Shown here: one piece after another, positions 1-64,000 of the stretch
Position numbering within the stretch: position 1 is the stretch's first letter
How the letters are laid out: each line of letters begins with the position of its first letter
Origin: Endomicrobiales bacterium
Lineage (GTDB): Bacteria > Elusimicrobiota > Endomicrobiia > Endomicrobiales > JAFGGC01
NCBI GenBank assembly: GCA_016930715.1
Contig: JAFGGC010000011.1
Coordinates: 1 to 64,000 of the forward strand
Reading direction: 5' to 3'
DNA: 64,000 nucleotides
Notes under the pieces: model-generated
Database searches by the model: none
Told to the model about the DNA's origin: nothing
Seen by the model: only the letters and a program-made list of their open reading frames with translations
Made by a program: the position numbers and the translations under genes

Positions 1-3000
1 CCGGGTCTGGGTTACCGTGTCGTGAGCCGGCGCGATAAGCGTGGAAACCGCCGGAGGTCCGGTGGTGTCGACAACTACCGTGTATCTTACGGTAGATGTG
101 GTGTAGTTGAGGGCGTTGTCAACGACGTTCACACGCCAGGTGTAGGACGACTGGATGAGAGTTATGTTGGCCGAGTTTAGCTTAGTTGCCGAGGAATACC
201 TTATCGGCACGAAATTCGGAGATGTCGATAATTGAAGGATATAGTTTTTCACTCCCGAGGGAGCGTCTGATACTCCCGTCCAGGAGAACGTTTGTAATTG
301 TGTCTGTGTTATAGTGTCGTGAGCCGGCGCGCTTAGCGTGGAAATTGCCGGAGGGCCGTTAGTATCAACGACAACGGTGTATCTTACGGTCGATGTGGTG
401 TAGTTGAGGGCGTTGTCTATGACGTTTACCCTCCAGGTGTATGAAGACTGGATAAGGCTCAGGGAAGCTGAAGATAAACTTGTAGTTGAAGAATAGCGTA
501 CGGGAACGAAGCTCGCAGAAGTGGAGATCTGAAGTATGTAGTTTTTAACGCCGGCGGGCGAATCCGTCACGGGACCCCAACTGAAGGAAAGGGCCGGTTG
601 ATTGGTCGTAAAATTATGCAGCGGTGCGCTGAGAGTCGCGACGGCGGACGGAGGAGTCGTGTCTATTATCACGCTCCAGGTGGAAGAATATGAACCGTAG
701 TTGCCGGCGTTATCATACGGCCTGACTCTCCAGTAATATACGCCCTGGTTGCTTTGGGGCGGCGTGACGGATGTAAGCGCGGTCTGCGAACTGTACAAAA
801 CCGAACCGAACGAAGGGGTGTCAGAGAATTGGAAAAGATAATCCTTGATTCCCGATCCGCCGGTGTCAACAGAGGCGCTCCACGAGAACTGGGGCGACCT
901 GTTTTGAGTGGATGAGCCATTCGCGGGCAGCGAAAGAACGGGAGCCGGAGGCGTAGAAAGGTCAATGCCGAAGTGGATAGTTGACGGCGTGAAAAAATTA
1001 GCCCAGGACGACCTGCCCGCGTCGCCATAAACCGAAGCCCGCCACTGGTACTGGCCCTGCGCAAGGGTAGTCGAAATGTCGACGGCTATGGGAGTAGCGG
1101 TATAGCTCTGGGCCGTGCCCGTAGTCAGTCCGGCGCCGTCAAAGGATGAAGCATACGGTTTTATTTCTATTACCGGGGTTATCGTGTCGCCGGGATATTT
1201 GGATTTCATGCTGAACTTCAGGTGAACGGCCGGGACGTTCGTGTATGTCCCGGTGGTTATCTGGGTAGTTCCGTCATATCTATACTGGGCAAGGGCCGTA
1301 GGCGAACTTGGCACGGGCAGGTACTCGAAAAGCACTCTGCCGGCCCCGCTGACGTTGAAAGGGTCGGCCGTGAGGGTGTAGTTAGCCGTTGCCGTCGTGC
1401 TGGAAACGCCTATGTGTCCTGTGAATCCCACGAGGGCCGAAGTGAAGAAATTTTCAGTAGTCGACCTGTGGTTCGCGGTCTGGGAGCCGCTTGAGTTGAC
1501 GCTCATCGTCGTGGAAGGGTCCTGAACGACGTTGTTGTCCCCTTCGATGAAATTTCCTATGAGATACGCGTCTCGCAGCGTTTTCCTGCCCACCGGCGTT
1601 TCCGGGTCGGGGAAGAACAGGTCAAAAGCGTAGTTAAAACTCGCCCCCGAGGCGTACTCGTTCGCGCTCTGGCCCGCGAACACGCTGTAATAATCGGTGT
1701 ATTTCCCCTCGCCGGTATACGTGTAGGTCACCCTCAGTTCAGTGCCGATTCCGCCGAGATTGGTATTGTTCGTCCACCTTATGTTGACGGTGGAACCGTT
1801 TATCCAGTAGACGGCGCCTTCTGTCATATCGTGGAACAGTTCAAAACCCGAAGCCTGGGCGGCCTGTGCCAGAAGGGAATAGTCGACCGAGTATCCGCCG
1901 AACAGGTCATTGTCTCTTACTCTTGAATAGACCGGCAAATCGTTCGACGACCAGGTAGAATCGAAAGAGCTATGCATTAAGGCGTATATCCTTTTTATCG
2001 ATATCCCGGTTTCGTTCAGGTAAACAGGAGCCGTAAAATCACCGTCTGAAGTCCCGTCAGACTGGCTGTGGAATATTGAAACGGTCTTTATTTTCGTGTA
2101 AGCCGAAACAGGGAATTCGTAGGTCAGTATTATCTCGCCGCCGAGGCAGTTTATGTTGGCGTTACCGGACGTTATGACATTGAGGGTCTGCAGTGTATTT
2201 GACGCGTAGCCCGAAGGTATGCCCGTCGAGGTCTGATAGAGGAAGCAGTAGGTGTCCCTCATCGCTCCGTCAAAGGTCATTTCAGGCTCATCGCTGTTGC
2301 TGTCAATGCGGCAATACATATAGCCGTCGGCGGTCGTCCAGCCTCCGGACTGCTTCAATCCCCTTATCTCGAACCACACCTGTTTCATTGAGGCGCCCGT
2401 TTCGGGTATTTCGGCGTTGTAGTAGAAGGGGCTCGTGCCGGCCGCTCGCTGCGAAATGTATGAAGCCGTGCCGGATATGCCGTCGCTTGAGTTCGAGAAG
2501 ATCGGGAATTTTACCGTTTTTACCTGCGTGGGCGATTGGTCGTCATAGAGATACGTTATATAAAGCTTAGCGGCGCACATGTTGAAATCCGAGCCTGATA
2601 TCTGGATCCTCATGGAGTAGTTCTGGCTGGACCAGGAGGTTATCTTCGAAGTAACGTCCGCCCTAACGCGCATAGGCTGGGATTCGCCGGAACTGTCCGG
2701 GACCTGGTTGCCCGTTATGTTGTCGACCGTGTCGGTCGGGGATGCCCCCGTGTTGAAATAAATATCTATGTCGGTTGTATCGCTCGCGCTTCCGGCGCTA
2801 TCAAGATAAGATATTTCAAGGTAGGCGTTTTTGATCGGCGATGTCGCTATGGCGTCGGGCAGGTTTATGTATATGTATGGCGGTGTCCAGGTATTGACGT
2901 CGCTTGAGGAATAATACCCGCCGTAGTTCCACTCGACGGTCTTTATTCGTGTCGCCGCGCTGAGGCCATCAGGGGCCACATTGGATAGTAAAAGGAAAAA

Positions 3001-3369
3001 TGCTAAAGGAAAAAGGGCTTTCTTTAACGGCCTTAATATACTAAAAACGATTGACAAGATTGAATTCAAAACCAGTCCATAAAAGCCGTTCAGGTGAGTT
3101 ATGGGCCTGCCTATCATACGTGACGCGTCTACGGTGTATTCTCCGGTAACGGCGGAATCCCCTGAAAGAGTGAATATGAGTTTTTTATCAGCGGAAGTGC
3201 AGATATTGGTGATGCGGTGGATGAATTTTTTCCCTTCGTGCTCGTATAACGCCGTGTCGCCTGGCTTGAAAACCTCGGGCGGTATGGCTTCGACAAAAAG
3301 CGTTTCTCTGCTTTTTATCGACGGCCTCATTGACCCCCCCGTGGTCTTTACGGCGATAATCCTCGTCAT
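1..3369 (-). CDS. Partial giant exported protein: N-terminal S24/S26 signal-peptidase-like domain, hydrophobic segment, long extracellular region ending (in window) in Ig/FN3-like repeats; 3' end beyond window
   Basis: Manual minus-strand translation from ATG at 3369: MTRIIAVKTTGGSMRPSIKSRETLFVEAIPPEVFKPGDTALYEHEGKKFIHRITNI...SGDSAVTGEYTVDASRMIGRPITHLNGFYGLVLNSILSIVFSILRPLKKALFPLAFFLLLSNVAPDGLSAATRIKTVEWNYGG..., continuing in the same frame to position 1 (...VVVDTTGPPAVSTLIAPAHDTVTQT). No in-frame stop found between 3369 and 2941. Absent from ORF track because no stop lies in the window. Confidence 0.85.
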   Translation of the reverse strand, partial: MTRIIAVKTTGGSMRPSIKSRETLFVEAIPPEVFKPGDTALYEHEGKKFIHRITNICTSADKKLIFTLSGDSAVTGEYTVDASRMIGRPITHLNGFYGLVLNSILSIVFSILRPLKKALFPLAFFLLLSNVAPDGLSAATRIKTVEWNYGGYYSSSDVNTWTPPYIYINLPDAIATSPIKNAYLEISYLDSAGSASDTTDIDIYFNTGASPTDTVDNITGNQVPDSSGESQPMRVRADVTSKITSWSSQNYSMRIQISGSDFNMCAAKLYITYLYDDQSPTQVKTVKFPIFSNSSDGISGTASYISQRAAGTSPFYYNAEIPETGASMKQVWFEIRGLKQSGGWTTADGYMYCRIDSNSDEPEMTFDGAMRDTYCFLYQTSTGIPSGYASNTLQTLNVITSGNANINCLGGEIILTYEFPVSAYTKIKTVSIFHSQSDGTSDGDFTAPVYLNETGISIKRIYALMHSSFDSTWSSNDLPVYSRVRDNDLFGGYSVDYSLLAQAAQASGFELFHDMTEGAVYWINGSTVNIRWTNNTNLGGIGTELRVTYTYTGEGKYTDYYSVFAGQSANEYASGASFNYAFDLFFPDPETPVGRKTLRDAYLIGNFIEGDNNVVQDPSTTMSVNSSGSQTANHRSTTENFFTSALVGFTGHIGVSSTTATANYTLTADPFNVSGAGRVLFEYLPVPSSPTALAQYRYDGTTQITTGTYTNVPAVHLKFSMKSKYPGDTITPVIEIKPYASSFDGAGLTTGTAQSYTATPIAVDISTTLAQGQYQWRASVYGDAGRSSWANFFTPSTIHFGIDLSTPPAPVLSLPANGSSTQNRSPQFSWSASVDTGGSGIKDYLFQFSDTPSFGSVLYSSQTALTSVTPPQSNQGVYYWRVRPYDNAGNYGSYSSTWSVIIDTTPPSAVATLSAPLHNFTTNQPALSFSWGPVTDSPAGVKNYILQISTSASFVPVRYSSTTSLSSASLSLIQSSYTWRVNVIDNALNYTTSTVRYTVVVDTNGPPAISTLSAPAHDTITQTQLQTFSWTGVSDAPSGVKNYILQLSTSPNFVPIRYSSATKLNSANITLIQSSYTWRVNVVDNALNYTTSTVRYTVVVDTTGPPAVSTLIAPAHDTVTQTR
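17..907 (-). repeat. Tandem ~297-bp (99 aa) Ig/FN3-like domain repeats
   Basis: gtgtcgtgagccggcgcg recurs at 17 and 314 (297-bp period), with a more diverged third unit from ~611; both near copies encode SSYTWRVNV(V/I)DNALNYTTSTVRYTVVVDT(T/N)GPPA. Confidence 0.85.
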
Positions 3370-3407
3370 CTGGGTTTACCCACCCTCGGACGAAATGGCA
3401 TATGAGA

Positions 3408-3554
3408 CTATGAAAGGCGCTTTTTTGCCTGGCAGACCTGCTGATATACAGGCCCGGACATGAAGCATTTACCGCAGGCAAGCGCCGCCGTTTCAATCAC
3501 TTTTTCGGATTTAAAATCGGGTTTCTGATAGGGTTTTTTGGTTTTTTTAGCCAT
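3408..3554 (-). CDS. 48-aa candidate RiPP precursor peptide: MAKKTKKPYQKPDFKSEKVIETAALACGKCFMSGPVYQQVCQAKKRLS
   Basis: Within the 103-aa ORF 3408..3719, internal ATG at 3554 has an AAGGA Shine-Dalgarno 7 nt upstream and a promoter just before it; Cys-containing C-terminal core; adjacent to radical SAM/SPASM and PqqD-like genes. Confidence 0.75.
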   Translation of the reverse strand: MAKKTKKPYQKPDFKSEKVIETAALACGKCFMSGPVYQQVCQAKKRLS

Positions 3555-3581
3555 GGCCGTATCCTTTCGTTTGACGCTATA

Positions 3582-3610
3582 ATTATAACTGAAAAAACAA
3601 GTATTTTCAA
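3582..3610 (-). promoter_or_regulatory. Sigma70-type promoter for the peptide gene: TTGAAA-N17-TATAAT
   Basis: Reverse complement reads TTGAAA(3610-3605) ATACTTGTTTTTTCAGT (17 nt) TATAAT(3587-3582). Confidence 0.75.
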
Positions 3611-3781
3611 TAGAACAAACAGCACATTTTTCAGGGTAAAAAGCGTGAAAACAACCGGTTTGCCGGGAAATCTTGCCGAAAGACATTTTCCGTCGGAAAA
3701 AAGACTTAAACGGGTTCAAAAACGGCTCAAGCTCGCCGTGTTTTAAGCGATGTGCCTTTTGTCACATCGAATGAATTGAAT

Positions 3782-4789
3782 CTAATTCATTTTTTTATGG
3801 ATTTTCGCTATCTGGCAGGCGATTTTTGAAGGCCCGAAAAGGCTTCCGTCCTCCAGTTTAGCTATGCCGGGGCATCTCTGGCACAGGTATGCCATATCGC
3901 ACGAATTGCAGACGGCTATGTCTTTGTTGGAAATGCTTCTGTAGCCGGCAAGGACCTTGTTTTTTTGCGACCAGATCCTGTCGAGTTTTTGGTGTTTGAT
4001 GTTTCCCAGGGGCAGCGCGAGCTGCAGGCAGGGATAGACAGTTCCGTCGGAGATTATGGATATCACGTTCCTTCCGGCGCTGCAGGAAAGATCGTCAAGG
4101 CGCCTTCTTGCGGGAGCCTCAGGGGGTTTTTCGCCCAGTTCGCGGTATATATTTGTTAACTGCCTATTGTTCATCCTGTACTTCAGTATTTCCTGGTTTC
4201 CCGAGTCCGCCGGGGCAATCGTAGGGTCGAACTTGAAGTTTATCCCGCTTTTTTTTGCGAATTTCCTGATCCAGCCGCGCTCTGAGTAGTTGAGGTTCGT
4301 TAAAGGACACTTTATTGTAACATTGATGCCGTGTTTTTTGAGCATTTCTACCGAGCGTATGCTCTTTTCGAACGCGCCCTTCCTGCCGGTAATGCCGTCG
4401 TGGACATTTTCGCGTCCGTAAAGGCTTATCTCGACTCCGCTGATGGATATTTTTGACAGTTCCTCGGCGTCATTTTTTGAAATTTGCGTGCCGTTCGTGA
4501 AGAGCTTCAGGTCAAAATTCAGTTTTTTCGCGTACCTGCAGAGCTCGAGCAGGTCTTTTCTCAGAAAGATTTCCCCGCCCGTGAAAACGAGCATCAATGT
4601 CCCCATTCTTGAAAGTTGTTTCAGGGAATTCTTGATTTCTCCCGTAGACAGTTCGGAACGCACGTCGGGCGGGACGTCAATATAGCAATGCCTGCATCTC
4701 AGGTTGCACCTGCGGGTCAGCTCGAAAGTGCAGATCAGAGGTATGTATTTTGAATCCGTTATCCTGAAAAGGTTGGCCTGTGGTTTCAT
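3782..4789 (-). CDS. Radical SAM/SPASM-type peptide maturase
   Basis: CNLRCRHC (CxxxCxxC), N-terminal SAM core, C-terminal Cys-rich region CSAGRN...YPC...CNSCDMAYLCQRCPG...C. Confidence 0.85.
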   Translation of the reverse strand: MKPQANLFRITDSKYIPLICTFELTRRCNLRCRHCYIDVPPDVRSELSTGEIKNSLKQLSRMGTLMLVFTGGEIFLRKDLLELCRYAKKLNFDLKLFTNGTQISKNDAEELSKISISGVEISLYGRENVHDGITGRKGAFEKSIRSVEMLKKHGINVTIKCPLTNLNYSERGWIRKFAKKSGINFKFDPTIAPADSGNQEILKYRMNNRQLTNIYRELGEKPPEAPARRRLDDLSCSAGRNVISIISDGTVYPCLQLALPLGNIKHQKLDRIWSQKNKVLAGYRSISNKDIAVCNSCDMAYLCQRCPGIAKLEDGSLFGPSKIACQIAKIHKKMN

Positions 4790-5052
4790 TGCCGCTTATT
4801 TTCAATCATACCCGCTTTTGAAAGCCTGTCGACGAAATTCATTATGTCCTTTCTTGCCGTTCTATCGCATATGGAATACTCGCGGACCGTTCTTTTTACC
4901 ATTTCTTCAATGTCGGTGCCCTTGTTTATCATTTCCCAAAGGAATGTCCCTGGTTCGTTCAGTTCGTGGAGGGTTGAAGTAGCGGCCTCTATCACGAACG
5001 CCCGGCCTTCTATTTTTCTCCAGGCAATGCTCGGGGCCTTCTTAATTCTCAT
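4786..5052 (-). CDS. PqqD-like (RRE-type) protein
   Basis: 88 aa, LNEPGTFLWEMINKGTDIEEMVKRTVREYSI...DIMNFVDRLSKAGMI pattern; 4-nt overlap with radical SAM gene. Confidence 0.8.
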   Translation of the reverse strand: MRIKKAPSIAWRKIEGRAFVIEAATSTLHELNEPGTFLWEMINKGTDIEEMVKRTVREYSICDRTARKDIMNFVDRLSKAGMIENKRQ

Positions 5053-5881
5053 TTTCTGCCTCCGTTAAGATTTCAATTATAGATTTTCTGGAAGCGTCTT
5101 TTCTAAGGTGCAGGTCATATCCTCTGATATTTTGCGATGAGAGCCGCGCAAATGAAAGCACGGATTCCATATATTTCGCGTCTTTAAGAAAAAAAAGCGT
5201 GTTTTTAAGCAGTTTTCTGAAAAATGAGTCAGGTTTCAGCTTGTTTATTCCGTTGTATGTTGATTTTTGAGGAAAAAATGCAGCCGAAACACTTTTTACC
5301 CCTCTTTTTTTGTTTTTTCTTTTCAATTCCCCCCAAAAAGGCGAATAGCATGAGTAAAAACAACCCTTATTAGCAAAAAGAGGCGAGAGTTCGTCACTCA
5401 ATGCGTTTTTAGCTCCGAGTTTTCTGATTATTGTTGATTTTCCGGAGCCGCTAACGGCAGGGAACAATACCGCGCTTCCGTCAAAAACAACACCCGAAGA
5501 ATGCAAAAGAATCATTCTCTTTCTCGCACCAATGAGAGTAATGAAAATCCTTAGCCAGGAATCGAAGGAGTATATGTTATTCTCTATTTCGAGGTATGTT
5601 TCCGAAAAACCTCTATCCGAAACCGAATTGAAATCGCTTCGTGTTATACGGACGCCATTCTTATCGATATTGACATCGGGTTCATCGTCGAGATTTTTAA
5701 ATGAACGATTATTCACGATGACCCTGCGAGAAGAAAATGTTATCGATTCCGAAAAATGAGGATAATAGTGATTTTTGATTCTTTTAAAAAAGGAATTGTC
5801 GGCAAAATGGAATTTCAAGGACACGTTGCCAAGAGAAAAAAGGGCGGTATAACCCATCCTATTCAAATGCCCCTTACCCAC
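5042..5881 (-). CDS. HPr kinase-like P-loop protein
   Basis: HSSGVVFDGSAVLFPAVSGSGKSTIIRKLG Walker A in HprK-like context; overlaps PqqD-like gene. Confidence 0.75.
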   Translation of the reverse strand: MGKGHLNRMGYTALFSLGNVSLKFHFADNSFFKRIKNHYYPHFSESITFSSRRVIVNNRSFKNLDDEPDVNIDKNGVRITRSDFNSVSDRGFSETYLEIENNIYSFDSWLRIFITLIGARKRMILLHSSGVVFDGSAVLFPAVSGSGKSTIIRKLGAKNALSDELSPLFANKGCFYSCYSPFWGELKRKNKKRGVKSVSAAFFPQKSTYNGINKLKPDSFFRKLLKNTLFFLKDAKYMESVLSFARLSSQNIRGYDLHLRKDASRKSIIEILTEAENEN

Positions 5882-6975
5882 CAGCGGGCGGCTTTGAGCT
5901 CAAGCATCAGTTTTTTATCAGCGAGGTCAAGCTTTGTTTCGTCTATTGCTTCCTTTATGAATATCATAGGCGTTGAAGACAGGTTAACGGTTTTAATCTC
6001 TGAAAGTCTTTTGTTCTCCGCCGAGACTATTACCTTAACCTTTGGGCGCGTGGGCAGGCCGGTGTTCAAACCGGTAACCTTCGCTATTTCATCGGTATTG
6101 AGTCGGACGTAGCTTCCAGGCGGGTACAACGATAAGGAGTCGATGAAGACCTTTATTATCCTGTTGTCGAATTCCTGATCAGAGCCGGTTATCATCGTCT
6201 TGAGCGCGTCGTGCGGAAGAAGCCTGTCGCGGTGCGTCCTCGGATGGGTGAGGGCCTCGTAAACGTCCGCGACAGCGATGATCTTGGCGAATTCGTGGAT
6301 GTCGGCCCCGGCCACTGAGTTCGAGCGGAATCCGTCGGAAAAATTGTTCTGCTTCTGGACCATAACGTCAAGTATAAGTGTCTTGACGTCTTCGGCAAAT
6401 TCGGTCATGTGCTGAACAATCTCCTGCCCGGTGACCGGATGTTTTTTGAGCATCGAAAGTTCGGATTCGGTCAGTTTTTCCTTTTTCGAGGCAAGGTTCA
6501 GGTACTTCGACATGCCGATATCGTTAAGGATGGCGCAGAATCCCAGGCTGAGGAGTTTTTCTTTCGGAAGCATCAGGGATTTGCCGAGAAAAACGGAAAA
6601 AATACAGGTATTGACGCAATGCCCGTAGAGGTATATGTCAGGGGTTGCCCTGTCAGCAAGAATAAGTATCTCGTCGTTGTTGGCCGAAATAAGATCAATA
6701 ATTTCTTCGACGCACTCGATCTTTCCGGTAAAAGGAGCATTTTTTTCCGAAAGATTGATTACATTCTTGATCTCAATGATAGCTTTGGAATAGGTATCTT
6801 CGGCTTTTAATACAGGGGTGCGTTTTTCAGAAGCAATTTCCTCCTTTTTCATTGCTTCCTTGATGGTAATTCTATCTTCCTGAGGGACTTTTTGCTGTAT
6901 TTTAGGAGGGGCTTCCGGTTTCGGAGGTTGAGACTGTGGTTGCGAAGCCTTTTTAAGTATGTCGGTTAAACGCAT
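5863..6975 (-). CDS. HD-GYP-like domain protein with degenerate catalytic motifs
   Basis: Overall HD-GYP layout (KKHPVTGQEIV, IIAVADVYEALTHPRTHR) but HD is ND (LNDIGM) and HHExxDGxGYP is QNNFSDGFRS. Confidence 0.75.
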   Translation of the reverse strand: MRLTDILKKASQPQSQPPKPEAPPKIQQKVPQEDRITIKEAMKKEEIASEKRTPVLKAEDTYSKAIIEIKNVINLSEKNAPFTGKIECVEEIIDLISANNDEILILADRATPDIYLYGHCVNTCIFSVFLGKSLMLPKEKLLSLGFCAILNDIGMSKYLNLASKKEKLTESELSMLKKHPVTGQEIVQHMTEFAEDVKTLILDVMVQKQNNFSDGFRSNSVAGADIHEFAKIIAVADVYEALTHPRTHRDRLLPHDALKTMITGSDQEFDNRIIKVFIDSLSLYPPGSYVRLNTDEIAKVTGLNTGLPTRPKVKVIVSAENKRLSEIKTVNLSSTPMIFIKEAIDETKLDLADKKLMLELKAARWWVRGI

Positions 6976-7000
6976 TATTATCCTTTTAAGTGTCAGGCCG

Positions 7001-7092
7001 GAATCTTCGATTCCCGGTTTCGCGACTTGCCTTATGTCTTCTCCAGGTACTAGATGCCAGTTACCAGATACTGCTTTTATGAGCGGGCGATG
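7001..7092. repeat. 92-bp direct repeat, copy 1 (includes 11 bp of tRNA-Gly 3' end)
   Basis: gaatcttcgattcccggtttcgcgacttGccttatg...gcttttatgagcgggcgatg; identical to 7183-7274 apart from one G/A difference. Confidence 0.95.
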
Positions 7093-7182
7093 CCCCCTTT
7101 CGGGGACTCCCTCGCCGAAGCTCGGTCGGCTTCTTTCATAGAACTTTACGGAATCAGCACTTCCTCGCCGAAGCTCGGTCGA

Positions 7183-7274
7183 GAATCTTCGATTCCCGGT
7201 TTCGCGACTTACCTTATGTCTTCTCCAGGTACTAGATGCCAGTTACCAGATACTGCTTTTATGAGCGGGCGATG
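7183..7274. repeat. 92-bp direct repeat, copy 2 (overlaps the real tRNA-Gly 3' end)
   Basis: Direct comparison with 7001-7092, 182-bp offset. Confidence 0.95.
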
Positions 7275-7334
7275 GGAATCGAACCCACATCTCTTGCTTG
7301 GGAAGCAAGGGTTTTACCACTAGACTACGCCCGC
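7264..7334 (-). tRNA. tRNA-Gly(UCC), no encoded CCA
   Basis: GCGGGCGTAGTCTAGTGGTAAAACCCTTGCTTCCCAAGCAAGAGATGTGGGTTCGATTCCCATCGCCCGCT folds as a cloverleaf; anticodon loop TTCCCAA. Confidence 0.95.
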
Positions 7335-7438
7335 GTTACGCCGGTGATGATTAATGAGTTTTGAGTAATATTAAAAACCAAAAACTGACGTTTATCTTAA
7401 ACTCATTGCACATTGCTCATTACCGTTTTATTACTGCC

Positions 7439-8881
7439 TTAGGAAATTCTATACTTTTTTTTGAGTCGTGTCAATTGACGCTCGCAGAGAGCGATGGCCT
7501 GTTTCCTGTCCTTTATCCTTCCTATTGCATGCGCTTCCCTGACGGCTTCGATTAGCCTGCCTATGACAGGTCCGGGGCGCAGCCTGAAATGCTTCATTAT
7601 CACGTTCCCGTCGACCAATTTCGGCAGTGATTCCATCTTCTCGTTTTCATAATAGCGGCTCATCAGCTCCCTTAGAACCGCTTCCTGTTTCTTAAGTTTT
7701 TTCGGGTCGTGAGTTTTAAGTCTTTTGTAGGAGTGCCAGTCAGCCATGGCGAGTATCAGGAGTTCGGGGATGTTTTCGCCGATTTCCCTGAAAATCCTGT
7801 AACAAGCGCGCGGGGTAAGTATTTTCGCCTGCGAAAGGCTTATCGGCCTCATATGGTTCTCGATAAGGATTCTTGAAATTCTCTGTTCGGAATTCGAGAA
7901 TTTGGTCCTTTTCAGTATATTCGATAGTATGGCCGCGCCTTTTTTTTCATGGCCGAGAAAACGCATCCTGCTTCCGACCCTGGATGCGCAGTCCGGTTTT
8001 GCGCAGTCGTGAAAAAGCGCCAATAGCTTAAGGAAATCCTTTCTTTTAAGGTCAGCCGAGAGGTTTTCTTCCAGATGTTCAATAACCTCGCCGGCATTTT
8101 TAGGGAAGTGCTTCCCGAGGTCCCTCAGTATTCTCTCAATGCTTTTGAGGGTCTCTATCGAATGCTGCCAGAGGCCCTTTGGATGATAGTAGAATCTTCT
8201 TGCGGATCTTTTCATCCTGGCTATTTCAGGAAAAATCTCATCGAGTAGGCCGCTCTTTTCAAGAGACTCTGTCCAGAAGGCCGTGTCTTTGTTGCCGAGT
8301 ATTCGCACGAGCTCGTACCTTACGCGCTCTCCTGACGCTTTTTTTATGAGGCGGCGCGAGTTTTTAATATCGCGAATGGTCTTGGGTTCTATTTGAAAAC
8401 CAAGCTCTGAAGCTAACCTGAAAGCCCGTAAAAGACGCAAAGGGTCTGCTTTGAAAACCTTCCTTGACACCATCCTGATTGCTTTTTTAGATAAGTCTTT
8501 TCTGCCTTTAAAGGGGTCGATTATAGAGGACTTGTCTAACGCATTTCGCAAAGGCAAGGCCATTGCATTGACCGTAAAATCCCTGTTGGAAAGGTCTTCG
8601 AAGATATTCCTTCCCTTGAACCTGGACACGTCTACTTGGGTTAGGTCCGGATCGTCTTTGAGGACTATCCTGTATATCCTGTTGGCGTCGTCAAGAACCA
8701 CCAAACGCCCTCCGGCGGCTTTCGATAGCCGTACCGCGTATTTCTCGGCATCGGACGAAACGGCAATGTCGAGGTCCTTTGTTTTTTTCGAGAGCAGAAG
8801 GTCCCTTATCCATCCGCCTACTATATAGGCGTCAGATCTAAAATCCTGACAGGAAAAGATTTTAAATACCTTTGATTTCAT
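7439..8881 (-). CDS. cca: CCA tRNA nucleotidyltransferase/poly(A) polymerase family with HD domain
   Basis: YIVGGWIRDLLLSKKTKDLDIAV, RDFTVNAMAL, HPKGLWQHSIETL, LLALFHDCAKP. Confidence 0.9.
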   Translation of the reverse strand: MKSKVFKIFSCQDFRSDAYIVGGWIRDLLLSKKTKDLDIAVSSDAEKYAVRLSKAAGGRLVVLDDANRIYRIVLKDDPDLTQVDVSRFKGRNIFEDLSNRDFTVNAMALPLRNALDKSSIIDPFKGRKDLSKKAIRMVSRKVFKADPLRLLRAFRLASELGFQIEPKTIRDIKNSRRLIKKASGERVRYELVRILGNKDTAFWTESLEKSGLLDEIFPEIARMKRSARRFYYHPKGLWQHSIETLKSIERILRDLGKHFPKNAGEVIEHLEENLSADLKRKDFLKLLALFHDCAKPDCASRVGSRMRFLGHEKKGAAILSNILKRTKFSNSEQRISRILIENHMRPISLSQAKILTPRACYRIFREIGENIPELLILAMADWHSYKRLKTHDPKKLKKQEAVLRELMSRYYENEKMESLPKLVDGNVIMKHFRLRPGPVIGRLIEAVREAHAIGRIKDRKQAIALCERQLTRLKKKYRIS

Positions 8882-8882
8882 T

Positions 8883-9644
8883 TTAGAATACCGGTACCGA
8901 CGAAATAAGTTTCATGGTGTAAAGAGTCTCTGGCGCTTTAATGACGTTCTCGGGTTCCCCTTCTTCAACTACCCTTCCTTTCTGCATTACGACGATACGG
9001 TCGGCGATGCAGCTTGCGACGACAATGTCGTGAGTTATGAAAACGAAAGAAAGAGATTTTTCTTTTTTCAGTTCTATGAATATGTTCAATAACTGGTTCT
9101 GTATGGAAATATCAAGAGAAGAAAGCGGCTCGTCAGCGACGATTATGCCGGGGTTTTTTATCAATGCCCTGGCTATCGCGATCCTCTGCCTTTGGCCGCC
9201 GGAAAACTGATGGGGATAAAGATTCAGAGCGCCTTCCGAGAGCCCAACCCTCTCAAGAGTATGTTTAAGGATTAAGCGGCTGTTATCTTCGTTTTCAGGC
9301 AGGGCTTCGGACAGGATAGTGCCGACCTTGAGCTTGGGATTCAAAGAAGCGTAGGGATTCTGAAATATCATCTGCACTTTTTCGGACATTGACTTGCGCT
9401 GTAGGTTAGAGATATTGGCAGTATCTATTTCTATCGATCCGGTATCCGCTTTCAAGAGTCCGCAGATGAGCTTGCCAAGCGTAGTTTTCCCGCTTCCTGA
9501 CTCGCCGACGACAGCCGTGACGGAGCCTTTTGAAGCAGAAAGCGAGACATTATCGACAGCTAATACCTTTTCCGTTACGCCACCGAAAAATCCGCGAGAA
9601 GTGACAAAAGTCTTTGAAACGTTTTTGAGTTCGAGTATCATCAT
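8883..9644 (-). CDS. Oligo/dipeptide ABC transporter ATP-binding protein (OppF/DppF type)
   Basis: Walker A GESGSGKTT, signature FSGGQRQRIAIARAL, Walker B IIVADEP. Confidence 0.92.
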   Translation of the reverse strand: MMILELKNVSKTFVTSRGFFGGVTEKVLAVDNVSLSASKGSVTAVVGESGSGKTTLGKLICGLLKADTGSIEIDTANISNLQRKSMSEKVQMIFQNPYASLNPKLKVGTILSEALPENEDNSRLILKHTLERVGLSEGALNLYPHQFSGGQRQRIAIARALIKNPGIIVADEPLSSLDISIQNQLLNIFIELKKEKSLSFVFITHDIVVASCIADRIVVMQKGRVVEEGEPENVIKAPETLYTMKLISSVPVF

Positions 9645-9645
9645 A

Positions 9646-10605
9646 TCAGCCCTTTTTAGAATACAAAAAGCATCTCACTTTTATGCTGCCGGAGGGCAAT
9701 AAAGACGGTTTTTCATTTCTGCAGATGTCCATCGCTCTAGGGCATCTCGGAGCGAAAGCGCATCCCGGAGGCAGATCGTTCATGTCAGGGGGGTGCCCGG
9801 ACAGTGAAGAAGTTTTCACGCATTCGAACATCCTGGGAACGGAAGCGATAAGCCCCCTTGTGTATGGGTGAAGAGGTTTTTTCAGTACCTCCTCCGTCCC
9901 GCCGGTTTCGACTATCTGTCCCGCGTACATCACGGCGATAGAGTCGCTTCTCTGTTTGGCGAGCGGCAGGTTGTGGGTCACGAGCACGATCGTAAGGCCG
10001 AGGGAATGCTTCAAATCGTCAATAAGGTCCATTATTTCCTTCTGTATCGTAACGTCGAGTGCCGTAGTGGGTTCGTCGGCTATGAGAACCTTCGGGCGGT
10101 TGACGATGGCGATCGCCAGCGCGACTCTCTGTCTTTGGCCGCCGGATATCTGGTGCGGATATGAATTGAATATCCTTTCAGGTTCAGAAAAAAGAACCTC
10201 TTCCAGCGATTTAATGGCAGCTTTTTTGGCTTCGTATTTACCGATGCCAGCGTCGTGCGCCAATATGGCTTCGGTTATCTGAACGCCGATTTTAAGAACC
10301 GGATTCAGCGACGAGAACGGGTCCTGGAACACCATTGAGATTTCTTTTCCCCTGATCCTGCGCCATTCGGCGGATCCTCCGGTGATTATGTCCTTGCCGC
10401 CGTAAGATACTTCGCCCGCTGTTATGCGGCCTTCATCGGGCAGTATAAGACCGAGTATCGACATCGCGAGCGTGCTCTTGCCGCAGCCGGATTCCCCGAC
10501 GACCGCGAGAGTTTTTCCCTTTTCAAGTTCAACGGAAACCCCGCGAACGGCTTCAAGGGCAGGATGATAAGTGACTGAAAGGTCTTTGACCGAAATAACG
10601 CTCAT
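9646..10605 (-). CDS. Oligo/dipeptide ABC transporter ATP-binding protein (OppD/DppD type)
   Basis: GESGCGKST, ISGGQRQRVALAIAI, C-terminal CAFAPRCPRAMDIC typical of OppD/DppD. Confidence 0.93.
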   Translation of the reverse strand: MSVISVKDLSVTYHPALEAVRGVSVELEKGKTLAVVGESGCGKSTLAMSILGLILPDEGRITAGEVSYGGKDIITGGSAEWRRIRGKEISMVFQDPFSSLNPVLKIGVQITEAILAHDAGIGKYEAKKAAIKSLEEVLFSEPERIFNSYPHQISGGQRQRVALAIAIVNRPKVLIADEPTTALDVTIQKEIMDLIDDLKHSLGLTIVLVTHNLPLAKQRSDSIAVMYAGQIVETGGTEEVLKKPLHPYTRGLIASVPRMFECVKTSSLSGHPPDMNDLPPGCAFAPRCPRAMDICRNEKPSLLPSGSIKVRCFLYSKKG

Positions 10606-11444
10606 GTTTTCCTTTTAAGTAGTCTTGGGTCCAGGATGTCCCTCAGGCCCTCGCCGAGAAGGTTGAAAGCGAGCACGGTGAACAGTATCGCGAGCCCCGG
10701 AAAAAGCGAAAGCCACCAGGCGACGTATATGTATTCTTTTCCCGCGGTCAGCATTTGTCCCCAAGAGGGCACCGGCGGCTGAACGCCAAGGCCAAGGAAC
10801 GAAAGCCCGGACTCGGTGAGTATGGCGTCGCCAACCCCGAGCGTCGCCGCAACGAGTATGGGCGAAACGACGTTCGGAAGAAGGTGGATGAAAAAAATCC
10901 TGAAATTCGAAATGCCGAGGAGCCGGGCCGCCTGTATGAACTCCCTTTCCTTGAGGGACAATACCTCTGCGCGGACCAGGCGCGTCAGGCCGGGCCAGGA
11001 AGTCAGCCCTATGACCACCATCACGTTATATATGTTCGGTTCAAGAAACGCTATTACTATCAGTATCAGGAAAAACGAAGGAAAACAAAGCATTATGTCC
11101 ACGAGCCTCATTATAACGGTGTCTATTTTTCCCCCGAAGAAACCGCTTATCATCCCGAGCAGGGTCCCAATCAGCACGGATATGCCGACGGCGACGAACC
11201 CGACCGAAAGGGAGATCCTTATGCCGTAGAGCATTCTTGAAAACACGTCCCTGCCCAGGTCGTCGGTACCGAGGAGATGCTTCAGCGAAGGCGGGTTGAG
11301 CCTAGATCCGAGGTTCTGCTCGAAAGTGCCGTAGGGCGATAACACCTGAGACAACAGGGCAAGCAGAAAAAGCACGGCGATGACCGTGAGGCCATAAAAA
11401 ACAAGCCTGTTTTCCTTGAGGGCGTTGAAGGCTCTTTTTATCAT
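10602..11444 (-). CDS. Peptide ABC transporter permease (DppC/OppC type)
   Basis: [26 protein letters not shown] and C-terminal [14 protein letters not shown]. Confidence 0.93.
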
Positions 11445-12412
11445 TTGTACCTTATCCTCGGATCGGCCCAGGTATACGTCAGGTCAGCGAGCAGGTTGCC
11501 GAGTAACGTAAGAACGGCGGCGATAGTGCCAACCGCCATAATGACCGGGTAATCCCTGGACATTATGGCCTCGTATCCGAGACGGCCCATTCCCGGATAG
11601 GCGAATATCGTTTCGAATATGAATCCCCCGCCTATCATAGAAGGCAGCGAAAGCCCGAGTATCGTGACGACCGGAAGAAGCGCGTTTCGCGCCGCGTGTT
11701 TCAGGATAACGGCGCTTTCCGGCAGGCCCTTGGCGTAAGCCGTTTTAATGTAGTCCTGTTTTATCACTTCAAGCATGCTTGAACGGGAGTATCGAGAAAG
11801 GCCCGCCAGCCCCGTGAAACCGGTGATTAACACGGGCAGCGCCAGGTGCCTGGCAAGATCAATGGTTTTTCCTAACAAATTCATTTCTGCGTAATTGAGC
11901 GAATGGAGGCCCGATATGGGCAGAAGCCCCATTTTAAGCCCGAACAGTATCATCAGAAGCAGCGCGAGCCAGAAGGTCGGCATCGAGAATCCGATAAACA
12001 CGAAAACAGTCATTGCCTTGTCGAAAAACGTCCTGTGCCTTATCGCCGAATAAATGCCTATCGGAAGGGCTACTGCCAGTATGAGGCCGAGCGAAAGAAA
12101 GTTCAAAAGCAATGTCGCGGGCAGTCTTTCAAGGATTTTTTTAATCGCCGGACGGCCGTCTTTGAACGAATTCCCGAAATCCAGCGCCGAAAGCCTTTTT
12201 ATCCAATTGAAATACTGCACGTACCACGGCCGGTCAAGGCCGTATAAAGCCGCGAGGCGCAGCTTGGCTTCTTGAGTTATCTTGGCGTTCATATCGGTGA
12301 CGGCGTCTGTTGGTTTGCCCGGGGACAGATGCATGACCAGGAACGTTATGACCGTTATCCCTATGACCACGGGAATGAAATGAATCAAGCGCTTAAGGGT
12401 ATAGCCGAGCAT
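11441..12412 (-). CDS. Peptide ABC transporter permease (DppB/OppB type)
   Basis: [55 protein letters not shown]; start chosen at internal Met 12412, overlapping upstream stop. Confidence 0.92.
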
Positions 12413-14031
12413 CAATATCTCTCCAGAACGTATTTCTGATTGCTTTTTGACACCCACCACTTATGGAAATTCCAGCCCAGGCCGGCAGGCGCGACCTCCG
12501 GGCCGATAAAGCGTTTGTGTATTACCGGAAGTGACTCCGGGTAGTAGAGAAAAACGTAGGGAATGTCGCCTGCCAGTATCCTGTGAACCTTGTTGTATAT
12601 GTTTTTCCGCTTTTTAACGTCGAACGTCCTTCTGCCCTCGATCAGGAGCTTGTCGATCTCGCCGTTCGAGTAGGAAATGAAGTTGTACTGGCCTTCGCCG
12701 GTCTGGCCCGAATGCCATATCAGGTACTGGTCAGGGTCGCGCGAAAGGCTCCAGCCGAGTATTATAGCGTCGAAATTCTTCTTGTCCACGAACTGGTGTA
12801 TGAAGGAGCTCCATTCTATTATCCTGATGTTGATCTTTATGCCTACTTTTCTGAGCTGCGCCTGGAGTATTTCCGCCGTCAGTGACCTTAACTTGTTGCC
12901 CTGGTTGGTTATGACGGTGAACTCGAGAGGTTTGCCGTCCTTTTTAAGAATGTCGTCTTTTCCGCGGCGCGACCAGCCGAGCCCTGTCAGGATCTTTTCG
13001 GCTTTTTCGGGGTCGTATGCGTGGTCTTTCACCGCGTCGTCATACGCCCACGAACTGGGAGGGTACGGGCCAGTGGCAGGACGGCCCATACCGAGGAGAA
13101 CGCCGTCGATGATTTCCTTCTTGTCAATGGCGTGGGCGATCGCCTGCCTGAACCTTTTATCTGCAAAAAGCGGCTTTTTGAGATTGAAAGCGAGGTACGT
13201 GTATGAAAACGACGGGTAACGGAACTTGTTATAGGCCCTGAAGAATTCAGGGTAAGCCTTCCATTGGTCCGGCGTCAACCCCATTTCATCTATGCTCTGG
13301 TTCCTTAGCTCAAGGAACTGCACCGCCTGGTCGGGTATGATGCGGTAATAATACCTGTCGATATACGGACGACCTTCGAAATAGTCGGGATTCGCCTCAA
13401 GGACTATTTTTTCGTCTGTTTTCCACTCCCTGAACCTGAACGGCCCGGTTCCAACCGGGCTTCGGTTGGCCGGATTGGAGTTGAAATCTCCCCGTCTGAA
13501 AACGTGTTTCGGCAATATTCCCATCATCCAGGATTCTATGGCCGGGGCGAACGGCTCCTTGTAGGTTATTTCCACCGTGTGCCGATCGATGACCCTGAAA
13601 TTCTTGACGAGCATATAGTCGGATCCGTACGGCGTTCGGACGTCCGGGTCGACGAGCTTTCTGAAAGTGAACTCGACATCATCGGCCGTGAAAGGCCTGC
13701 CGTCGTGCCACTTCACGCCTTTCCTTAGGTAGAACGTTATTTTAAGCCCGTCCTTTGATATCTTCCAGCTTTCGGCCAGCGATGGTGCGACATTAATGTC
13801 CTTGTCGTACTTCACGAGGCCGTTATAGACGAGCCCGTTTATGTCTCCTGAGGCCGAGTCAGTCGCGAGTATGGGGTTGAGGTACGAGGCGTCGCCTATT
13901 GAGGATGCCACGTATACGTCGCCGTGTTCGGGTTCTCCCGCGGCTTTGATTTTAGAATAGTCCCCTGTTTTGGAACACGACAAAAAGCCAATTAGGGGCA
14001 ATACGGCGAAGAAAAACAATTTATTTTTCAT
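12412..14031 (-). CDS. Peptide-binding lipoprotein (SBP family 5)
   Basis: [19 protein letters not shown] lipobox; [39 protein letters not shown]. Confidence 0.92.
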
Positions 14032-14032
14032 C

Positions 14033-15322
14033 TTATTCGGGGATGCATTCAACCTGAAGAGGCCTTTCGCCGAAAACCATATTTGCCGCGTTCTTTAGGT
14101 CGCCGGGAGTAAGTTTCGACAATACCCTCATGTATTCGTCGTCATAAGCGTATCCCTTGCCCATAATTTCCCACCAGCCGCAGTACCACGCCTGCTTGGA
14201 TACCGTCTGGTGGTCCATGAGATAAACGCCTTTCACGTATTTTTTTGTTTCGTCAAGTTCCTTTTTTTCAATAGGTTTTTGCTTTATTTCTTCAATAATT
14301 TCGTAAATGCGTTTTTTGGCTTTTTCAGTGTTCTTTTTGTCCAAACCCATGTAGACAACGAACCTGCTCGTGCAGGTCCTTGTGGGATAAAAGGAACTCA
14401 CCTCGTAAGCAAGGCCCATCTCTTCCCTCAGTTCCATAAATAGCTTTCCGGTCATCCTTCCGCCCAGGTATGAGTTAAGGAGTTTTAACGGGGCAAACGA
14501 ATGATCGTGTATTTCCGGAGACGGGTAACCTATCATTATGAACGCCTGATTGAATTTTTTGTTCCTCTGCACGTGTTCGCCGGCGTAAGTTCCGCCACCT
14601 TTGGTCATTTTAGCGCCGCCTTTCGTTGCGGCGATAATACCGAAGTATTTTTCAGCGGATTTCCTGGCCGTTTCAAAGTCTATGTCTCCGAAAATTACGA
14701 CAATCATCCCGTCGGAGGTGTAATGCTCCTTGTGCCACTTTAAGATGTCGTCCCTTTTGATTTTTGAGATTGTTTCCTTTTTTCCGGTTTCCGGCCAGGA
14801 ATATGGGTTTTCGGGGCCGTAGAATTTTTCAAGAAAGAGATCGTTGGCGGAGTTAAAAATGCGGTCTTTCCTCGCTTCAAGCGACGCAAGTATGTTGTAT
14901 CTTTCCTTTTCAATTTCATCGTTTTCGAATGCCGGGTTCGTGAGGATATCTGAAAGCAAACTACACGCTTTATCGAAGTTTTCGGACAGAAGAGTGATGC
15001 CCGCGTAGGAGTAGTCGTAAGCGATATCTGAGGCAACGTTGCCTCCGATGCTCTCGATCTCTTCGGATAATTTCGCGGCGTCCATGCTGGTTGTCCCCTG
15101 GAAAAGGAGCATGTGGGTGAAATATGATATTCCGGCGTTTGATTTTTCTTCGTAACCTATGCCCGTTTTAAAAAATACCTGCACCGTGGCAAGGGGTGCA
15201 GTTTTTATTTCCCTGTGAATGAGCTTTGAGCCGTTTGACAGTAAGGATTCGTTCACTTTGCCTCCGCAATATGATATTGAAGCAGCGAAAAATAAAAGAA
15301 ACAGCGCTATCGATATCTTCAT
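14033..15322 (-). CDS. M16-family protein lacking the zinc motif (inactive partner subunit)
   Basis: Motif position reads GISYFTHMLLFQGT rather than HxxEH. Confidence 0.85.
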   Translation of the reverse strand: MKISIALFLLFFAASISYCGGKVNESLLSNGSKLIHREIKTAPLATVQVFFKTGIGYEEKSNAGISYFTHMLLFQGTTSMDAAKLSEEIESIGGNVASDIAYDYSYAGITLLSENFDKACSLLSDILTNPAFENDEIEKERYNILASLEARKDRIFNSANDLFLEKFYGPENPYSWPETGKKETISKIKRDDILKWHKEHYTSDGMIVVIFGDIDFETARKSAEKYFGIIAATKGGAKMTKGGGTYAGEHVQRNKKFNQAFIMIGYPSPEIHDHSFAPLKLLNSYLGGRMTGKLFMELREEMGLAYEVSSFYPTRTCTSRFVVYMGLDKKNTEKAKKRIYEIIEEIKQKPIEKKELDETKKYVKGVYLMDHQTVSKQAWYCGWWEIMGKGYAYDDEYMRVLSKLTPGDLKNAANMVFGERPLQVECIPE

Positions 15323-16614
15323 TTTTTTGGTTCCAATAATGCCGCGTAGATGAAGTCCTTATCGTAATACTTCCTGAAAAAACCGATAATATCTTTCTTT
15401 TCAACATTGAGTATCTTTTCAAGGTATTTTTCGGCTATCTCCGGCCTTCCCTGCATGTGCCAGTAACCCTGGGAAGCGCCCTGTTCGTGGCAGGTCTCCT
15501 GAGAAACGTACCACTGGGATTTCGCCATTGCCCTTGCCCTGTTCAATTCGGTTTCCGTGGGGCCGTTTGCGGCGAAATCATTCAGTATTTCAGCGATAGC
15601 GTCTAAAACCTTTTTACGGTTTGAGGGTTCGTATACTCCGCTGACGGCGAAGATACCCGCTCCGCGCTGAGACCAGAACGAAGCGTTGATCTCATAGACG
15701 AGCTTCTTCTCCTCGCGCAGTATCCTGTAAAACCTTGAAGATTTTCCTCCTCCGAGAATGGCAGACGCGAGGTCACCCGCGAACTGGTCGTCGGATTCGA
15801 CCGATGGCCCGAGAAAGCCGTAAATCAGGTATTCCTGGGCCACGTTCTTGGATTTGACCGAGGTACCGCCTTTTTTAGGGTTCTTTTCAGAAAGTTCGGG
15901 CTCTTTTGGCGCGGGCCGTTCCGCCTGCTTTCCGAACGTGGACCTCACGGTCTCGGTCATCTCTTTCGCGTTGAAATCGCCTGTTATGCTCACGAACATT
16001 TTTTCCGGAACGTAATTATCGTGATAATACCTGGCGATTTCTTCCCTCGTGACGTTTTCCACGACCTCTGAGCTGCCTATTATGCTGGATCTGTAAGGCG
16101 ACGCCGCGTAGGCGGTCTCGTTGAACAAGTCGTAGAGAACGGAGCCGGGGTTGTCATCGTGCCTCTTTATCTCCTCAAGCACCACGAGCCGTTCCTTCTC
16201 AATCTCGTCAGCCGGAAAAACTGCGTTCGCCATGGCGTCGGCCAGTATCTCCACCGCCTCTTTAGCGCCGTCTTTCTGTATGTCTATGTAGAACTCGGTG
16301 TATTCCTTGGACGTCGCCGCGTTTATCATACCGCCGTTTATTTCCACCCTTCTTGCTATTTCCTGGCCGGGGTATTTTTCCGTGCCCTTGAATATCAGGT
16401 GTTCGAGAAAATGCGACAGGCCGGAGGTTTCGGCCGTTTCGTTTACCGAGCCGACCTTTACCCAGACCTGAACGGAAACTACCGGTTTTTCGTGGTTTTC
16501 CTTCAATATTACTGTTAATCCGTTGTCAAGTATCAATTTTTTCACTCCTTTCGCGCAGTGAGCGCTCGAGAACGCAAGTGCCAGAAGCAATGAAACAGTC
16601 AATAATCTTTTCAT
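15319..16614 (-). CDS. M16-family zinc metallopeptidase
   Basis: SGLSHFLEHLIFKGTEKYPG (HxxEH) plus downstream E motif. Confidence 0.92.
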   Translation of the reverse strand: MKRLLTVSLLLALAFSSAHCAKGVKKLILDNGLTVILKENHEKPVVSVQVWVKVGSVNETAETSGLSHFLEHLIFKGTEKYPGQEIARRVEINGGMINAATSKEYTEFYIDIQKDGAKEAVEILADAMANAVFPADEIEKERLVVLEEIKRHDDNPGSVLYDLFNETAYAASPYRSSIIGSSEVVENVTREEIARYYHDNYVPEKMFVSITGDFNAKEMTETVRSTFGKQAERPAPKEPELSEKNPKKGGTSVKSKNVAQEYLIYGFLGPSVESDDQFAGDLASAILGGGKSSRFYRILREEKKLVYEINASFWSQRGAGIFAVSGVYEPSNRKKVLDAIAEILNDFAANGPTETELNRARAMAKSQWYVSQETCHEQGASQGYWHMQGRPEIAEKYLEKILNVEKKDIIGFFRKYYDKDFIYAALLEPKK

Positions 16615-17300
16615 TGTTGGTTTTTCAGGCGCCTGGGCAGACCGATATCGGCCACGACTATCTCTCCTGTGTATTTTTTTGCGCGTTTTTTGAGCATTCC
16701 CCTCTTATGGATGCCCATTGTAACGGTAACGTCAGCAATGACCGCCACGCCAGCGGCGCGGCCCGTGCCTGCGTCCAGCCCGGAAGGGATGTCGATGGAT
16801 ACCTTAAGGGCCGAGTGCCTGTTGATATTCTTGATGATATTGCCGTAAGGGGCGCGGAGGCCGCCTTTAGCGCCCGTGCCGAGCAGCGCGTCCACTATCA
16901 ATCCGTATCTCGAATTTATTGAAAACCCGGAATGACTCTTAATTTTAACGCCGCTTTTTTTACATATGGCGTAATTGACCAAAGCGTCCCCCTTCAATGC
17001 GACCGGAGGTTTAGAAAGGTAAACGTCGGGTTCGAACCCGTTGTTATGCAGGTGCCTCGCTACTACGAACCCGTCGCCCCCGTTGTTGCCCGACCCGCAG
17101 AAGACGGCGACACGCTTCTCTTTCATCAGCCCTAAAAGGCCGAAACATATTTCGGCGGCGGCGCGACCGGCGTTTTCCATAAGGACAATAGAAGGTATTC
17201 CGTATTTTTCGGCCGCCGCGCGGTCGATCTCGGACATCCGCTTTGCCGTGACGGCCTTAGGGCTAATCCTGTTCGTTTTCCGGGGGTTTTTCCCTGTCAT
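16611..17300 (-). CDS. nnrE: NAD(P)H-hydrate epimerase (YjeF N-terminal domain)
   Basis: GIPSIVLMENAGRAAAE, VAVFCGSGNNGGDGFVVARHL, IPSGLDAGTG. Confidence 0.88.
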   Translation of the reverse strand: MTGKNPRKTNRISPKAVTAKRMSEIDRAAAEKYGIPSIVLMENAGRAAAEICFGLLGLMKEKRVAVFCGSGNNGGDGFVVARHLHNNGFEPDVYLSKPPVALKGDALVNYAICKKSGVKIKSHSGFSINSRYGLIVDALLGTGAKGGLRAPYGNIIKNINRHSALKVSIDIPSGLDAGTGRAAGVAVIADVTVTMGIHKRGMLKKRAKKYTGEIVVADIGLPRRLKNQQ

Positions 17301-17619
17301 AAATCTCTTTCGATTTAAAGTATACGTCTACCAGCGCGTATGCCCACAGCGCGGCGAACATGACGTCATAAAAAAGCATCAACTGCGGATTGGAGGCGTA
17401 AAACTCCTGCAGTATTTTTGACGGATTGTTCTGGATCGCCTCGATGCCTGGCAAGGTCTGCATCACTCGCCATGCCATGTGGCTGACCACGAGAAGACTG
17501 GCGCCGATGAGTATGCCCGCGGCTTTGAAAAACCTCAGGTAGAGGTGCCCGACTCCCGGACCGAGGAGGGCTGTCAAAAGAAGTGAAATGATTATTTTTT
17601 TCAAACTCAAACGCTCCAA
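17263..17619 (-). CDS. Small multi-TM membrane protein
   Basis: 118 aa with hydrophobic segments; GPGVGHLYLRFFKAAGILIG. Confidence 0.6.
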   Translation of the reverse strand: MERLSLKKIIISLLLTALLGPGVGHLYLRFFKAAGILIGASLLVVSHMAWRVMQTLPGIEAIQNNPSKILQEFYASNPQLMLFYDVMFAALWAYALVDVYFKSKEIYDREKPPENEQD

Positions 17620-17800
17620 TTATTATTGCTTATTCAATGAGTTAAACATGCCAAGTAAACTCACGTGCCAAGAGAATCCCGTTTGACCCGCCGAAGTTAT
17701 GACATCGATATGACGGATAGTCATCATAGATAGCATGGCAGACCAACGCGGGTAACTTAACGCCTTCTTATTATATAAAATACGCTGATTTTAATAAAGG

Positions 17801-19753
17801 TTATTGGTTACTTAGGGAAGAAGCCCAAAGATCGGCGTAGCGTTCGCCCGCACCGAATCCAGACGCGCGTGAAAGGCGGGCTAACGCATTGAAAATCCCT
17901 GAATACATCCCGGCCTGCGAACTGTTTTTGACGAGTTTTTCAAGAGGGAGATTCTGATCCTGGCTTTTTTTGACGGCAATTCTCCAGTTTTCAAGGGCGC
18001 CTTGAAGGTCCTGCGCGCGCAGGTCCGATATTGTCCTGAAAAAAGCAGTGGATATATCCTCCGGCGCTATGGATTCCAGCCTTTTTGCCTCCCTTTTTAA
18101 CCTTGAAAATTGGCCGCTCCAGGCATATATGTGGGCAAGGTTCAGGTGGGACGCGTAGTCGTTCGTTATGTCGTACACGAAAATCGAGTAGCCGATTTTT
18201 CTCACGGGTTTTGCATTTTCAAGCCATTCGAACATCCGGCGGCCTGTAGCGCCCAGATATACCCCGACAAGGTTCGTAGCGCTCACGGCGAGAATCTCCT
18301 TTTTCGGGCTATCGCTTAGCAGGTGGTTTTTGTCGCCCCATATGCCGAAAGAGAAGAGGTCCTGGAATTCAAAACCTGCGTATTCGGGGTAACACGCCCC
18401 GTAATACGAAAGAATGACTTCAGGATTTCCCTCTTTCCTGACGTATTTCGAAAGGCCTTTTAGATCCTGCCCCCAGTCTATGTTGGAATCCGAAAGAAGC
18501 CTGTAGCCGTTATCCGGCCCTCCGGCGAGTTTGTTAAAGTAAGCCGTGTAATGCGGATGTATGCTCAAAGATGAGAACGCGAACCACAACAGAAATCCCG
18601 CGACGACTATATTGAACCTGCGCACGTCGGCGGCGGCGGCTATCATGAAGAAATAGACCGGAAGCACGTACCTTACGCCGATCTGTTTAGGCGAAAGGCT
18701 CGATATCAAGAGCAGTATAGCCGCCGGCAGGATGAAAAAAAGCAGTTTGCCTTTTTCGGCGGTTTTTGTCTTGTTTGAGAATAACTTCACCGCTGGATAG
18801 GCAGCCATCAGAAGCAGCGGCAGCGGGGTCTTGAAGAGCAGCGCGTAAAGATAATATGAGGCAAAGCCGTCGCCGGAATGTTCTCCCATAAGGAAAGTCT
18901 GGTGGCCGGACCCGGTCAGGGCCAGCATGTTTTTAACGGCTGAAATGAAATATTGGACGTGGATTACCCTGTAAAAAGCGGCTATGACAATGGCCGAGGA
19001 GAGAACGAACAGGCCTAGCCCCCTGAAAGCTGACGGATATTCCTTTCTGGCCGTGAAGATCGGTGTCATTATAAGAATCGTTGGATATATGATTAAACCC
19101 GTGAGCTTGGAAAGGACCGCTAAAGCGGCCAAAACGCCTGAAATGACCGCGAATTTAGGCGCCTTTGATTCAAGGAAGCGCCAAAAAAAACAAAATGTGA
19201 AAAAATAGAACCCCGCAAGGTATATATCTTCGGTGACAAGCCCGGCGTTCGACAGTATGACGGGTAAAAACGAGTAGAAGATAAGCGCCGTCATCCCCCC
19301 GAAAGCGCCCCAAAGGGCGCCGCAGCAGAGGTACATTCCCAGCGCGAAAATGCCGGAGGCCAGGGCCGGCATTATTTTCGAAGCCCTAAGCATCGAGTCG
19401 CACGGGACCTTATTCCTGAAAAGAAAATCCAGCGATATGGTCCAGCGGGATTTGAACCTCTCGTTAAGCTCCTTTTTCGTCAGGTTCTTTTTCTGCCAGC
19501 CTGAAAGGTCCCTCCATTTTTCCGTGTTCACGTCTGGCGGGTTCAAGTCGACAAAAACAAGAGGAAACGCGCTGAAAAACGCCGCGAAAGGAGTCTTGTC
19601 CACGCCCATGCGGTAGTCGCCCGTGCTCCAGAGCGAATAGCCGTAGGCCATGTAGAAGGCCTCGTCGTAAACCGGAGATTTATCTTTCTGGGAAAGAAGG
19701 ATTATCGAAAAATGGGTTAGAATAAGCGCGAGTACCGCGAGCTTCCTTGGCAT
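17801..19753 (-). CDS. GT39/ArnT-like membrane glycosyltransferase with C-terminal soluble domain
   Basis: N-terminal YDEAFYMAYGYSLW with acidic motif, multiple TM segments. Confidence 0.75.
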   Translation of the reverse strand: MPRKLAVLALILTHFSIILLSQKDKSPVYDEAFYMAYGYSLWSTGDYRMGVDKTPFAAFFSAFPLVFVDLNPPDVNTEKWRDLSGWQKKNLTKKELNERFKSRWTISLDFLFRNKVPCDSMLRASKIMPALASGIFALGMYLCCGALWGAFGGMTALIFYSFLPVILSNAGLVTEDIYLAGFYFFTFCFFWRFLESKAPKFAVISGVLAALAVLSKLTGLIIYPTILIMTPIFTARKEYPSAFRGLGLFVLSSAIVIAAFYRVIHVQYFISAVKNMLALTGSGHQTFLMGEHSGDGFASYYLYALLFKTPLPLLLMAAYPAVKLFSNKTKTAEKGKLLFFILPAAILLLISSLSPKQIGVRYVLPVYFFMIAAAADVRRFNIVVAGFLLWFAFSSLSIHPHYTAYFNKLAGGPDNGYRLLSDSNIDWGQDLKGLSKYVRKEGNPEVILSYYGACYPEYAGFEFQDLFSFGIWGDKNHLLSDSPKKEILAVSATNLVGVYLGATGRRMFEWLENAKPVRKIGYSIFVYDITNDYASHLNLAHIYAWSGQFSRLKREAKRLESIAPEDISTAFFRTISDLRAQDLQGALENWRIAVKKSQDQNLPLEKLVKNSSQAGMYSGIFNALARLSRASGFGAGERYADLWASSLSNQ

Positions 19754-19757
19754 GGTT

Positions 19758-20546
19758 TTATGAAATAAGTATTCCGGCGTACCCGACTACTTCTTCGTTG
19801 TCGCCGGTAACGGCGCCTGAATTCGTGTACCTTATGAGTTCGGCTTTTTTGGCCCCGAGCATTTTAGAGGCGATGATGGCGGCGGCAACCGGACCCGCGC
19901 CGCACATCGATATGCTCATGCTGTCGACAGTTTCCAGAAGCCCTTCGGGATCCAGGTTCAGGACCTTTTCTATGGCGAGCATGTCGAGCGTTTTCGCGGT
20001 TTCCGCCGAAACGTAGTGGCTCATATCGCTGGAGGCGACAATGAGGGCGCCTTTCACGTTCGACAATGCCTGATATATGGCATTGCCAAGGTCGGAAAGC
20101 ACCTGGGGCCTGTAATCTCCCAGAGCTATAGGGACTATCCTCGCGGAGGGATTGTTCATTTTAACGAAAGGAAGCTGTACTTCTATGGAGTGTTCCTGCG
20201 CGTGAGAAGAGGCGTCCCTTTTGGCGAATTTTGAATTATGGATTATGGCGTCGGTGACGGTTTTATCGACTTCAAGGTTTCCGAGGGGTGTTTCCCACTC
20301 GCCTTCAGGGTACAGGCCGACTGGCGAGCCCGTTCCCCTGTGGTTCGGCCCTATCAAGACGAAAGTCGAAGCGGGTTTCAGCAGCGAGAACACCTCGCCT
20401 GCGGTTTTTCCCGAATACACCCAGCCGGCGTGCGGGCAAACGGCCGCCAGCGCGTTCCGTTTCTTGGCGTTAACGTTGACGTAGGATTCGATATCCCTAC
20501 GCTGAAGAGGATACCAGGTGCCTGCGCATATGCTCTTGCGTATCAT
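19758..20546 (-). CDS. MEMO1 family protein (AmmeMemoRadiSam system protein B)
   Basis: AGTWYP, VCPHAGWVYSGKTAGEVF, LIGPNHRGTG, EHSIEVQLPF, SSDMSHY. Confidence 0.9.
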   Translation of the reverse strand: MIRKSICAGTWYPLQRRDIESYVNVNAKKRNALAAVCPHAGWVYSGKTAGEVFSLLKPASTFVLIGPNHRGTGSPVGLYPEGEWETPLGNLEVDKTVTDAIIHNSKFAKRDASSHAQEHSIEVQLPFVKMNNPSARIVPIALGDYRPQVLSDLGNAIYQALSNVKGALIVASSDMSHYVSAETAKTLDMLAIEKVLNLDPEGLLETVDSMSISMCGAGPVAAAIIASKMLGAKKAELIRYTNSGAVTGDNEEVVGYAGILIS

Positions 20547-20647
20547 TTTTTAATACTATAATAAAATTAATCCTATGTCAAAAATGCTTCGGCGAGCCAT
20601 CCCATATTTGACAGGCGCTGGCGAATGCATTGTTTAGTTATGGGACA

Positions 20648-23089
20648 TTAATTGATCTTGAAAATGCCGATCGCCTTGATAAGGTTCTTCGCGGACTCGG
20701 AAAGGTTTGACGCGGAAGTGGCAAGTTCCTCCATGCTTGTGCTTTGTTCGGCAGATGAAGAGGCAGATTCCTCGGCGGACGCTGCCGTTTCCTGGGCGGA
20801 AGCGGCTATGTGCTCTATCTGGGAAGAAATGTCTTCCACCTGGTTAGCGATATCAATGAATTTGTTGCTTGATTGAGCGGTGATCTTAATTCCTTCTTCT
20901 ATCCTCTCGTTGGTTTCCTTGAAGACCGTTAATGCCTCCTTGATTCTTTCCTGGACGCTCAATATCACGCCGGATATTTCCTGGGCGGAATTGGCGGAAT
21001 CGGACGCGAGCTTGCGGACTTCATCCGCTACCACCGCGAACCCCCGGCCGGCATCACCCGCTCTCGCGGCTTCTATCGTTGCGTTCAACGAGAGGAGGTT
21101 TGTCTGATCCGTTATCTTTGTTATGACGTTAACGAATGCGTTGACTTTTTCCGAACTTTTCGCGAGTTCCTTCATCGTCGTAAACGATTTTTGCTCCGTT
21201 TCTTTTATGAGACGGATTTTGTCGACGAGCTGCAGCATGAATTCCTTGCCGGACTGGCTGTCGGATTTCGTGCTCATGGAAACGGTCAAGGCGCTCTGGG
21301 AACTTTTCGCGACCGAAGAAGTCGACATTGATATCTGGTTGGACGTGTCGGAGAGCTGGTTGACCGTCTGGCTGGACTGCTTTGAAAGCTGCGCCAGAAG
21401 AGTTGAGAGATGCGCCAGGGTATCGCCTTCTTCTTTGACCTTCTGAACGAGAGCTTTAAGGTTTTTAACCATCTCGTTAAATGCTATCGAGAGGTCGTCT
21501 TTATCGGATCTGATTTTCACGGTTTCTTTCAGGTTGCCGTTTGACACCCACTTAACGACTTCCGTTATCTCAAGCTGGGAAGAGATCATTACGTTCACGG
21601 CCTTTCCCAGCTGGTCGAAAAGTATGTTGCTGGTGTTCTCGTTCGCCTTGACGTTAAGGTTTCCGCGGCTGACGTCATTCAACACGGAAAGCAGGTCATT
21701 CGTGCTCTTGTTGAGTTCGACTATCATTTTGTTGAAGGATTTTGAAAGGGTGTCCATTTCCGACCTCACGGTAACGTTGACGGTGAGGTCGCCCGAAGCG
21801 ACTTTCTCGGCGGTTTGCGACAGATGGTTGAGGTTCTGAAGCAACGTATCGGAGGAAGCCGTGAGCTTCCCTATTTCGTCCTTGCTGTCCGTGCTGAGCC
21901 TTTTAGTGAGGTCGGCCCTTCCCTCGGCTATGTCGGTTATGAGCTGACTGATGCGTTTTATGGGTTTTGCCACTTCTCCGGCTGTCAGCCATACAAGCAC
22001 TAAAAAGAAAAGCACGCCGCCCGCGGCTATGGCCGCGGTAAGAATCAGCACTCTCCTGACTTCTTGATAAACGTCACTCTCGGGTATGCCGAGCAGAACG
22101 GACACCCCCGAACCTGAATCCCTCGTCCTCCCTGTAAGCCCGCGCTTTTCGGTCAGGATAGGTTTTTCAACGGCGAACTGCTTGACGTTGTCTATGTTAA
22201 GGAGCTCGATGCCCTTAGAGAAGTCATCCGTCCGGAGCCATTTCTCGGCCCTGCCGTCAACGGCAAGGCTCCCGGATATCCTGTCGGGGTCCGAATGGGC
22301 AAGGACTTGCTTGGAATCCGTGTCTATGAGGGCGGCTCTGGCGTTCTTGTAGTTGTTGTTCTGCATTATAACCTGAAGGTTCTTGATCCTTAGCTGTATC
22401 TCGGACCAGTCAAGGTAGGCAAGGAGCTTTCCGTTCAAACCGCCTGAAAAATCGTGGCTGAAGAAAGCGTACATGAACGTTTTGGTGTAAGGTTCCCCCA
22501 TTTCGGCAAGAAGGCCGCTTTCCGCGAGCAGAACGGAGTACCTTTGGCTGTCGTCAAGAAGCGTTGCCTCCGGCGCGACTTTTCCTATGAGTTCCTGGCC
22601 GTCCGTGTACTTTCCGGTTGCCTGCAATACCCTTCCCTGCAGGTCAGTCAGGGCGATCAGAAGGAATTCAGGCGACGAGGAGAGCATTTCCTGGAAGCGC
22701 TCTGGAAGCTGGGAGGTCGTGTTGTATTCTATAGAAAGCCCGTAGACGTCGTCCTTCGTCCATTCGTAGAACTTCTTCTCCTGCGACGTTATGAAGGTAT
22801 TTATGGACGCCGCGCCGTTGTCCGCCACCATTGTCGCTATGCGTTCGCTGTTGCGCACCGAAAAAATGCCCGTCATCCGGTATGTTACGCAGATTATCAG
22901 GAGCATCGGTATCAGGGCGGGAAGGAGCGATATTATTACGTTCGTCTGTAGTTTTTTCGTCCTGATCCTGAAGAAACGCCCGATGAGCGCGGTCACGAAA
23001 TTATGACGCAATAAGCCGAATAACGCGGCAAAGATTTTCTTGGACGCCTTTAAGAATCCCATTTTTCTTTTAGTTCCAGAAAACGACAC
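20648..23089 (-). CDS. Methyl-accepting chemotaxis protein with large periplasmic sensor and HAMP array
   Basis: Signalling tip [37 protein letters not shown]; several HAMP-like units. Confidence 0.92.
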
Positions 23090-23102
23090 TCAATCCGACG
23101 CT

Positions 23103-24371
23103 TCATTCGCCGGGCAGTTTTTCAAGAGACGAAGGCATGTTAACTGCGGAACGCGCCGCTATCCATTCATTTTTCGTCCTGAATACCCTTTCTCCCGGCA
23201 TTGTGTTGATGACTTCGAAGTAATCAAGTTTATACTTGTCCTTGACGACTTCCGATTCCGGTTTGCAGCGGACCGCGTAGACAGTCTGAATGGACGAATG
23301 ATCCCACGGTCGCCAGTATTGCTCATCCTTGTTGTACTGGTACTTGTGCCCCTCAAGCGCTTTTATGACCTTTGCGCTGTCGAAGGAACCTGCCCTTTCG
23401 ACCGCCGCCTTGTATTCATGCAGGATATTCCAGCAGTAATTGGCCGAACTTCCGGGGTAGGACCCGTACTTGGCGGCATACTTTTCCACGAAGGCCTTCC
23501 CCTTGGGATAGTTGTACTTGTACGGTATGTTCCAGAACCAGTCCAGCGCGCCTAATACGCCGGACATCACCCTCGGTCCGCCGCCCTTTGCCATGGCAAG
23601 AGTCAGGTTCGGTACCACTATATGAGTTTTGTCCTTAAGGCCCTGGGCCGTTGCCTCGCGTATGGCCATCACCATGTCCTCGCCGAATTCCACCAGGACC
23701 AGGACGTCGGGTTTTACCATCTTCGCGAACGAAATCACTTTTCTGAAGTCTTCTTCGGTAGCGCCGGGGAATTTCGTCAGGACGCCCTTGTGGAGCTCCT
23801 TGTCCTGCGTTCCGGTGAACTTCCGGAACGAGGACTCCGTCGTGTGCCCCCAGGTGTAATCGGCGGTTATGTACATGTAACGCTTCCCGGTGAAATTCTT
23901 TCGCATGTAGCTGGAAAGGACCTTCGCGGCCGCCCAGGAGTTGTAGCATTCCCTGAACGTGTGCCTGTGGCCCTTTTCGTCGGTAGTCTCGGTTGAATAT
24001 GTCAACGTTCCGAAGAATAGAATCCCGTGCTTCTGGCATACTTCTCCCGCCGCCACCGCCACTGAACTCGCGGACCCGCCGAATATCATTTTCACGCCTT
24101 CGGCTATGAGTTCTTCGCAGTTTTTCTTCGACTGGTCACCTTTAGACTGGGAATCGCGCTTTACTATCTCTATCTTCCTGCCGAGGATGCCGCCGCCGGC
24201 GTTTATTTCTTCAACGGCCAGTTCCGTGCCGTTCTTCTGGTCTATCCCCTGCTGATAGTATGGCCCTGTCTCGGGGTAATTGAAACCGATCTTGACGGTA
24301 TCTGCCGCGAAAACATTTCCGCACGTCATAACAAGAACAATTAACAAACTCAAGGTTTTAACGAACATCAT
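23103..24371 (-). CDS. Leu/Ile/Val-binding-type periplasmic ABC substrate-binding protein
   Basis: Signal peptide ending VFA; VKIGFNYPETGPYYQQGIDQKNGTELAVEEINAGGGILGRKIEIV. Confidence 0.9.
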   Translation of the reverse strand: MMFVKTLSLLIVLVMTCGNVFAADTVKIGFNYPETGPYYQQGIDQKNGTELAVEEINAGGGILGRKIEIVKRDSQSKGDQSKKNCEELIAEGVKMIFGGSASSVAVAAGEVCQKHGILFFGTLTYSTETTDEKGHRHTFRECYNSWAAAKVLSSYMRKNFTGKRYMYITADYTWGHTTESSFRKFTGTQDKELHKGVLTKFPGATEEDFRKVISFAKMVKPDVLVLVEFGEDMVMAIREATAQGLKDKTHIVVPNLTLAMAKGGGPRVMSGVLGALDWFWNIPYKYNYPKGKAFVEKYAAKYGSYPGSSANYCWNILHEYKAAVERAGSFDSAKVIKALEGHKYQYNKDEQYWRPWDHSSIQTVYAVRCKPESEVVKDKYKLDYFEVINTMPGERVFRTKNEWIAARSAVNMPSSLEKLPGE

Positions 24372-24388
24372 AACCCTCCCTTGCCGGC

Positions 24389-25552
24389 TTAGAATTTATA
24401 CTTGGCGGCGAAATGGCCGCGAGCGGCCTTGCCGTCGTCCATTCCGACATATTTCGTGGTCCACGAGGATACCTCGGCAGCAAGCATAAGCGCTTTAGTC
24501 ACGTCCCATATTATGTTGGCGAATATGACGGAGTTGCCGGATTTGTTTCCGGCATTCAGGCAGTCCTCGTCAACCGATTCGGAGGTGAAGCCGATGTTGC
24601 AGGTGGATCTGCCCATCGGCCCTATCGACACGCACGCCCACGCCCCCGAAGTCTTTATTTCCTTCAGGAGGTTGGCGTTCACGCCCTGGCCTATCCCTCC
24701 CAAGTAATCGTCCATGTTTTCACCGGAGAACGCCTCGCCTTTCAGCGCGAGCTTCGGGGCAAGAGGTATCGTAAGGTCGACGTTCAGCGAGCTTGATTTG
24801 AAGGAAAGATTTGTCCCGTCCGCCGAAGTGTCGTACTCTTCCGAGCCGGCGTGGCCTGAAACGCCGAGAGTGGTATTTTTGTCAGTCAGGATCTTCCCAG
24901 AGACTGCGACGCGGCCCTGAAGGGTCGGCTGGCCCGAATCGACTCCAGTGTCTCCCGAAGCGAAAGCATTGGCCGATCCCACGGTGCGCGACGCGGCTAT
25001 CTTGATTTCCGCTGCGCCCGCCTTTTTGGTAAACCGTATCTGCGGGTGCCTGTAGCCGACGTTGCCCGCCCACCAGTAGACGTGATATATAATGGTAGCC
25101 GGGTTAAGCGGGGATATGACGTCCCAAGTCTGGCCCATCAACAGGCTTGTTCCGCAGCCGGGCCAATCGATCTGGACGTACGCGTGGCGCATTGCGAATG
25201 CGGCCTTGTTCTCGCTGCCCAGACCGGAGAAGAACTCTCCTTCGATTTTTCCGCTGGTCTTCAGGTTGCCTGACTCGGCTTCGCTGAAATCGAGACCGAA
25301 CCTGGTCTCGTTGGCGGTCATTATGAATTCGTTGTCGTTTTCGTTGATCCCTTCTGATTGGACCCATTTAAGGTAATTGGCGTAGCCCGTCATGGAGTCG
25401 TTGTAGGCGGTATCAAGCTTGATGTATCCGTATAGTTTGGCGTTGACATTCGAACCGACGGTGAGTTCTGCTGCCGTTGACGCTGATGCGAGGTAGATGA
25501 CGAGTGCCGCGAAAATCGCTATAAAACACATTTGACCGGAAAATCTTTTCAT
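24389..25552 (-). CDS. Porin-like outer-membrane beta-barrel
   Basis: Signal peptide, KLYGYIKLDTAYND start of barrel, C-terminal aromatic FAAKYKF. Confidence 0.78.
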   Translation of the reverse strand: MKRFSGQMCFIAIFAALVIYLASASTAAELTVGSNVNAKLYGYIKLDTAYNDSMTGYANYLKWVQSEGINENDNEFIMTANETRFGLDFSEAESGNLKTSGKIEGEFFSGLGSENKAAFAMRHAYVQIDWPGCGTSLLMGQTWDVISPLNPATIIYHVYWWAGNVGYRHPQIRFTKKAGAAEIKIAASRTVGSANAFASGDTGVDSGQPTLQGRVAVSGKILTDKNTTLGVSGHAGSEEYDTSADGTNLSFKSSSLNVDLTIPLAPKLALKGEAFSGENMDDYLGGIGQGVNANLLKEIKTSGAWACVSIGPMGRSTCNIGFTSESVDEDCLNAGNKSGNSVIFANIIWDVTKALMLAAEVSSWTTKYVGMDDGKAARGHFAAKYKF

Positions 25553-25710
25553 TTATAGCTCCTTTCTGTATAGTAAGAACTCTAGTACTCTACACCTCCC
25601 TGCGGACACTCCTCCATCCGTCAATAAAATTCAACGGCCTTCCATTACTTGCTGAATACAGTTAAATAGTATCATTTATTATTAATCATTTCAAGCTTTT
25701 ATGACAAACC

Positions 25711-26583
25711 CTAGAGCTCCTGTATCCATCCTTTTTCAAGGCCGAGTTCCTGCGCCTTTTTTACTACTGGATTGTATTCGCCGCTTGAAACACACCTTGA
25801 AAGCTCGCGGAACTCATAGGCCCTGTGAGCCGGGTGGTACTGAGCCATTAGACTCAAATATACGTCTTTTGAAAGCTCTCCCGATATGAATTCCAGGACC
25901 TCCTCCGAGCCGGGAATGTCTTCCGGCAGTACGAGGTGCCGTATCATAAGGCCTTTTTTGGCTATCCCGTCCGGCCCAATTATAAGACTGCCGGCTTGCC
26001 TGAACATCTCTTTCAGGGCTTTCTTGTTGATGTCCCAGTAATTTTGGGCCCCCGAATAACGCAGCGCGCTTTCGTCTTTGGAGTATTTGGCGTCAGGCAT
26101 GTAAATGTCGACTATTCCATTGAGAAATTTAAGCGTTTCTACGTCCTCGTAACCTCCGCAGTTGTAAACTATCGGTATTTGCAGTCCTTTCCGTTTTGCG
26201 ATGTAGAAGGCGTCAGCTATGTGGGCCGCCACGTGGCTTGGTGTGACCAGGTTTATGTTGTGCGCGCCCTGTTCCTGGAGTGACAACATCATACCGGCGA
26301 GCTTTTCAACGTTCACCCTGGTCCCGTTGCCCAGCTGGCTTATGGGGTAGTTCTGGCAGAACACGCAGGACAGCGTGCAGTTGGCAAAAAAAATCGTCCC
26401 CGACCCCCTCGTGCCGGATATGGGCGGCTCCTCGCCGTGGTGGAGGTTGCAGCTTGAGACCAGTATCTCGTCGGCCGTGCGGCACCTGCCCTTTTGGCCG
26501 TTTTTTCGCCTGGCTCCGCACTTGTGCGGGCATAGGACGCAGGGATCTATCCTGTCATACAGTTTTTTTACGGTTTCGTTCAT
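25711..26583 (-). CDS. Radical SAM protein, pyruvate-formate-lyase-activating-like (COG1313-type)
   Basis: CVLCPHKCGARR and CTLSCVFCQNYPIS. Confidence 0.85.
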   Translation of the reverse strand: MNETVKKLYDRIDPCVLCPHKCGARRKNGQKGRCRTADEILVSSCNLHHGEEPPISGTRGSGTIFFANCTLSCVFCQNYPISQLGNGTRVNVEKLAGMMLSLQEQGAHNINLVTPSHVAAHIADAFYIAKRKGLQIPIVYNCGGYEDVETLKFLNGIVDIYMPDAKYSKDESALRYSGAQNYWDINKKALKEMFRQAGSLIIGPDGIAKKGLMIRHLVLPEDIPGSEEVLEFISGELSKDVYLSLMAQYHPAHRAYEFRELSRCVSSGEYNPVVKKAQELGLEKGWIQEL

Positions 26584-26587
26584 TGGG

Positions 26588-27100
26588 TTATTTACCCCGG
26601 ACCGGGCCTGAAGAAAGAGCGGAGATATATGCAGTGGAAGCGCTCAAAAGGTATGAAGTGAACATCGGGCTTGAGGTGGAAAGCCTTACGTGGTAGTCTA
26701 TGTGTTTTCTTATTTGTATGGACTTTTCATACAATACATCATAATCTACTTTATACTTGTCGCAGAGCTTTTTGTAGCGGGTGTTCTTCCGCCTGAGCTT
26801 CACGATGTCGGTCATCTCGGCGCCGCCCAGGCTTACGAGTAGGTGCATCCTTATGAGCTCGTTCCTGCCGAACCCCTTCCTCCATAACCTGTGTACGTCC
26901 TTTATGCCGGTGTCGAAATAGCTGGATATGGCTACTACATACAGGTCGGGCGGCGGTGCCTTCTTTTTTCCGCTGCGGCCTCCGCCGTCCCAGCCGGAAA
27001 AACCGATCCCGGCGCCGTACTCCGTCTGGGCCGAGGCCGACAACCAGAGCAGGGACAGGCACGCCAGTAAAACGAGGTATTCAAGCGCTTTTCTTGTCAT
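26588..27100 (-). CDS. Hypothetical exported protein
   Basis: Signal-peptide-like N-terminus, start overlaps the 3' end of dtd. Confidence 0.6.
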   Translation of the reverse strand: MTRKALEYLVLLACLSLLWLSASAQTEYGAGIGFSGWDGGGRSGKKKAPPPDLYVVAISSYFDTGIKDVHRLWRKGFGRNELIRMHLLVSLGGAEMTDIVKLRRKNTRYKKLCDKYKVDYDVLYEKSIQIRKHIDYHVRLSTSSPMFTSYLLSASTAYISALSSGPVRGK

Positions 27101-27536
27101 CGGTGTCAATTAATATGGTTACCGGGCCGTCGTTGTGTATGTTGACGAACATTTCCGCCCCGAAATCCCCTGATACGACCTTCAAACCGGAACTTTTGAG
27201 TTTCGAAAGGAAGGCATTGTAGAGCTCTATGGCCTTTTGGGGCTCCATCGCCCCGGTGAAATCGGGCCTGCGGCCTTTTGAACAGTCTCCGTAGAGGGTG
27301 AACTGCGAAATCACGAGTAATTCTCCGTGAATATCGATAAGGGACTTGTCGAACTTGCCCTCTTCGTTCGGGAACACGCGCAGGTTAATTATCTTGTCGG
27401 CGAGAAGGTAGGCGTCACCCTCGTTGTCGTCCCTGCCCACTCCGACAAGTACCACGACGCCCTTCTTTATGGGGCGCATGTCGAATTTCCTTATGACGAC
27501 CGACGCCTGGGTGACCCTCTGTATTACGGCTTTCAC
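27081..27536 (-). CDS. dtd: D-aminoacyl-tRNA deacylase
   Basis: MKAVIQRVTQASV, LLVISQFTLYGD, GAEMFVNIHNDGPVTILID. Confidence 0.95.
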   Translation of the reverse strand: MKAVIQRVTQASVVIRKFDMRPIKKGVVVLVGVGRDDNEGDAYLLADKIINLRVFPNEEGKFDKSLIDIHGELLVISQFTLYGDCSKGRRPDFTGAMEPQKAIELYNAFLSKLKSSGLKVVSGDFGAEMFVNIHNDGPVTILIDTDDKKSA

Positions 27537-27801
27537 CTGCCAGTACTCCTAAAACTATCGATTAATGAACGGGATGTTGCTGCCAGCTAAGTATCTTCAT
27601 CTATTTCACCGGCAACTGAAGGCGAGCTGAAACGAAAGCGGTCTTGCCAAACCAAATGCGCTCGACAGGAATCGTTGAGCACCTCTGTGTTAATATCAAT
27701 CGCCCTATGCGAAATCCACCGAAGCAGTGACGGCAATCGGCGGATAGCCGCGCTTATTGCCGGCACGGTATGCGCAGGCGGAAACCCATATCAGCTTAAA
27801 A

Positions 27802-27873
27802 TGCGCCTGTCCGGACTTGAACCGGAACAACCGGCTTCGGAGGCCGGTACTCTATCCTTTGAGCTACAGGCGC
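27802..27873 (-). tRNA. tRNA-Arg(CCG), no encoded CCA
   Basis: GCGCCTGTAGCTCAAAGGATAGAGTACCGGCCTCCGAAGCCGGTTGTTCCGGTTCAAGTCCGGACAGGCGCA; anticodon loop CTCCGAA. Confidence 0.93.
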
Positions 27874-27878
27874 AAAAC

Positions 27879-30512
27879 TTACGACACTATCTCTTCTATC
27901 CTTGAAAGAGCCGTATCTATCTTTGAGGCGTCTTTTCCCCCGCCCTGGGCGAAGTCCGGTTTTCCGCCGCCAGAACCGCCTATGATGCCGGCGAAATTCT
28001 TGGCTATCCTGCCGGCGTTGAAGCCGGATTTTACCTTGTCGTCGGACACCGAGGCGACGAAGGATATCTTGCCGTCCTGTTCCGAGACCAGAAGTATCAC
28101 GCCTGAGCCGAGTTTCCGCTGCAAATTGTCAGAAAGCTCGCGGAGCGACCTGGGGTCCACGTCCTTGAGACGGCCCGAAACGACCTTCGTGCCGTTCAGG
28201 TTTCTTGCCGAGGAGATCAGGTCGTCAGCCCCTCCGCTCGCCAGTTTCATCTTGAGCTTTTCTATTTCCTTTTCGCTTTCTTTAAGCGCAGCGAGCAGTT
28301 TTTCGGTCTTTGCAACGAGCTCATCGTCCGAAGTGTTGAACCTGGAGGAAATGTCGGCCAGGATGTTGTCCCTTGCTTCTATGTAATTCTCGGCGGCTTC
28401 CCCTGCCACGGCTTCTATCCTTCTCGTCCCGGACGAGATAGAGGACTCCGACGTTATCTTGAAAAACCCGATGTCGCCGGTATTTGCGACGTGGGTTCCT
28501 CCGCATAGCTCCATCGAAAAGGGTTTAGGGTCCTTTTCATCCGCAACCGTTACTGTCCTCACGGTATTTTCGTATTTCTCTCCGAAGAGGGCCATCGCGC
28601 CGGCCTTCTTGGCTTCGTCGAGATTCATTTTCTTTATGCAGACCGGGAAATTCCTCCTCACGGCTTCGTTGACCATTTTTTCGGCGCTTTTTACCTGGTC
28701 GAGGGTCATCGCCGAAATGTGAGTGAAATCGAACCTGAAGTAATCCGGCGTCACGAGCGAGCCCGCCTGGGTCACGTGGGTCCCGAGTATCTCCCTTAGT
28801 GCCTTGTGGAGGAGGTGGGTGGCCGTGTGGTGCCTCATTATTTTGCGCCTTCTTTCGGAATCCACGCTGGCGGTGATTTTCATGCCTGTTTTGAGCGCCT
28901 GCCTGACGTTCTTTATTTTGTGCACGATGAGCCCGCCCGCGGGTTTTTGCACGTCCGCAACGTCGGCCGCTGGGCGGCCTCCTGTTTTTAAGGTTCCGGT
29001 GTCGGTTACCTGACCGCCGGACTCCGGATAGAAAGGGGTTGATTCAAGAACCACCTCTCCCTCTTCGCCCGGTTTCAGTTCGTCGGTCTTGGACGAGCCT
29101 TTAACGAGAGCGGCTATCTTTGACTCGAGTTCGGCATTGCCGTATCCCTCAAAACGCGTGTCGCCGAGCTCCTTGTTAAGCTTTGAATAAAAGGCCATGT
29201 CTTTTTCTCCCGAACCGCTCCAGGAAGCGCGGGACCTTTCCTGCGCGCGCTTCTGCGCCGCGGCGAAACCTTTTTCGTCTATCGAAACGCCTTTTTCGGC
29301 GGCTATTTCCTTGGTGAGGTCCGGCGGAAAACCGTACGTGTCGTAAAGCTTGAAAACCTCTTCGCCGGGTATGACTGATCCCGTTTTTTTGGCTCCGGAG
29401 CCGTACTTCGCCATTAGTTCGTCGAGCATCCTGGTCCCGTTTTCGAGCGTCGAAAGGAAGTTTTCCTCCTCCATTTTCGCTATTGAGGCGATGTTCTCGC
29501 GCCTCTCCGCCAGCTCGGGGTACGCGCCTTTCATTACGGCGGCTACCTCGGCTGTCATCCTGTAGAGGAACGGTTCCTTGAAACCGAACATCCTTCCCTG
29601 GCGCAGCGCCCTTCTCAATATCCTTCTCAAGACGTACCCCCGGCCTTCGTTCGAAGGCAGGACTCCGTCGCATATCAGAAAGGCTATCGCGCGAGAATGA
29701 TCGGCCATCATCCTGAGCTTCGATTCCCTGCCTTTCAAGCCGACGTTGAGTATCTCCGACAGTTTTTTAATGAGCGGCAAGAACAGGTCGGTCTCGAAAA
29801 CGTTTGATTTGCCGTTTGCCGCCGCCACGAGGCGCTCAAGCCCCATCCCCGTGTCTATGTTCTTCCTCGGCAGGGGCTTGAGGGACCCGTCCGCCTGCCT
29901 GTCGAACTGAGTGAAAACTAGGTTCCAGACCTCAAGGTACCTGTCGCAATCGCAGTCCGGGCCGCAGGTCGGTTTCCTGCACCCCGCCTCCGCGCCCAGG
30001 TCCATCAGTATTTCCGAGCAGGGCCCGCACGGGCCCGTTGGCCCCATGTTCCAGAAGTTCGAGTCTTCACCCATCCTGTGTATCTTTTTTACGGGCACTA
30101 TTTTCTTCCATATGTCGAAGGCCTCGTCGTCGTCCCTGTAAACGGTCGCCACGAGCTTTTCTTCCGGGATACCGAGCTTTTTCGTCAGGAATTCCCACCC
30201 CCAGGCTATGGCTTCTTTCTTGAAGTAATCGCCGAAAGAAAAATTTCCGAGCATCTCGAAAAAAGTGAGATGGCGGTTTGTATAGCCGACTTTTTCTATG
30301 TCGGAGGTCCTGAAGGATTTCTGACTGCTGGCGGCTCTGGTGAACTTGTCCTTGCTCTGGCCGAGGAAGTGCTGTTTGAACTGGACCATTCCGGCGGACG
30401 TGAAAAGAAGTGTCGGGTCGCCGGAAGGTATAAGGGAATCCGATTTAACTATCTCGTGGCCTTCTGCCCCGAAGAATTCAAGGAATTGCGTGCGTATTTT
30501 GTCCGAGTTCAT
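27879..30512 (-). CDS. alaS: Alanyl-tRNA synthetase
   Basis: FLEFFGAEGHEIVKSDSLIPSGDPTLLFTSAGMVQFK; HHTATHLLHKALREILGTHV; ELCGGTHVANTGDIG. Confidence 0.97.
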   Translation of the reverse strand: MNSDKIRTQFLEFFGAEGHEIVKSDSLIPSGDPTLLFTSAGMVQFKQHFLGQSKDKFTRAASSQKSFRTSDIEKVGYTNRHLTFFEMLGNFSFGDYFKKEAIAWGWEFLTKKLGIPEEKLVATVYRDDDEAFDIWKKIVPVKKIHRMGEDSNFWNMGPTGPCGPCSEILMDLGAEAGCRKPTCGPDCDCDRYLEVWNLVFTQFDRQADGSLKPLPRKNIDTGMGLERLVAAANGKSNVFETDLFLPLIKKLSEILNVGLKGRESKLRMMADHSRAIAFLICDGVLPSNEGRGYVLRRILRRALRQGRMFGFKEPFLYRMTAEVAAVMKGAYPELAERRENIASIAKMEEENFLSTLENGTRMLDELMAKYGSGAKKTGSVIPGEEVFKLYDTYGFPPDLTKEIAAEKGVSIDEKGFAAAQKRAQERSRASWSGSGEKDMAFYSKLNKELGDTRFEGYGNAELESKIAALVKGSSKTDELKPGEEGEVVLESTPFYPESGGQVTDTGTLKTGGRPAADVADVQKPAGGLIVHKIKNVRQALKTGMKITASVDSERRRKIMRHHTATHLLHKALREILGTHVTQAGSLVTPDYFRFDFTHISAMTLDQVKSAEKMVNEAVRRNFPVCIKKMNLDEAKKAGAMALFGEKYENTVRTVTVADEKDPKPFSMELCGGTHVANTGDIGFFKITSESSISSGTRRIEAVAGEAAENYIEARDNILADISSRFNTSDDELVAKTEKLLAALKESEKEIEKLKMKLASGGADDLISSARNLNGTKVVSGRLKDVDPRSLRELSDNLQRKLGSGVILLVSEQDGKISFVASVSDDKVKSGFNAGRIAKNFAGIIGGSGGGKPDFAQGGGKDASKIDTALSRIEEIVS

Positions 30513-30554
30513 TTCAATGGGATTTTACCAAAAAAATGTTGTTAAATCAAATAG

Positions 30555-30576
30555 AAAAGCCCGCCTGCAGGCGGGC
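30555..30576 (-). terminator. Candidate intrinsic terminator (18-bp palindrome then TTTT)
   Basis: gcccgcctgcaggcgggc at 30559-30576, followed on minus strand by TTTTCTATTT. Confidence 0.55.
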
Positions 30577-30608
30577 AAAAGGGCAGAACTGAAAGAATTT
30601 TTGACGCG

Positions 30609-31088
30609 CTATTTCCTTATCTTTGAATTTCTTTTTTTAAGGGGTTTTTTACTGCGGGTTTTTTTCGGTTCCCTGCTGAGTATGTCCAAGTATTGTTCCC
30701 TTTGCTCTTTAGTGAGAAGAGCCATGTTCTTCTCATTGGCTTCCTCCCTGCATCGGGACAGTTTCCTTGCCAGGTTCGATATCTCGTTCATATGTTTTCT
30801 GGCCGCGGTTTTGCCCCCCTTTTTCTTTTTAAGGGCCGTTTTTTGGATGGCCCTGGCTGATGCCATTTCTTTCTGTATTTCGGCGCATTTCCTCTTGTAT
30901 TCCTCTATGTTTTCGGATATTTTCGCGGTCTGCTCTTTGTCGAGGCGGAGCTCCTTGCCGTAATCGAGGATTTTCTCGCAGGGAGTGATGCTCGTCCTTG
31001 ATATCTTCAGTTTTTTGGGCGGAGCCGCCTTGACGTGCGGGAAAGCGAAAGGCAGAAGGAATAGAACCACTAAAAGTGTTTTTTTCAT
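30609..31088 (-). CDS. Exported Spy/CpxP-like helical protein
   Basis: Signal peptide then KELRLDKEQTAKISENIEEYKRKCAEIQKEM...LTKEQREQYLDIL. Confidence 0.55.
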   Translation of the reverse strand: MKKTLLVVLFLLPFAFPHVKAAPPKKLKISRTSITPCEKILDYGKELRLDKEQTAKISENIEEYKRKCAEIQKEMASARAIQKTALKKKKGGKTAARKHMNEISNLARKLSRCREEANEKNMALLTKEQREQYLDILSREPKKTRSKKPLKKRNSKIRK

Positions 31089-31129
31089 TTTGTCATACCC
31101 CCTTACTGTTTCTAAAAGGAGCCTGTTTG

Positions 31130-31981
31130 TTAATTATAAAATATTCGGGCTTTAAGTTCAAGCTTTTCAAGCGCTCTGTGGGCCATGTACGAGCTTCTCA
31201 CGAACGGCCCGCTTTCGCAGTGCGCGAAGCCCCTGGACAGGGCCTGCTCCCTGTACTCTTCGAATTCATTTTCATCAAGATACCTTTTTACCGGAACGCT
31301 GCGCTTCGAAGGCTGAAGATACTGACCTATCGTCAGTATGCTGCAGCCGGCTTCGATCAGGTCGTCCATTAACCCGAGAACGCCGTCCTTTTGCTCACCC
31401 AGGCCCAGCATGATCCCCGATTTGGTTAAAAGGTTTTCACTGCCCGCCGACCGTATGAGCTCAAGCGACCTGCCGTAGTCGGCCCCGGACCTGACAGAAC
31501 CGTAAAGCCCGCGGACGGTCTCCAGGTTATGGGACAGGACCGAAGGTCTTGACGAAAAAACGGTTTTCCAGGCGTTCCTGTCGCCCCTGAAGTCCGGAAC
31601 GAGAGTTTCAAGGAGTATCCCAGGGTTTTGTCGCCTTATTTCCGCAGCCGTCGCGGCAAAGTGAGCCGCGCCGCCGTCCGGAAGATCGTCTCTCGTCACG
31701 GAAGTAACGACCGCGTATTTTAAGTTCATTTCCTTTATGGCCTCGGCTACTTTGAATGGTTCGGACGGGTCCAGAGGGACTGGCGTGCCGTTTTTGACGG
31801 CGCAAAAACCGCATCCCCGCGTGCAGGAATCGCCGAGTATCAGGAAAGTCGCGTTGCCCCTCGCAAAACATTCCCCAATGTTCGGGCACCTGGCGCTTTC
31901 GCAGATCGTGTTCAGCGAGGACCTGCGGAACCTGTTCAGCACGCCGGATATGTCGGCAAGATTTACGTGTTTTTTCTTCAT
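31130..31981 (-). CDS. lipA: Lipoyl synthase
   Basis: CESARCPNIGECF and SCTRGCGFC double Fe-S motifs. Confidence 0.96.
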   Translation of the reverse strand: MKKKHVNLADISGVLNRFRRSSLNTICESARCPNIGECFARGNATFLILGDSCTRGCGFCAVKNGTPVPLDPSEPFKVAEAIKEMNLKYAVVTSVTRDDLPDGGAAHFAATAAEIRRQNPGILLETLVPDFRGDRNAWKTVFSSRPSVLSHNLETVRGLYGSVRSGADYGRSLELIRSAGSENLLTKSGIMLGLGEQKDGVLGLMDDLIEAGCSILTIGQYLQPSKRSVPVKRYLDENEFEEYREQALSRGFAHCESGPFVRSSYMAHRALEKLELKARIFYN

Positions 31982-33741
31982 AATTCAAGTTGGCGCTCAA
32001 GCTTTTTGAGCGGAAACGTGTTGAACACGTCACGCGCCTCAAGCCAGCCCCGCCTGGCTACGCCGAGTCCGAACCTCATGTAGCCGAGCTGCCGCGCCGC
32101 GTGGGCGTCGGTGCCTATGGCGAGCGTTATGCCCATCTCCTTGGCCTTGCGGCAGTAAACGTCTGCAAGGTCGAGGCGCTCCGGGTAGGCGTTGATTTCG
32201 AGCATTTTTCCTTCCTCTTTGGCGGTTTTGAGGACTTCCTCCATGTTTATCGCGTAGGCGTCCCTTTTGCCGATAAGCCTGCCGGTGGGATGCCCCAGGC
32301 AGTCGACGTTGGGATTGCGTAGGGCCTTAACGGCCCTTTCCGTGATCTGCTTTTCGGACTGCTTGAAACCAGAATGAATCGAGGCTATGACAAAATCGAG
32401 TTTTTCGAGTATGTCGTCAGGGTAATCGAGCGAGCCGTCGTTGAGTATGTCCGATTCGGTGCCGCAGAGCACCCTGACCCCGCGGCCGGCGGCGTTGATT
32501 CTTTTTACCTCTTCGATTTTTTTTAGAAGCCTATCGACGCTGAGGCCGTTGGCAACCCTTAGGCTTTTCGAGTGGTCGGTCACTATTATCCATTCATATC
32601 CCGTTTTTTCGGCGGCCTCGGCGATTTCGGTTATGGAGTCCGAACCGTCGCTGTACGATGAATGGACGTGGCAGTCGCCCTTTATGTCCCTGTTCTCAAC
32701 TAGCTTCGGCATATCGCCTTTCAAGGCGGCTTCTATCTCGCCCCTGTTTTCCCTCAGCTCCGGCGGGATGTACGAAAGACCCAGCGCGGAGTAGACTTCC
32801 TTCTCGGTTTTTGAAGCTACGGGTTTCTTCGCGTCCGATATCCTGAAGACCCCGTATTCATTGACGGTCATTTTCTTCCGTTTGGCGAGCGTTCTCAACG
32901 CCACGTTGTGGTCTTTCGAGCCGGTGAAATACTGCAGTGCCGCGCCGAAGCTCGAGTCATCGACCACCCGTAGATCCGCCTGTATGCCTTCGGGCGTGAG
33001 GGCGCTGGCCTTAGTCTCGCCGCGGGCGAGTATTTTTTTGAAATTATCCGAATCAAGGAACGCGTTTATCGCCTTTCTCTCCGAACCTTTTCTCACCGAG
33101 CAAAGGATATCGACGTCGCCGACCGTTTCCTTCATTCGCCTGAGCGAGCCGGCCGGTTCCATTCGCAGGACCGCGCCGGTGGCGTTCAGCCTGCCCGTTA
33201 TACCGTCAGCAATAGCCGAGGCCTCGTCAAGAAGCATCCTGCCGGCCGAGCGTTCAAGAAGCCCTATGCCTTCGATTATGTTATTTTCAGTCTTTTCGCC
33301 GAAACCCTTGATGCTCCTCAATTTCTTTTTTTCTACCGCTTTCTTGAGGTCCGTTATGTCGCTGATGTTGAGCTTGTCGCGAAGTAGACTGGCCTTCTTC
33401 GGCCCGAGCCCCTGCACGGACATCACTTCAAGAAAACCTTTCGGGAATTCCTTTTTTAATTCGTCGAGGTAGGATATCCTGCCGTTTTTGAGGTATTCTT
33501 CTATCTTTTCGGCTATTCCGCGGCCTATTCCCGGTATTTCAGTGAGTTTTTTTTCGGAGGCGATGCGCTCAATCGGTTCGGTGAGGGACTCTAAAATCCG
33601 GCTTGCCATCTCATAAGCGCGTATCTTGAACTTGTTGTCGTTCTTGACTGAAAGGAGTTCGGATATTTCATAAAGGCTGGCGGCTACTTCTCTGTTCTTC
33701 ATAATAATAAAACGATTACACGGATTGAACTGCTTGATCAC
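31978..33741 (-). CDS. polX: DNA polymerase/3'-5' exonuclease PolX (family X polymerase + PHP)
   Basis: HhH region, AGSLRRMKETVGDVDILC, C-terminal PHP GDCHVHSSYSDGSDSI...VTDHS. Confidence 0.93.
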   Translation of the reverse strand: MIKQFNPCNRFIIMKNREVAASLYEISELLSVKNDNKFKIRAYEMASRILESLTEPIERIASEKKLTEIPGIGRGIAEKIEEYLKNGRISYLDELKKEFPKGFLEVMSVQGLGPKKASLLRDKLNISDITDLKKAVEKKKLRSIKGFGEKTENNIIEGIGLLERSAGRMLLDEASAIADGITGRLNATGAVLRMEPAGSLRRMKETVGDVDILCSVRKGSERKAINAFLDSDNFKKILARGETKASALTPEGIQADLRVVDDSSFGAALQYFTGSKDHNVALRTLAKRKKMTVNEYGVFRISDAKKPVASKTEKEVYSALGLSYIPPELRENRGEIEAALKGDMPKLVENRDIKGDCHVHSSYSDGSDSITEIAEAAEKTGYEWIIVTDHSKSLRVANGLSVDRLLKKIEEVKRINAAGRGVRVLCGTESDILNDGSLDYPDDILEKLDFVIASIHSGFKQSEKQITERAVKALRNPNVDCLGHPTGRLIGKRDAYAINMEEVLKTAKEEGKMLEINAYPERLDLADVYCRKAKEMGITLAIGTDAHAARQLGYMRFGLGVARRGWLEARDVFNTFPLKKLERQLEL

Positions 33742-33825
33742 ACTGATTAATACAACGTCATTTATTATTGATTTCTTGGCCTGAAATCCGTGAAATCGCT
33801 TTTAAAATCCTCGTAATCTGCAGTT

Positions 33826-35397
33826 TTAATGCCTGAAGTGCCTCATGCTGGTGAACACCATTGCTATCCCGTTGGCGTCGGCCGCTTCTATCGACTCCTT
33901 GTCCCTTATGGAGCCGCCCGGCTGGATTATGGCTTTGACGCCGAGTTTCGCCGCCTCATTGACTACGTCCGGAAACGGGAAGAACGCGTCCGAAGCGAGC
34001 ACAAGCGGAAGCCTGAGGGTGTCTTCGGAGAATTTAGCCTCGGACATTTTCTGTGAGGCGATCTTTAGGGCGTCTATCCTGCTCATCTGGCCGGCGCCGA
34101 CTCCCGCGGTCTGGGTGCCGCGGGCCAGTATTATGGCGTTGGACTTGACGTTCTTGCAGACCTTCATAGCGAATTCAAGCGATTCTCTTAAGCTCTCGTC
34201 CGGGACCGCCTTCGTGACCGGCCTCATCTCCTCGAGAAGCTTCAGGTCCTTGTCCTGGACGAGCATACCGCCGGATATCATCCTTAATTCCGCTATCTCA
34301 TCCTCGCCCGGCCTGTATTTTGCTATATGCGGAAGTTCAAGAAGCCTCATGTTCTTTTTTGCGGCGAATATGTCCATCGCGCCCTGGGCATAGGACGGAG
34401 ACACCAAGCATTCGGTGAATACCTTGACTATCTCGGACGCCAGTTTTTCGTCCACTTCCCTGTTTACCGATATGACGCCGCCGTAGGCGCTCACCGGGTC
34501 GCAAGCGAGCGCTTTCAAGTAGGCCTCTTTCAGGTCGGCTCCCTCGGCGCAGCCGCAGGGATTGTTGTGTTTCATAATCACGCACGCCGGCCTTTCGAAC
34601 TCAAGAACAAGATTGAGCGCCGAATCCATGTCGAGGTAGTTGTTGTAGGACAGCTCTTTCCCTTGTTTTTGCCCGGCCTGCACGATTTTCGGCCTTGAAT
34701 CGTGGCTCGGGGTAGCGTAAAGCGCGGCTCCCTGGTGCGGGTTTTCGCCGTAGCGCAGGCTAGCGGTCCTTGACATCGCGAGGGAGAACTGCGACGGAAA
34801 TTTTTCGCGGCTCAGGTAGCCAGAGATCACCGAATCGTAGTATGCGGTATGCCTGAAGGCTTTCGCAGCAAGCTCGGCCCTGAATTCGTACGGCACGTCC
34901 CCTGATTTCAGCGCGGCGGTAACTTTTTTATAGTCCGAAGAGTCGCAGACGACAAGCACGTCGTTGAAATTCTTCGCGGCCGCCCTGATGAGGGCCACGC
35001 CGCCTATGTCGATGTTCTCGATTACGTCTTCGTGCACTTTTCCGCCCTTCGTTTTGGCGTGTTTTTCGGCGGTTTTCTCGAAAGGGTAAAGGTTCACCGC
35101 AACGATGTCTATCGGTTCTATGCCGTGCTTTTTTAATTCCTCTTCGTGATCCTTGTTGTCCCTGACCGAAAGTATCCCGCCGTGGACCTTGGGGTTCAGC
35201 GTTTTGACACGTCCGTCGAGTATTTCCGGAAATCCGGTAATCTCGGATATTTCCCTGCAGGGAACTCCGTTTTCCGAAAGCGTCCTTGACGTGCCTCCGC
35301 TGGATACTATCTCTATCCCGAGAGAAGCAAGTTCTTTGGCGAACTCTGTTATTCCGGTTTTGTCCGAAACGCTGATCAATGCCCGTTTTAGTCTCAT
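33826..35397 (-). CDS. purH: Bifunctional AICAR formyltransferase/IMP cyclohydrolase
   Basis: ALISVSDKTGITEFAKELASLGIEIVSSGGT; RYGENPHQGAALY; KHNNPCGCA. Confidence 0.96.
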   Translation of the reverse strand: MRLKRALISVSDKTGITEFAKELASLGIEIVSSGGTSRTLSENGVPCREISEITGFPEILDGRVKTLNPKVHGGILSVRDNKDHEEELKKHGIEPIDIVAVNLYPFEKTAEKHAKTKGGKVHEDVIENIDIGGVALIRAAAKNFNDVLVVCDSSDYKKVTAALKSGDVPYEFRAELAAKAFRHTAYYDSVISGYLSREKFPSQFSLAMSRTASLRYGENPHQGAALYATPSHDSRPKIVQAGQKQGKELSYNNYLDMDSALNLVLEFERPACVIMKHNNPCGCAEGADLKEAYLKALACDPVSAYGGVISVNREVDEKLASEIVKVFTECLVSPSYAQGAMDIFAAKKNMRLLELPHIAKYRPGEDEIAELRMISGGMLVQDKDLKLLEEMRPVTKAVPDESLRESLEFAMKVCKNVKSNAIILARGTQTAGVGAGQMSRIDALKIASQKMSEAKFSEDTLRLPLVLASDAFFPFPDVVNEAAKLGVKAIIQPGGSIRDKESIEAADANGIAMVFTSMRHFRH

Positions 35398-35484
35398 TTG
35401 GAGTCCTTTCGAAATAGGCGCTTTACAGCCCGGGCCGTTATCCGGTCCGGGCAGGGAAAACCGCGGCCATAAAATGCGTTTAAA

Positions 35485-36069
35485 TTACCAGGTTACTAGA
35501 TATGTGCAGGAGTCTTTTCCCTTCTTCCTGCAAGGCTGCGAATCGTCGTGTTTCACGCTTATGCCGATGGAATCGGCCGGCTTGAATTTTTGCGCAACCG
35601 CCTCTATTATCCCTCTGTCGAAATCGCAAGGGTAAGGGTTATTGCAGACCATTTTCGCGGATTTCGGGCCGGTCAGCTCGAATCCATAGTGACCGATGCC
35701 TTCCTTCATCGCGCCGGTCTGCGGGTTGAAAAGGGGCTCATTGCCTATCTTGTGGTTCATGTGGTATGCCACGTCAATCGAAGGAAGCGCCTTCTGAATC
35801 GCGTCTATCTCTTTCGGCCATTGGGCGTTTTCTGGGATTTTCTTGCCTATAAGGAACAGCGTGCTTATGCCGAGCTTTTCGGATATGGTCTTGAAAGCGT
35901 CGAGCCACGCCTGCTGCGAGTACCACTGGCCGGGCTTGGGGTCGTCGATGCCGTTCTTCTTGAGGATCTCCAACGCCTCCTTCTTGAACATCTCCATGCC
36001 GCTGACGATCGAAAGGACGGTTTCGCCGTTCACTTCCGCTTTCTTGTCGAACGCAACAAACATTGCCAT
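35485..36069 (-). CDS. Conserved hypothetical, V4R/HNOB-like C-terminal Cys pattern
   Basis: CNNPYPCDFDRGIIEAVAQKF...HDDSQPCRKKGKDSCTYLVTW. Confidence 0.5.
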   Translation of the reverse strand: MAMFVAFDKKAEVNGETVLSIVSGMEMFKKEALEILKKNGIDDPKPGQWYSQQAWLDAFKTISEKLGISTLFLIGKKIPENAQWPKEIDAIQKALPSIDVAYHMNHKIGNEPLFNPQTGAMKEGIGHYGFELTGPKSAKMVCNNPYPCDFDRGIIEAVAQKFKPADSIGISVKHDDSQPCRKKGKDSCTYLVTW

Positions 36070-36134
36070 AAGCTCCTCCTTTTTCGTTTCCCTCTTTGCC
36101 GAGACTGAATTATATCAAATAACTTCCGGGGTTT

Positions 36135-36776
36135 TCAATCTTCGTCTTCAACCTTCTGGTCAAGTTTTTTCAATATGTTCCTCGCGTCTGTGTAACAGTA
36201 GCCCATTCTCGAGAGAAAAGATATCATTCTTGAATAGCGCTTTCTCTCGTCGTATTTTGCGAGCGATTTGGCCTTTTTTGCCGCTATCCTCATTATGTCT
36301 TCTGAAATGCCGCCGTTCTCCCTTGATGAGGCGATAAGGCCGTTTACTGTGTTCTTGTCGATTCCCTTCTTCCTCAGTTCCGATGCTATGAACAGGCTTC
36401 CCTTCCCTTGTCTTGACCTGTAGCCGAACCAGTCGGCGGAAAATTTAACGTCGTTTACGTAGCCCTGTTCTTTCAGTTTAATCAGGATTCTGTCAACCTG
36501 CGTCCTGGAGTGCCTTTTTCTGAGCAGCGCCTGCCTCAACTCGTGTTCCGAACGCTGGCGCACGCCGAGGAGCCTGTAGGCGTCGTTGAGGGCGTTTATT
36601 GGCTCCTCTTCTTTCAGTATTCCCGAAATCGCGTCCTCGCCTATGCTCGAGCCGGCCGACAGGGAGTGCCTTGCTATGGATATGTTCGATATGCGGAGCG
36701 GTTTTTTAAGACCTTCGAAGCGGACTAGAGAATACTCCTTGTCGTAAAAAACGGGGCTGATCGATTTGACTTTCAT
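36135..36776 (-). CDS. recX: RecX regulatory protein
   Basis: Start set at MKVKSISPVF (36776); AYRLLGVRQRSEHELRQALLRK pattern. Confidence 0.85.
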   Translation of the reverse strand: MKVKSISPVFYDKEYSLVRFEGLKKPLRISNISIARHSLSAGSSIGEDAISGILKEEEPINALNDAYRLLGVRQRSEHELRQALLRKRHSRTQVDRILIKLKEQGYVNDVKFSADWFGYRSRQGKGSLFIASELRKKGIDKNTVNGLIASSRENGGISEDIMRIAAKKAKSLAKYDERKRYSRMISFLSRMGYCYTDARNILKKLDQKVEDED

Positions 36777-37252
36777 ATCTTGACACCCGCCTTCAGTATG
36801 TCCTTTTTCAGAAGCCCGATGTGGGTCCCTTCCCAGAAGACCTTCCTGCAGGAAGGGCATATCGAGAAATCATCGTGGTGTTTGTAAACGTATTCCGGAA
36901 CGCTGTTTTTTACAGTGGCCTTGTCCTCTATTTTGACGAGGGGTATGTTACACTCGCTGCACCGTGTGTGGACGCAATCTTCGTCGATCTTCAGGGAAAG
37001 CTGCTTGACGAGTTGGCTTATCTGTTCGTATATTGAATCCGATTTTACGAAAACCACCTTCCAGGCGCGCTTGGCGCTGATCCTTCTGTTGCGCGTGAGA
37101 AGTATCCGGTTTTCCCTAAGGCTTTCCAGTTCGACTTCCGATTTCGGCTTGTTGGGCAAGTATCGCGCGTCAAAACCCATTATCCTCAGCCACCTGGCAA
37201 GCCTGCCGAGCATCGTATCAACCAAGAACTTCATTTCACCTCTGGGATTCAT
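36773..37252 (-). CDS. Mut7-C RNase domain protein (DUF82-like) with zinc ribbon
   Basis: KFLVDTMLGRLARWLRIMGFDARY; CSECN...CPSCRKVFWEGTH. Confidence 0.85.
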   Translation of the reverse strand: MNPRGEMKFLVDTMLGRLARWLRIMGFDARYLPNKPKSEVELESLRENRILLTRNRRISAKRAWKVVFVKSDSIYEQISQLVKQLSLKIDEDCVHTRCSECNIPLVKIEDKATVKNSVPEYVYKHHDDFSICPSCRKVFWEGTHIGLLKKDILKAGVKI

Positions 37253-37261
37253 TCGGCTCCC

Positions 37262-38305
37262 CTAAAACTCCGTTATCCTGTACTGCCTGGTTCCGAGCCC
37301 GAGTTTCTGGGCGTATTCCAGCTGAACGTTCCAGTCAATATGAGGGAATATTTTTTTCCAGAAATCCGAACCGTAGACTTCGTTGACCTTGTCGGCTCCG
37401 GCCTGGTCCAGCGCGACGGGGTCCGAGGCGGCCATTACGCCGATGTCCCTGACGAGCGGTGCCCCCTTAGTTGGATAGCAGTCGCAGTACTGCGTTATGT
37501 GGTTCAGGAAATTTATGCCGAAATGCTTTTTGCCTTTCAGGACTCCGTACGCGTATTCGACTATTTTTTCCTGGACGGAGCTCACGGCCTCGTCCCACAG
37601 TATGTCGAAAACTCCGAACTTGCAGCTCAAGGTGCATTCGCCGCAGCCGACGCACTTGGACTTGTCCATCTTTATCCTCCTGCCGGAAAGCTCGAGGGCG
37701 CCGGCCGGACACCATTTCACGCAGACCCCGCAGCCCGTGCACTTTTCGGGCGAGACCTTCGGAAGAACGGAATGGTGCATCGCGTATTTTCCGGCTCTCG
37801 TACCGCAGCCCATTCCGGCGTTCTTTATCAGGCCGCCGAAACCGGTAATTTCATGCCCCTTGAAATGGCTCATCAGGAGGATCGAATCGGAATAGTGCAC
37901 GGAGTTGGCGATCGAAACCTTCTTGAAGTGCTTCAGCCCGATTTGGACGTCGTGTCCCGCGTTTCCCCTCAAGCCGTCAGCTATGATGACGGGGCACCCG
38001 CAGGCCCGTATATTGAAACCGTGCTCTTCCGCGACGAGCGCGTGATGATAGGCGTCCGCCCTGTCGCCGACGTATATGGTGTTGGCGTCCGTCAGGAAAG
38101 GAAACGCGCCTTGCTCCTTTATCCGCTTTGCGAGCGGCGCGACAAAAGAAGGTTTTATGAAACCCTTGTTCCCCTTTTCGCCGAAATGTATTTTCAGGGC
38201 AACCAGTTCCTTCTTTGAAACGATTTTTTCAATGCCGACCCCGTCAAGCCATTCATCGTACTGCGATATTTTTTCCCACGGCAGATAGAATACTTCGCTT
38301 TTCAT
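37262..38305 (-). CDS. DUF362 domain protein with two 4Fe-4S clusters
   Basis: CTGCGVCVKWCP and CVGCGECTLSC. Confidence 0.88.
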   Translation of the reverse strand: MKSEVFYLPWEKISQYDEWLDGVGIEKIVSKKELVALKIHFGEKGNKGFIKPSFVAPLAKRIKEQGAFPFLTDANTIYVGDRADAYHHALVAEEHGFNIRACGCPVIIADGLRGNAGHDVQIGLKHFKKVSIANSVHYSDSILLMSHFKGHEITGFGGLIKNAGMGCGTRAGKYAMHHSVLPKVSPEKCTGCGVCVKWCPAGALELSGRRIKMDKSKCVGCGECTLSCKFGVFDILWDEAVSSVQEKIVEYAYGVLKGKKHFGINFLNHITQYCDCYPTKGAPLVRDIGVMAASDPVALDQAGADKVNEVYGSDFWKKIFPHIDWNVQLEYAQKLGLGTRQYRITEF

Positions 38306-38311
38306 CGCGCG

Positions 38312-39019
38312 TCACTCCTTGTCGTATTTCCTTAACTGCTTGAGAAGCACGGCAAAATCCTTCGGCAGTGGCGATTTTATCCCTATGTCTTTTCCTCCCG
38401 GGCCCGATTGAATCGTCAGCTCGGACGCGTGGAGCGTGAGCCGCGAAATCAGGGGTTTTTCGGTCTCCGCGCCCTTGTAGCCGCGCTTGATAGAAGAAAG
38501 CAGTATGGCATCCCTTGAACGATATTCGGGATCGACCGCCAGGGGATGGCCTATCGACCTGAAATGCACGCGTATCTGGTGTCTCCTGCCCGTCAGCGGC
38601 CTTGCTTCAACAAGAGTGAAGTCCCTGAACTTTTCGATAACCGAGAATTCCGTGATCGACGGTTTCCCTGCAGCATCGGTATTCACTTTCCGCGCCTCTA
38701 CCAGTATCGGGGTATCTATTATTCCGGAATCGTCCGTCAACACGCCGCTCAAAAGGGCCAGGTACTTCTTTTTTACCCTGCCTTCCTGGAAGTCCATGCT
38801 CAATGCCCTGTGCGCGGCCTCGTTTTTGGCGAAAACAACGACCCCTGAAGTGTCCCTGTCTATCCTGTGAACGACCAAGAGCTTTCCGCCTGCCTCGGCA
38901 GAAACTATGCCGGCAAGAGTTTCGGACCGCGCCGTGTACTGGTCGGGTATCACCAGCATCCCAGGAGGCTTGTCGAAGGCTATGATATCGGTGTTTTCAA
39001 ATAGAACTGGGATTTTCAT
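38312..39019 (-). CDS. RluA-family pseudouridine synthase
   Basis: VVHRIDRDTSGVVVFAKN, RPLTGRRHQIRVHFRSIGHPL; start set at MKIPVLFENTD. Confidence 0.9.
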   Translation of the reverse strand: MKIPVLFENTDIIAFDKPPGMLVIPDQYTARSETLAGIVSAEAGGKLLVVHRIDRDTSGVVVFAKNEAAHRALSMDFQEGRVKKKYLALLSGVLTDDSGIIDTPILVEARKVNTDAAGKPSITEFSVIEKFRDFTLVEARPLTGRRHQIRVHFRSIGHPLAVDPEYRSRDAILLSSIKRGYKGAETEKPLISRLTLHASELTIQSGPGGKDIGIKSPLPKDFAVLLKQLRKYDKE

Positions 39020-39173
39020 TATTCTCGTATTCACCCGCCTGCGATAAGCGTCCGCCACTGGACCAATGGCGGACATCTGCGTCGGGTAATCCTCAGCACC
39101 TTCTCTAATCTTTCGCTGATATGGCACAATGATATTTATATATCGAATACTATTTGTGCTCGATAATGACGGC

Positions 39174-40964
39174 TTAAAAGTACCAGCTTTTGAGCCACTT
39201 GAACTGTTCTATGTAAAAGGTACGCACCAGCATTCCCGATATCACGGGATAAAAGACTATGAAAAGGAACTCAACGATGCCCAAATAGAATATTGAAAGG
39301 TTCCTGAACCTGGGGTATGTTTCCGAAAACCATTTCATCACGTACACTATGGCGAATATGCAGAAGGGTATCGCCGGGTAAAAATAGTATATGAACGCCG
39401 GCCGGTTGTGGGCGAATATCCACGGTATGTAGGTGAACCCCAGGACCGTCAGCAGCGCCGCGATCTTTTCTTCGCGCCTCTTGAAAGCGAGGTACACGGC
39501 GAGCGGAACGGCGGCTATGGACACCCACCAGACCGCCGGGTTTCCCATTATGAATATCACGGACTGCCTTCCGGGATGCAGGTAGTCCTGGGCGCTCCTG
39601 TAGAGAAGGAGCGGTTTCGTCATAAGAGGCCACTGCCACCAAGTCGAACAGTAGCCGTGAAAGACAGAGAGGTTCGCGTGGTACTTCAGTATGTTCCACT
39701 GAGACTTGACGACGTTCATTATCGTGTGGCCGGCGTCCGGCATCGCGATGTACGGGGCGTAAGCGAGCAAATAAACCGCCGCAGGTATCAAAGTGAATGA
39801 ACTTATTAAAAATGCCGCGCGCCTTAAAAGAAGCGTTCCGGCGGTTTTCTTCTGTTTTTCGTCAGCCGGGTCAAGTTTCCCTACGTGTTCGATGTATCCG
39901 CTTATGTCCTTGACGAGTATGACCGCCGCGAATCCTGCCGCCGTCAGGACCGCGGACCACTTGATCGATACGGCGCAGCCGAAAAAGAAGGCGGCACAGA
40001 AAAGGAGCCAGGGATTTTTAGCGCGGCCGGCGTAGCTGAAATCCCCCTCAAAATAAAGATAGAGGAGATACGACATCAAGACCAGGAAAAAAACGAGATA
40101 CACGTCCAGAAGCCCGGTCCTTGAATGCGTGAAGTTCATAAAATCGAACATCATGAGGTAGGCCGCCGAGAACGCGTAAAAAGTGTTGGCGAATATCCGC
40201 TTGGCGAACACGTACATCAAAAGAATTATGGAAACGCCGAACAGAACACCCATTATCCTCCACCCGAAGGGTGTCATCCCGAATACAATGATACCCGGCG
40301 CTATCAGCAGTTTCCCGAGGGGAGGGTGCATCCAGTTTGTCGGCTCTTTTTTCCGCAGGTACTCGTAGGCGGTCCTCGGGTAGTAGACCTCGTCGAATAT
40401 GGTGCCGGACTGGAAGAAAGGGTAGTTCTTGTAGAGGGCGTATTCTTCGTCGAAAAGGTTCTTCAGGGGCCCTGATTTCTCTAGCGTGGCGGTTTTATCC
40501 TCTATGTAGAAATCCCTTATGGGCTTTTTAGTGCCGAAGTCGAAGAAAACTATTTCGTTTACGGCCGCGCCCGGAAGGTGGATGTTGACCTTGAGCCTAG
40601 AGAGTTTTTTGTGGGCCGATACCGCGTCCCACCTGCATATGCTGGGCGCTTTTATTTCCATCTGGTCTATCTTCTTGAAGTCTCCCTTCCCGGCCGGATA
40701 ATAGAAACTCACCTTGGCGTCGCCCTTTGAAACGCCCCAGTAAAGGTATATAGTGCTCAACTGCACCTGCCTGCCGAAATTCACGGTGAATGTCTCGTCG
40801 TAACGGTCCGTGATTATGCCCGTCTTGGGGACTATGGTTGTCCCGAGGTTGTAAAGGCAGATCAGCAGGTAGACGAAGGTCATAGCCGTGACGGTGAGCC
40901 AGTCCCTGTGCTCCATCAGGCCGGTTTTTGCGGGAATCAGCGGTTTGTCGGGAGTTCTTTTCAT
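39174..40964 (-). CDS. PMT/GT39-type (protein O-mannosyltransferase-like) glycosyltransferase with inserted extracytoplasmic domain
   Basis: FDEVYYPRTAYEYLRKKEPTNWMHPPLGKLLIAPGIIVFGMTPFGWRIMGVLFG; multiple TM segments. Confidence 0.85.
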   Translation of the reverse strand: MKRTPDKPLIPAKTGLMEHRDWLTVTAMTFVYLLICLYNLGTTIVPKTGIITDRYDETFTVNFGRQVQLSTIYLYWGVSKGDAKVSFYYPAGKGDFKKIDQMEIKAPSICRWDAVSAHKKLSRLKVNIHLPGAAVNEIVFFDFGTKKPIRDFYIEDKTATLEKSGPLKNLFDEEYALYKNYPFFQSGTIFDEVYYPRTAYEYLRKKEPTNWMHPPLGKLLIAPGIIVFGMTPFGWRIMGVLFGVSIILLMYVFAKRIFANTFYAFSAAYLMMFDFMNFTHSRTGLLDVYLVFFLVLMSYLLYLYFEGDFSYAGRAKNPWLLFCAAFFFGCAVSIKWSAVLTAAGFAAVILVKDISGYIEHVGKLDPADEKQKKTAGTLLLRRAAFLISSFTLIPAAVYLLAYAPYIAMPDAGHTIMNVVKSQWNILKYHANLSVFHGYCSTWWQWPLMTKPLLLYRSAQDYLHPGRQSVIFIMGNPAVWWVSIAAVPLAVYLAFKRREEKIAALLTVLGFTYIPWIFAHNRPAFIYYFYPAIPFCIFAIVYVMKWFSETYPRFRNLSIFYLGIVEFLFIVFYPVISGMLVRTFYIEQFKWLKSWYF

Positions 40965-40965
40965 T

Positions 40966-43409
<2,444 letters not shown>

Positions 43410-43523
43410 AAATTACAATGATCCTTGAATGATAACCTGTATTGTATTCCAGTGTCTTAAATCTGATTAATTTTACAAGACTTTTTGCCGATTGTCAATA
43501 ACACCGGCGGCCTTCCTGGAGTT

Positions 43524-45035
43524 TCAGGCCATACCGTTCCTTATTTCAAGCGAATCCTTTATTGTTTTTAAAGTCTTTTCGGAAGTTCCCATCCCCATCT
43601 TTATGAGATAGGCGGCGATAGAGAGGTTGGCCCTGACCCTGAAAAACTCGATTCTTTCCGGCGCGGGACCGCCGCGGACTGCGCCAGCGGCCTCCGCGTA
43701 AGCGTCAAGAAATGTCTTTTCGCCGTATTGTCTGAGTATACCGCCGCTGTCGCGGAACTGGCTGGCAAACTGCGAAATGAAATATCCCACGTCGAATTCC
43801 GGCAGGAACGAAAGCGAACTGCTGAAATCTATTACTGAAGCGTAAACCGTCGCCGGGTCGTGGGCGAGCTCCTGGCCTATTATGATATTCTTAGGGTGGA
43901 AATCCCCGTGGACGAGAACGAAACCGGCGGCATCCGTTTTGAAAAGCTCCCGTTCGTAAGAACGCGTGAATTCTATCAGGCTTCTGAAATCACGCGCGAG
44001 TTCCGCTGGCAGGTGCTCGGCCGCGTTTGAATAAGACGAAAAACGTTTTTCTTCCCTCGCTTCCGTTTCCGCGGCGCTTCCGGGCCTTATCCTGAGGCCG
44101 TGTAGTTTGGCGAGCCACTGCGCCGCCATCTCGATGTACTTTATGCCAGCGGATCGGTTGACCCTCTGCAGAACCTCGAAAAGGCTCTTGCCCCTCTGGC
44201 CTTCTTCTATTATCAGGCGTTCGTCTTCATTGATGTCGATCACGGCCGGAACCCTGAATTGCCGCTTTGAGAATCCCTTTTTTTCCAGGGTCTCCATCGT
44301 CCGAACGGCCCTTACCGCCTTCTTCCATTTCCTTTCATTTGAGATATTCCTTACTATTATTCTCTGCCTTGTTTCATCCTCCCCTTTGGGTCCGAGCGTT
44401 ATTTCCGTTACAACGGAATTTCCGCCGGCCTTCGGCACTTCCTTGTAGAAAGGCCTGCAGCGGCCTTCGCGTATCTCAAGGGCTAGTTCTTCGACGGTTT
44501 TCACGTTGTGGTCGAAATGCGTCGGTATTACCCCAACCATTTTATCCGTGTGGGTGTCGCTGCCGGAAACCGCGGTGAATTTCATCTCGTGCCACAGCTT
44601 CAGGCCGGCATAGTTTTCCTTTGCCGTGTGGTTGAGCGAGAATATCTCGACCGCATCGAGCCCCCTTGAACTGAATTTCGCTTTGTCGGGCAGGCTGCCG
44701 TTCCTGAAGGGGTGCGCCCATACCGTCGCGCAGTCCGGGTACATTGCCTTTATACGCGAAACGCTTGTCCCTTTTTTTACGGGTTTGCCCGCGCCTATTA
44801 CTACGACGTGGCCGAGATCGGTCTCGATCTCCTGCGCAGCGAAAATAAGGAAATGCCTTTCGGCCCCGGCTTCGAGCCTTAAGGCCTCGATCTCTTCTTC
44901 CGTCCAGAGATAGTGATGCTCGCTCAAGACCAGCCCCTGGAGCCCTTTGCTGACGCATTGCGTCACGAGGGTGACAGGGTCTATCTTGCTGCACGCGGAG
45001 TGTTTGGTCGTATGGGCGTGAAGCTCGATGAGCAT
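43524..45035 (-). CDS. PHP-domain phosphoesterase fused to APH-like phosphotransferase
   Basis: PHP motifs HAHTTKHS, SEHH, WAHPF, SGSDTHTDKMVG; kinase motifs FVLVHGDFHPKNIIIG and VIDFSSS in one 503-aa ORF. Confidence 0.85.
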   Translation of the reverse strand: MLIELHAHTTKHSACSKIDPVTLVTQCVSKGLQGLVLSEHHYLWTEEEIEALRLEAGAERHFLIFAAQEIETDLGHVVVIGAGKPVKKGTSVSRIKAMYPDCATVWAHPFRNGSLPDKAKFSSRGLDAVEIFSLNHTAKENYAGLKLWHEMKFTAVSGSDTHTDKMVGVIPTHFDHNVKTVEELALEIREGRCRPFYKEVPKAGGNSVVTEITLGPKGEDETRQRIIVRNISNERKWKKAVRAVRTMETLEKKGFSKRQFRVPAVIDINEDERLIIEEGQRGKSLFEVLQRVNRSAGIKYIEMAAQWLAKLHGLRIRPGSAAETEAREEKRFSSYSNAAEHLPAELARDFRSLIEFTRSYERELFKTDAAGFVLVHGDFHPKNIIIGQELAHDPATVYASVIDFSSSLSFLPEFDVGYFISQFASQFRDSGGILRQYGEKTFLDAYAEAAGAVRGGPAPERIEFFRVRANLSIAAYLIKMGMGTSEKTLKTIKDSLEIRNGMA

Positions 45036-45503
45036 TTATTTTACTTTTGAGTATAGATTGACCATCTCGATTGCCGTCATAGCCGCGTCGGCGCCCTTGT
45101 TGCCGGCCTTCGTGCCCGCCCGTTCCACCGCCTGCTCTATGGAATCGGTCGTGAGAACGCCGAATACCACCGGCACGCTCGATTCAAAACCCGCCATCGC
45201 CACGCCCTTCGAAACTTCCGCCGCTACGTAGTCAAAATGAGGAGTGTCGCCTTTTATGACGCATCCCAGGCAGACCACCGCGTCGTATTTCTTGTTCCGG
45301 GCCAGCCTTTTTGCCATTACGGGTATCTCGAACGCTCCCGGTACCCAGACCGCCTCGATGTCCGCCTCGTTTGCCCCGTGGCGGACAAGGGCGTCCACGG
45401 CGCCGTCCACGAGTTTTGAGGTGATGAACTCGTTAAACCTTGAGACCACCAGGGCGAACTTGGCGCCCTGGGCGTTAAGCTTCCCTTCGATTACTTTCAC
45501 CAT
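45036..45503 (-). CDS. ribH: 6,7-dimethyl-8-ribityllumazine synthase
   Basis: [53 protein letters not shown]. Confidence 0.96.
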
Positions 45504-45598
45504 TTTTTCCTCCTTTTTTATTCAAATTTGCGAATTAGACAATCAACGAATTGGTTTCCTGCAAATTCTCCAATTCGCCAGCCAGCAAATCCGCGATT

Positions 45599-46807
45599 TT
45601 AGATGTTCAAAAGATGCCCCATTTTTTCCTTTTTAGTCTTGAGGTAGTTCCTGTTGGACAGGCCCGGGTGTATCTCTATCGGGACCCTTCCGGTTATCTT
45701 GAGCCCGTAACCCTCAAGGCCTATCAGCTTCTTCGGGTTGTTCGTTATGAGCTTTATTGAAGAAAGGCCCAGGTCCGAAAGTATCTGCGCCCCAATGCCG
45801 TAATCACGCAGGTCCGGGGCAAAACCCAGGGCTATGTTGGCTTCCACCGTGTCAAGGCCGTTTTCCTGGAGGTTGTAGGCGTGGAGCTTGTTCGCAAGTC
45901 CTATTCCCCTTCCCTCCTGGTGCATGTACAGGACGACGCCGAGGCCCCGCTTTGATATCATCCTCATCGCCTCCTCCAGCTGTTCCCCGCAGTCGCATCT
46001 CAACGAGTGGAATATGTCGCCGGTCACGCAGGATGAGTGCACCCTCACAAGGACGTTTTTTTTGCCGGCGACGTCACCCTTGACGAGCGCCAGGTGGTGT
46101 TCGAGAGTCACCTTGTCTTCATAGAGAGAAAGCTGGAAATCGCCGTAGCGCGTCGGGAGCTCCACCGTGACCGCGCGCTTTATGAGTTTTTCGGTGGACC
46201 TGCGGTACTTGATGAGGTCCGCTATGGTTATCATCTTTATGGAATGCCTGCGGGCGAACCTCTTTAGCTCCGGCAGGCGAGACATCGTGCCGTCTTCGTG
46301 CATAATCTCGCATATCACTCCCGCGGGGTATAGTCCGGCGAGCCTTGCCAGGTCAACGGCCGCTTCCGTGTGCCCGCTCCTCACCAGAACCCCGCCTTCC
46401 CTGTACCTTAGGGGGAACACGTGGCCTGGTTTTAAAAGATCCGCGGGTTTCGTCCTTTTATCAATCAGGGCTTTTACCGTTTTCGACCGGTCGTGGGCCG
46501 ATATGCCCGTGGTAGTTCCGTGCCTGAAGTCCACGGAAACCGTGAAAGCGGCTTCCTTCGCTTCGTGGGGGTTTGAGACCATCTGCTCTATGCCGAGCTC
46601 GTCGAGCCGCTCGCCCGTCATCGGGAGGCAAATGAGCCCCCTGCCGTACTTTGCCATGAAATTGACCGCTTCCGGGGTCACTTTCTGGGCCGCGCATACG
46701 AGGTCGCCCTCGTTCTCCCTTGACGGGTCGTCAACCACTATTATTACCCTGCCCTTTCTTATGTCTTCAACAGCTTCGGGAATGCTCGAGAACTTGAATT
46801 TCTTCAT
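45599..46807 (-). CDS. ribBA: Bifunctional DHBP synthase/GTP cyclohydrolase II
   Basis: VVDDPSRENEGDLVCAAQ (RibB); VRVHSSCVTGDIFHSLRCDCGEQL (RibA). Confidence 0.96.
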   Translation of the reverse strand: MKKFKFSSIPEAVEDIRKGRVIIVVDDPSRENEGDLVCAAQKVTPEAVNFMAKYGRGLICLPMTGERLDELGIEQMVSNPHEAKEAAFTVSVDFRHGTTTGISAHDRSKTVKALIDKRTKPADLLKPGHVFPLRYREGGVLVRSGHTEAAVDLARLAGLYPAGVICEIMHEDGTMSRLPELKRFARRHSIKMITIADLIKYRRSTEKLIKRAVTVELPTRYGDFQLSLYEDKVTLEHHLALVKGDVAGKKNVLVRVHSSCVTGDIFHSLRCDCGEQLEEAMRMISKRGLGVVLYMHQEGRGIGLANKLHAYNLQENGLDTVEANIALGFAPDLRDYGIGAQILSDLGLSSIKLITNNPKKLIGLEGYGLKITGRVPIEIHPGLSNRNYLKTKKEKMGHLLNI

Positions 46808-46819
46808 AAGGATGTCCTT

Positions 46820-47455
46820 TTATTCGATGAAACCAGAGTCAAACAGCAACTTTTTCAGGTTTCCGTCATTTACGGATGATTTTTTAGCCTTATCGGCGTA
46901 TTTGGCGGCCATGTCCGCCTCTAGGTTGACGTACGAACCGGTTTTCTTGTGTTTCAGGTTGGTGCTGTCGAAAGTATGCGGTATCACGCTGGCCTCGAAA
47001 GAAGCGCCGTCCAGTTTCGACACGGTCAGACTTATTCCGTCCACGGCTATTGAGCCCTTCAAAACCACGTACCCGGCTATGGTTTCGGGCAGGCTGAACC
47101 TGAAAGCGTGGAAACCGCCGTTCTTCTTGGCCGAAAGGACCTTGGCAACGCAGTCGACGTGGCCGCTCACCATGTGACCCCCCATCCTGTCGCCGAGCTT
47201 CAGCGCCCTCTCCAGGTTCACGCGCCCACCTTTTTTCAAGCCAGAAAGGGTGGTACGGCTTGAGGTTTCGGGGCTGAAATCGAATTCAATTAGGCTTCCG
47301 CCTGTCTCCCGCGTGATGCCGGTCACGGTGAGGCATACGCCGTCCACAGCTATGCTCTCCCCCGGCCCAATGTCTTCAAAATGGGTCCTTATTCCAAGTG
47401 TTACTGTTCCACGCGATACAATTGTCCCGCAATCCTCTATGAGGCCCGTGAACAT
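46820..47455 (-). CDS. ribE: Riboflavin synthase alpha chain
   Basis: MFTGLIEDCGTI; SIAVDGVCLTV; GGHMVSGHVDCVAKV. Confidence 0.96.
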   Translation of the reverse strand: MFTGLIEDCGTIVSRGTVTLGIRTHFEDIGPGESIAVDGVCLTVTGITRETGGSLIEFDFSPETSSRTTLSGLKKGGRVNLERALKLGDRMGGHMVSGHVDCVAKVLSAKKNGGFHAFRFSLPETIAGYVVLKGSIAVDGISLTVSKLDGASFEASVIPHTFDSTNLKHKKTGSYVNLEADMAAKYADKAKKSSVNDGNLKKLLFDSGFIE

Positions 47456-47456
47456 A

Positions 47457-48542
47457 TTATCCCCTTACCCTTCCCTTTATCAAAATGTCCGGCCCGATCT
47501 TCCTGACCGAGATATCGAACACACTGAAGGCCTTTGAAATCCTTGATATTCCGGGACCCTCTACAGGCGTTTTGGCTTCCCTTCCGCCGACTATCTTGGG
47601 CGCTACAAAGAACATCACCTCATCAACGGTCCCGGAGGCGATTGCTTCATACGATGTCATACCGCCGCCTTCTATTAATATCCTATCAAGGCCTATTTTG
47701 TTAAGTTTATTGATAATATACTTGAACGATATTTTCGCTGTTCCCGGCACTTCAACGGCATAGACCTTTCTCTTCTTCAAGGTCTCAAGTTTTGCTTTAA
47801 GTCTGCTCTTTCTATGGATTATAACCGTGGGGGCCTTTTCATTTAGTATTTTAGAACTCAAAGGTATCCTCAACCCGGGGTCTATGACAACCCTGACCGG
47901 GTTCCTGCCCCTGCCGTGAGCTGTAAGCTCGGGGTCGTCCGCCAGAACGGTGTTGATCCCTACTAGCACGGCGTCAACCTGCCCCCTCAAATCATGGCCC
48001 AACGACCTTGCTTCTTCTGACGTTATCCACTTCGAGTCCCCCGTATATGTAGCTATCTTGCCGTCAAGCGTCATCGCAGATTTCAATATGACCCGTGTTG
48101 GCTTCAATCTGCCTTGATGGTAGTAATCACGGTTTAGTGATATTGATTCTTTTTTCAATATGTTTTTTGTTATTTCAATACCTTTTTTGGCAAGAAATCC
48201 CCCTCCGCCATTCATTGAACGTTTCTTTCTGTCGTTTGATGCGTAAACCACTCGTTTTATACCTGCTTTGACTATGGCGTGCGTGCAGGGCGGTGTCTTT
48301 CCCCGGTGGTTACAGGGTTCAAGCGTCACATACAGGACAGCGCCTTTCGAGGCCGGGCCGGCCGCCTTGATGGCGTTGATTTCGGCGTGGGGCCCTCCGA
48401 AATACCCGTGGTACCCCCTTCCGACTATCCTTCCGTTTCTGACAACGACCGCCCCTACCCTGGGGTTCGGGAATACCTTGCTGCCACCTCTTTTGGCAAG
48501 GTTAATGGCAATCCTCATGAATTTTAAGTCTTTTTTATGCAT
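47457..48542 (-). CDS. ribD: Bifunctional pyrimidine deaminase/reductase
   Basis: GPHAEINAIK, TLEPCNHRGKTPPC, C-terminal reductase domain. Confidence 0.95.
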   Translation of the reverse strand: MHKKDLKFMRIAINLAKRGGSKVFPNPRVGAVVVRNGRIVGRGYHGYFGGPHAEINAIKAAGPASKGAVLYVTLEPCNHRGKTPPCTHAIVKAGIKRVVYASNDRKKRSMNGGGGFLAKKGIEITKNILKKESISLNRDYYHQGRLKPTRVILKSAMTLDGKIATYTGDSKWITSEEARSLGHDLRGQVDAVLVGINTVLADDPELTAHGRGRNPVRVVIDPGLRIPLSSKILNEKAPTVIIHRKSRLKAKLETLKKRKVYAVEVPGTAKISFKYIINKLNKIGLDRILIEGGGMTSYEAIASGTVDEVMFFVAPKIVGGREAKTPVEGPGISRISKAFSVFDISVRKIGPDILIKGRVRG

Positions 48543-48590
48543 ATTTTTTGTACCCGCCTCATCTGCGGGTTATTCTGCCTCAGGCAGTAT

Positions 48591-48625
48591 AAAAAAAACC
48601 CTGGAGAATATGATATTCTCCGGGG
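48591..48625 (-). terminator. Intrinsic terminator in ribD leader
   Basis: Minus strand CCCCGGAGAATATCATATTCTCCAGGG followed by TTTTTTTT. Confidence 0.9.
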
Positions 48626-48644
48626 TCAAAATGCCGTGCTTCCG

Positions 48645-48837
48645 TATTCTTCTACCATCCGGACTTCCCTCGGCCTCTTGAAGGCCTATGGGTTACCGTC
48701 GGCACCCGAGTTTCACGGGTTCAGTCCCGCCTCTGGCGGGAGTCGCAGGCTTTCCTTAGATTCGGTGGTTCGATTCACTCACCACCGCACTTGAGGGTTC
48801 ACTGCCGATAGGGATTTTCACCCTTCCCCGAAGAATA
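48645..48837 (-). promoter_or_regulatory. FMN riboswitch (RFN element)
   Basis: Minus strand TATTCTTCGGGGAAGGGTGAAAATCCCTATCGGCAGTGA...AAGCCTGCGA...GTGCCGACGGTAACCC...AAGTCCGGATGGTAGAAGAATA, upstream of ribD. Confidence 0.93.
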
Positions 48838-48843
48838 TAAGCT

Positions 48844-48872
48844 ATTTAAACAAAAAAGAGCGTTTTTGTCAA
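48844..48872 (-). promoter_or_regulatory. Candidate rib operon promoter TTGACA-N17-TTAAAT
   Basis: TTGACA at 48872-48867, 17-nt spacer, TTAAAT at 48849-48844, just upstream of the riboswitch. Confidence 0.7.
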
Positions 48873-48882
48873 CAGAAGGGGT

Positions 48883-49755
48883 TTAATCTTCGCCCTGCAG
48901 GGTTATGATAAGCGACGCGTGCGTCGCGAATATCTTCAGCGCTTCAAGGTCGGCGTTGTTGAATTTGACGTCATTTTTGCCAGACAGCCTGCTCAAGACC
49001 ACAACGCCTGTCAGGGCTTCGTGTTTTGTGAAAGGCACGATTAGAGAACTGGATATGTCCGGCCTTATTTTTATCCCTTTAAGCTGAGCTACTTCGCCGA
49101 GGTCTCCGTTTACTATCATCGCCTGTTTTTTCTGGATCATCAGCTTGGTGACGCCCTGCTCGAGCGATTCCAGGTAGGCTTTGTCAATGTTGAACCCTTT
49201 TTCCGAGGCGAGTTTGAGCACGCCCCTGCTGGAAACGTATTCGGCGACAAACCCGGCGTTCGCCTTAAGGGCCGAGAAAGCCCTGTCAAAAACGAATTTC
49301 AGCAACTCCGGCTTGGACCGCGAACTCTGGAGCTCGGTCGCCAGCTGGTAAAGGTACGCGGTCTCTGTGAATATGTTCTCCTTGCGCTTCAGCACCGAGA
49401 ACTCGATGGCCTTTTTGACCGAAGCGCTTAGTTCCGTCACGTTAAAGGGCTTGACGATGTAGTCGAAAGCCCCGAGCTTGAGCGTCTCTATGGCCGCTTC
49501 GATGGTGGCCTCGGCCGTTATTATGACCACCTCCATCAGCGGATAGCTCTTCTTGATGTTCTTGAGCAGTTCGAAGCCGTCCATCTGGGGCATCCTCAGG
49601 TCGATGAGGGCCAGGTCAAAGGATTCCTTCTGCATCAGCTCCAGGGCCTCTTCCCCGTTGGGAGCCGTCACCACCTTGTACCCCCTCTTGGTGAGTATAC
49701 GCCTGCAGATTTCCAGAATGCCCTGTTCGTCGTCAACTACTAAAACCTTTTCCAT
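48883..49755 (-). CDS. Response regulator: REC domain plus GAF-like output domain
   Basis: VLVVDDEQGILEICRRIL, DLALIDLRMPQ, YIVKPF; C-terminal GAF-like segment. Confidence 0.85.
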   Translation of the reverse strand: MEKVLVVDDEQGILEICRRILTKRGYKVVTAPNGEEALELMQKESFDLALIDLRMPQMDGFELLKNIKKSYPLMEVVIITAEATIEAAIETLKLGAFDYIVKPFNVTELSASVKKAIEFSVLKRKENIFTETAYLYQLATELQSSRSKPELLKFVFDRAFSALKANAGFVAEYVSSRGVLKLASEKGFNIDKAYLESLEQGVTKLMIQKKQAMIVNGDLGEVAQLKGIKIRPDISSSLIVPFTKHEALTGVVVLSRLSGKNDVKFNNADLEALKIFATHASLIITLQGED

Positions 49756-49767
49756 TTTGTTTTCACC

Positions 49768-50652
49768 TCAATGCCTTGTTGCGGAAGTTTTCCACCTTCT
49801 GTGCATCCAAAACCAGTGGTCTGGATATTTTCTGACGTAACCTTCAAGGACGTTTGTATAGTTTTGCGTGTATTCCATTATAGCTTTTTCTTCTTCGGGG
49901 CTTGAAGGCCTTTTTATCTCGTCGAAAAACACCGTGAAACCGCCTTCTCCGTCCCTGACTATCGTTCCCATGACTATGGGACACCCGGTTTTCAGCGCGA
50001 ACATTGCCGGGCCCTTCGGGGTCGACGCGGGCCTGCCCATGAAATTAACGAAAATACCGTCTTCGTGCGCGTCCTGGTCGGACACTATTGCGATGAAGCC
50101 GTTTTCCTTGAGCGTTTTCATTACCCCCCTCAAGGCGAGTTTCAGAGGCACTATCTTGACGCCTTTAGATATTCTAAAAGAATTCAGCAAATTGTCAACA
50201 AGAATGTTCGTCTGTTGTCCAACGACCATCGTAAGATCGCAGTACTGCGCTACCGCCGCGCCCATCAGCTCCCAGTTTCCGAAATGCGCTCCCACCAGAA
50301 CCCCGCCTTTCCCGTTCTTTTTTGCCCTTTCGATAACGTCGATGCCCTGGATCTTGACTATCTCTTTCAGTTTTTCTTTGGTGAGCTTCGGGAAGAATAT
50401 GAGCTCTATCATGCTCTGGGCGAACTGCCCGTATGTCCGGCGTGCGACGGAGTTCAGTTCGGCGCCGCTCATTTCCGGGAAGGAGTTTTTCAGGTTGAAA
50501 AGGACGACTTTCTTCCTTACGGGAACGCAGTAGAAGACAAAATCCGCCATTGCCAGAGCCAGCGTCCTGGCCACGCCAAGCGGCAGAAGGCGCACAGCGT
50601 GAGCGAACGCCTGGAGGGCGGCATACTCGATGTAATGCCTGAGTCTTTTCAT
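49768..50652 (-). CDS. LpxL/HtrB-family lipid A acyltransferase
   Basis: LVGAHFGNWELMG, SDQDAHEDGIFVNFMGRPASTPKGPAMFALKTG, DHWFWMHRRWK; start set at MKRLRHYIEY. Confidence 0.88.
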   Translation of the reverse strand: MKRLRHYIEYAALQAFAHAVRLLPLGVARTLALAMADFVFYCVPVRKKVVLFNLKNSFPEMSGAELNSVARRTYGQFAQSMIELIFFPKLTKEKLKEIVKIQGIDVIERAKKNGKGGVLVGAHFGNWELMGAAVAQYCDLTMVVGQQTNILVDNLLNSFRISKGVKIVPLKLALRGVMKTLKENGFIAIVSDQDAHEDGIFVNFMGRPASTPKGPAMFALKTGCPIVMGTIVRDGEGGFTVFFDEIKRPSSPEEEKAIMEYTQNYTNVLEGYVRKYPDHWFWMHRRWKTSATRH

Positions 50653-51800
50653 TAATGCCTTATGAGAAATTTCGCCAGAAAACTGGACGTCAGGCGTATC
50701 GCCTTGTACTGGCATAGCTCGTGGCAGCAGAGACAGCTTATGCAGCCTTTCTGCACCACGTACGGTTTATTGCCCCCTTCCTTTATTATAGCATTCACGG
50801 GGCAGGAGTTAACGCACATCATGCAGCTGGTACAAGCTTCAGGGATTATTTCGGGTTTGAGCCAGATGAGGCTTCCAAGCATATCAATGAAGAATTTCGG
50901 CACCAGATGGATGTACCAGTTCGAAGGGAACCTGAAATCCCTGAAGCCGAATTCCTCCGGCCCGTCGCCGCAGGTTTCTATATCCTCAAGCCGCGTTTTT
51001 CTCGCGAGAAGCTTTTCGGCAAAGCGCACCGAGTCTATCTTGAGAGGATCAAAACCGAGGGTCTTCGTCAGCGCCCAGTCCATCGCGTGGCCGTCGCCGC
51101 AGGCGCTTACAAGGTCCATTTTCTTCAGCTCGCCCGAGCTCGGGCCGTTGCCTTCCATGCCGATTATGCCGTCAACCAGCGTGAACCTTATCCTGTCTTT
51201 CACGAGCATGTATATCCGCGCGAGCAGGTGCCCGAAATCATCCGGGTGCGGGGCTTTTTTGTGGTATTCCGCCTTCTGAAGGCCGGGAAGAAGTCCGTAC
51301 AGGTTCTTTACAGCTCCCGTGAATATCTGAAGCCCGTGGGTTTTCAGCTTAGGAACGTTTATTATGCCGTCGCAGTCGAAGGCGGCCTTTGTCAGCCTGA
51401 CCGACGGTACCGACGGGTGTCCGGTCCCGGCCTCGACGCTCCCGTATGTTTCAAAATTTATAAGCTCAATATTTTCCTGTATTGCGAGCTCTTTCATGCC
51501 TGTTTCCTGCCAGACCCGGTCGACGCCCTTAACGGCGCCTCCGGGGCTGTCGCCCAAGCGCGGGACTGCCCCGGCTTCTTTTATCAGCCTCACGATCGCG
51601 CGCACTATTTCCGGATGGGTCGTCACGTGCCTTTCGGGCTGGCGTGCGCTGAGCAGGTTGGGCTTTACGAGTATCTTCTCGCCTTTTTTTACGAACTTCC
51701 CAATGCCGCCTATGAGCTCTACCGCTTTTCTTACGGCTTCAGACACCTCTTTATTCCCGTATGAGCCGCATTTGACCATGCTGATCTTTGTTTTATTCAT
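50652..51800 (-). CDS. DUF362 domain protein with C-terminal 4Fe-4S motifs
   Basis: CTSCMMCVNSCP and CISCLCCHELC. Confidence 0.88.
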   Translation of the reverse strand: MNKTKISMVKCGSYGNKEVSEAVRKAVELIGGIGKFVKKGEKILVKPNLLSARQPERHVTTHPEIVRAIVRLIKEAGAVPRLGDSPGGAVKGVDRVWQETGMKELAIQENIELINFETYGSVEAGTGHPSVPSVRLTKAAFDCDGIINVPKLKTHGLQIFTGAVKNLYGLLPGLQKAEYHKKAPHPDDFGHLLARIYMLVKDRIRFTLVDGIIGMEGNGPSSGELKKMDLVSACGDGHAMDWALTKTLGFDPLKIDSVRFAEKLLARKTRLEDIETCGDGPEEFGFRDFRFPSNWYIHLVPKFFIDMLGSLIWLKPEIIPEACTSCMMCVNSCPVNAIIKEGGNKPYVVQKGCISCLCCHELCQYKAIRLTSSFLAKFLIRH

Positions 51801-51845
51801 ATGAGTACTAAAAGCTTGCTTTTATCCACGACACTATATAATATT

Positions 51846-52616
51846 TCATCCTGACCGGGCACGTTTTCCCCTTGCCGCGAACAAGTATAGTACGGCAAAG
51901 ACGAATTTCGGCAGGTCAAGGAGCCTTAAAATCCTCCAGGGCTGCTGCGCGAACCTGAAAAGCCATTCAAGACCTATCATCCTCAAAAAAGCTGGCGCCC
52001 TTTCGAGACGTCCGGAAATAACGTCAAAACTTCCTCCGACGCCCATCACGACAGGCGCTCCCAGATTTTTCAGGTTATCCGATATCCATATTTCCTGCTC
52101 CGGAACGTTAAGGCCCACCAGAAGTACATCGGCCCCCGATTTTCTGACCGTTTCGGCTATCCTGGCGCTCTCCTCTTTGTTGAAATACCCGTGCTGGGTG
52201 CCTTTTACTTCCAGCGCAGGATATTTTGCCTTAAGGTTGCGGCCCGCCATTTCGGCAACGTTTTCCTTCGAGCCCAGAAAAAATATGCCGTACTTCCTCT
52301 TCTCGGCGCGAGCGCAAATGGTGTCAATTAGGTCTATGCCGGCAATACGCCTGGTTTGAGTTCCGGCAAGGACGCCGACGGCCCACTTGATGCCCGTGGA
52401 ATCCGCTGTGACGAAAGCAGCGTCCGATATAACCCTCGCAAGGGAAGGGATCTCCAGGGCCTTCCGGAACATTATGGAGTTTAGCGTGACGATCTGGGAG
52501 GGTTCTTTCTTTTGAATGCGTTCGTCGAAAGCGTTGAGGAGCGTTTCAACGTCAGTGTAAAGGTTTATTTCGATGTGTCCTAGTCTGATACGGGGCATCT
52601 TGGAAGGATCCCTCAA
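51846..52616 (-). CDS. WecG/TagA/CpsF-family glycosyltransferase
   Basis: ADSTGIKWAVGVLAG, GIFFLGSKENVAEMAGRNLKAKYP, VGLNVPEQEIWI, GVGGSFDVISG. Confidence 0.9.
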   Translation of the reverse strand: MRDPSKMPRIRLGHIEINLYTDVETLLNAFDERIQKKEPSQIVTLNSIMFRKALEIPSLARVISDAAFVTADSTGIKWAVGVLAGTQTRRIAGIDLIDTICARAEKRKYGIFFLGSKENVAEMAGRNLKAKYPALEVKGTQHGYFNKEESARIAETVRKSGADVLLVGLNVPEQEIWISDNLKNLGAPVVMGVGGSFDVISGRLERAPAFLRMIGLEWLFRFAQQPWRILRLLDLPKFVFAVLYLFAARGKRARSG

Positions 52617-52622
52617 GGGGCC

Positions 52623-55600
52623 TTAAGCCGACGCGGTCAGGAGTTCGTTGTTGAGTTTTACCGAAATAATCTTCGACACGCCCAGTTCCTCCATTGTGAC
52701 GCCGTATAGCACGTCGGCCATCTCCATGGTGCGCTTGTTGTGGGTTATGACGAGGAACTGCGAAGTTTTGACGAACGCCTTCACCATGTTGATGTACCTT
52801 CCTATGTTGGCATCGTCAAGTGGCGCGTCGACCTCGTCAAGTATGCAGAAAGGCGACGACCTCACCATGAAAAAGGCGAACAGAAGCGCTATGGCCGTCA
52901 GAGCCTTTTCTCCTCCCGACAGAAGGGCGATGTTCTGAAGCTTCTTCCCGGGCGGCTGGGCGAATATGTCCACCCCCGTTTCAAGAAGGTTAGTTTCATC
53001 CGTGAGCGCAAGATCGGCCTCCCCTCCCTCGAAAAGCTGATGGTAGATGTTCCTGAAATTCTCACGGACCAGATCAAAGGTCTTTTTAAAATTCTCGCGG
53101 GTGGTGTGATTTATCCTGTTAATGACCTGATGTAGGTCGTCTTTAGCCTTCTGAAGATCTTCCTGCTGGGCCTGGAGGAATTTGTAGCGCTCTTCAAGGC
53201 TCGCGTATTCTTCGGGCGCCGCCAGATTCACCGGCCCCATCGAGTCTATCCTTTTCTTGAGCCTTGCTATTTCCTCGTCGCTGTATGTTTCCTTTTCGTG
53301 TTCCTGCCTGATGTCGTTGAACTCGACTCCGAAGTCCTCTCTGATGCGGTTCTCGACGTTCTGTTTCTGGAGTTCGAAGCTTTTATGGTCTATTTCAAGC
53401 GAATGGATAACCTGCTTGAGTTCGTCGCATTTCTTTCTGATCTCGTGCAGTTCGGAGTTCCTGTTTTCCAGCGACTGCATCAGCTCCTGGCGTTCCGACA
53501 GCATCTCCTGGACTTCGGTTTCTTTCAGTTTCAGCTTCTCGCCGAGCTCGCGGACTCTCACGCTTTCCGCCTCGCGGACCTTCTGCTGGTCGTTTATCTT
53601 GTTCGCGAGGGAACTATGTTCAGCGACCGCATTTTCAACGCGCGAACGAAGGCCGTCGATCGTTTCCCTTGTCTTGTCGATTTCCCTCTGCCTTCCTGAA
53701 AGTTCGTTAGAAGACGCGGCCCACCTGACCTTTGATTCCGTGAAAACGGGGTTAATTTCATTTTCCTTCTCCTCCAGGGCCGAGCGTTCCTTTTTTACGG
53801 CTTCAAGAGCTGTTCTCAGGTCCGCCTCGCGTTTTTCGATGTCCTTCAGCTGTCCGTCTATTTCGGCGATCTTCTTGGCGCAGTTTTCCTGCTCGTTCCT
53901 GTGGGACTGTATGTCGCCTTCGTCAATGCTAATGCCCTTTTCGGCGTACTGCAGTTCCTCTTCGAGCTTCGCAAGGTTTTTTCTCAGCCATTCGGCCTCA
54001 AGAACCGCCCTGCTATGTTCAGTGTCGGTCTCTCTCTTGGCGTCTTCCTTCGATTCAAGGCTCCTCGACAACTCGCCAAGCTCGTTTTCGTTCTTTTGCA
54101 TGTCCTGGATATAGAACTCTATTGAGTTCTTGAGTTCACTTTTTTCCTTTTCTATGAGCGCGTGGCCGTCTTCCGATTGTTCTGAACCGCCGGATATCAG
54201 CGCGTTCCCGTATACCGTTCCTCCCGACACGAGGAGGTCGCCGCACACGAACTTGAGTATATTCTCGTTTTCTTTTTTGTATTGCATCAGGGACAACAAG
54301 GGCACCGCGTCTGCCGGCAGGGCGAAATGGCCGCTGTTGGTTTTTTCCGGCAGGTTCTCTGCCACGATGAAAGTGCAGTGTCCGGAATTGGCGTTCCTCA
54401 GGCGTTCAATGGCTTCGACGGCCGTTGCTGCCGTGTCGCAGACTATATAGTTCAGCCTGTCACCGAGCGTGTCCGCCACTGTCTTTTCGGACCCTTTCTT
54501 AACGTTGAGCATGCCGCTCAAGGGGCCCTTCACTCCCGGCAGCCCGAAAGAAAGAACGCTGTTGATAGCCATTCTTGCCGGGTCCTTGCTTTCCCATTCC
54601 TGAAGGGTGGCAAGCTTAGCCTGGCTTGACGCGATTTTCTCCTTCAGCGTTATTTCGCTTACGCGCGCCTGGTTAACGGAAGAATTAACGGCCGAAATCT
54701 CTTCGTCCAGCCTTGCCTTTTTCTTCGAAACGTCCTCCGACCGGTTTTTGAGCTCGTTGAGTTCATTTTTTATATTCTCGATGTTGGCGGAAAGCGACGA
54801 CTTGTGCTCGCTGGTACGCGTTATTTCCTTATTAAGCGACTCCACCTGGAATTCGGAATGCACGGAGAGGGACTTCAACCGGTTCTGTTCGTTGTGAAGC
54901 CCGGCCCTTGTGCTGGCCAGGGAGATCAGCTCTTCCGAAGCGGTCTTTTCCTTGTCGCGCGCCACTTCGATTAGCCGCTTGACGTTCGAAAGTTCGTTCT
55001 CCTTTTCCTTGAACTGCTCTTCGAGTTTTTTTACCTGGACCTCAAGGCTCGCTACCACCCCGGTCAGCTCTGAGAGCTCTTTTTCGAGTTCTACGGAGTT
55101 CCTCTTGTCTTCTTCAATCTGGGTTTCCAGCGACTGCCTCTGCTGGACGTAATCGGCCTCCCTCTGCGAAGACTGCTGCACGCGTTCGTCGGAAAGGTTG
55201 ATGTCGGATTTTATCTGCGCGAACTCGTTCTGGCGCTTCACGTACTGCTCGTCCTTTTCCATCTGAAGGACGCGTATTTTGGAAAGCTCCGCTTCGAGGG
55301 AGTCCTGAGATGTGTTGACAATCTCGTATTCCTTGAGAAGCGGATTAAGCTTGAGTTTTATCTCGTCTATCATCTTCGCGCTGTTGAGTACCGAGTGGAC
55401 GAGCGCCGTCGTTTCCATGCGCTTGAGCTCGTCCTTTATCCTCTGGTACTGGCGCGCTTTCTTGGCGGCTATGTCGAGGGAGCTTATCTGATCCTTAAGC
55501 AGAGATATCATGTCGGTTATCCTGTTCATGTCTATCTCTACCTTCTCGAGCCTTCTTATGGCTTCCTCTCGCCTTACCTTGTACTTTGAAACGCCGGCGG

Positions 55601-56090
55601 CTTCCTCGAACATCTCGCGGCGTTCTTCCGGCCTCGCTGTCAGTATGAACTCAACTTTTCCCTGCTCGATTATAGCGTAGCCTTCCGATCCTATGCCGGT
55701 GTCAAGGAAGAGGTCCCTTATGTCTTTAAGGCGGCACTGCGCCTTGTTCAGGAAATACTCGCTCTCTCCGCTCCTGAAAAGACGCCTGGTGACGGTAACC
55801 TCGGAATAATCGATCGGAAGGACGTTCTTAGAGTTGTCGAACGTAAGCGATACCTCCGACATGCCCGTGGTGTGCCTGGACTGCGAGCCGTTGAATATCA
55901 CGTCGAGCATCTGGTGGCTGCGCATTGAACGTGCGCTCTGTTCTCCCAGACACCAGCGGATGGCGTCAACTGTGTTGGATTTTCCGCAGCCGTTCGGGCC
56001 CACGATCGCCGTGATGCCCGGCTCAAAATTAAAGCTGGTTTTGTCCGCGAACGATTTAAAACCGCAAAGCTCAAGACGTTTTAAGTACAT
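52623..56090 (-). CDS. smc: Chromosome segregation protein SMC
   Basis: MYLKRLELCGFKSFADKTSFNFEPGITAIVGPNGCGKSN; coiled coils; LLSGGEKALTAIALLFAFF. Confidence 0.97.
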   Translation of the reverse strand: MYLKRLELCGFKSFADKTSFNFEPGITAIVGPNGCGKSNTVDAIRWCLGEQSARSMRSHQMLDVIFNGSQSRHTTGMSEVSLTFDNSKNVLPIDYSEVTVTRRLFRSGESEYFLNKAQCRLKDIRDLFLDTGIGSEGYAIIEQGKVEFILTARPEERREMFEEAAGVSKYKVRREEAIRRLEKVEIDMNRITDMISLLKDQISSLDIAAKKARQYQRIKDELKRMETTALVHSVLNSAKMIDEIKLKLNPLLKEYEIVNTSQDSLEAELSKIRVLQMEKDEQYVKRQNEFAQIKSDINLSDERVQQSSQREADYVQQRQSLETQIEEDKRNSVELEKELSELTGVVASLEVQVKKLEEQFKEKENELSNVKRLIEVARDKEKTASEELISLASTRAGLHNEQNRLKSLSVHSEFQVESLNKEITRTSEHKSSLSANIENIKNELNELKNRSEDVSKKKARLDEEISAVNSSVNQARVSEITLKEKIASSQAKLATLQEWESKDPARMAINSVLSFGLPGVKGPLSGMLNVKKGSEKTVADTLGDRLNYIVCDTAATAVEAIERLRNANSGHCTFIVAENLPEKTNSGHFALPADAVPLLSLMQYKKENENILKFVCGDLLVSGGTVYGNALISGGSEQSEDGHALIEKEKSELKNSIEFYIQDMQKNENELGELSRSLESKEDAKRETDTEHSRAVLEAEWLRKNLAKLEEELQYAEKGISIDEGDIQSHRNEQENCAKKIAEIDGQLKDIEKREADLRTALEAVKKERSALEEKENEINPVFTESKVRWAASSNELSGRQREIDKTRETIDGLRSRVENAVAEHSSLANKINDQQKVREAESVRVRELGEKLKLKETEVQEMLSERQELMQSLENRNSELHEIRKKCDELKQVIHSLEIDHKSFELQKQNVENRIREDFGVEFNDIRQEHEKETYSDEEIARLKKRIDSMGPVNLAAPEEYASLEERYKFLQAQQEDLQKAKDDLHQVINRINHTTRENFKKTFDLVRENFRNIYHQLFEGGEADLALTDETNLLETGVDIFAQPPGKKLQNIALLSGGEKALTAIALLFAFFMVRSSPFCILDEVDAPLDDANIGRYINMVKAFVKTSQFLVITHNKRTMEMADVLYGVTMEELGVSKIISVKLNNELLTASA

Positions 56091-56152
56091 TAGGTGCTCT
56101 CTTTTCGCTTATTTGGTTATTCTTTTACCATCTATTACAAAAATTAGCAAAT

Positions 56153-56210
56153 AAAAAAACCCTTGTCAATCACTCTTTCAAATTTCCGTGATTTATTTTC
56201 AAGGGTTTTT
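56153..56210 (-). terminator. Intrinsic terminator
   Basis: Minus strand AACCCTTG...AATCAC...GTGATT...CAAGGGTTTTTTT. Confidence 0.75.
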
Positions 56211-56223
56211 CGTTGGATAGCTG

Positions 56224-56439
56224 TTATTCGGCATCCTCAGGGCTTAGTCCGTCATACGCTTTTCTAAGGTCTTCTATCGAAACCTTCTTTTTGCCGAAAA
56301 CGTGGTTCGCGACCAGCAGCGATGCCAGGCCCACCGTTATGCCTATGACTATGTACGGCAGCGCCGAATTGCCCTGGGTTTCCCTTCTGGCTTTTTCCTC
56401 CATGTATATCTGTTCTCTCTTTTCCGGACTGAGTTCCAT
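56224..56439 (-). CDS. Small single-TM protein, unknown function
   Basis: 71-aa ORF with one hydrophobic segment. Confidence 0.5.
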   Translation of the reverse strand: MELSPEKREQIYMEEKARRETQGNSALPYIVIGITVGLASLLVANHVFGKKKVSIEDLRKAYDGLSPEDAE

Positions 56440-56466
56440 TGGATTATCCTTTGCGCTGTTGTATGC

Positions 56467-56880
56467 CTATCTGACTTCGCATTTCACGGTTTTCGACGTA
56501 GCTATGATCTTGCCGTCGCCGTCCTTCAGGCGAGCCGTGAGCTTGTAGGTGCCGGACGTGTAATAACCCCAGTCGAACCACCAGTAGCCGACGGAGTGCC
56601 TGCAGGGCTGCCAGGCGCCGTCGTTGAACGACAGTTCCACCCATCCGTTGTCCGAAGCCCCTATGCGTATCGCGTAATGAAGGCCGGATACTATCTCTGA
56701 ATTTATCGGGTGGTCGATGAATATGAATCCTTTGTTGTCCGGAGCCTGCTTGGCGGCCGCTTTTTTCGCCCGCCCGCCCGTTTTTTTCGGCGCCTGCGCC
56801 GGTTTTACCTTTGCCGTCAGCGTTTCATCCAAAACTTTTACCGCTTCTTCTGCTGCTTTTTTAGACTTTCTGGGTGACAT
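56467..56880 (-). CDS. Hypothetical protein with Lys/Ala-rich N-terminus and Ig-like C-terminus
   Basis: Start set at MSPRKSKKAAEE; HYAIRIGASDNGWVELSFNDGAWQPCRHS...GTYKLTARLKDGDG. Confidence 0.55.
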   Translation of the reverse strand: MSPRKSKKAAEEAVKVLDETLTAKVKPAQAPKKTGGRAKKAAAKQAPDNKGFIFIDHPINSEIVSGLHYAIRIGASDNGWVELSFNDGAWQPCRHSVGYWWFDWGYYTSGTYKLTARLKDGDGKIIATSKTVKCEVR

Positions 56881-56941
56881 TATACTGCTCCTTTTGTTGC
56901 CCTTGGCAGATTTCCCCAATACCGCCCTTAAGCCGGCGGTA

Positions 56942-58045
56942 TCAATTTCCGTAAATCCTGTACTTCTTGTACAACCTGCCGCCCATCATCTCGGCGGCCC
57001 TTTGCGTCATTATGTTGTCGTCGAGAACCCACGAGAACTCGCATTTCCTGTATCCGAGCCTCGCGGCGTTCCTCAGTGCTTCATAATACATCACTCCCTC
57101 TATTCCGCGCTGTCTGCATTCCTTCACGACACCCATGATCATAAGTCTTAGCGCGTCGATCCGCCCCTTGTAGAGCAGGAACTTGATTATGCCGAACGGG
57201 AACAGTCTCCCGTTCATTCTTTTCATCACAAAGTTGTAGTCCGGCATTGCTATCAGAAGCCCGGCCGGTTTTCCGTTTATTTCGGCTATCAGCGTGGTGT
57301 CAAAGAGAAGCAGGTCCTTGAACCTCGATGCCATGGTGTGAAACTCTTTTTCCGTCCACGGCACGAACCCCCAGTTCTTTTCCCAGGCGCTGTTGTAAAC
57401 CTGGATCGCCTTGTCTATCTCGTTCCTGAAATCCTTTTTGTTCAGGCTCCTGACCTTCAATCCCTGATTCTTTTTATAGGCAATTTTTACGAGTTTTTCA
57501 AGCCTTTCAGCGGGCCCTTTCGAAACTTCCATTTCGTAAGCGTAGAGCTCTTTTGCTTTTTTTAGGCCGCACTTTTCTGCCAGCTCAAGGTAATAACCCG
57601 GCGTGTAGGGCATCATAAGTCGAGGCGGAAGCTCGAAACCGTCGCACAGGAAACCGCATTCGTCGTTGGAAGAAGGATTCATAGGCCCCACCATCTTTTT
57701 CATTCCCCTGCCTTCAAGCCAGTCTTCGGCCGCCCCGTAAAGCGCCGAAGCCGCCTCGGCGCTGTCAATGCATTCAAAGAACCCGAAAAAACCTGTTTTT
57801 TCCCCGTGAAACTCGGTGAAATTGGCGTCAATTACGGCCGCTATCCTGCCTATCGTTTCGCCTTCGCCGTCGTAAAGAAGAAACAATTCCTTTTCGGAAT
57901 GCTCCCAGAAGGGGCTTTTCTCGAGGGCGAATTTCACGTCTTCAATGAGCGGAGGGACCCACAGCGGGTCGTTTTTATATATCTTCCAGGGGAACTCGAT
58001 GAACTTTTTTAGGTCCGATTTCGAAGCGACCTTTTCGATTTGCAT
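56942..58045 (-). CDS. GNAT-type acyltransferase, candidate bacterial ceramide synthase-like
   Basis: FIEFPWKIYKNDPLWVPPLIED, GFFGFFECIDSAEAASALYGAAEDWLEGRGMKKMVGPMNPSSNDECGFLCDGF; 3 nt after spt-like gene. Confidence 0.65.
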   Translation of the reverse strand: MQIEKVASKSDLKKFIEFPWKIYKNDPLWVPPLIEDVKFALEKSPFWEHSEKELFLLYDGEGETIGRIAAVIDANFTEFHGEKTGFFGFFECIDSAEAASALYGAAEDWLEGRGMKKMVGPMNPSSNDECGFLCDGFELPPRLMMPYTPGYYLELAEKCGLKKAKELYAYEMEVSKGPAERLEKLVKIAYKKNQGLKVRSLNKKDFRNEIDKAIQVYNSAWEKNWGFVPWTEKEFHTMASRFKDLLLFDTTLIAEINGKPAGLLIAMPDYNFVMKRMNGRLFPFGIIKFLLYKGRIDALRLMIMGVVKECRQRGIEGVMYYEALRNAARLGYRKCEFSWVLDDNIMTQRAAEMMGGRLYKKYRIYGN

Positions 58046-58048
58046 TTT

Positions 58049-59377
58049 TTAGTTTCTCATGCCGAAGTTCCAGAGGTTCTTTATCCACCTTTTCGTCGCC
58101 GCCGCCATTCCGTCGCGGGAGAACGCGAACATCCACCTTCTTTCCTTTGCCTTCTGGCGCCTCGTCCCGCCGGGTATTATGCCGAGGGTTTTCCCCACCT
58201 TCTCGAACGTGTCGAGGACGCGGTCGAGCTGTTCGTCGGTGTGCAGGGCCATGTAACTCGTGCGTATTATCGCCTGGCCTTCCGGAACGGCGGGGCTCAC
58301 GACAGGTGATGCAAATATGCCTTCGTCGAAGAGCATCCGCCACATCTGGAACGCCTTCATATCCGGGCCGACCGTTATCGGTATTATTGGCGATTCGGAA
58401 GTCCTCGTGTCAAAACCGATGGACTTGAACCCTTCCATCATTTTTTCCGTGTTTTTCCAGAGGCGTTTTCTCCTCTCGGGCTCCTTTTCGACGATGTCCA
58501 GTGCAGCGTCAATCGCGCCCACGGACGCTGGCGGAAGGCTGGCCGTGAAGATGAGCGCCCGCGCCATGTGCTTGATGTAGTGTATGACTTCCTCGCGGCC
58601 GGCTATGAAACCGCCGATGGAGGCAAGCGACTTCGAAGCTGTCGCCATCACCATGTCCACCTCGGCTTCAAGGCCGAAATGCTCGCCGGTCCCTCTTCCG
58701 GTTTCGCCCAGAACTCCGAGGGAATGCGCGTCGTCCACCATCACCCTGGCGCCGTACTTCTTGGCGAGTCTTACGACTTCGGGCAAATTGATTATGTCGC
58801 CTTCCATGCTGAAAACCCCGTCGACGACGATGAACTTGCCGTGGTCCGGGTATTTCGCGAGCTGTCTCTCTAGGTCGTGCATGTCGTTGTGGCGGAAGCG
58901 CACCATCTCGCCTATCGCGAGCCGGCAACCGTCGATTATAGAGGCGTGGTCGAGCTTGTCGGTGAGGACGATGTCGTTTTTCCCGACAAGCGTCGATATC
59001 GCTCCGAGGTTGGAGTGATGGCCCGTGGTAAAGAGTATGGCCGATTCCTTGCCGACGAACCTGGCGAACTTCCTTTCGACTTTCTCGTGGAGGTCGTTGG
59101 TGCCGTTGAGGAACCTCGAACCAGTGCAGGAAGTTCCGTACTTCTTGACGGCTTCGATGCTTGCTTCCTTCACCTTCGGATGGCCGGTAAGCCCGAGGTA
59201 GTTGTTCGAGCATATCACTATCCTTTTCTTCCCGTCGATCACCACTTCCGGCCCCTGGGCGGTCTCTATCTTCTTGAAATAGGGGTACACCCCGGCCGCC
59301 ATCACCTCGCGGGCGCTGGTGAATTTCACGCATTTTGAAAAAACGTCGTTATGCATTAAAAAGACTCCTCCGGTCAA
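58049..59377 (-). CDS. Alpha-oxoamine synthase, candidate serine palmitoyltransferase-like
   Basis: CSNNYLGLTGHPKVKEA...YGTSCTGSRFLNGTNDLHEKVE, DHASIIDGCRLA, VMVDDAHSLGVLGETGRGT, TASKSLASIGGF (PLP Lys). Confidence 0.8.
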   Translation of the reverse strand: MTGGVFLMHNDVFSKCVKFTSAREVMAAGVYPYFKKIETAQGPEVVIDGKKRIVICSNNYLGLTGHPKVKEASIEAVKKYGTSCTGSRFLNGTNDLHEKVERKFARFVGKESAILFTTGHHSNLGAISTLVGKNDIVLTDKLDHASIIDGCRLAIGEMVRFRHNDMHDLERQLAKYPDHGKFIVVDGVFSMEGDIINLPEVVRLAKKYGARVMVDDAHSLGVLGETGRGTGEHFGLEAEVDMVMATASKSLASIGGFIAGREEVIHYIKHMARALIFTASLPPASVGAIDAALDIVEKEPERRKRLWKNTEKMMEGFKSIGFDTRTSESPIIPITVGPDMKAFQMWRMLFDEGIFASPVVSPAVPEGQAIIRTSYMALHTDEQLDRVLDTFEKVGKTLGIIPGGTRRQKAKERRWMFAFSRDGMAAATKRWIKNLWNFGMRN

Positions 59378-59500
59378 ATTAAAATCAGGATAACAAAGAT
59401 TAGATAAGGAGATTACACAGATGCTTCAGTGTGTTTAATCTGTGTAATCGGGTTGAAATCAGTGTAATCACCGGATTGTCTGTCTTTCAAACAATCCGTA

Positions 59501-60475
59501 CTAAATCCAGCCGTTTTCTTTGTACCAAAGATATGTTATTTTAGCACCATTTTTAAGATTTGTAAAGCCCAATCCAAGTTCATTTTCGGCCACTGAGGCA
59601 TCCGCACCCCAAGTGTCCTGCAAAAACTCCTCAATTTTCTGCGGATTCAGGACGGCGGCCCTGCCGAAAAACCCGGCCATCGTTTCGCCCAATAAGCCGG
59701 CCGCGCGGAACACGAAATCGAACAGTGGCACCGGCACCGTCCCCTTGTTGACGGTCTGCGATATTACCCTGCCCACTTCTTCCCAACTGTAGAGCGTCGG
59801 CTCGCCGAGGGCGTAGGTCTTGTTGTCGGACGCCGGTCTGTTGAGCGTTTCGCATACGGCCCTTGCCACGTCCTTGACGTAGACGAGCTGTATCAGGCGT
59901 TTCTTTGTCATAAACGGGCGGAGACCCATTCCGACAAGCTGAAAGAAAATAAATATGTCCTTGTCCCTCGGCCCGTAAACCGCCGCCGGGCGCAGTATGT
60001 TATACGGTATCCTGCCTTCGAGGATTTTCAGTTGGTTTTCGCCCTCAAGCTTGCTCCTGCCGTAATCGGAAATAGGGTTTTCCCGCTCGTCGAGTTTCTT
60101 GAAAGTCCCGCTTGACGACGGCCCCATCGCGGCGAGCGACGAGATGTAGACGATTTTTTTCACGTTGTCTTTTTTTTGCAGCGCGGCCTTTGCCAGCTCG
60201 CCCACCGCGTCGCAGTTGACCCTGTAATATGCGTCTCTGCGCCTGGCCCTTAAAACGCCGGCGCAGTGAACGACCGCGTCCGCCCCCGAAATAAATTCAG
60301 GAATCCTGGCCGTTTCGGTGATGTCGCCGTAGCGGTATTCGGCGCTCAGATCTTTCAGCCACTTGAGATTACTGGTCCTGCGCACGAGGCAGATAACCTT
60401 GTGGCCGTTCTTTATGAGCTCTTCTGTAATGTGGCTTCCGACGAAGCCGTTGGCGCCGGTGATTAAGACCTTCAT
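59501..60475 (-). CDS. NAD-dependent epimerase/dehydratase (extended SDR), candidate ceramide reductase-like
   Basis: VLITGANGFVGSHITEELIKNGHKV, YISSLAAMGP, YGRSKLEGE. Confidence 0.8.
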   Translation of the reverse strand: MKVLITGANGFVGSHITEELIKNGHKVICLVRRTSNLKWLKDLSAEYRYGDITETARIPEFISGADAVVHCAGVLRARRRDAYYRVNCDAVGELAKAALQKKDNVKKIVYISSLAAMGPSSSGTFKKLDERENPISDYGRSKLEGENQLKILEGRIPYNILRPAAVYGPRDKDIFIFFQLVGMGLRPFMTKKRLIQLVYVKDVARAVCETLNRPASDNKTYALGEPTLYSWEEVGRVISQTVNKGTVPVPLFDFVFRAAGLLGETMAGFFGRAAVLNPQKIEEFLQDTWGADASVAENELGLGFTNLKNGAKITYLWYKENGWI

Positions 60476-60485
60476 AATTCTCCTA

Positions 60486-60612
60486 AAATAGGGACAGCGC
60501 CTACTTATTAGTACTCATTCATTTCACAAATTCATCAATTGATCTCGTAATGGCTAAGATAGATGCTTAGCAGGTTTTTGGCAATTGTAATAAATAGGCG
60601 CTGTCCCTATTT
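60486..60612. mobile_element. MITE-like element, 127 bp, with ~25-bp terminal inverted repeats
   Basis: aaatagggacagcgcctacttatta (60486-60510) versus reverse complement of 60588-60612 aaatagggacagcgcctatttatta: 24/25 identical, outer 18 perfect. Confidence 0.8.
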
Positions 60613-61624
60613 AACAAATTCTCGGCAGCTGTTCGCCTTCTAGCATCACCAGAGGTCGCAACCCCCCGCTTCTGGTCCTGAGCCAGACTCCCTTGGGAGA
60701 TTTTACCACTTTGCCTATCAATTGTGAAGCTTTGCCGTGTTTTTCTTTTTTCATCGCGGACAATATCCTTGATGACTGGTTTTCGGGTACCATTGCCACG
60801 AGCTTGCCTTCGTTTGCCACGTAGAGCGGGTCAAAACCGAGAATATTGCAGACGCTCTCCACCTGCTTTTTTATTGGTATCTGTTTCTCATCGACTATTA
60901 TCCCGGCGTTCGAGCTTGAGGCTATCTCGTTCAACGTTGTCGCGAGGCCGCCCCTTGTCGGGTCGCGCAGGACCGATATGCCTTTGGTGACCCTTATCAT
61001 TTTTTGAACGAGCTTTCCGAGCGGCGCGCAGTCGCTGGATATCTCCGCCTTTAGCTTGAAATCGTTCCTCGCGGTAACAACGGCCATGCCGTGTTCGGCT
61101 ATTGCGCCGTTAATCAATACCGAGTCGCCAGGCCTGGCGTTCGAACCGGATACCCTTATTTTTTTGTCCCTGAAACCCACGCCTGAGCTCGTCAAAAACA
61201 GCTTATCCGCCTTGCCGCGCTCTACTACTTTAGTGTCGCCCGCCACGATCTTGACGCCCGCTTCTCTTGCCGACTTCATTATCGAATCGGCCACTTTCTC
61301 AAGCACGGATATATCAAGCCCTTCCTCGATAATGGCAGCGATGGTCAGCGCGTACGGTTTCGCTCCCATCATCGCAAGGTCGTTTACCGTCCCGCACACC
61401 GCGAGTTTTCCTATGTCCCCTCCCGGAAAGAACAAAGGGTCCACCACGAACGAATCGGTGGTGAACACTATGTCGCGGTTCCCCGCGGCGCTTTTAAGCA
61501 CCGCCCCGTCGTCCATCGGCGCCAGCTCCGGGTTCAGGAACTTCTTCCTGAACACCCTCTTAATAAGCTCGTTGGTCAGCCTTCCCCCCGCCCCGTGGGC
61601 AAGTAATATCCTATTCGTTTTCAT
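60611..61624 (-). CDS. hypE: Hydrogenase maturation protein HypE
   Basis: LLAHGAGGRLTNELIKRVF, TTDSFVVDPLFFPGGDIGKLAVCGTVNDLAMMGA, C-terminal PRIC. Confidence 0.95.
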   Translation of the reverse strand: MKTNRILLAHGAGGRLTNELIKRVFRKKFLNPELAPMDDGAVLKSAAGNRDIVFTTDSFVVDPLFFPGGDIGKLAVCGTVNDLAMMGAKPYALTIAAIIEEGLDISVLEKVADSIMKSAREAGVKIVAGDTKVVERGKADKLFLTSSGVGFRDKKIRVSGSNARPGDSVLINGAIAEHGMAVVTARNDFKLKAEISSDCAPLGKLVQKMIRVTKGISVLRDPTRGGLATTLNEIASSSNAGIIVDEKQIPIKKQVESVCNILGFDPLYVANEGKLVAMVPENQSSRILSAMKKEKHGKASQLIGKVVKSPKGVWLRTRSGGLRPLVMLEGEQLPRIC

Positions 61625-61680
61625 AACTCTATTCTTTCAATAATTTAAAATAAATGCATTTAGTTTGCCGTTGCCAGATA

Positions 61681-62730
61681 CTAGTCCAAACCTCTCCGGC
61701 GGGCAGGCCCAGATATTGTATTTGAGCCATACTTGTATTCCGCAGCGCAGGAGCCTTCCGAAGACACCATACACGGCCCGATAGGATTGGCCGGCGTGCA
61801 CATTTTACCAAATAGTCTGCACTCAAGCGGCGCTTTGACGCCCAACAGCACCTTGCCGCAGATGCACGCCGGATTTTCTTTAGGCTTCGACGTCCTTATC
61901 TTAAATCTTTTCAGCGCGTTAAATCCCTCATAGGCCTTCGCGAATGTCAGGCCGCTTTTCGGTATCATCCCCACTTCGCGCCAGTTCGAGTCCACTTCCC
62001 TAAACACTTCTTTCAGAAGTTTCTGCGCCTCGGGGTTGCCTTCCGGCCTGACGGTGCGCGAATACTGTATCTCTATAGCCGGCGAACCGCTGTTAATCAT
62101 GTCTTCCAGCATCCTGACGGACGTTTTAAGGTCGTTTTCCTCAAAACCCGCAACAACACCCGGAACACCGTATTTTTCCGCGACAAATCTGTACGGTGCT
62201 ACTCCGATTATCGCGGAAACGTGGCCCGGGAGTATGAAACCGTCTATCCTGCGCTCCTTCATCTCAAGTATGGCTTTGAGCGCGTTAGGTATGGTCTTGA
62301 ACATCGGGAGCACGCTGAAATTCTTTATCTTTCTTTTTTTGGCAATCTTCACCGTCGCCGCTATCGTCGGCGACGTCGTTTCAAAACCGATGCCAAGGAA
62401 GACCACCTGTTTTTTCGGGTTCTTAACTGCAATGTCGAGGGCGTCAACCGGCGAATACACGATCCTGACGTCGGCGCCTGTCGTGCGTTCCTTATCCAAG
62501 CTCGAGTACGAGCCGGGGACCCTTACCATATCACCGAAAGTGGCTATTATTACGTCCTTATTTTTTGAGAGTTCAATCGCCTTGTCTATGTCTTCGACCG
62601 GCGTAACGCAGACTGGGCATCCGGGGCCTGATATCAGCTTGACCGACTTCGAAAAAAAACCCTTCAACCCGAAACGGGCTATCGCCATCGTGTGCGTCCC
62701 GCAGACTTCCATCAATACCGGCAGTTTCAT
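61681..62730 (-). CDS. hypD: Hydrogenase maturation protein HypD
   Basis: MEVCGTHTMAIARFGL, GPGCPVCVTP, FLGIGFETTSP, LPGHVSAIIG. Confidence 0.95.
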   Translation of the reverse strand: MKLPVLMEVCGTHTMAIARFGLKGFFSKSVKLISGPGCPVCVTPVEDIDKAIELSKNKDVIIATFGDMVRVPGSYSSLDKERTTGADVRIVYSPVDALDIAVKNPKKQVVFLGIGFETTSPTIAATVKIAKKRKIKNFSVLPMFKTIPNALKAILEMKERRIDGFILPGHVSAIIGVAPYRFVAEKYGVPGVVAGFEENDLKTSVRMLEDMINSGSPAIEIQYSRTVRPEGNPEAQKLLKEVFREVDSNWREVGMIPKSGLTFAKAYEGFNALKRFKIRTSKPKENPACICGKVLLGVKAPLECRLFGKMCTPANPIGPCMVSSEGSCAAEYKYGSNTISGPARRRGLD

Positions 62731-62822
62731 CCTGTTAGTCCTTAGCTTCTTTCAATCCAGGGAGTATGCAGACGTTTATTCCGACTCCGATGCGGGAAAG
62801 AAAAAAACGTTCCCGCATCGCA

Positions 62823-64000
62823 TTATTTCTCCCTCAAATAGCATATTATGCGTTGTTTGACGAGGTCCGAAATTACGTACATCTTGTTCTTTCCGAGGTT
62901 GAATACCTTTATCCAGTCCTTCGCCTCGCTGAGCGCCTCGATGTCTGCCGCGTCTTTGCCGGATTTCAGTTTTCCGAGGAGTTTTTCGTTGAAGAAACTC
63001 CCCTTCTTCTGCGAAAATATCGCGGCATAGAAAATATTGGTTTCGACGAGGTCCTGGAAGAAGTGCGTTCCGAAAGAAAGGTCCGGCGACATATCGGTAT
63101 TCTTGAAATCCAGCTCCACCATCATCGAAACGTTGTTTATCTCCGAAAAGCTCACCGGGACGCCCAAAGAAGGAGTCGAGGTTCCCCACCTGCCCGGGCC
63201 TATGATGAGCGCCGAAGTCTTGCGGCGGTCTTCTATGTTCCTGTTCAAACGCCCGACTGCGCGGGCAACGGCGTATTTCTCGTTCATCGTGAGACCGACG
63301 TATGTTTTCGGGTCCACGTAGATTATCTTGTCTATGGCCTCAGATATATTGCCGCCCATGAAATTGCCTGCCGATTCAAACAGCACTTTTTTTGAGTCCG
63401 GCTTTTCGGGGTAGGGCATTCTCTTTCCCTCGCCCATCGTCTGGAGCGGCCTGCACTGCAGGAGGTTTATCTTGAAATTGTTCTCATCGGTGAAGTTGAG
63501 CGTGAACTCGATGTCAACCGGGTATGAATACGCCTTTTCGAGCGTTTTTAGCATCTTCTGCATTTTTTCTATGAACTTTGTTTCCTTTATGAGCTTTTTG
63601 AAGTCTATTATCCAGCTTTCCTCTTCCGTCAGGCCGAGGTCTTTGAGCTTCTGAGTCGCTTCCCGGTCCATCCTGCCGAAATACTCCATGCAAGTGCCGG
63701 TTTTTTCCTTCATCAGCTTGCCTATGTTAGTGGTCTCGAACGAGTTCTGGCTGACGTTCAACAGGTCCACCTTGTGCTGGGAAAAGCGTGCGTCGTCCTC
63801 CTTGCCGGAAGTTGGCGACGTCAAAGGGTCGTCAAGGGCGATTATCTTCGGGTAGTCGTCGTCCACGCGGTTGACTGCCCTAGTTCCGAGGCCGAACACG
63901 AGACGGAGCATACCGCTCTGCGGGTCCATGTTCTCCTTCCAGACGAAAGTATTATAGGATATGCCTACGCCGGCCGCGTCCGGAAAGAAGTAGTGCTTCC
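62823..64000 (-). CDS. PEP synthase/pyruvate phosphate dikinase-type PEP/pyruvate-binding protein, 5' end beyond window
   Basis: Open frame continues past ORF-track Met: KHYFFPDAAGVGISYNTFVWKENMDPQSGMLRLVFGLGTRAVNRVDDDYPK. Confidence 0.8.
   Translation of the reverse strand, partial: KHYFFPDAAGVGISYNTFVWKENMDPQSGMLRLVFGLGTRAVNRVDDDYPKIIALDDPLTSPTSGKEDDARFSQHKVDLLNVSQNSFETTNIGKLMKEKTGTCMEYFGRMDREATQKLKDLGLTEEESWIIDFKKLIKETKFIEKMQKMLKTLEKAYSYPVDIEFTLNFTDENNFKINLLQCRPLQTMGEGKRMPYPEKPDSKKVLFESAGNFMGGNISEAIDKIIYVDPKTYVGLTMNEKYAVARAVGRLNRNIEDRRKTSALIIGPGRWGTSTPSLGVPVSFSEINNVSMMVELDFKNTDMSPDLSFGTHFFQDLVETNIFYAAIFSQKKGSFFNEKLLGKLKSGKDAADIEALSEAKDWIKVFNLGKNKMYVISDLVKQRIICYLREK

Follow-up and report, generated by a model that had tools for sequence, protein, structure and literature searches.

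The window analysed here, a stretch of 64,000 nucleotides from an Endomicrobiales bacterium (contig JAFGGC010000011.1), carries a peptide-modification system that is real and was previously unnamed. It is probably a RiPP pathway, in which the toolbox of the linear polyphosphorylated peptides (LPPs) is joined to a radical SAM maturase, for which LPPs offer no reported precedent. The toolbox known from Bacillota consists of an RRE, an HprK kinase and an archaeal-type signal peptidase that serves as the leader peptidase (Nat Commun 2026). LPPs have been described as RiPPs confined to Bacillota, and a radical SAM enzyme is absent from the text of the LPP paper (PMC13381572). The evidence for the cassette comes from its gene content, conservation and co-inheritance, and from the folds and motifs of its products. 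Its features are as follows.

5863..6975, minus strand: HD-GYP-like protein, 370 aa, optional neighbour (Pfam HD_5 1.7e-18; motif table of 16 homologues)
5042..5881, minus strand: HprK/PEPCK-fold kinase, 279 aa, GTG start (NCBIfam HprK_rel_A 2.3e-5; AF2 and Foldseek)
4786..5052, minus strand: PqqD-like RRE (leader-binding) protein, 88 aa (Pfam PqqD 1e-12; matches to the TbiB1 and LppB RRE structures)
3782..4789, minus strand: radical SAM/SPASM maturase, 335 aa (Pfam Radical_SAM 9.5e-24, SPASM 1.3e-10)
3582..3610, minus strand: promoter-like site TTGAAA-N17-TATAAT, 5' of the peptide (11/12 match)
3408..3554, minus strand: precursor peptide, 48 aa (conserved family without a Pfam or NCBIfam family)
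3513..3530, minus strand: YQKPDF in the leader, a lasso/LPP-type RRE-binding motif YxxPx[LVIF] (motif as defined in PMC13381572 and PMC10368454)
3411..3476, minus strand: predicted core, residues 27-48, CGKC...C41...S48-COOH, if cleavage follows A26 (small residues at -3/-1; C-terminal Ser)
3055..3369, minus strand: SIGP, an S26B-like (archaeal/SipW-type signal peptidase) domain, N-terminal part of a fused protein (sigpep_I_arch 1.4e-6)
1..3054, minus strand: SURF, a secreted giant surface protein whose C-terminus is cut off by the contig start (Big_13 6.5e-9)

All five same-strand genes named in an earlier sequence-only reading are present on the minus strand, with the peptide sequence as quoted there, and profile searches returned the same domains (Radical_SAM, SPASM, PqqD and HD_5, with the values above). 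The order runs from the HD-GYP gene through the kinase, RRE and radical SAM genes to the peptide and the SIGP-SURF fusion. That reading's overlapping operon stands for the first four genes, with overlaps of 19 nt (HD-GYP/kinase), 11 nt (kinase/RRE) and 4 nt (RRE/radical SAM), but not for the peptide gene: a gap of 227 nt separates it from the radical SAM gene upstream, and the promoter-like site stands 27 nt ahead of its ATG. Four relatives from the same taxonomic order (L023-L026) have a comparable site in front of the peptide, with spacer 17 and 10-11 of 12 matches. The HD-GYP protein, described earlier as degenerate, is indeed so in the window, where ND replaces HD and HHExxxxGYP is missing, and likewise in two order-level relatives; in most of the 16 aligned homologues, however, it is largely intact. 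The gene was not found in Elusimicrobiales cassettes, and the HD-GYP protein is an optional neighbour; we rejected it as a core component.

The peptide matched no family in Pfam or NCBIfam. The gene is not a chance open frame, since it is conserved across the phylum Elusimicrobiota and its changes are concentrated at third codon positions (a difference of 0.50 among 16 relatives, against 0.15 at first and 0.14 at second positions). Its leader follows the consensus YxKPx[IVF]xSEK[IV][FI]E, in which Y9 and P12 are invariant (25 sequences, three phyla) and position 16 may be Ser, Thr, His or Tyr. All 79 collected relatives end in serine, as does the window's peptide (Ser48); across three phyla no other hydroxyl residue of the core is invariant. 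Small residues occupy -3/-1 of the predicted A26 cleavage site in 76/79 precursors, the remaining three breaking the rule. A weak match to the peptide in another contig of the same genome (C23) proved unrelated; it lies in a membrane protein that is rich in Cys and bears ferredoxin-like motifs.

The RRE and the kinase both score far under all NCBIfam cut-offs, and the assignment of their functions therefore rests on fold and motifs. The RRE matches the TbiB1 RRE structure and aligns to that of LppB (9x8z, E 0.013), its N32, D69 and F73 falling on the leader-binding N33, D70 and F74 of LppB; among its homologues D69 is kept in 53/53 and N32 in 45/53. Neither the RRE-Finder paper nor the 2025 RRE paper mentions kinases, Elusimicrobiota, Acidobacteriota or Planctomycetota. 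The maturase carries CNLRCRHC together with C236, C254, C294, C297, C303, C306 and C325, all conserved in homologues, and its nearest solved structures are SkfB, the closest, and PqqE. As in radical SAM/SPASM RiPP systems, an enzyme with CX3CX2C and SPASM cysteines is encoded next to an RRE and a precursor.

The HprK-like kinase proposed earlier is weakly matched in sequence (HprK-rel-A 2.3e-5), and a sequence search against the PDB gave nothing useful, but AlphaFold (AF2) predicts a PEPCK/HprK fold for it (pLDDT 92.9), with Foldseek matches to PEPCK (1e-7) and HprK (8e-4). It has H127, the P-loop GSGKST (145-150) and S162-D163-E164, with DE in place of DD; H127, G147, K148, D163 and E164 are kept in 51/52 aligned homologues. 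The invariant C-terminal serine, which the sequence-only reading passed over, is the likely target of this kinase, and HprK-like kinases have been shown experimentally to phosphorylate the C-terminal Ser of several lasso precursors (PMC10368454).

The giant peptidase-fused surface protein was the part that the sequence-only reading could not place. Its peptidase domain can now be accounted for, because most relatives encode SIGP as a gene of its own, and because it resembles the archaeal-type signal peptidase that serves LPPs as leader peptidase (PMC13381572). Its predicted triad Ser13-His51-Asp71 is equivalent to the Ser-His-Asp of LppS, the SpI-type enzyme that removes the LPP leader with the help of the RRE, as established experimentally (PMC13381572). 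Among 46 homologues H51 is kept in all, D71 in 44 and S13 in 39, with Cys in its place in the other seven.

Peptide, RRE, kinase and radical SAM genes recur together in dozens of loci in three phyla, as neighbourhood comparison for homologous peptides beside radical SAM genes established. The precursor occurs in 57/345 Elusimicrobiota genomes, and relatives are found in Acidobacteriota and Planctomycetota. All 57 of these Elusimicrobiota genomes also have the kinase (Fisher 1e-53, a value that does not correct for phylogeny). In Planctomycetota (about 200 genomes), kinase matches below 1e-30 occur in seven genomes and the precursor in the same seven and no others, kinase and precursor being often unlinked. 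In one genome (G085) the enzymes lie on one contig and peptide-SIGP-SURF on another. No dedicated exporter is conserved. A 281-aa gene beside one cassette (G087) was considered as its missing kinase and rejected, having no match to the kinase profile.

SURF has a signal peptide, a conserved 'ATRIKTVEWNYGGYYS' head and Ig-like repeats; open frames of its family reach 10,482 aa, and its relatives bear a PQQ_2 propeller at the C-terminus. The head is all-beta in its model (pLDDT 85) and has no specific structural match in the PDB (TM at most 0.25); a sequence search of SURF against the PDB gave nothing useful. The head family occurs in 26/344 Elusimicrobiota genomes, 24 of which have the precursor, and SURF is co-inherited with the precursor in this phylum even if unlinked. 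Secreted proteins with PQQ_2/BamB-type beta-propellers are encoded near some of the precursor genes in three phyla, two stand-alone ones in one Planctomycetota genome among them, which hints that the peptide serves those proteins. The mature phosphopeptide might even be a ligand, or a prosthetic group, made on the ribosome for giant secreted beta-propeller proteins, in parallel to PQQ and PQQ-type propellers; we regard this as a long shot.

From these observations we infer the individual chemical steps, the order in which they occur and the link between product and SURF. The PqqD-like RRE would bind the leader and so bring the precursor to three enzymes. Of these, the radical SAM/SPASM maturase would modify the Cys-containing core, most likely by a crosslink at Cys, for which the thioether suggested in the sequence-only reading is a candidate; the HprK-like kinase would phosphorylate the invariant Ser48; and SIGP, probably cytosolic, would remove the leader by a cut behind A26 (A-L-A|C) or behind T22, where the site is LPP-like (FET|). 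This would yield a modified peptide of 22-26 residues with a C-terminal phosphoserine, made together with SURF, which is encoded in the same unit.

The same RiPP machinery could operate with a kinase that acts on a leader hydroxyl or on another protein such as SURF, the serine being kept for recognition by the maturase or by the product's target. Two of the characterised HprK-like RiPP kinases, BsfK and LppK, modify Ser3 and not the C-terminus (PMC13381572, PMC10368454), and some precursors lack a kinase gene nearby, as at a Planctomycetota locus with six precursors, where three kinase relatives lie elsewhere in the genome. This alternative deserves attention, but we think it unlikely, given that kinase and precursor occur together even where they are unlinked, and that no core hydroxyl other than Ser48 is invariant while leader position 16 varies. 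A similar standing, improbable though well worth bearing in mind, is given to the idea that SIGP processes SURF, in which case a different protease would cut off the leader or the leader would stay on. Secreted proteins are the usual substrates of signal peptidases, and the window, L023 and L026 have SIGP fused to SURF, whereas in L027 its fusion partner is a BNR-repeat protein. Yet it has no clear N-terminal TM helix by hydropathy, it is retained in Acidobacteriota and Planctomycetota cassettes where the SURF head was not found, and LppS is a proven precedent for a leader peptidase (PMC13381572).

A more radical view is that the 48-aa protein is an unmodified small metal-binding or regulatory protein and no RiPP, with neighbours whose roles are unrelated. 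CxxC...C could hold a metal or an Fe-S cluster, and no product has been isolated; nevertheless, the YxxP leader motif with matching RRE residues, the co-inheritance with the kinase and the conserved position next to the gene of a complete radical SAM/SPASM enzyme make this very improbable. The same leader-RRE pairing and kinase co-inheritance, with the conserved gene set, support the RiPP interpretation that the sequence-only reading had offered. Overall, that interpretation carries the toolbox of RRE, HprK and signal peptidase beyond Bacillota into three or more further phyla and joins it to radical SAM chemistry. It makes a specific and easily tested prediction, a modified peptide with a C-terminal phosphoserine, and it connects a RiPP with a surface protein that ranks among the largest predicted in bacteria, which offers a handle on the cellular role of such RiPPs.

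Several known systems share parts of this design. The SynChlorMet cassette (NCBIfam ScmC-F) likewise combines an HprK-like ScmC, a PqqD-like ScmD and radical SAM/SPASM proteins, ScmC being related to HprK. It has two radical SAM proteins (ScmE, ScmF) where the window has one such gene, and the model matches here are weak (ScmE 108.6 of 400 bits, ScmC 14.8 of 125, ScmD 17.6 of 100); membership was rejected on these scores, well under the cut-offs. The sactipeptide and ranthipeptide maturases (SkfB, AlbA, StsB, PapB) share the SPASM radical SAM enzyme and the Cys-bearing core, but the window's maturase scores far below their equivalog cut-offs and, to our knowledge, those systems include neither a kinase nor an SpI peptidase. 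The lasso peptides that come with HprK-like kinases (paeninodin type; PMC10368454) have in common the RRE (B1), the YxxPxL leader and a kinase acting on the C-terminal Ser. Their cyclase (C) was not found among the window neighbours scanned with Pfam, nor was a B2 peptidase found near the cassette, which has a radical SAM enzyme instead; membership was rejected, as the B2 transglutaminase-like family PF13471 had no match over cut-off in the window's own genome.

Another such system is that of the LPPs. A discrete RRE that binds YxxP leaders and an HprK-like kinase, the latter recognised by fold and motif, are found in both, and the SpI (SipW-like) peptidase with Ser-His-Asp appears to be shared, judging from its presence and predicted residues. 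The LPP leader motif YxxP...FET resembles that of the window, which has YxxP and [FI]E[TQ], but these elements are spaced differently by 2 and the corresponding position has no conserved Ser, so that the full LPP pattern YxxPxVLxHQxIxFETxxS with its phosphorylated core Ser3 is not present. The MsbA-like transporter and NTP transferase of the LPP core set are absent from the window's cassette and the scanned neighbours. A DUF2204-like NTP transferase is carried by the locus L036. While LPP C-termini are highly variable, an invariant serine ends the peptides described here, and the radical SAM/SPASM maturase, the conserved Cys core, the occurrence in other phyla and the SURF partner further set this cassette apart from the LPPs.

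Central to this cassette is a 48-aa peptide encoded beside the enzymes that could turn it into a RiPP. The genes lie on the minus strand in the window's initial 7 kb, where contig C22 of the 2.3-Mb, 45-contig genome also begins, and every domain is supported by Pfam and NCBIfam except the kinase, whose match is weak.

Features of the cassette, in gene order
6975-5863, minus strand: HD-GYP-like protein
5881-5042, minus strand: HprK-like kinase, fold from an AlphaFold model
5052-4786, minus strand: PqqD-like RRE protein
4789-3782, minus strand: radical SAM/SPASM maturase, followed by a 227-nt gap
3554-3408, minus strand: 48-aa precursor peptide
from 3369, running off the contig, minus strand: signal-peptidase-like domain fused to a secreted Ig-repeat protein

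The kinase model, built from 29 related sequences (pLDDT 92.9), gives matches to PEP carboxykinases (1e-7) and HprK (8e-4), and its predicted fold is that expected of HprK-type kinases. Since a separate TTGAAA-N17-TATAAT site precedes the peptide gene, as comparable ones do in four relatives from the same order, the peptide probably forms a second transcription unit with the signal-peptidase-like domain and the surface protein. A near-exact direct repeat occupies window positions ~7000-7270 (copies around 7000-7090 and 7180-7270, text gaatcttcgattcccggtttcgcgact to tatgagcgggcgatg) and adjoins a tRNA gene on the minus strand (7264-7334). The region upstream of the cassette (8883-16614) encodes, on the same strand, an oligopeptide ABC importer (SBP_bac_5, two permeases, two ATPases) along with two M16 peptidases, and gene lengths suggest similar neighbours at loci L024-L026; peptide import and PqqF-type M16 peptidases could be relevant to the cassette.

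The precursor is covered by no family in Pfam or NCBIfam. Differences between peptide genes at codon positions 1, 2 and 3 (0.15, 0.14 and 0.50) indicate that purifying selection acts on it. Scanning GTDB contigs with the peptide alignment gave 48 loci, nearly all in Elusimicrobiota, plus two in Acidobacteriota and one in Planctomycetota. Among Elusimicrobiota, whole-genome searches found it in 57 of 345 genomes, which span 27 of 101 genera and include none from the large family f6; for Planctomycetota the figure was 11 of 300 and for Acidobacteriota 15 of 297, the weakest of these matches (E near 1e-4) being unsure. Among 20 neighbourhoods, the cassette's order from HD-GYP-like protein to surface protein recurs many times; another order (kinase, RRE, peptide, signal peptidase, radical SAM) is seen as well, and many such loci are named Elusimicrobia or Elusimicrobiales.

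Precursor and kinase travel together. A search of 151 genomes, made up of the window's own plus 150 relatives, found the kinase in 22. It is also present in all 57 Elusimicrobiota precursor genomes, a raw count that ignores kinship; a kinase match occurs without the precursor in 12 further Elusimicrobiota genomes, most of these being cases of a weak match or an incomplete genome. In the Planctomycetota sample, kinase matches below 1e-30 occur in seven genomes, and exactly these seven have the precursor (kinship ignored), assuming that the 201-genome sample is nested in the 300-genome sample, as the handles suggest, and in several of them the two genes lie far apart. A separate check found the kinase in 7/7 genomes (kinship ignored), five chosen for precursors away from the enzymes and three overlapping the Planctomycetota sample. 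Genome G085 carries the enzymes (L030) and the peptide, signal peptidase and surface protein (L100) on different contigs. At L093 (Planctomycetota, 7756-9181), six tandem precursors lie with a single radical SAM gene and a single RRE; neither kinase nor signal peptidase was found beside them, and the genome encodes three kinase relatives at other places.

In 25 sequences drawn from three phyla, the invariant residues are Y9, P12, E21, A24, L25, C27 and the C-terminal S48; within Elusimicrobiota K29 and C30 join them, with C41 close to invariant. The C-terminal Ser occurs in 79/79 distinct precursors as well as in the window's peptide, and small residues occupy positions -3 and -1 relative to the first core Cys in 76/79. 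Lasso and LPP (linear polyphosphorylated peptide) leaders carry the RRE motif YxxPx[LVIF] (PMC13381572; PMC10368454). Among solved RREs, TbiB1 and LppB match that of the window, whose N32 (conserved in 45/53), D69 (53/53) and F73 align with the LppB residues holding the leader Tyr and Pro.

In the LPP system of Bacillota, it was shown experimentally in 2026 that the archaeal-type signal peptidase LppS (S29-H68-D93) removes the leader with help from the RRE, and that core Ser3 is the target of an HprK-like kinase; such peptidases were stated to be previously unknown in RiPP pathways (PMC13381572), and they go unmentioned in a review of RiPP leader proteases. HprK-like kinases also phosphorylate the C-terminal Ser of several lasso peptides (PMC10368454). 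The signal-peptidase-like domain has residues matching the LppS triad (Ser/Cys13, His51, Asp71), and its relatives match archaeal-type signal peptidase I, SipW and the NiSOD maturation protease; a clear N-terminal TM helix was not found in it. Given these precedents and residues, the RRE would capture the leader, the radical SAM enzyme would modify the Cys core, the kinase would phosphorylate Ser48 and the signal peptidase would release the product by leader cleavage. The small-residue pattern points to a candidate cut after A26, and analogy with the LPP FET site to an alternative after T22. Cys replaces the catalytic Ser, with His and Asp kept (GGCMRP motif), in 7/46 homologues of the signal-peptidase-like domain (L031, L033, L036, L038 and L039 of family f8, L090 and L094); since L094 belongs to a distant family, the change may have arisen more than once.

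Of 344 Elusimicrobiota genomes, 26 encode the conserved head of the surface protein, and 24 of these 26 also have the precursor (kinship ignored), which lies on a different contig in several (G228, G229, G116, G225, G114). The open frames of this family reach 10,482 aa. A PQQ_2/BamB-type propeller ends all four C-termini read, and in 3/4 the next gene encodes another propeller protein, which bears a sorting tail of secretion type. In Acidobacteriota, the L092 precursor is followed by two proteins with a CBM96 domain and C-terminal propeller, with a close homologue at L095, and in the planctomycetote G390 a propeller protein lies near each of two stand-alone precursors. Propeller neighbours are seen at some loci, not all, and the association, a raw tally in phyla where such domains are common, is a lead only. 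At L027 (14157-16871) the signal peptidase has been joined independently to another secreted protein, one with BNR/sortilin repeats and a FlgD-like end.

The window's own genome holds a second PqqD-rich cluster (L108, contig C1, 2-17 kb). PqqD appears there in two stand-alone genes and as a domain joined to a GT2 glycosyltransferase; alongside are one SPASM radical SAM protein, three or more B12-binding radical SAM proteins and a FliG-like neighbour, and no precursor was recognised.

LPPs have been called restricted to Bacillota in the 2026 LPP paper, whose main text neither contains the word 'radical' nor names these phyla (PMC13381572). In contrast to the Bacillota system, the loci described here join the LPP toolbox to a radical SAM enzyme, in other phyla and with an invariant C-terminal Ser, which, judged by the open-access literature, would be a new combination.
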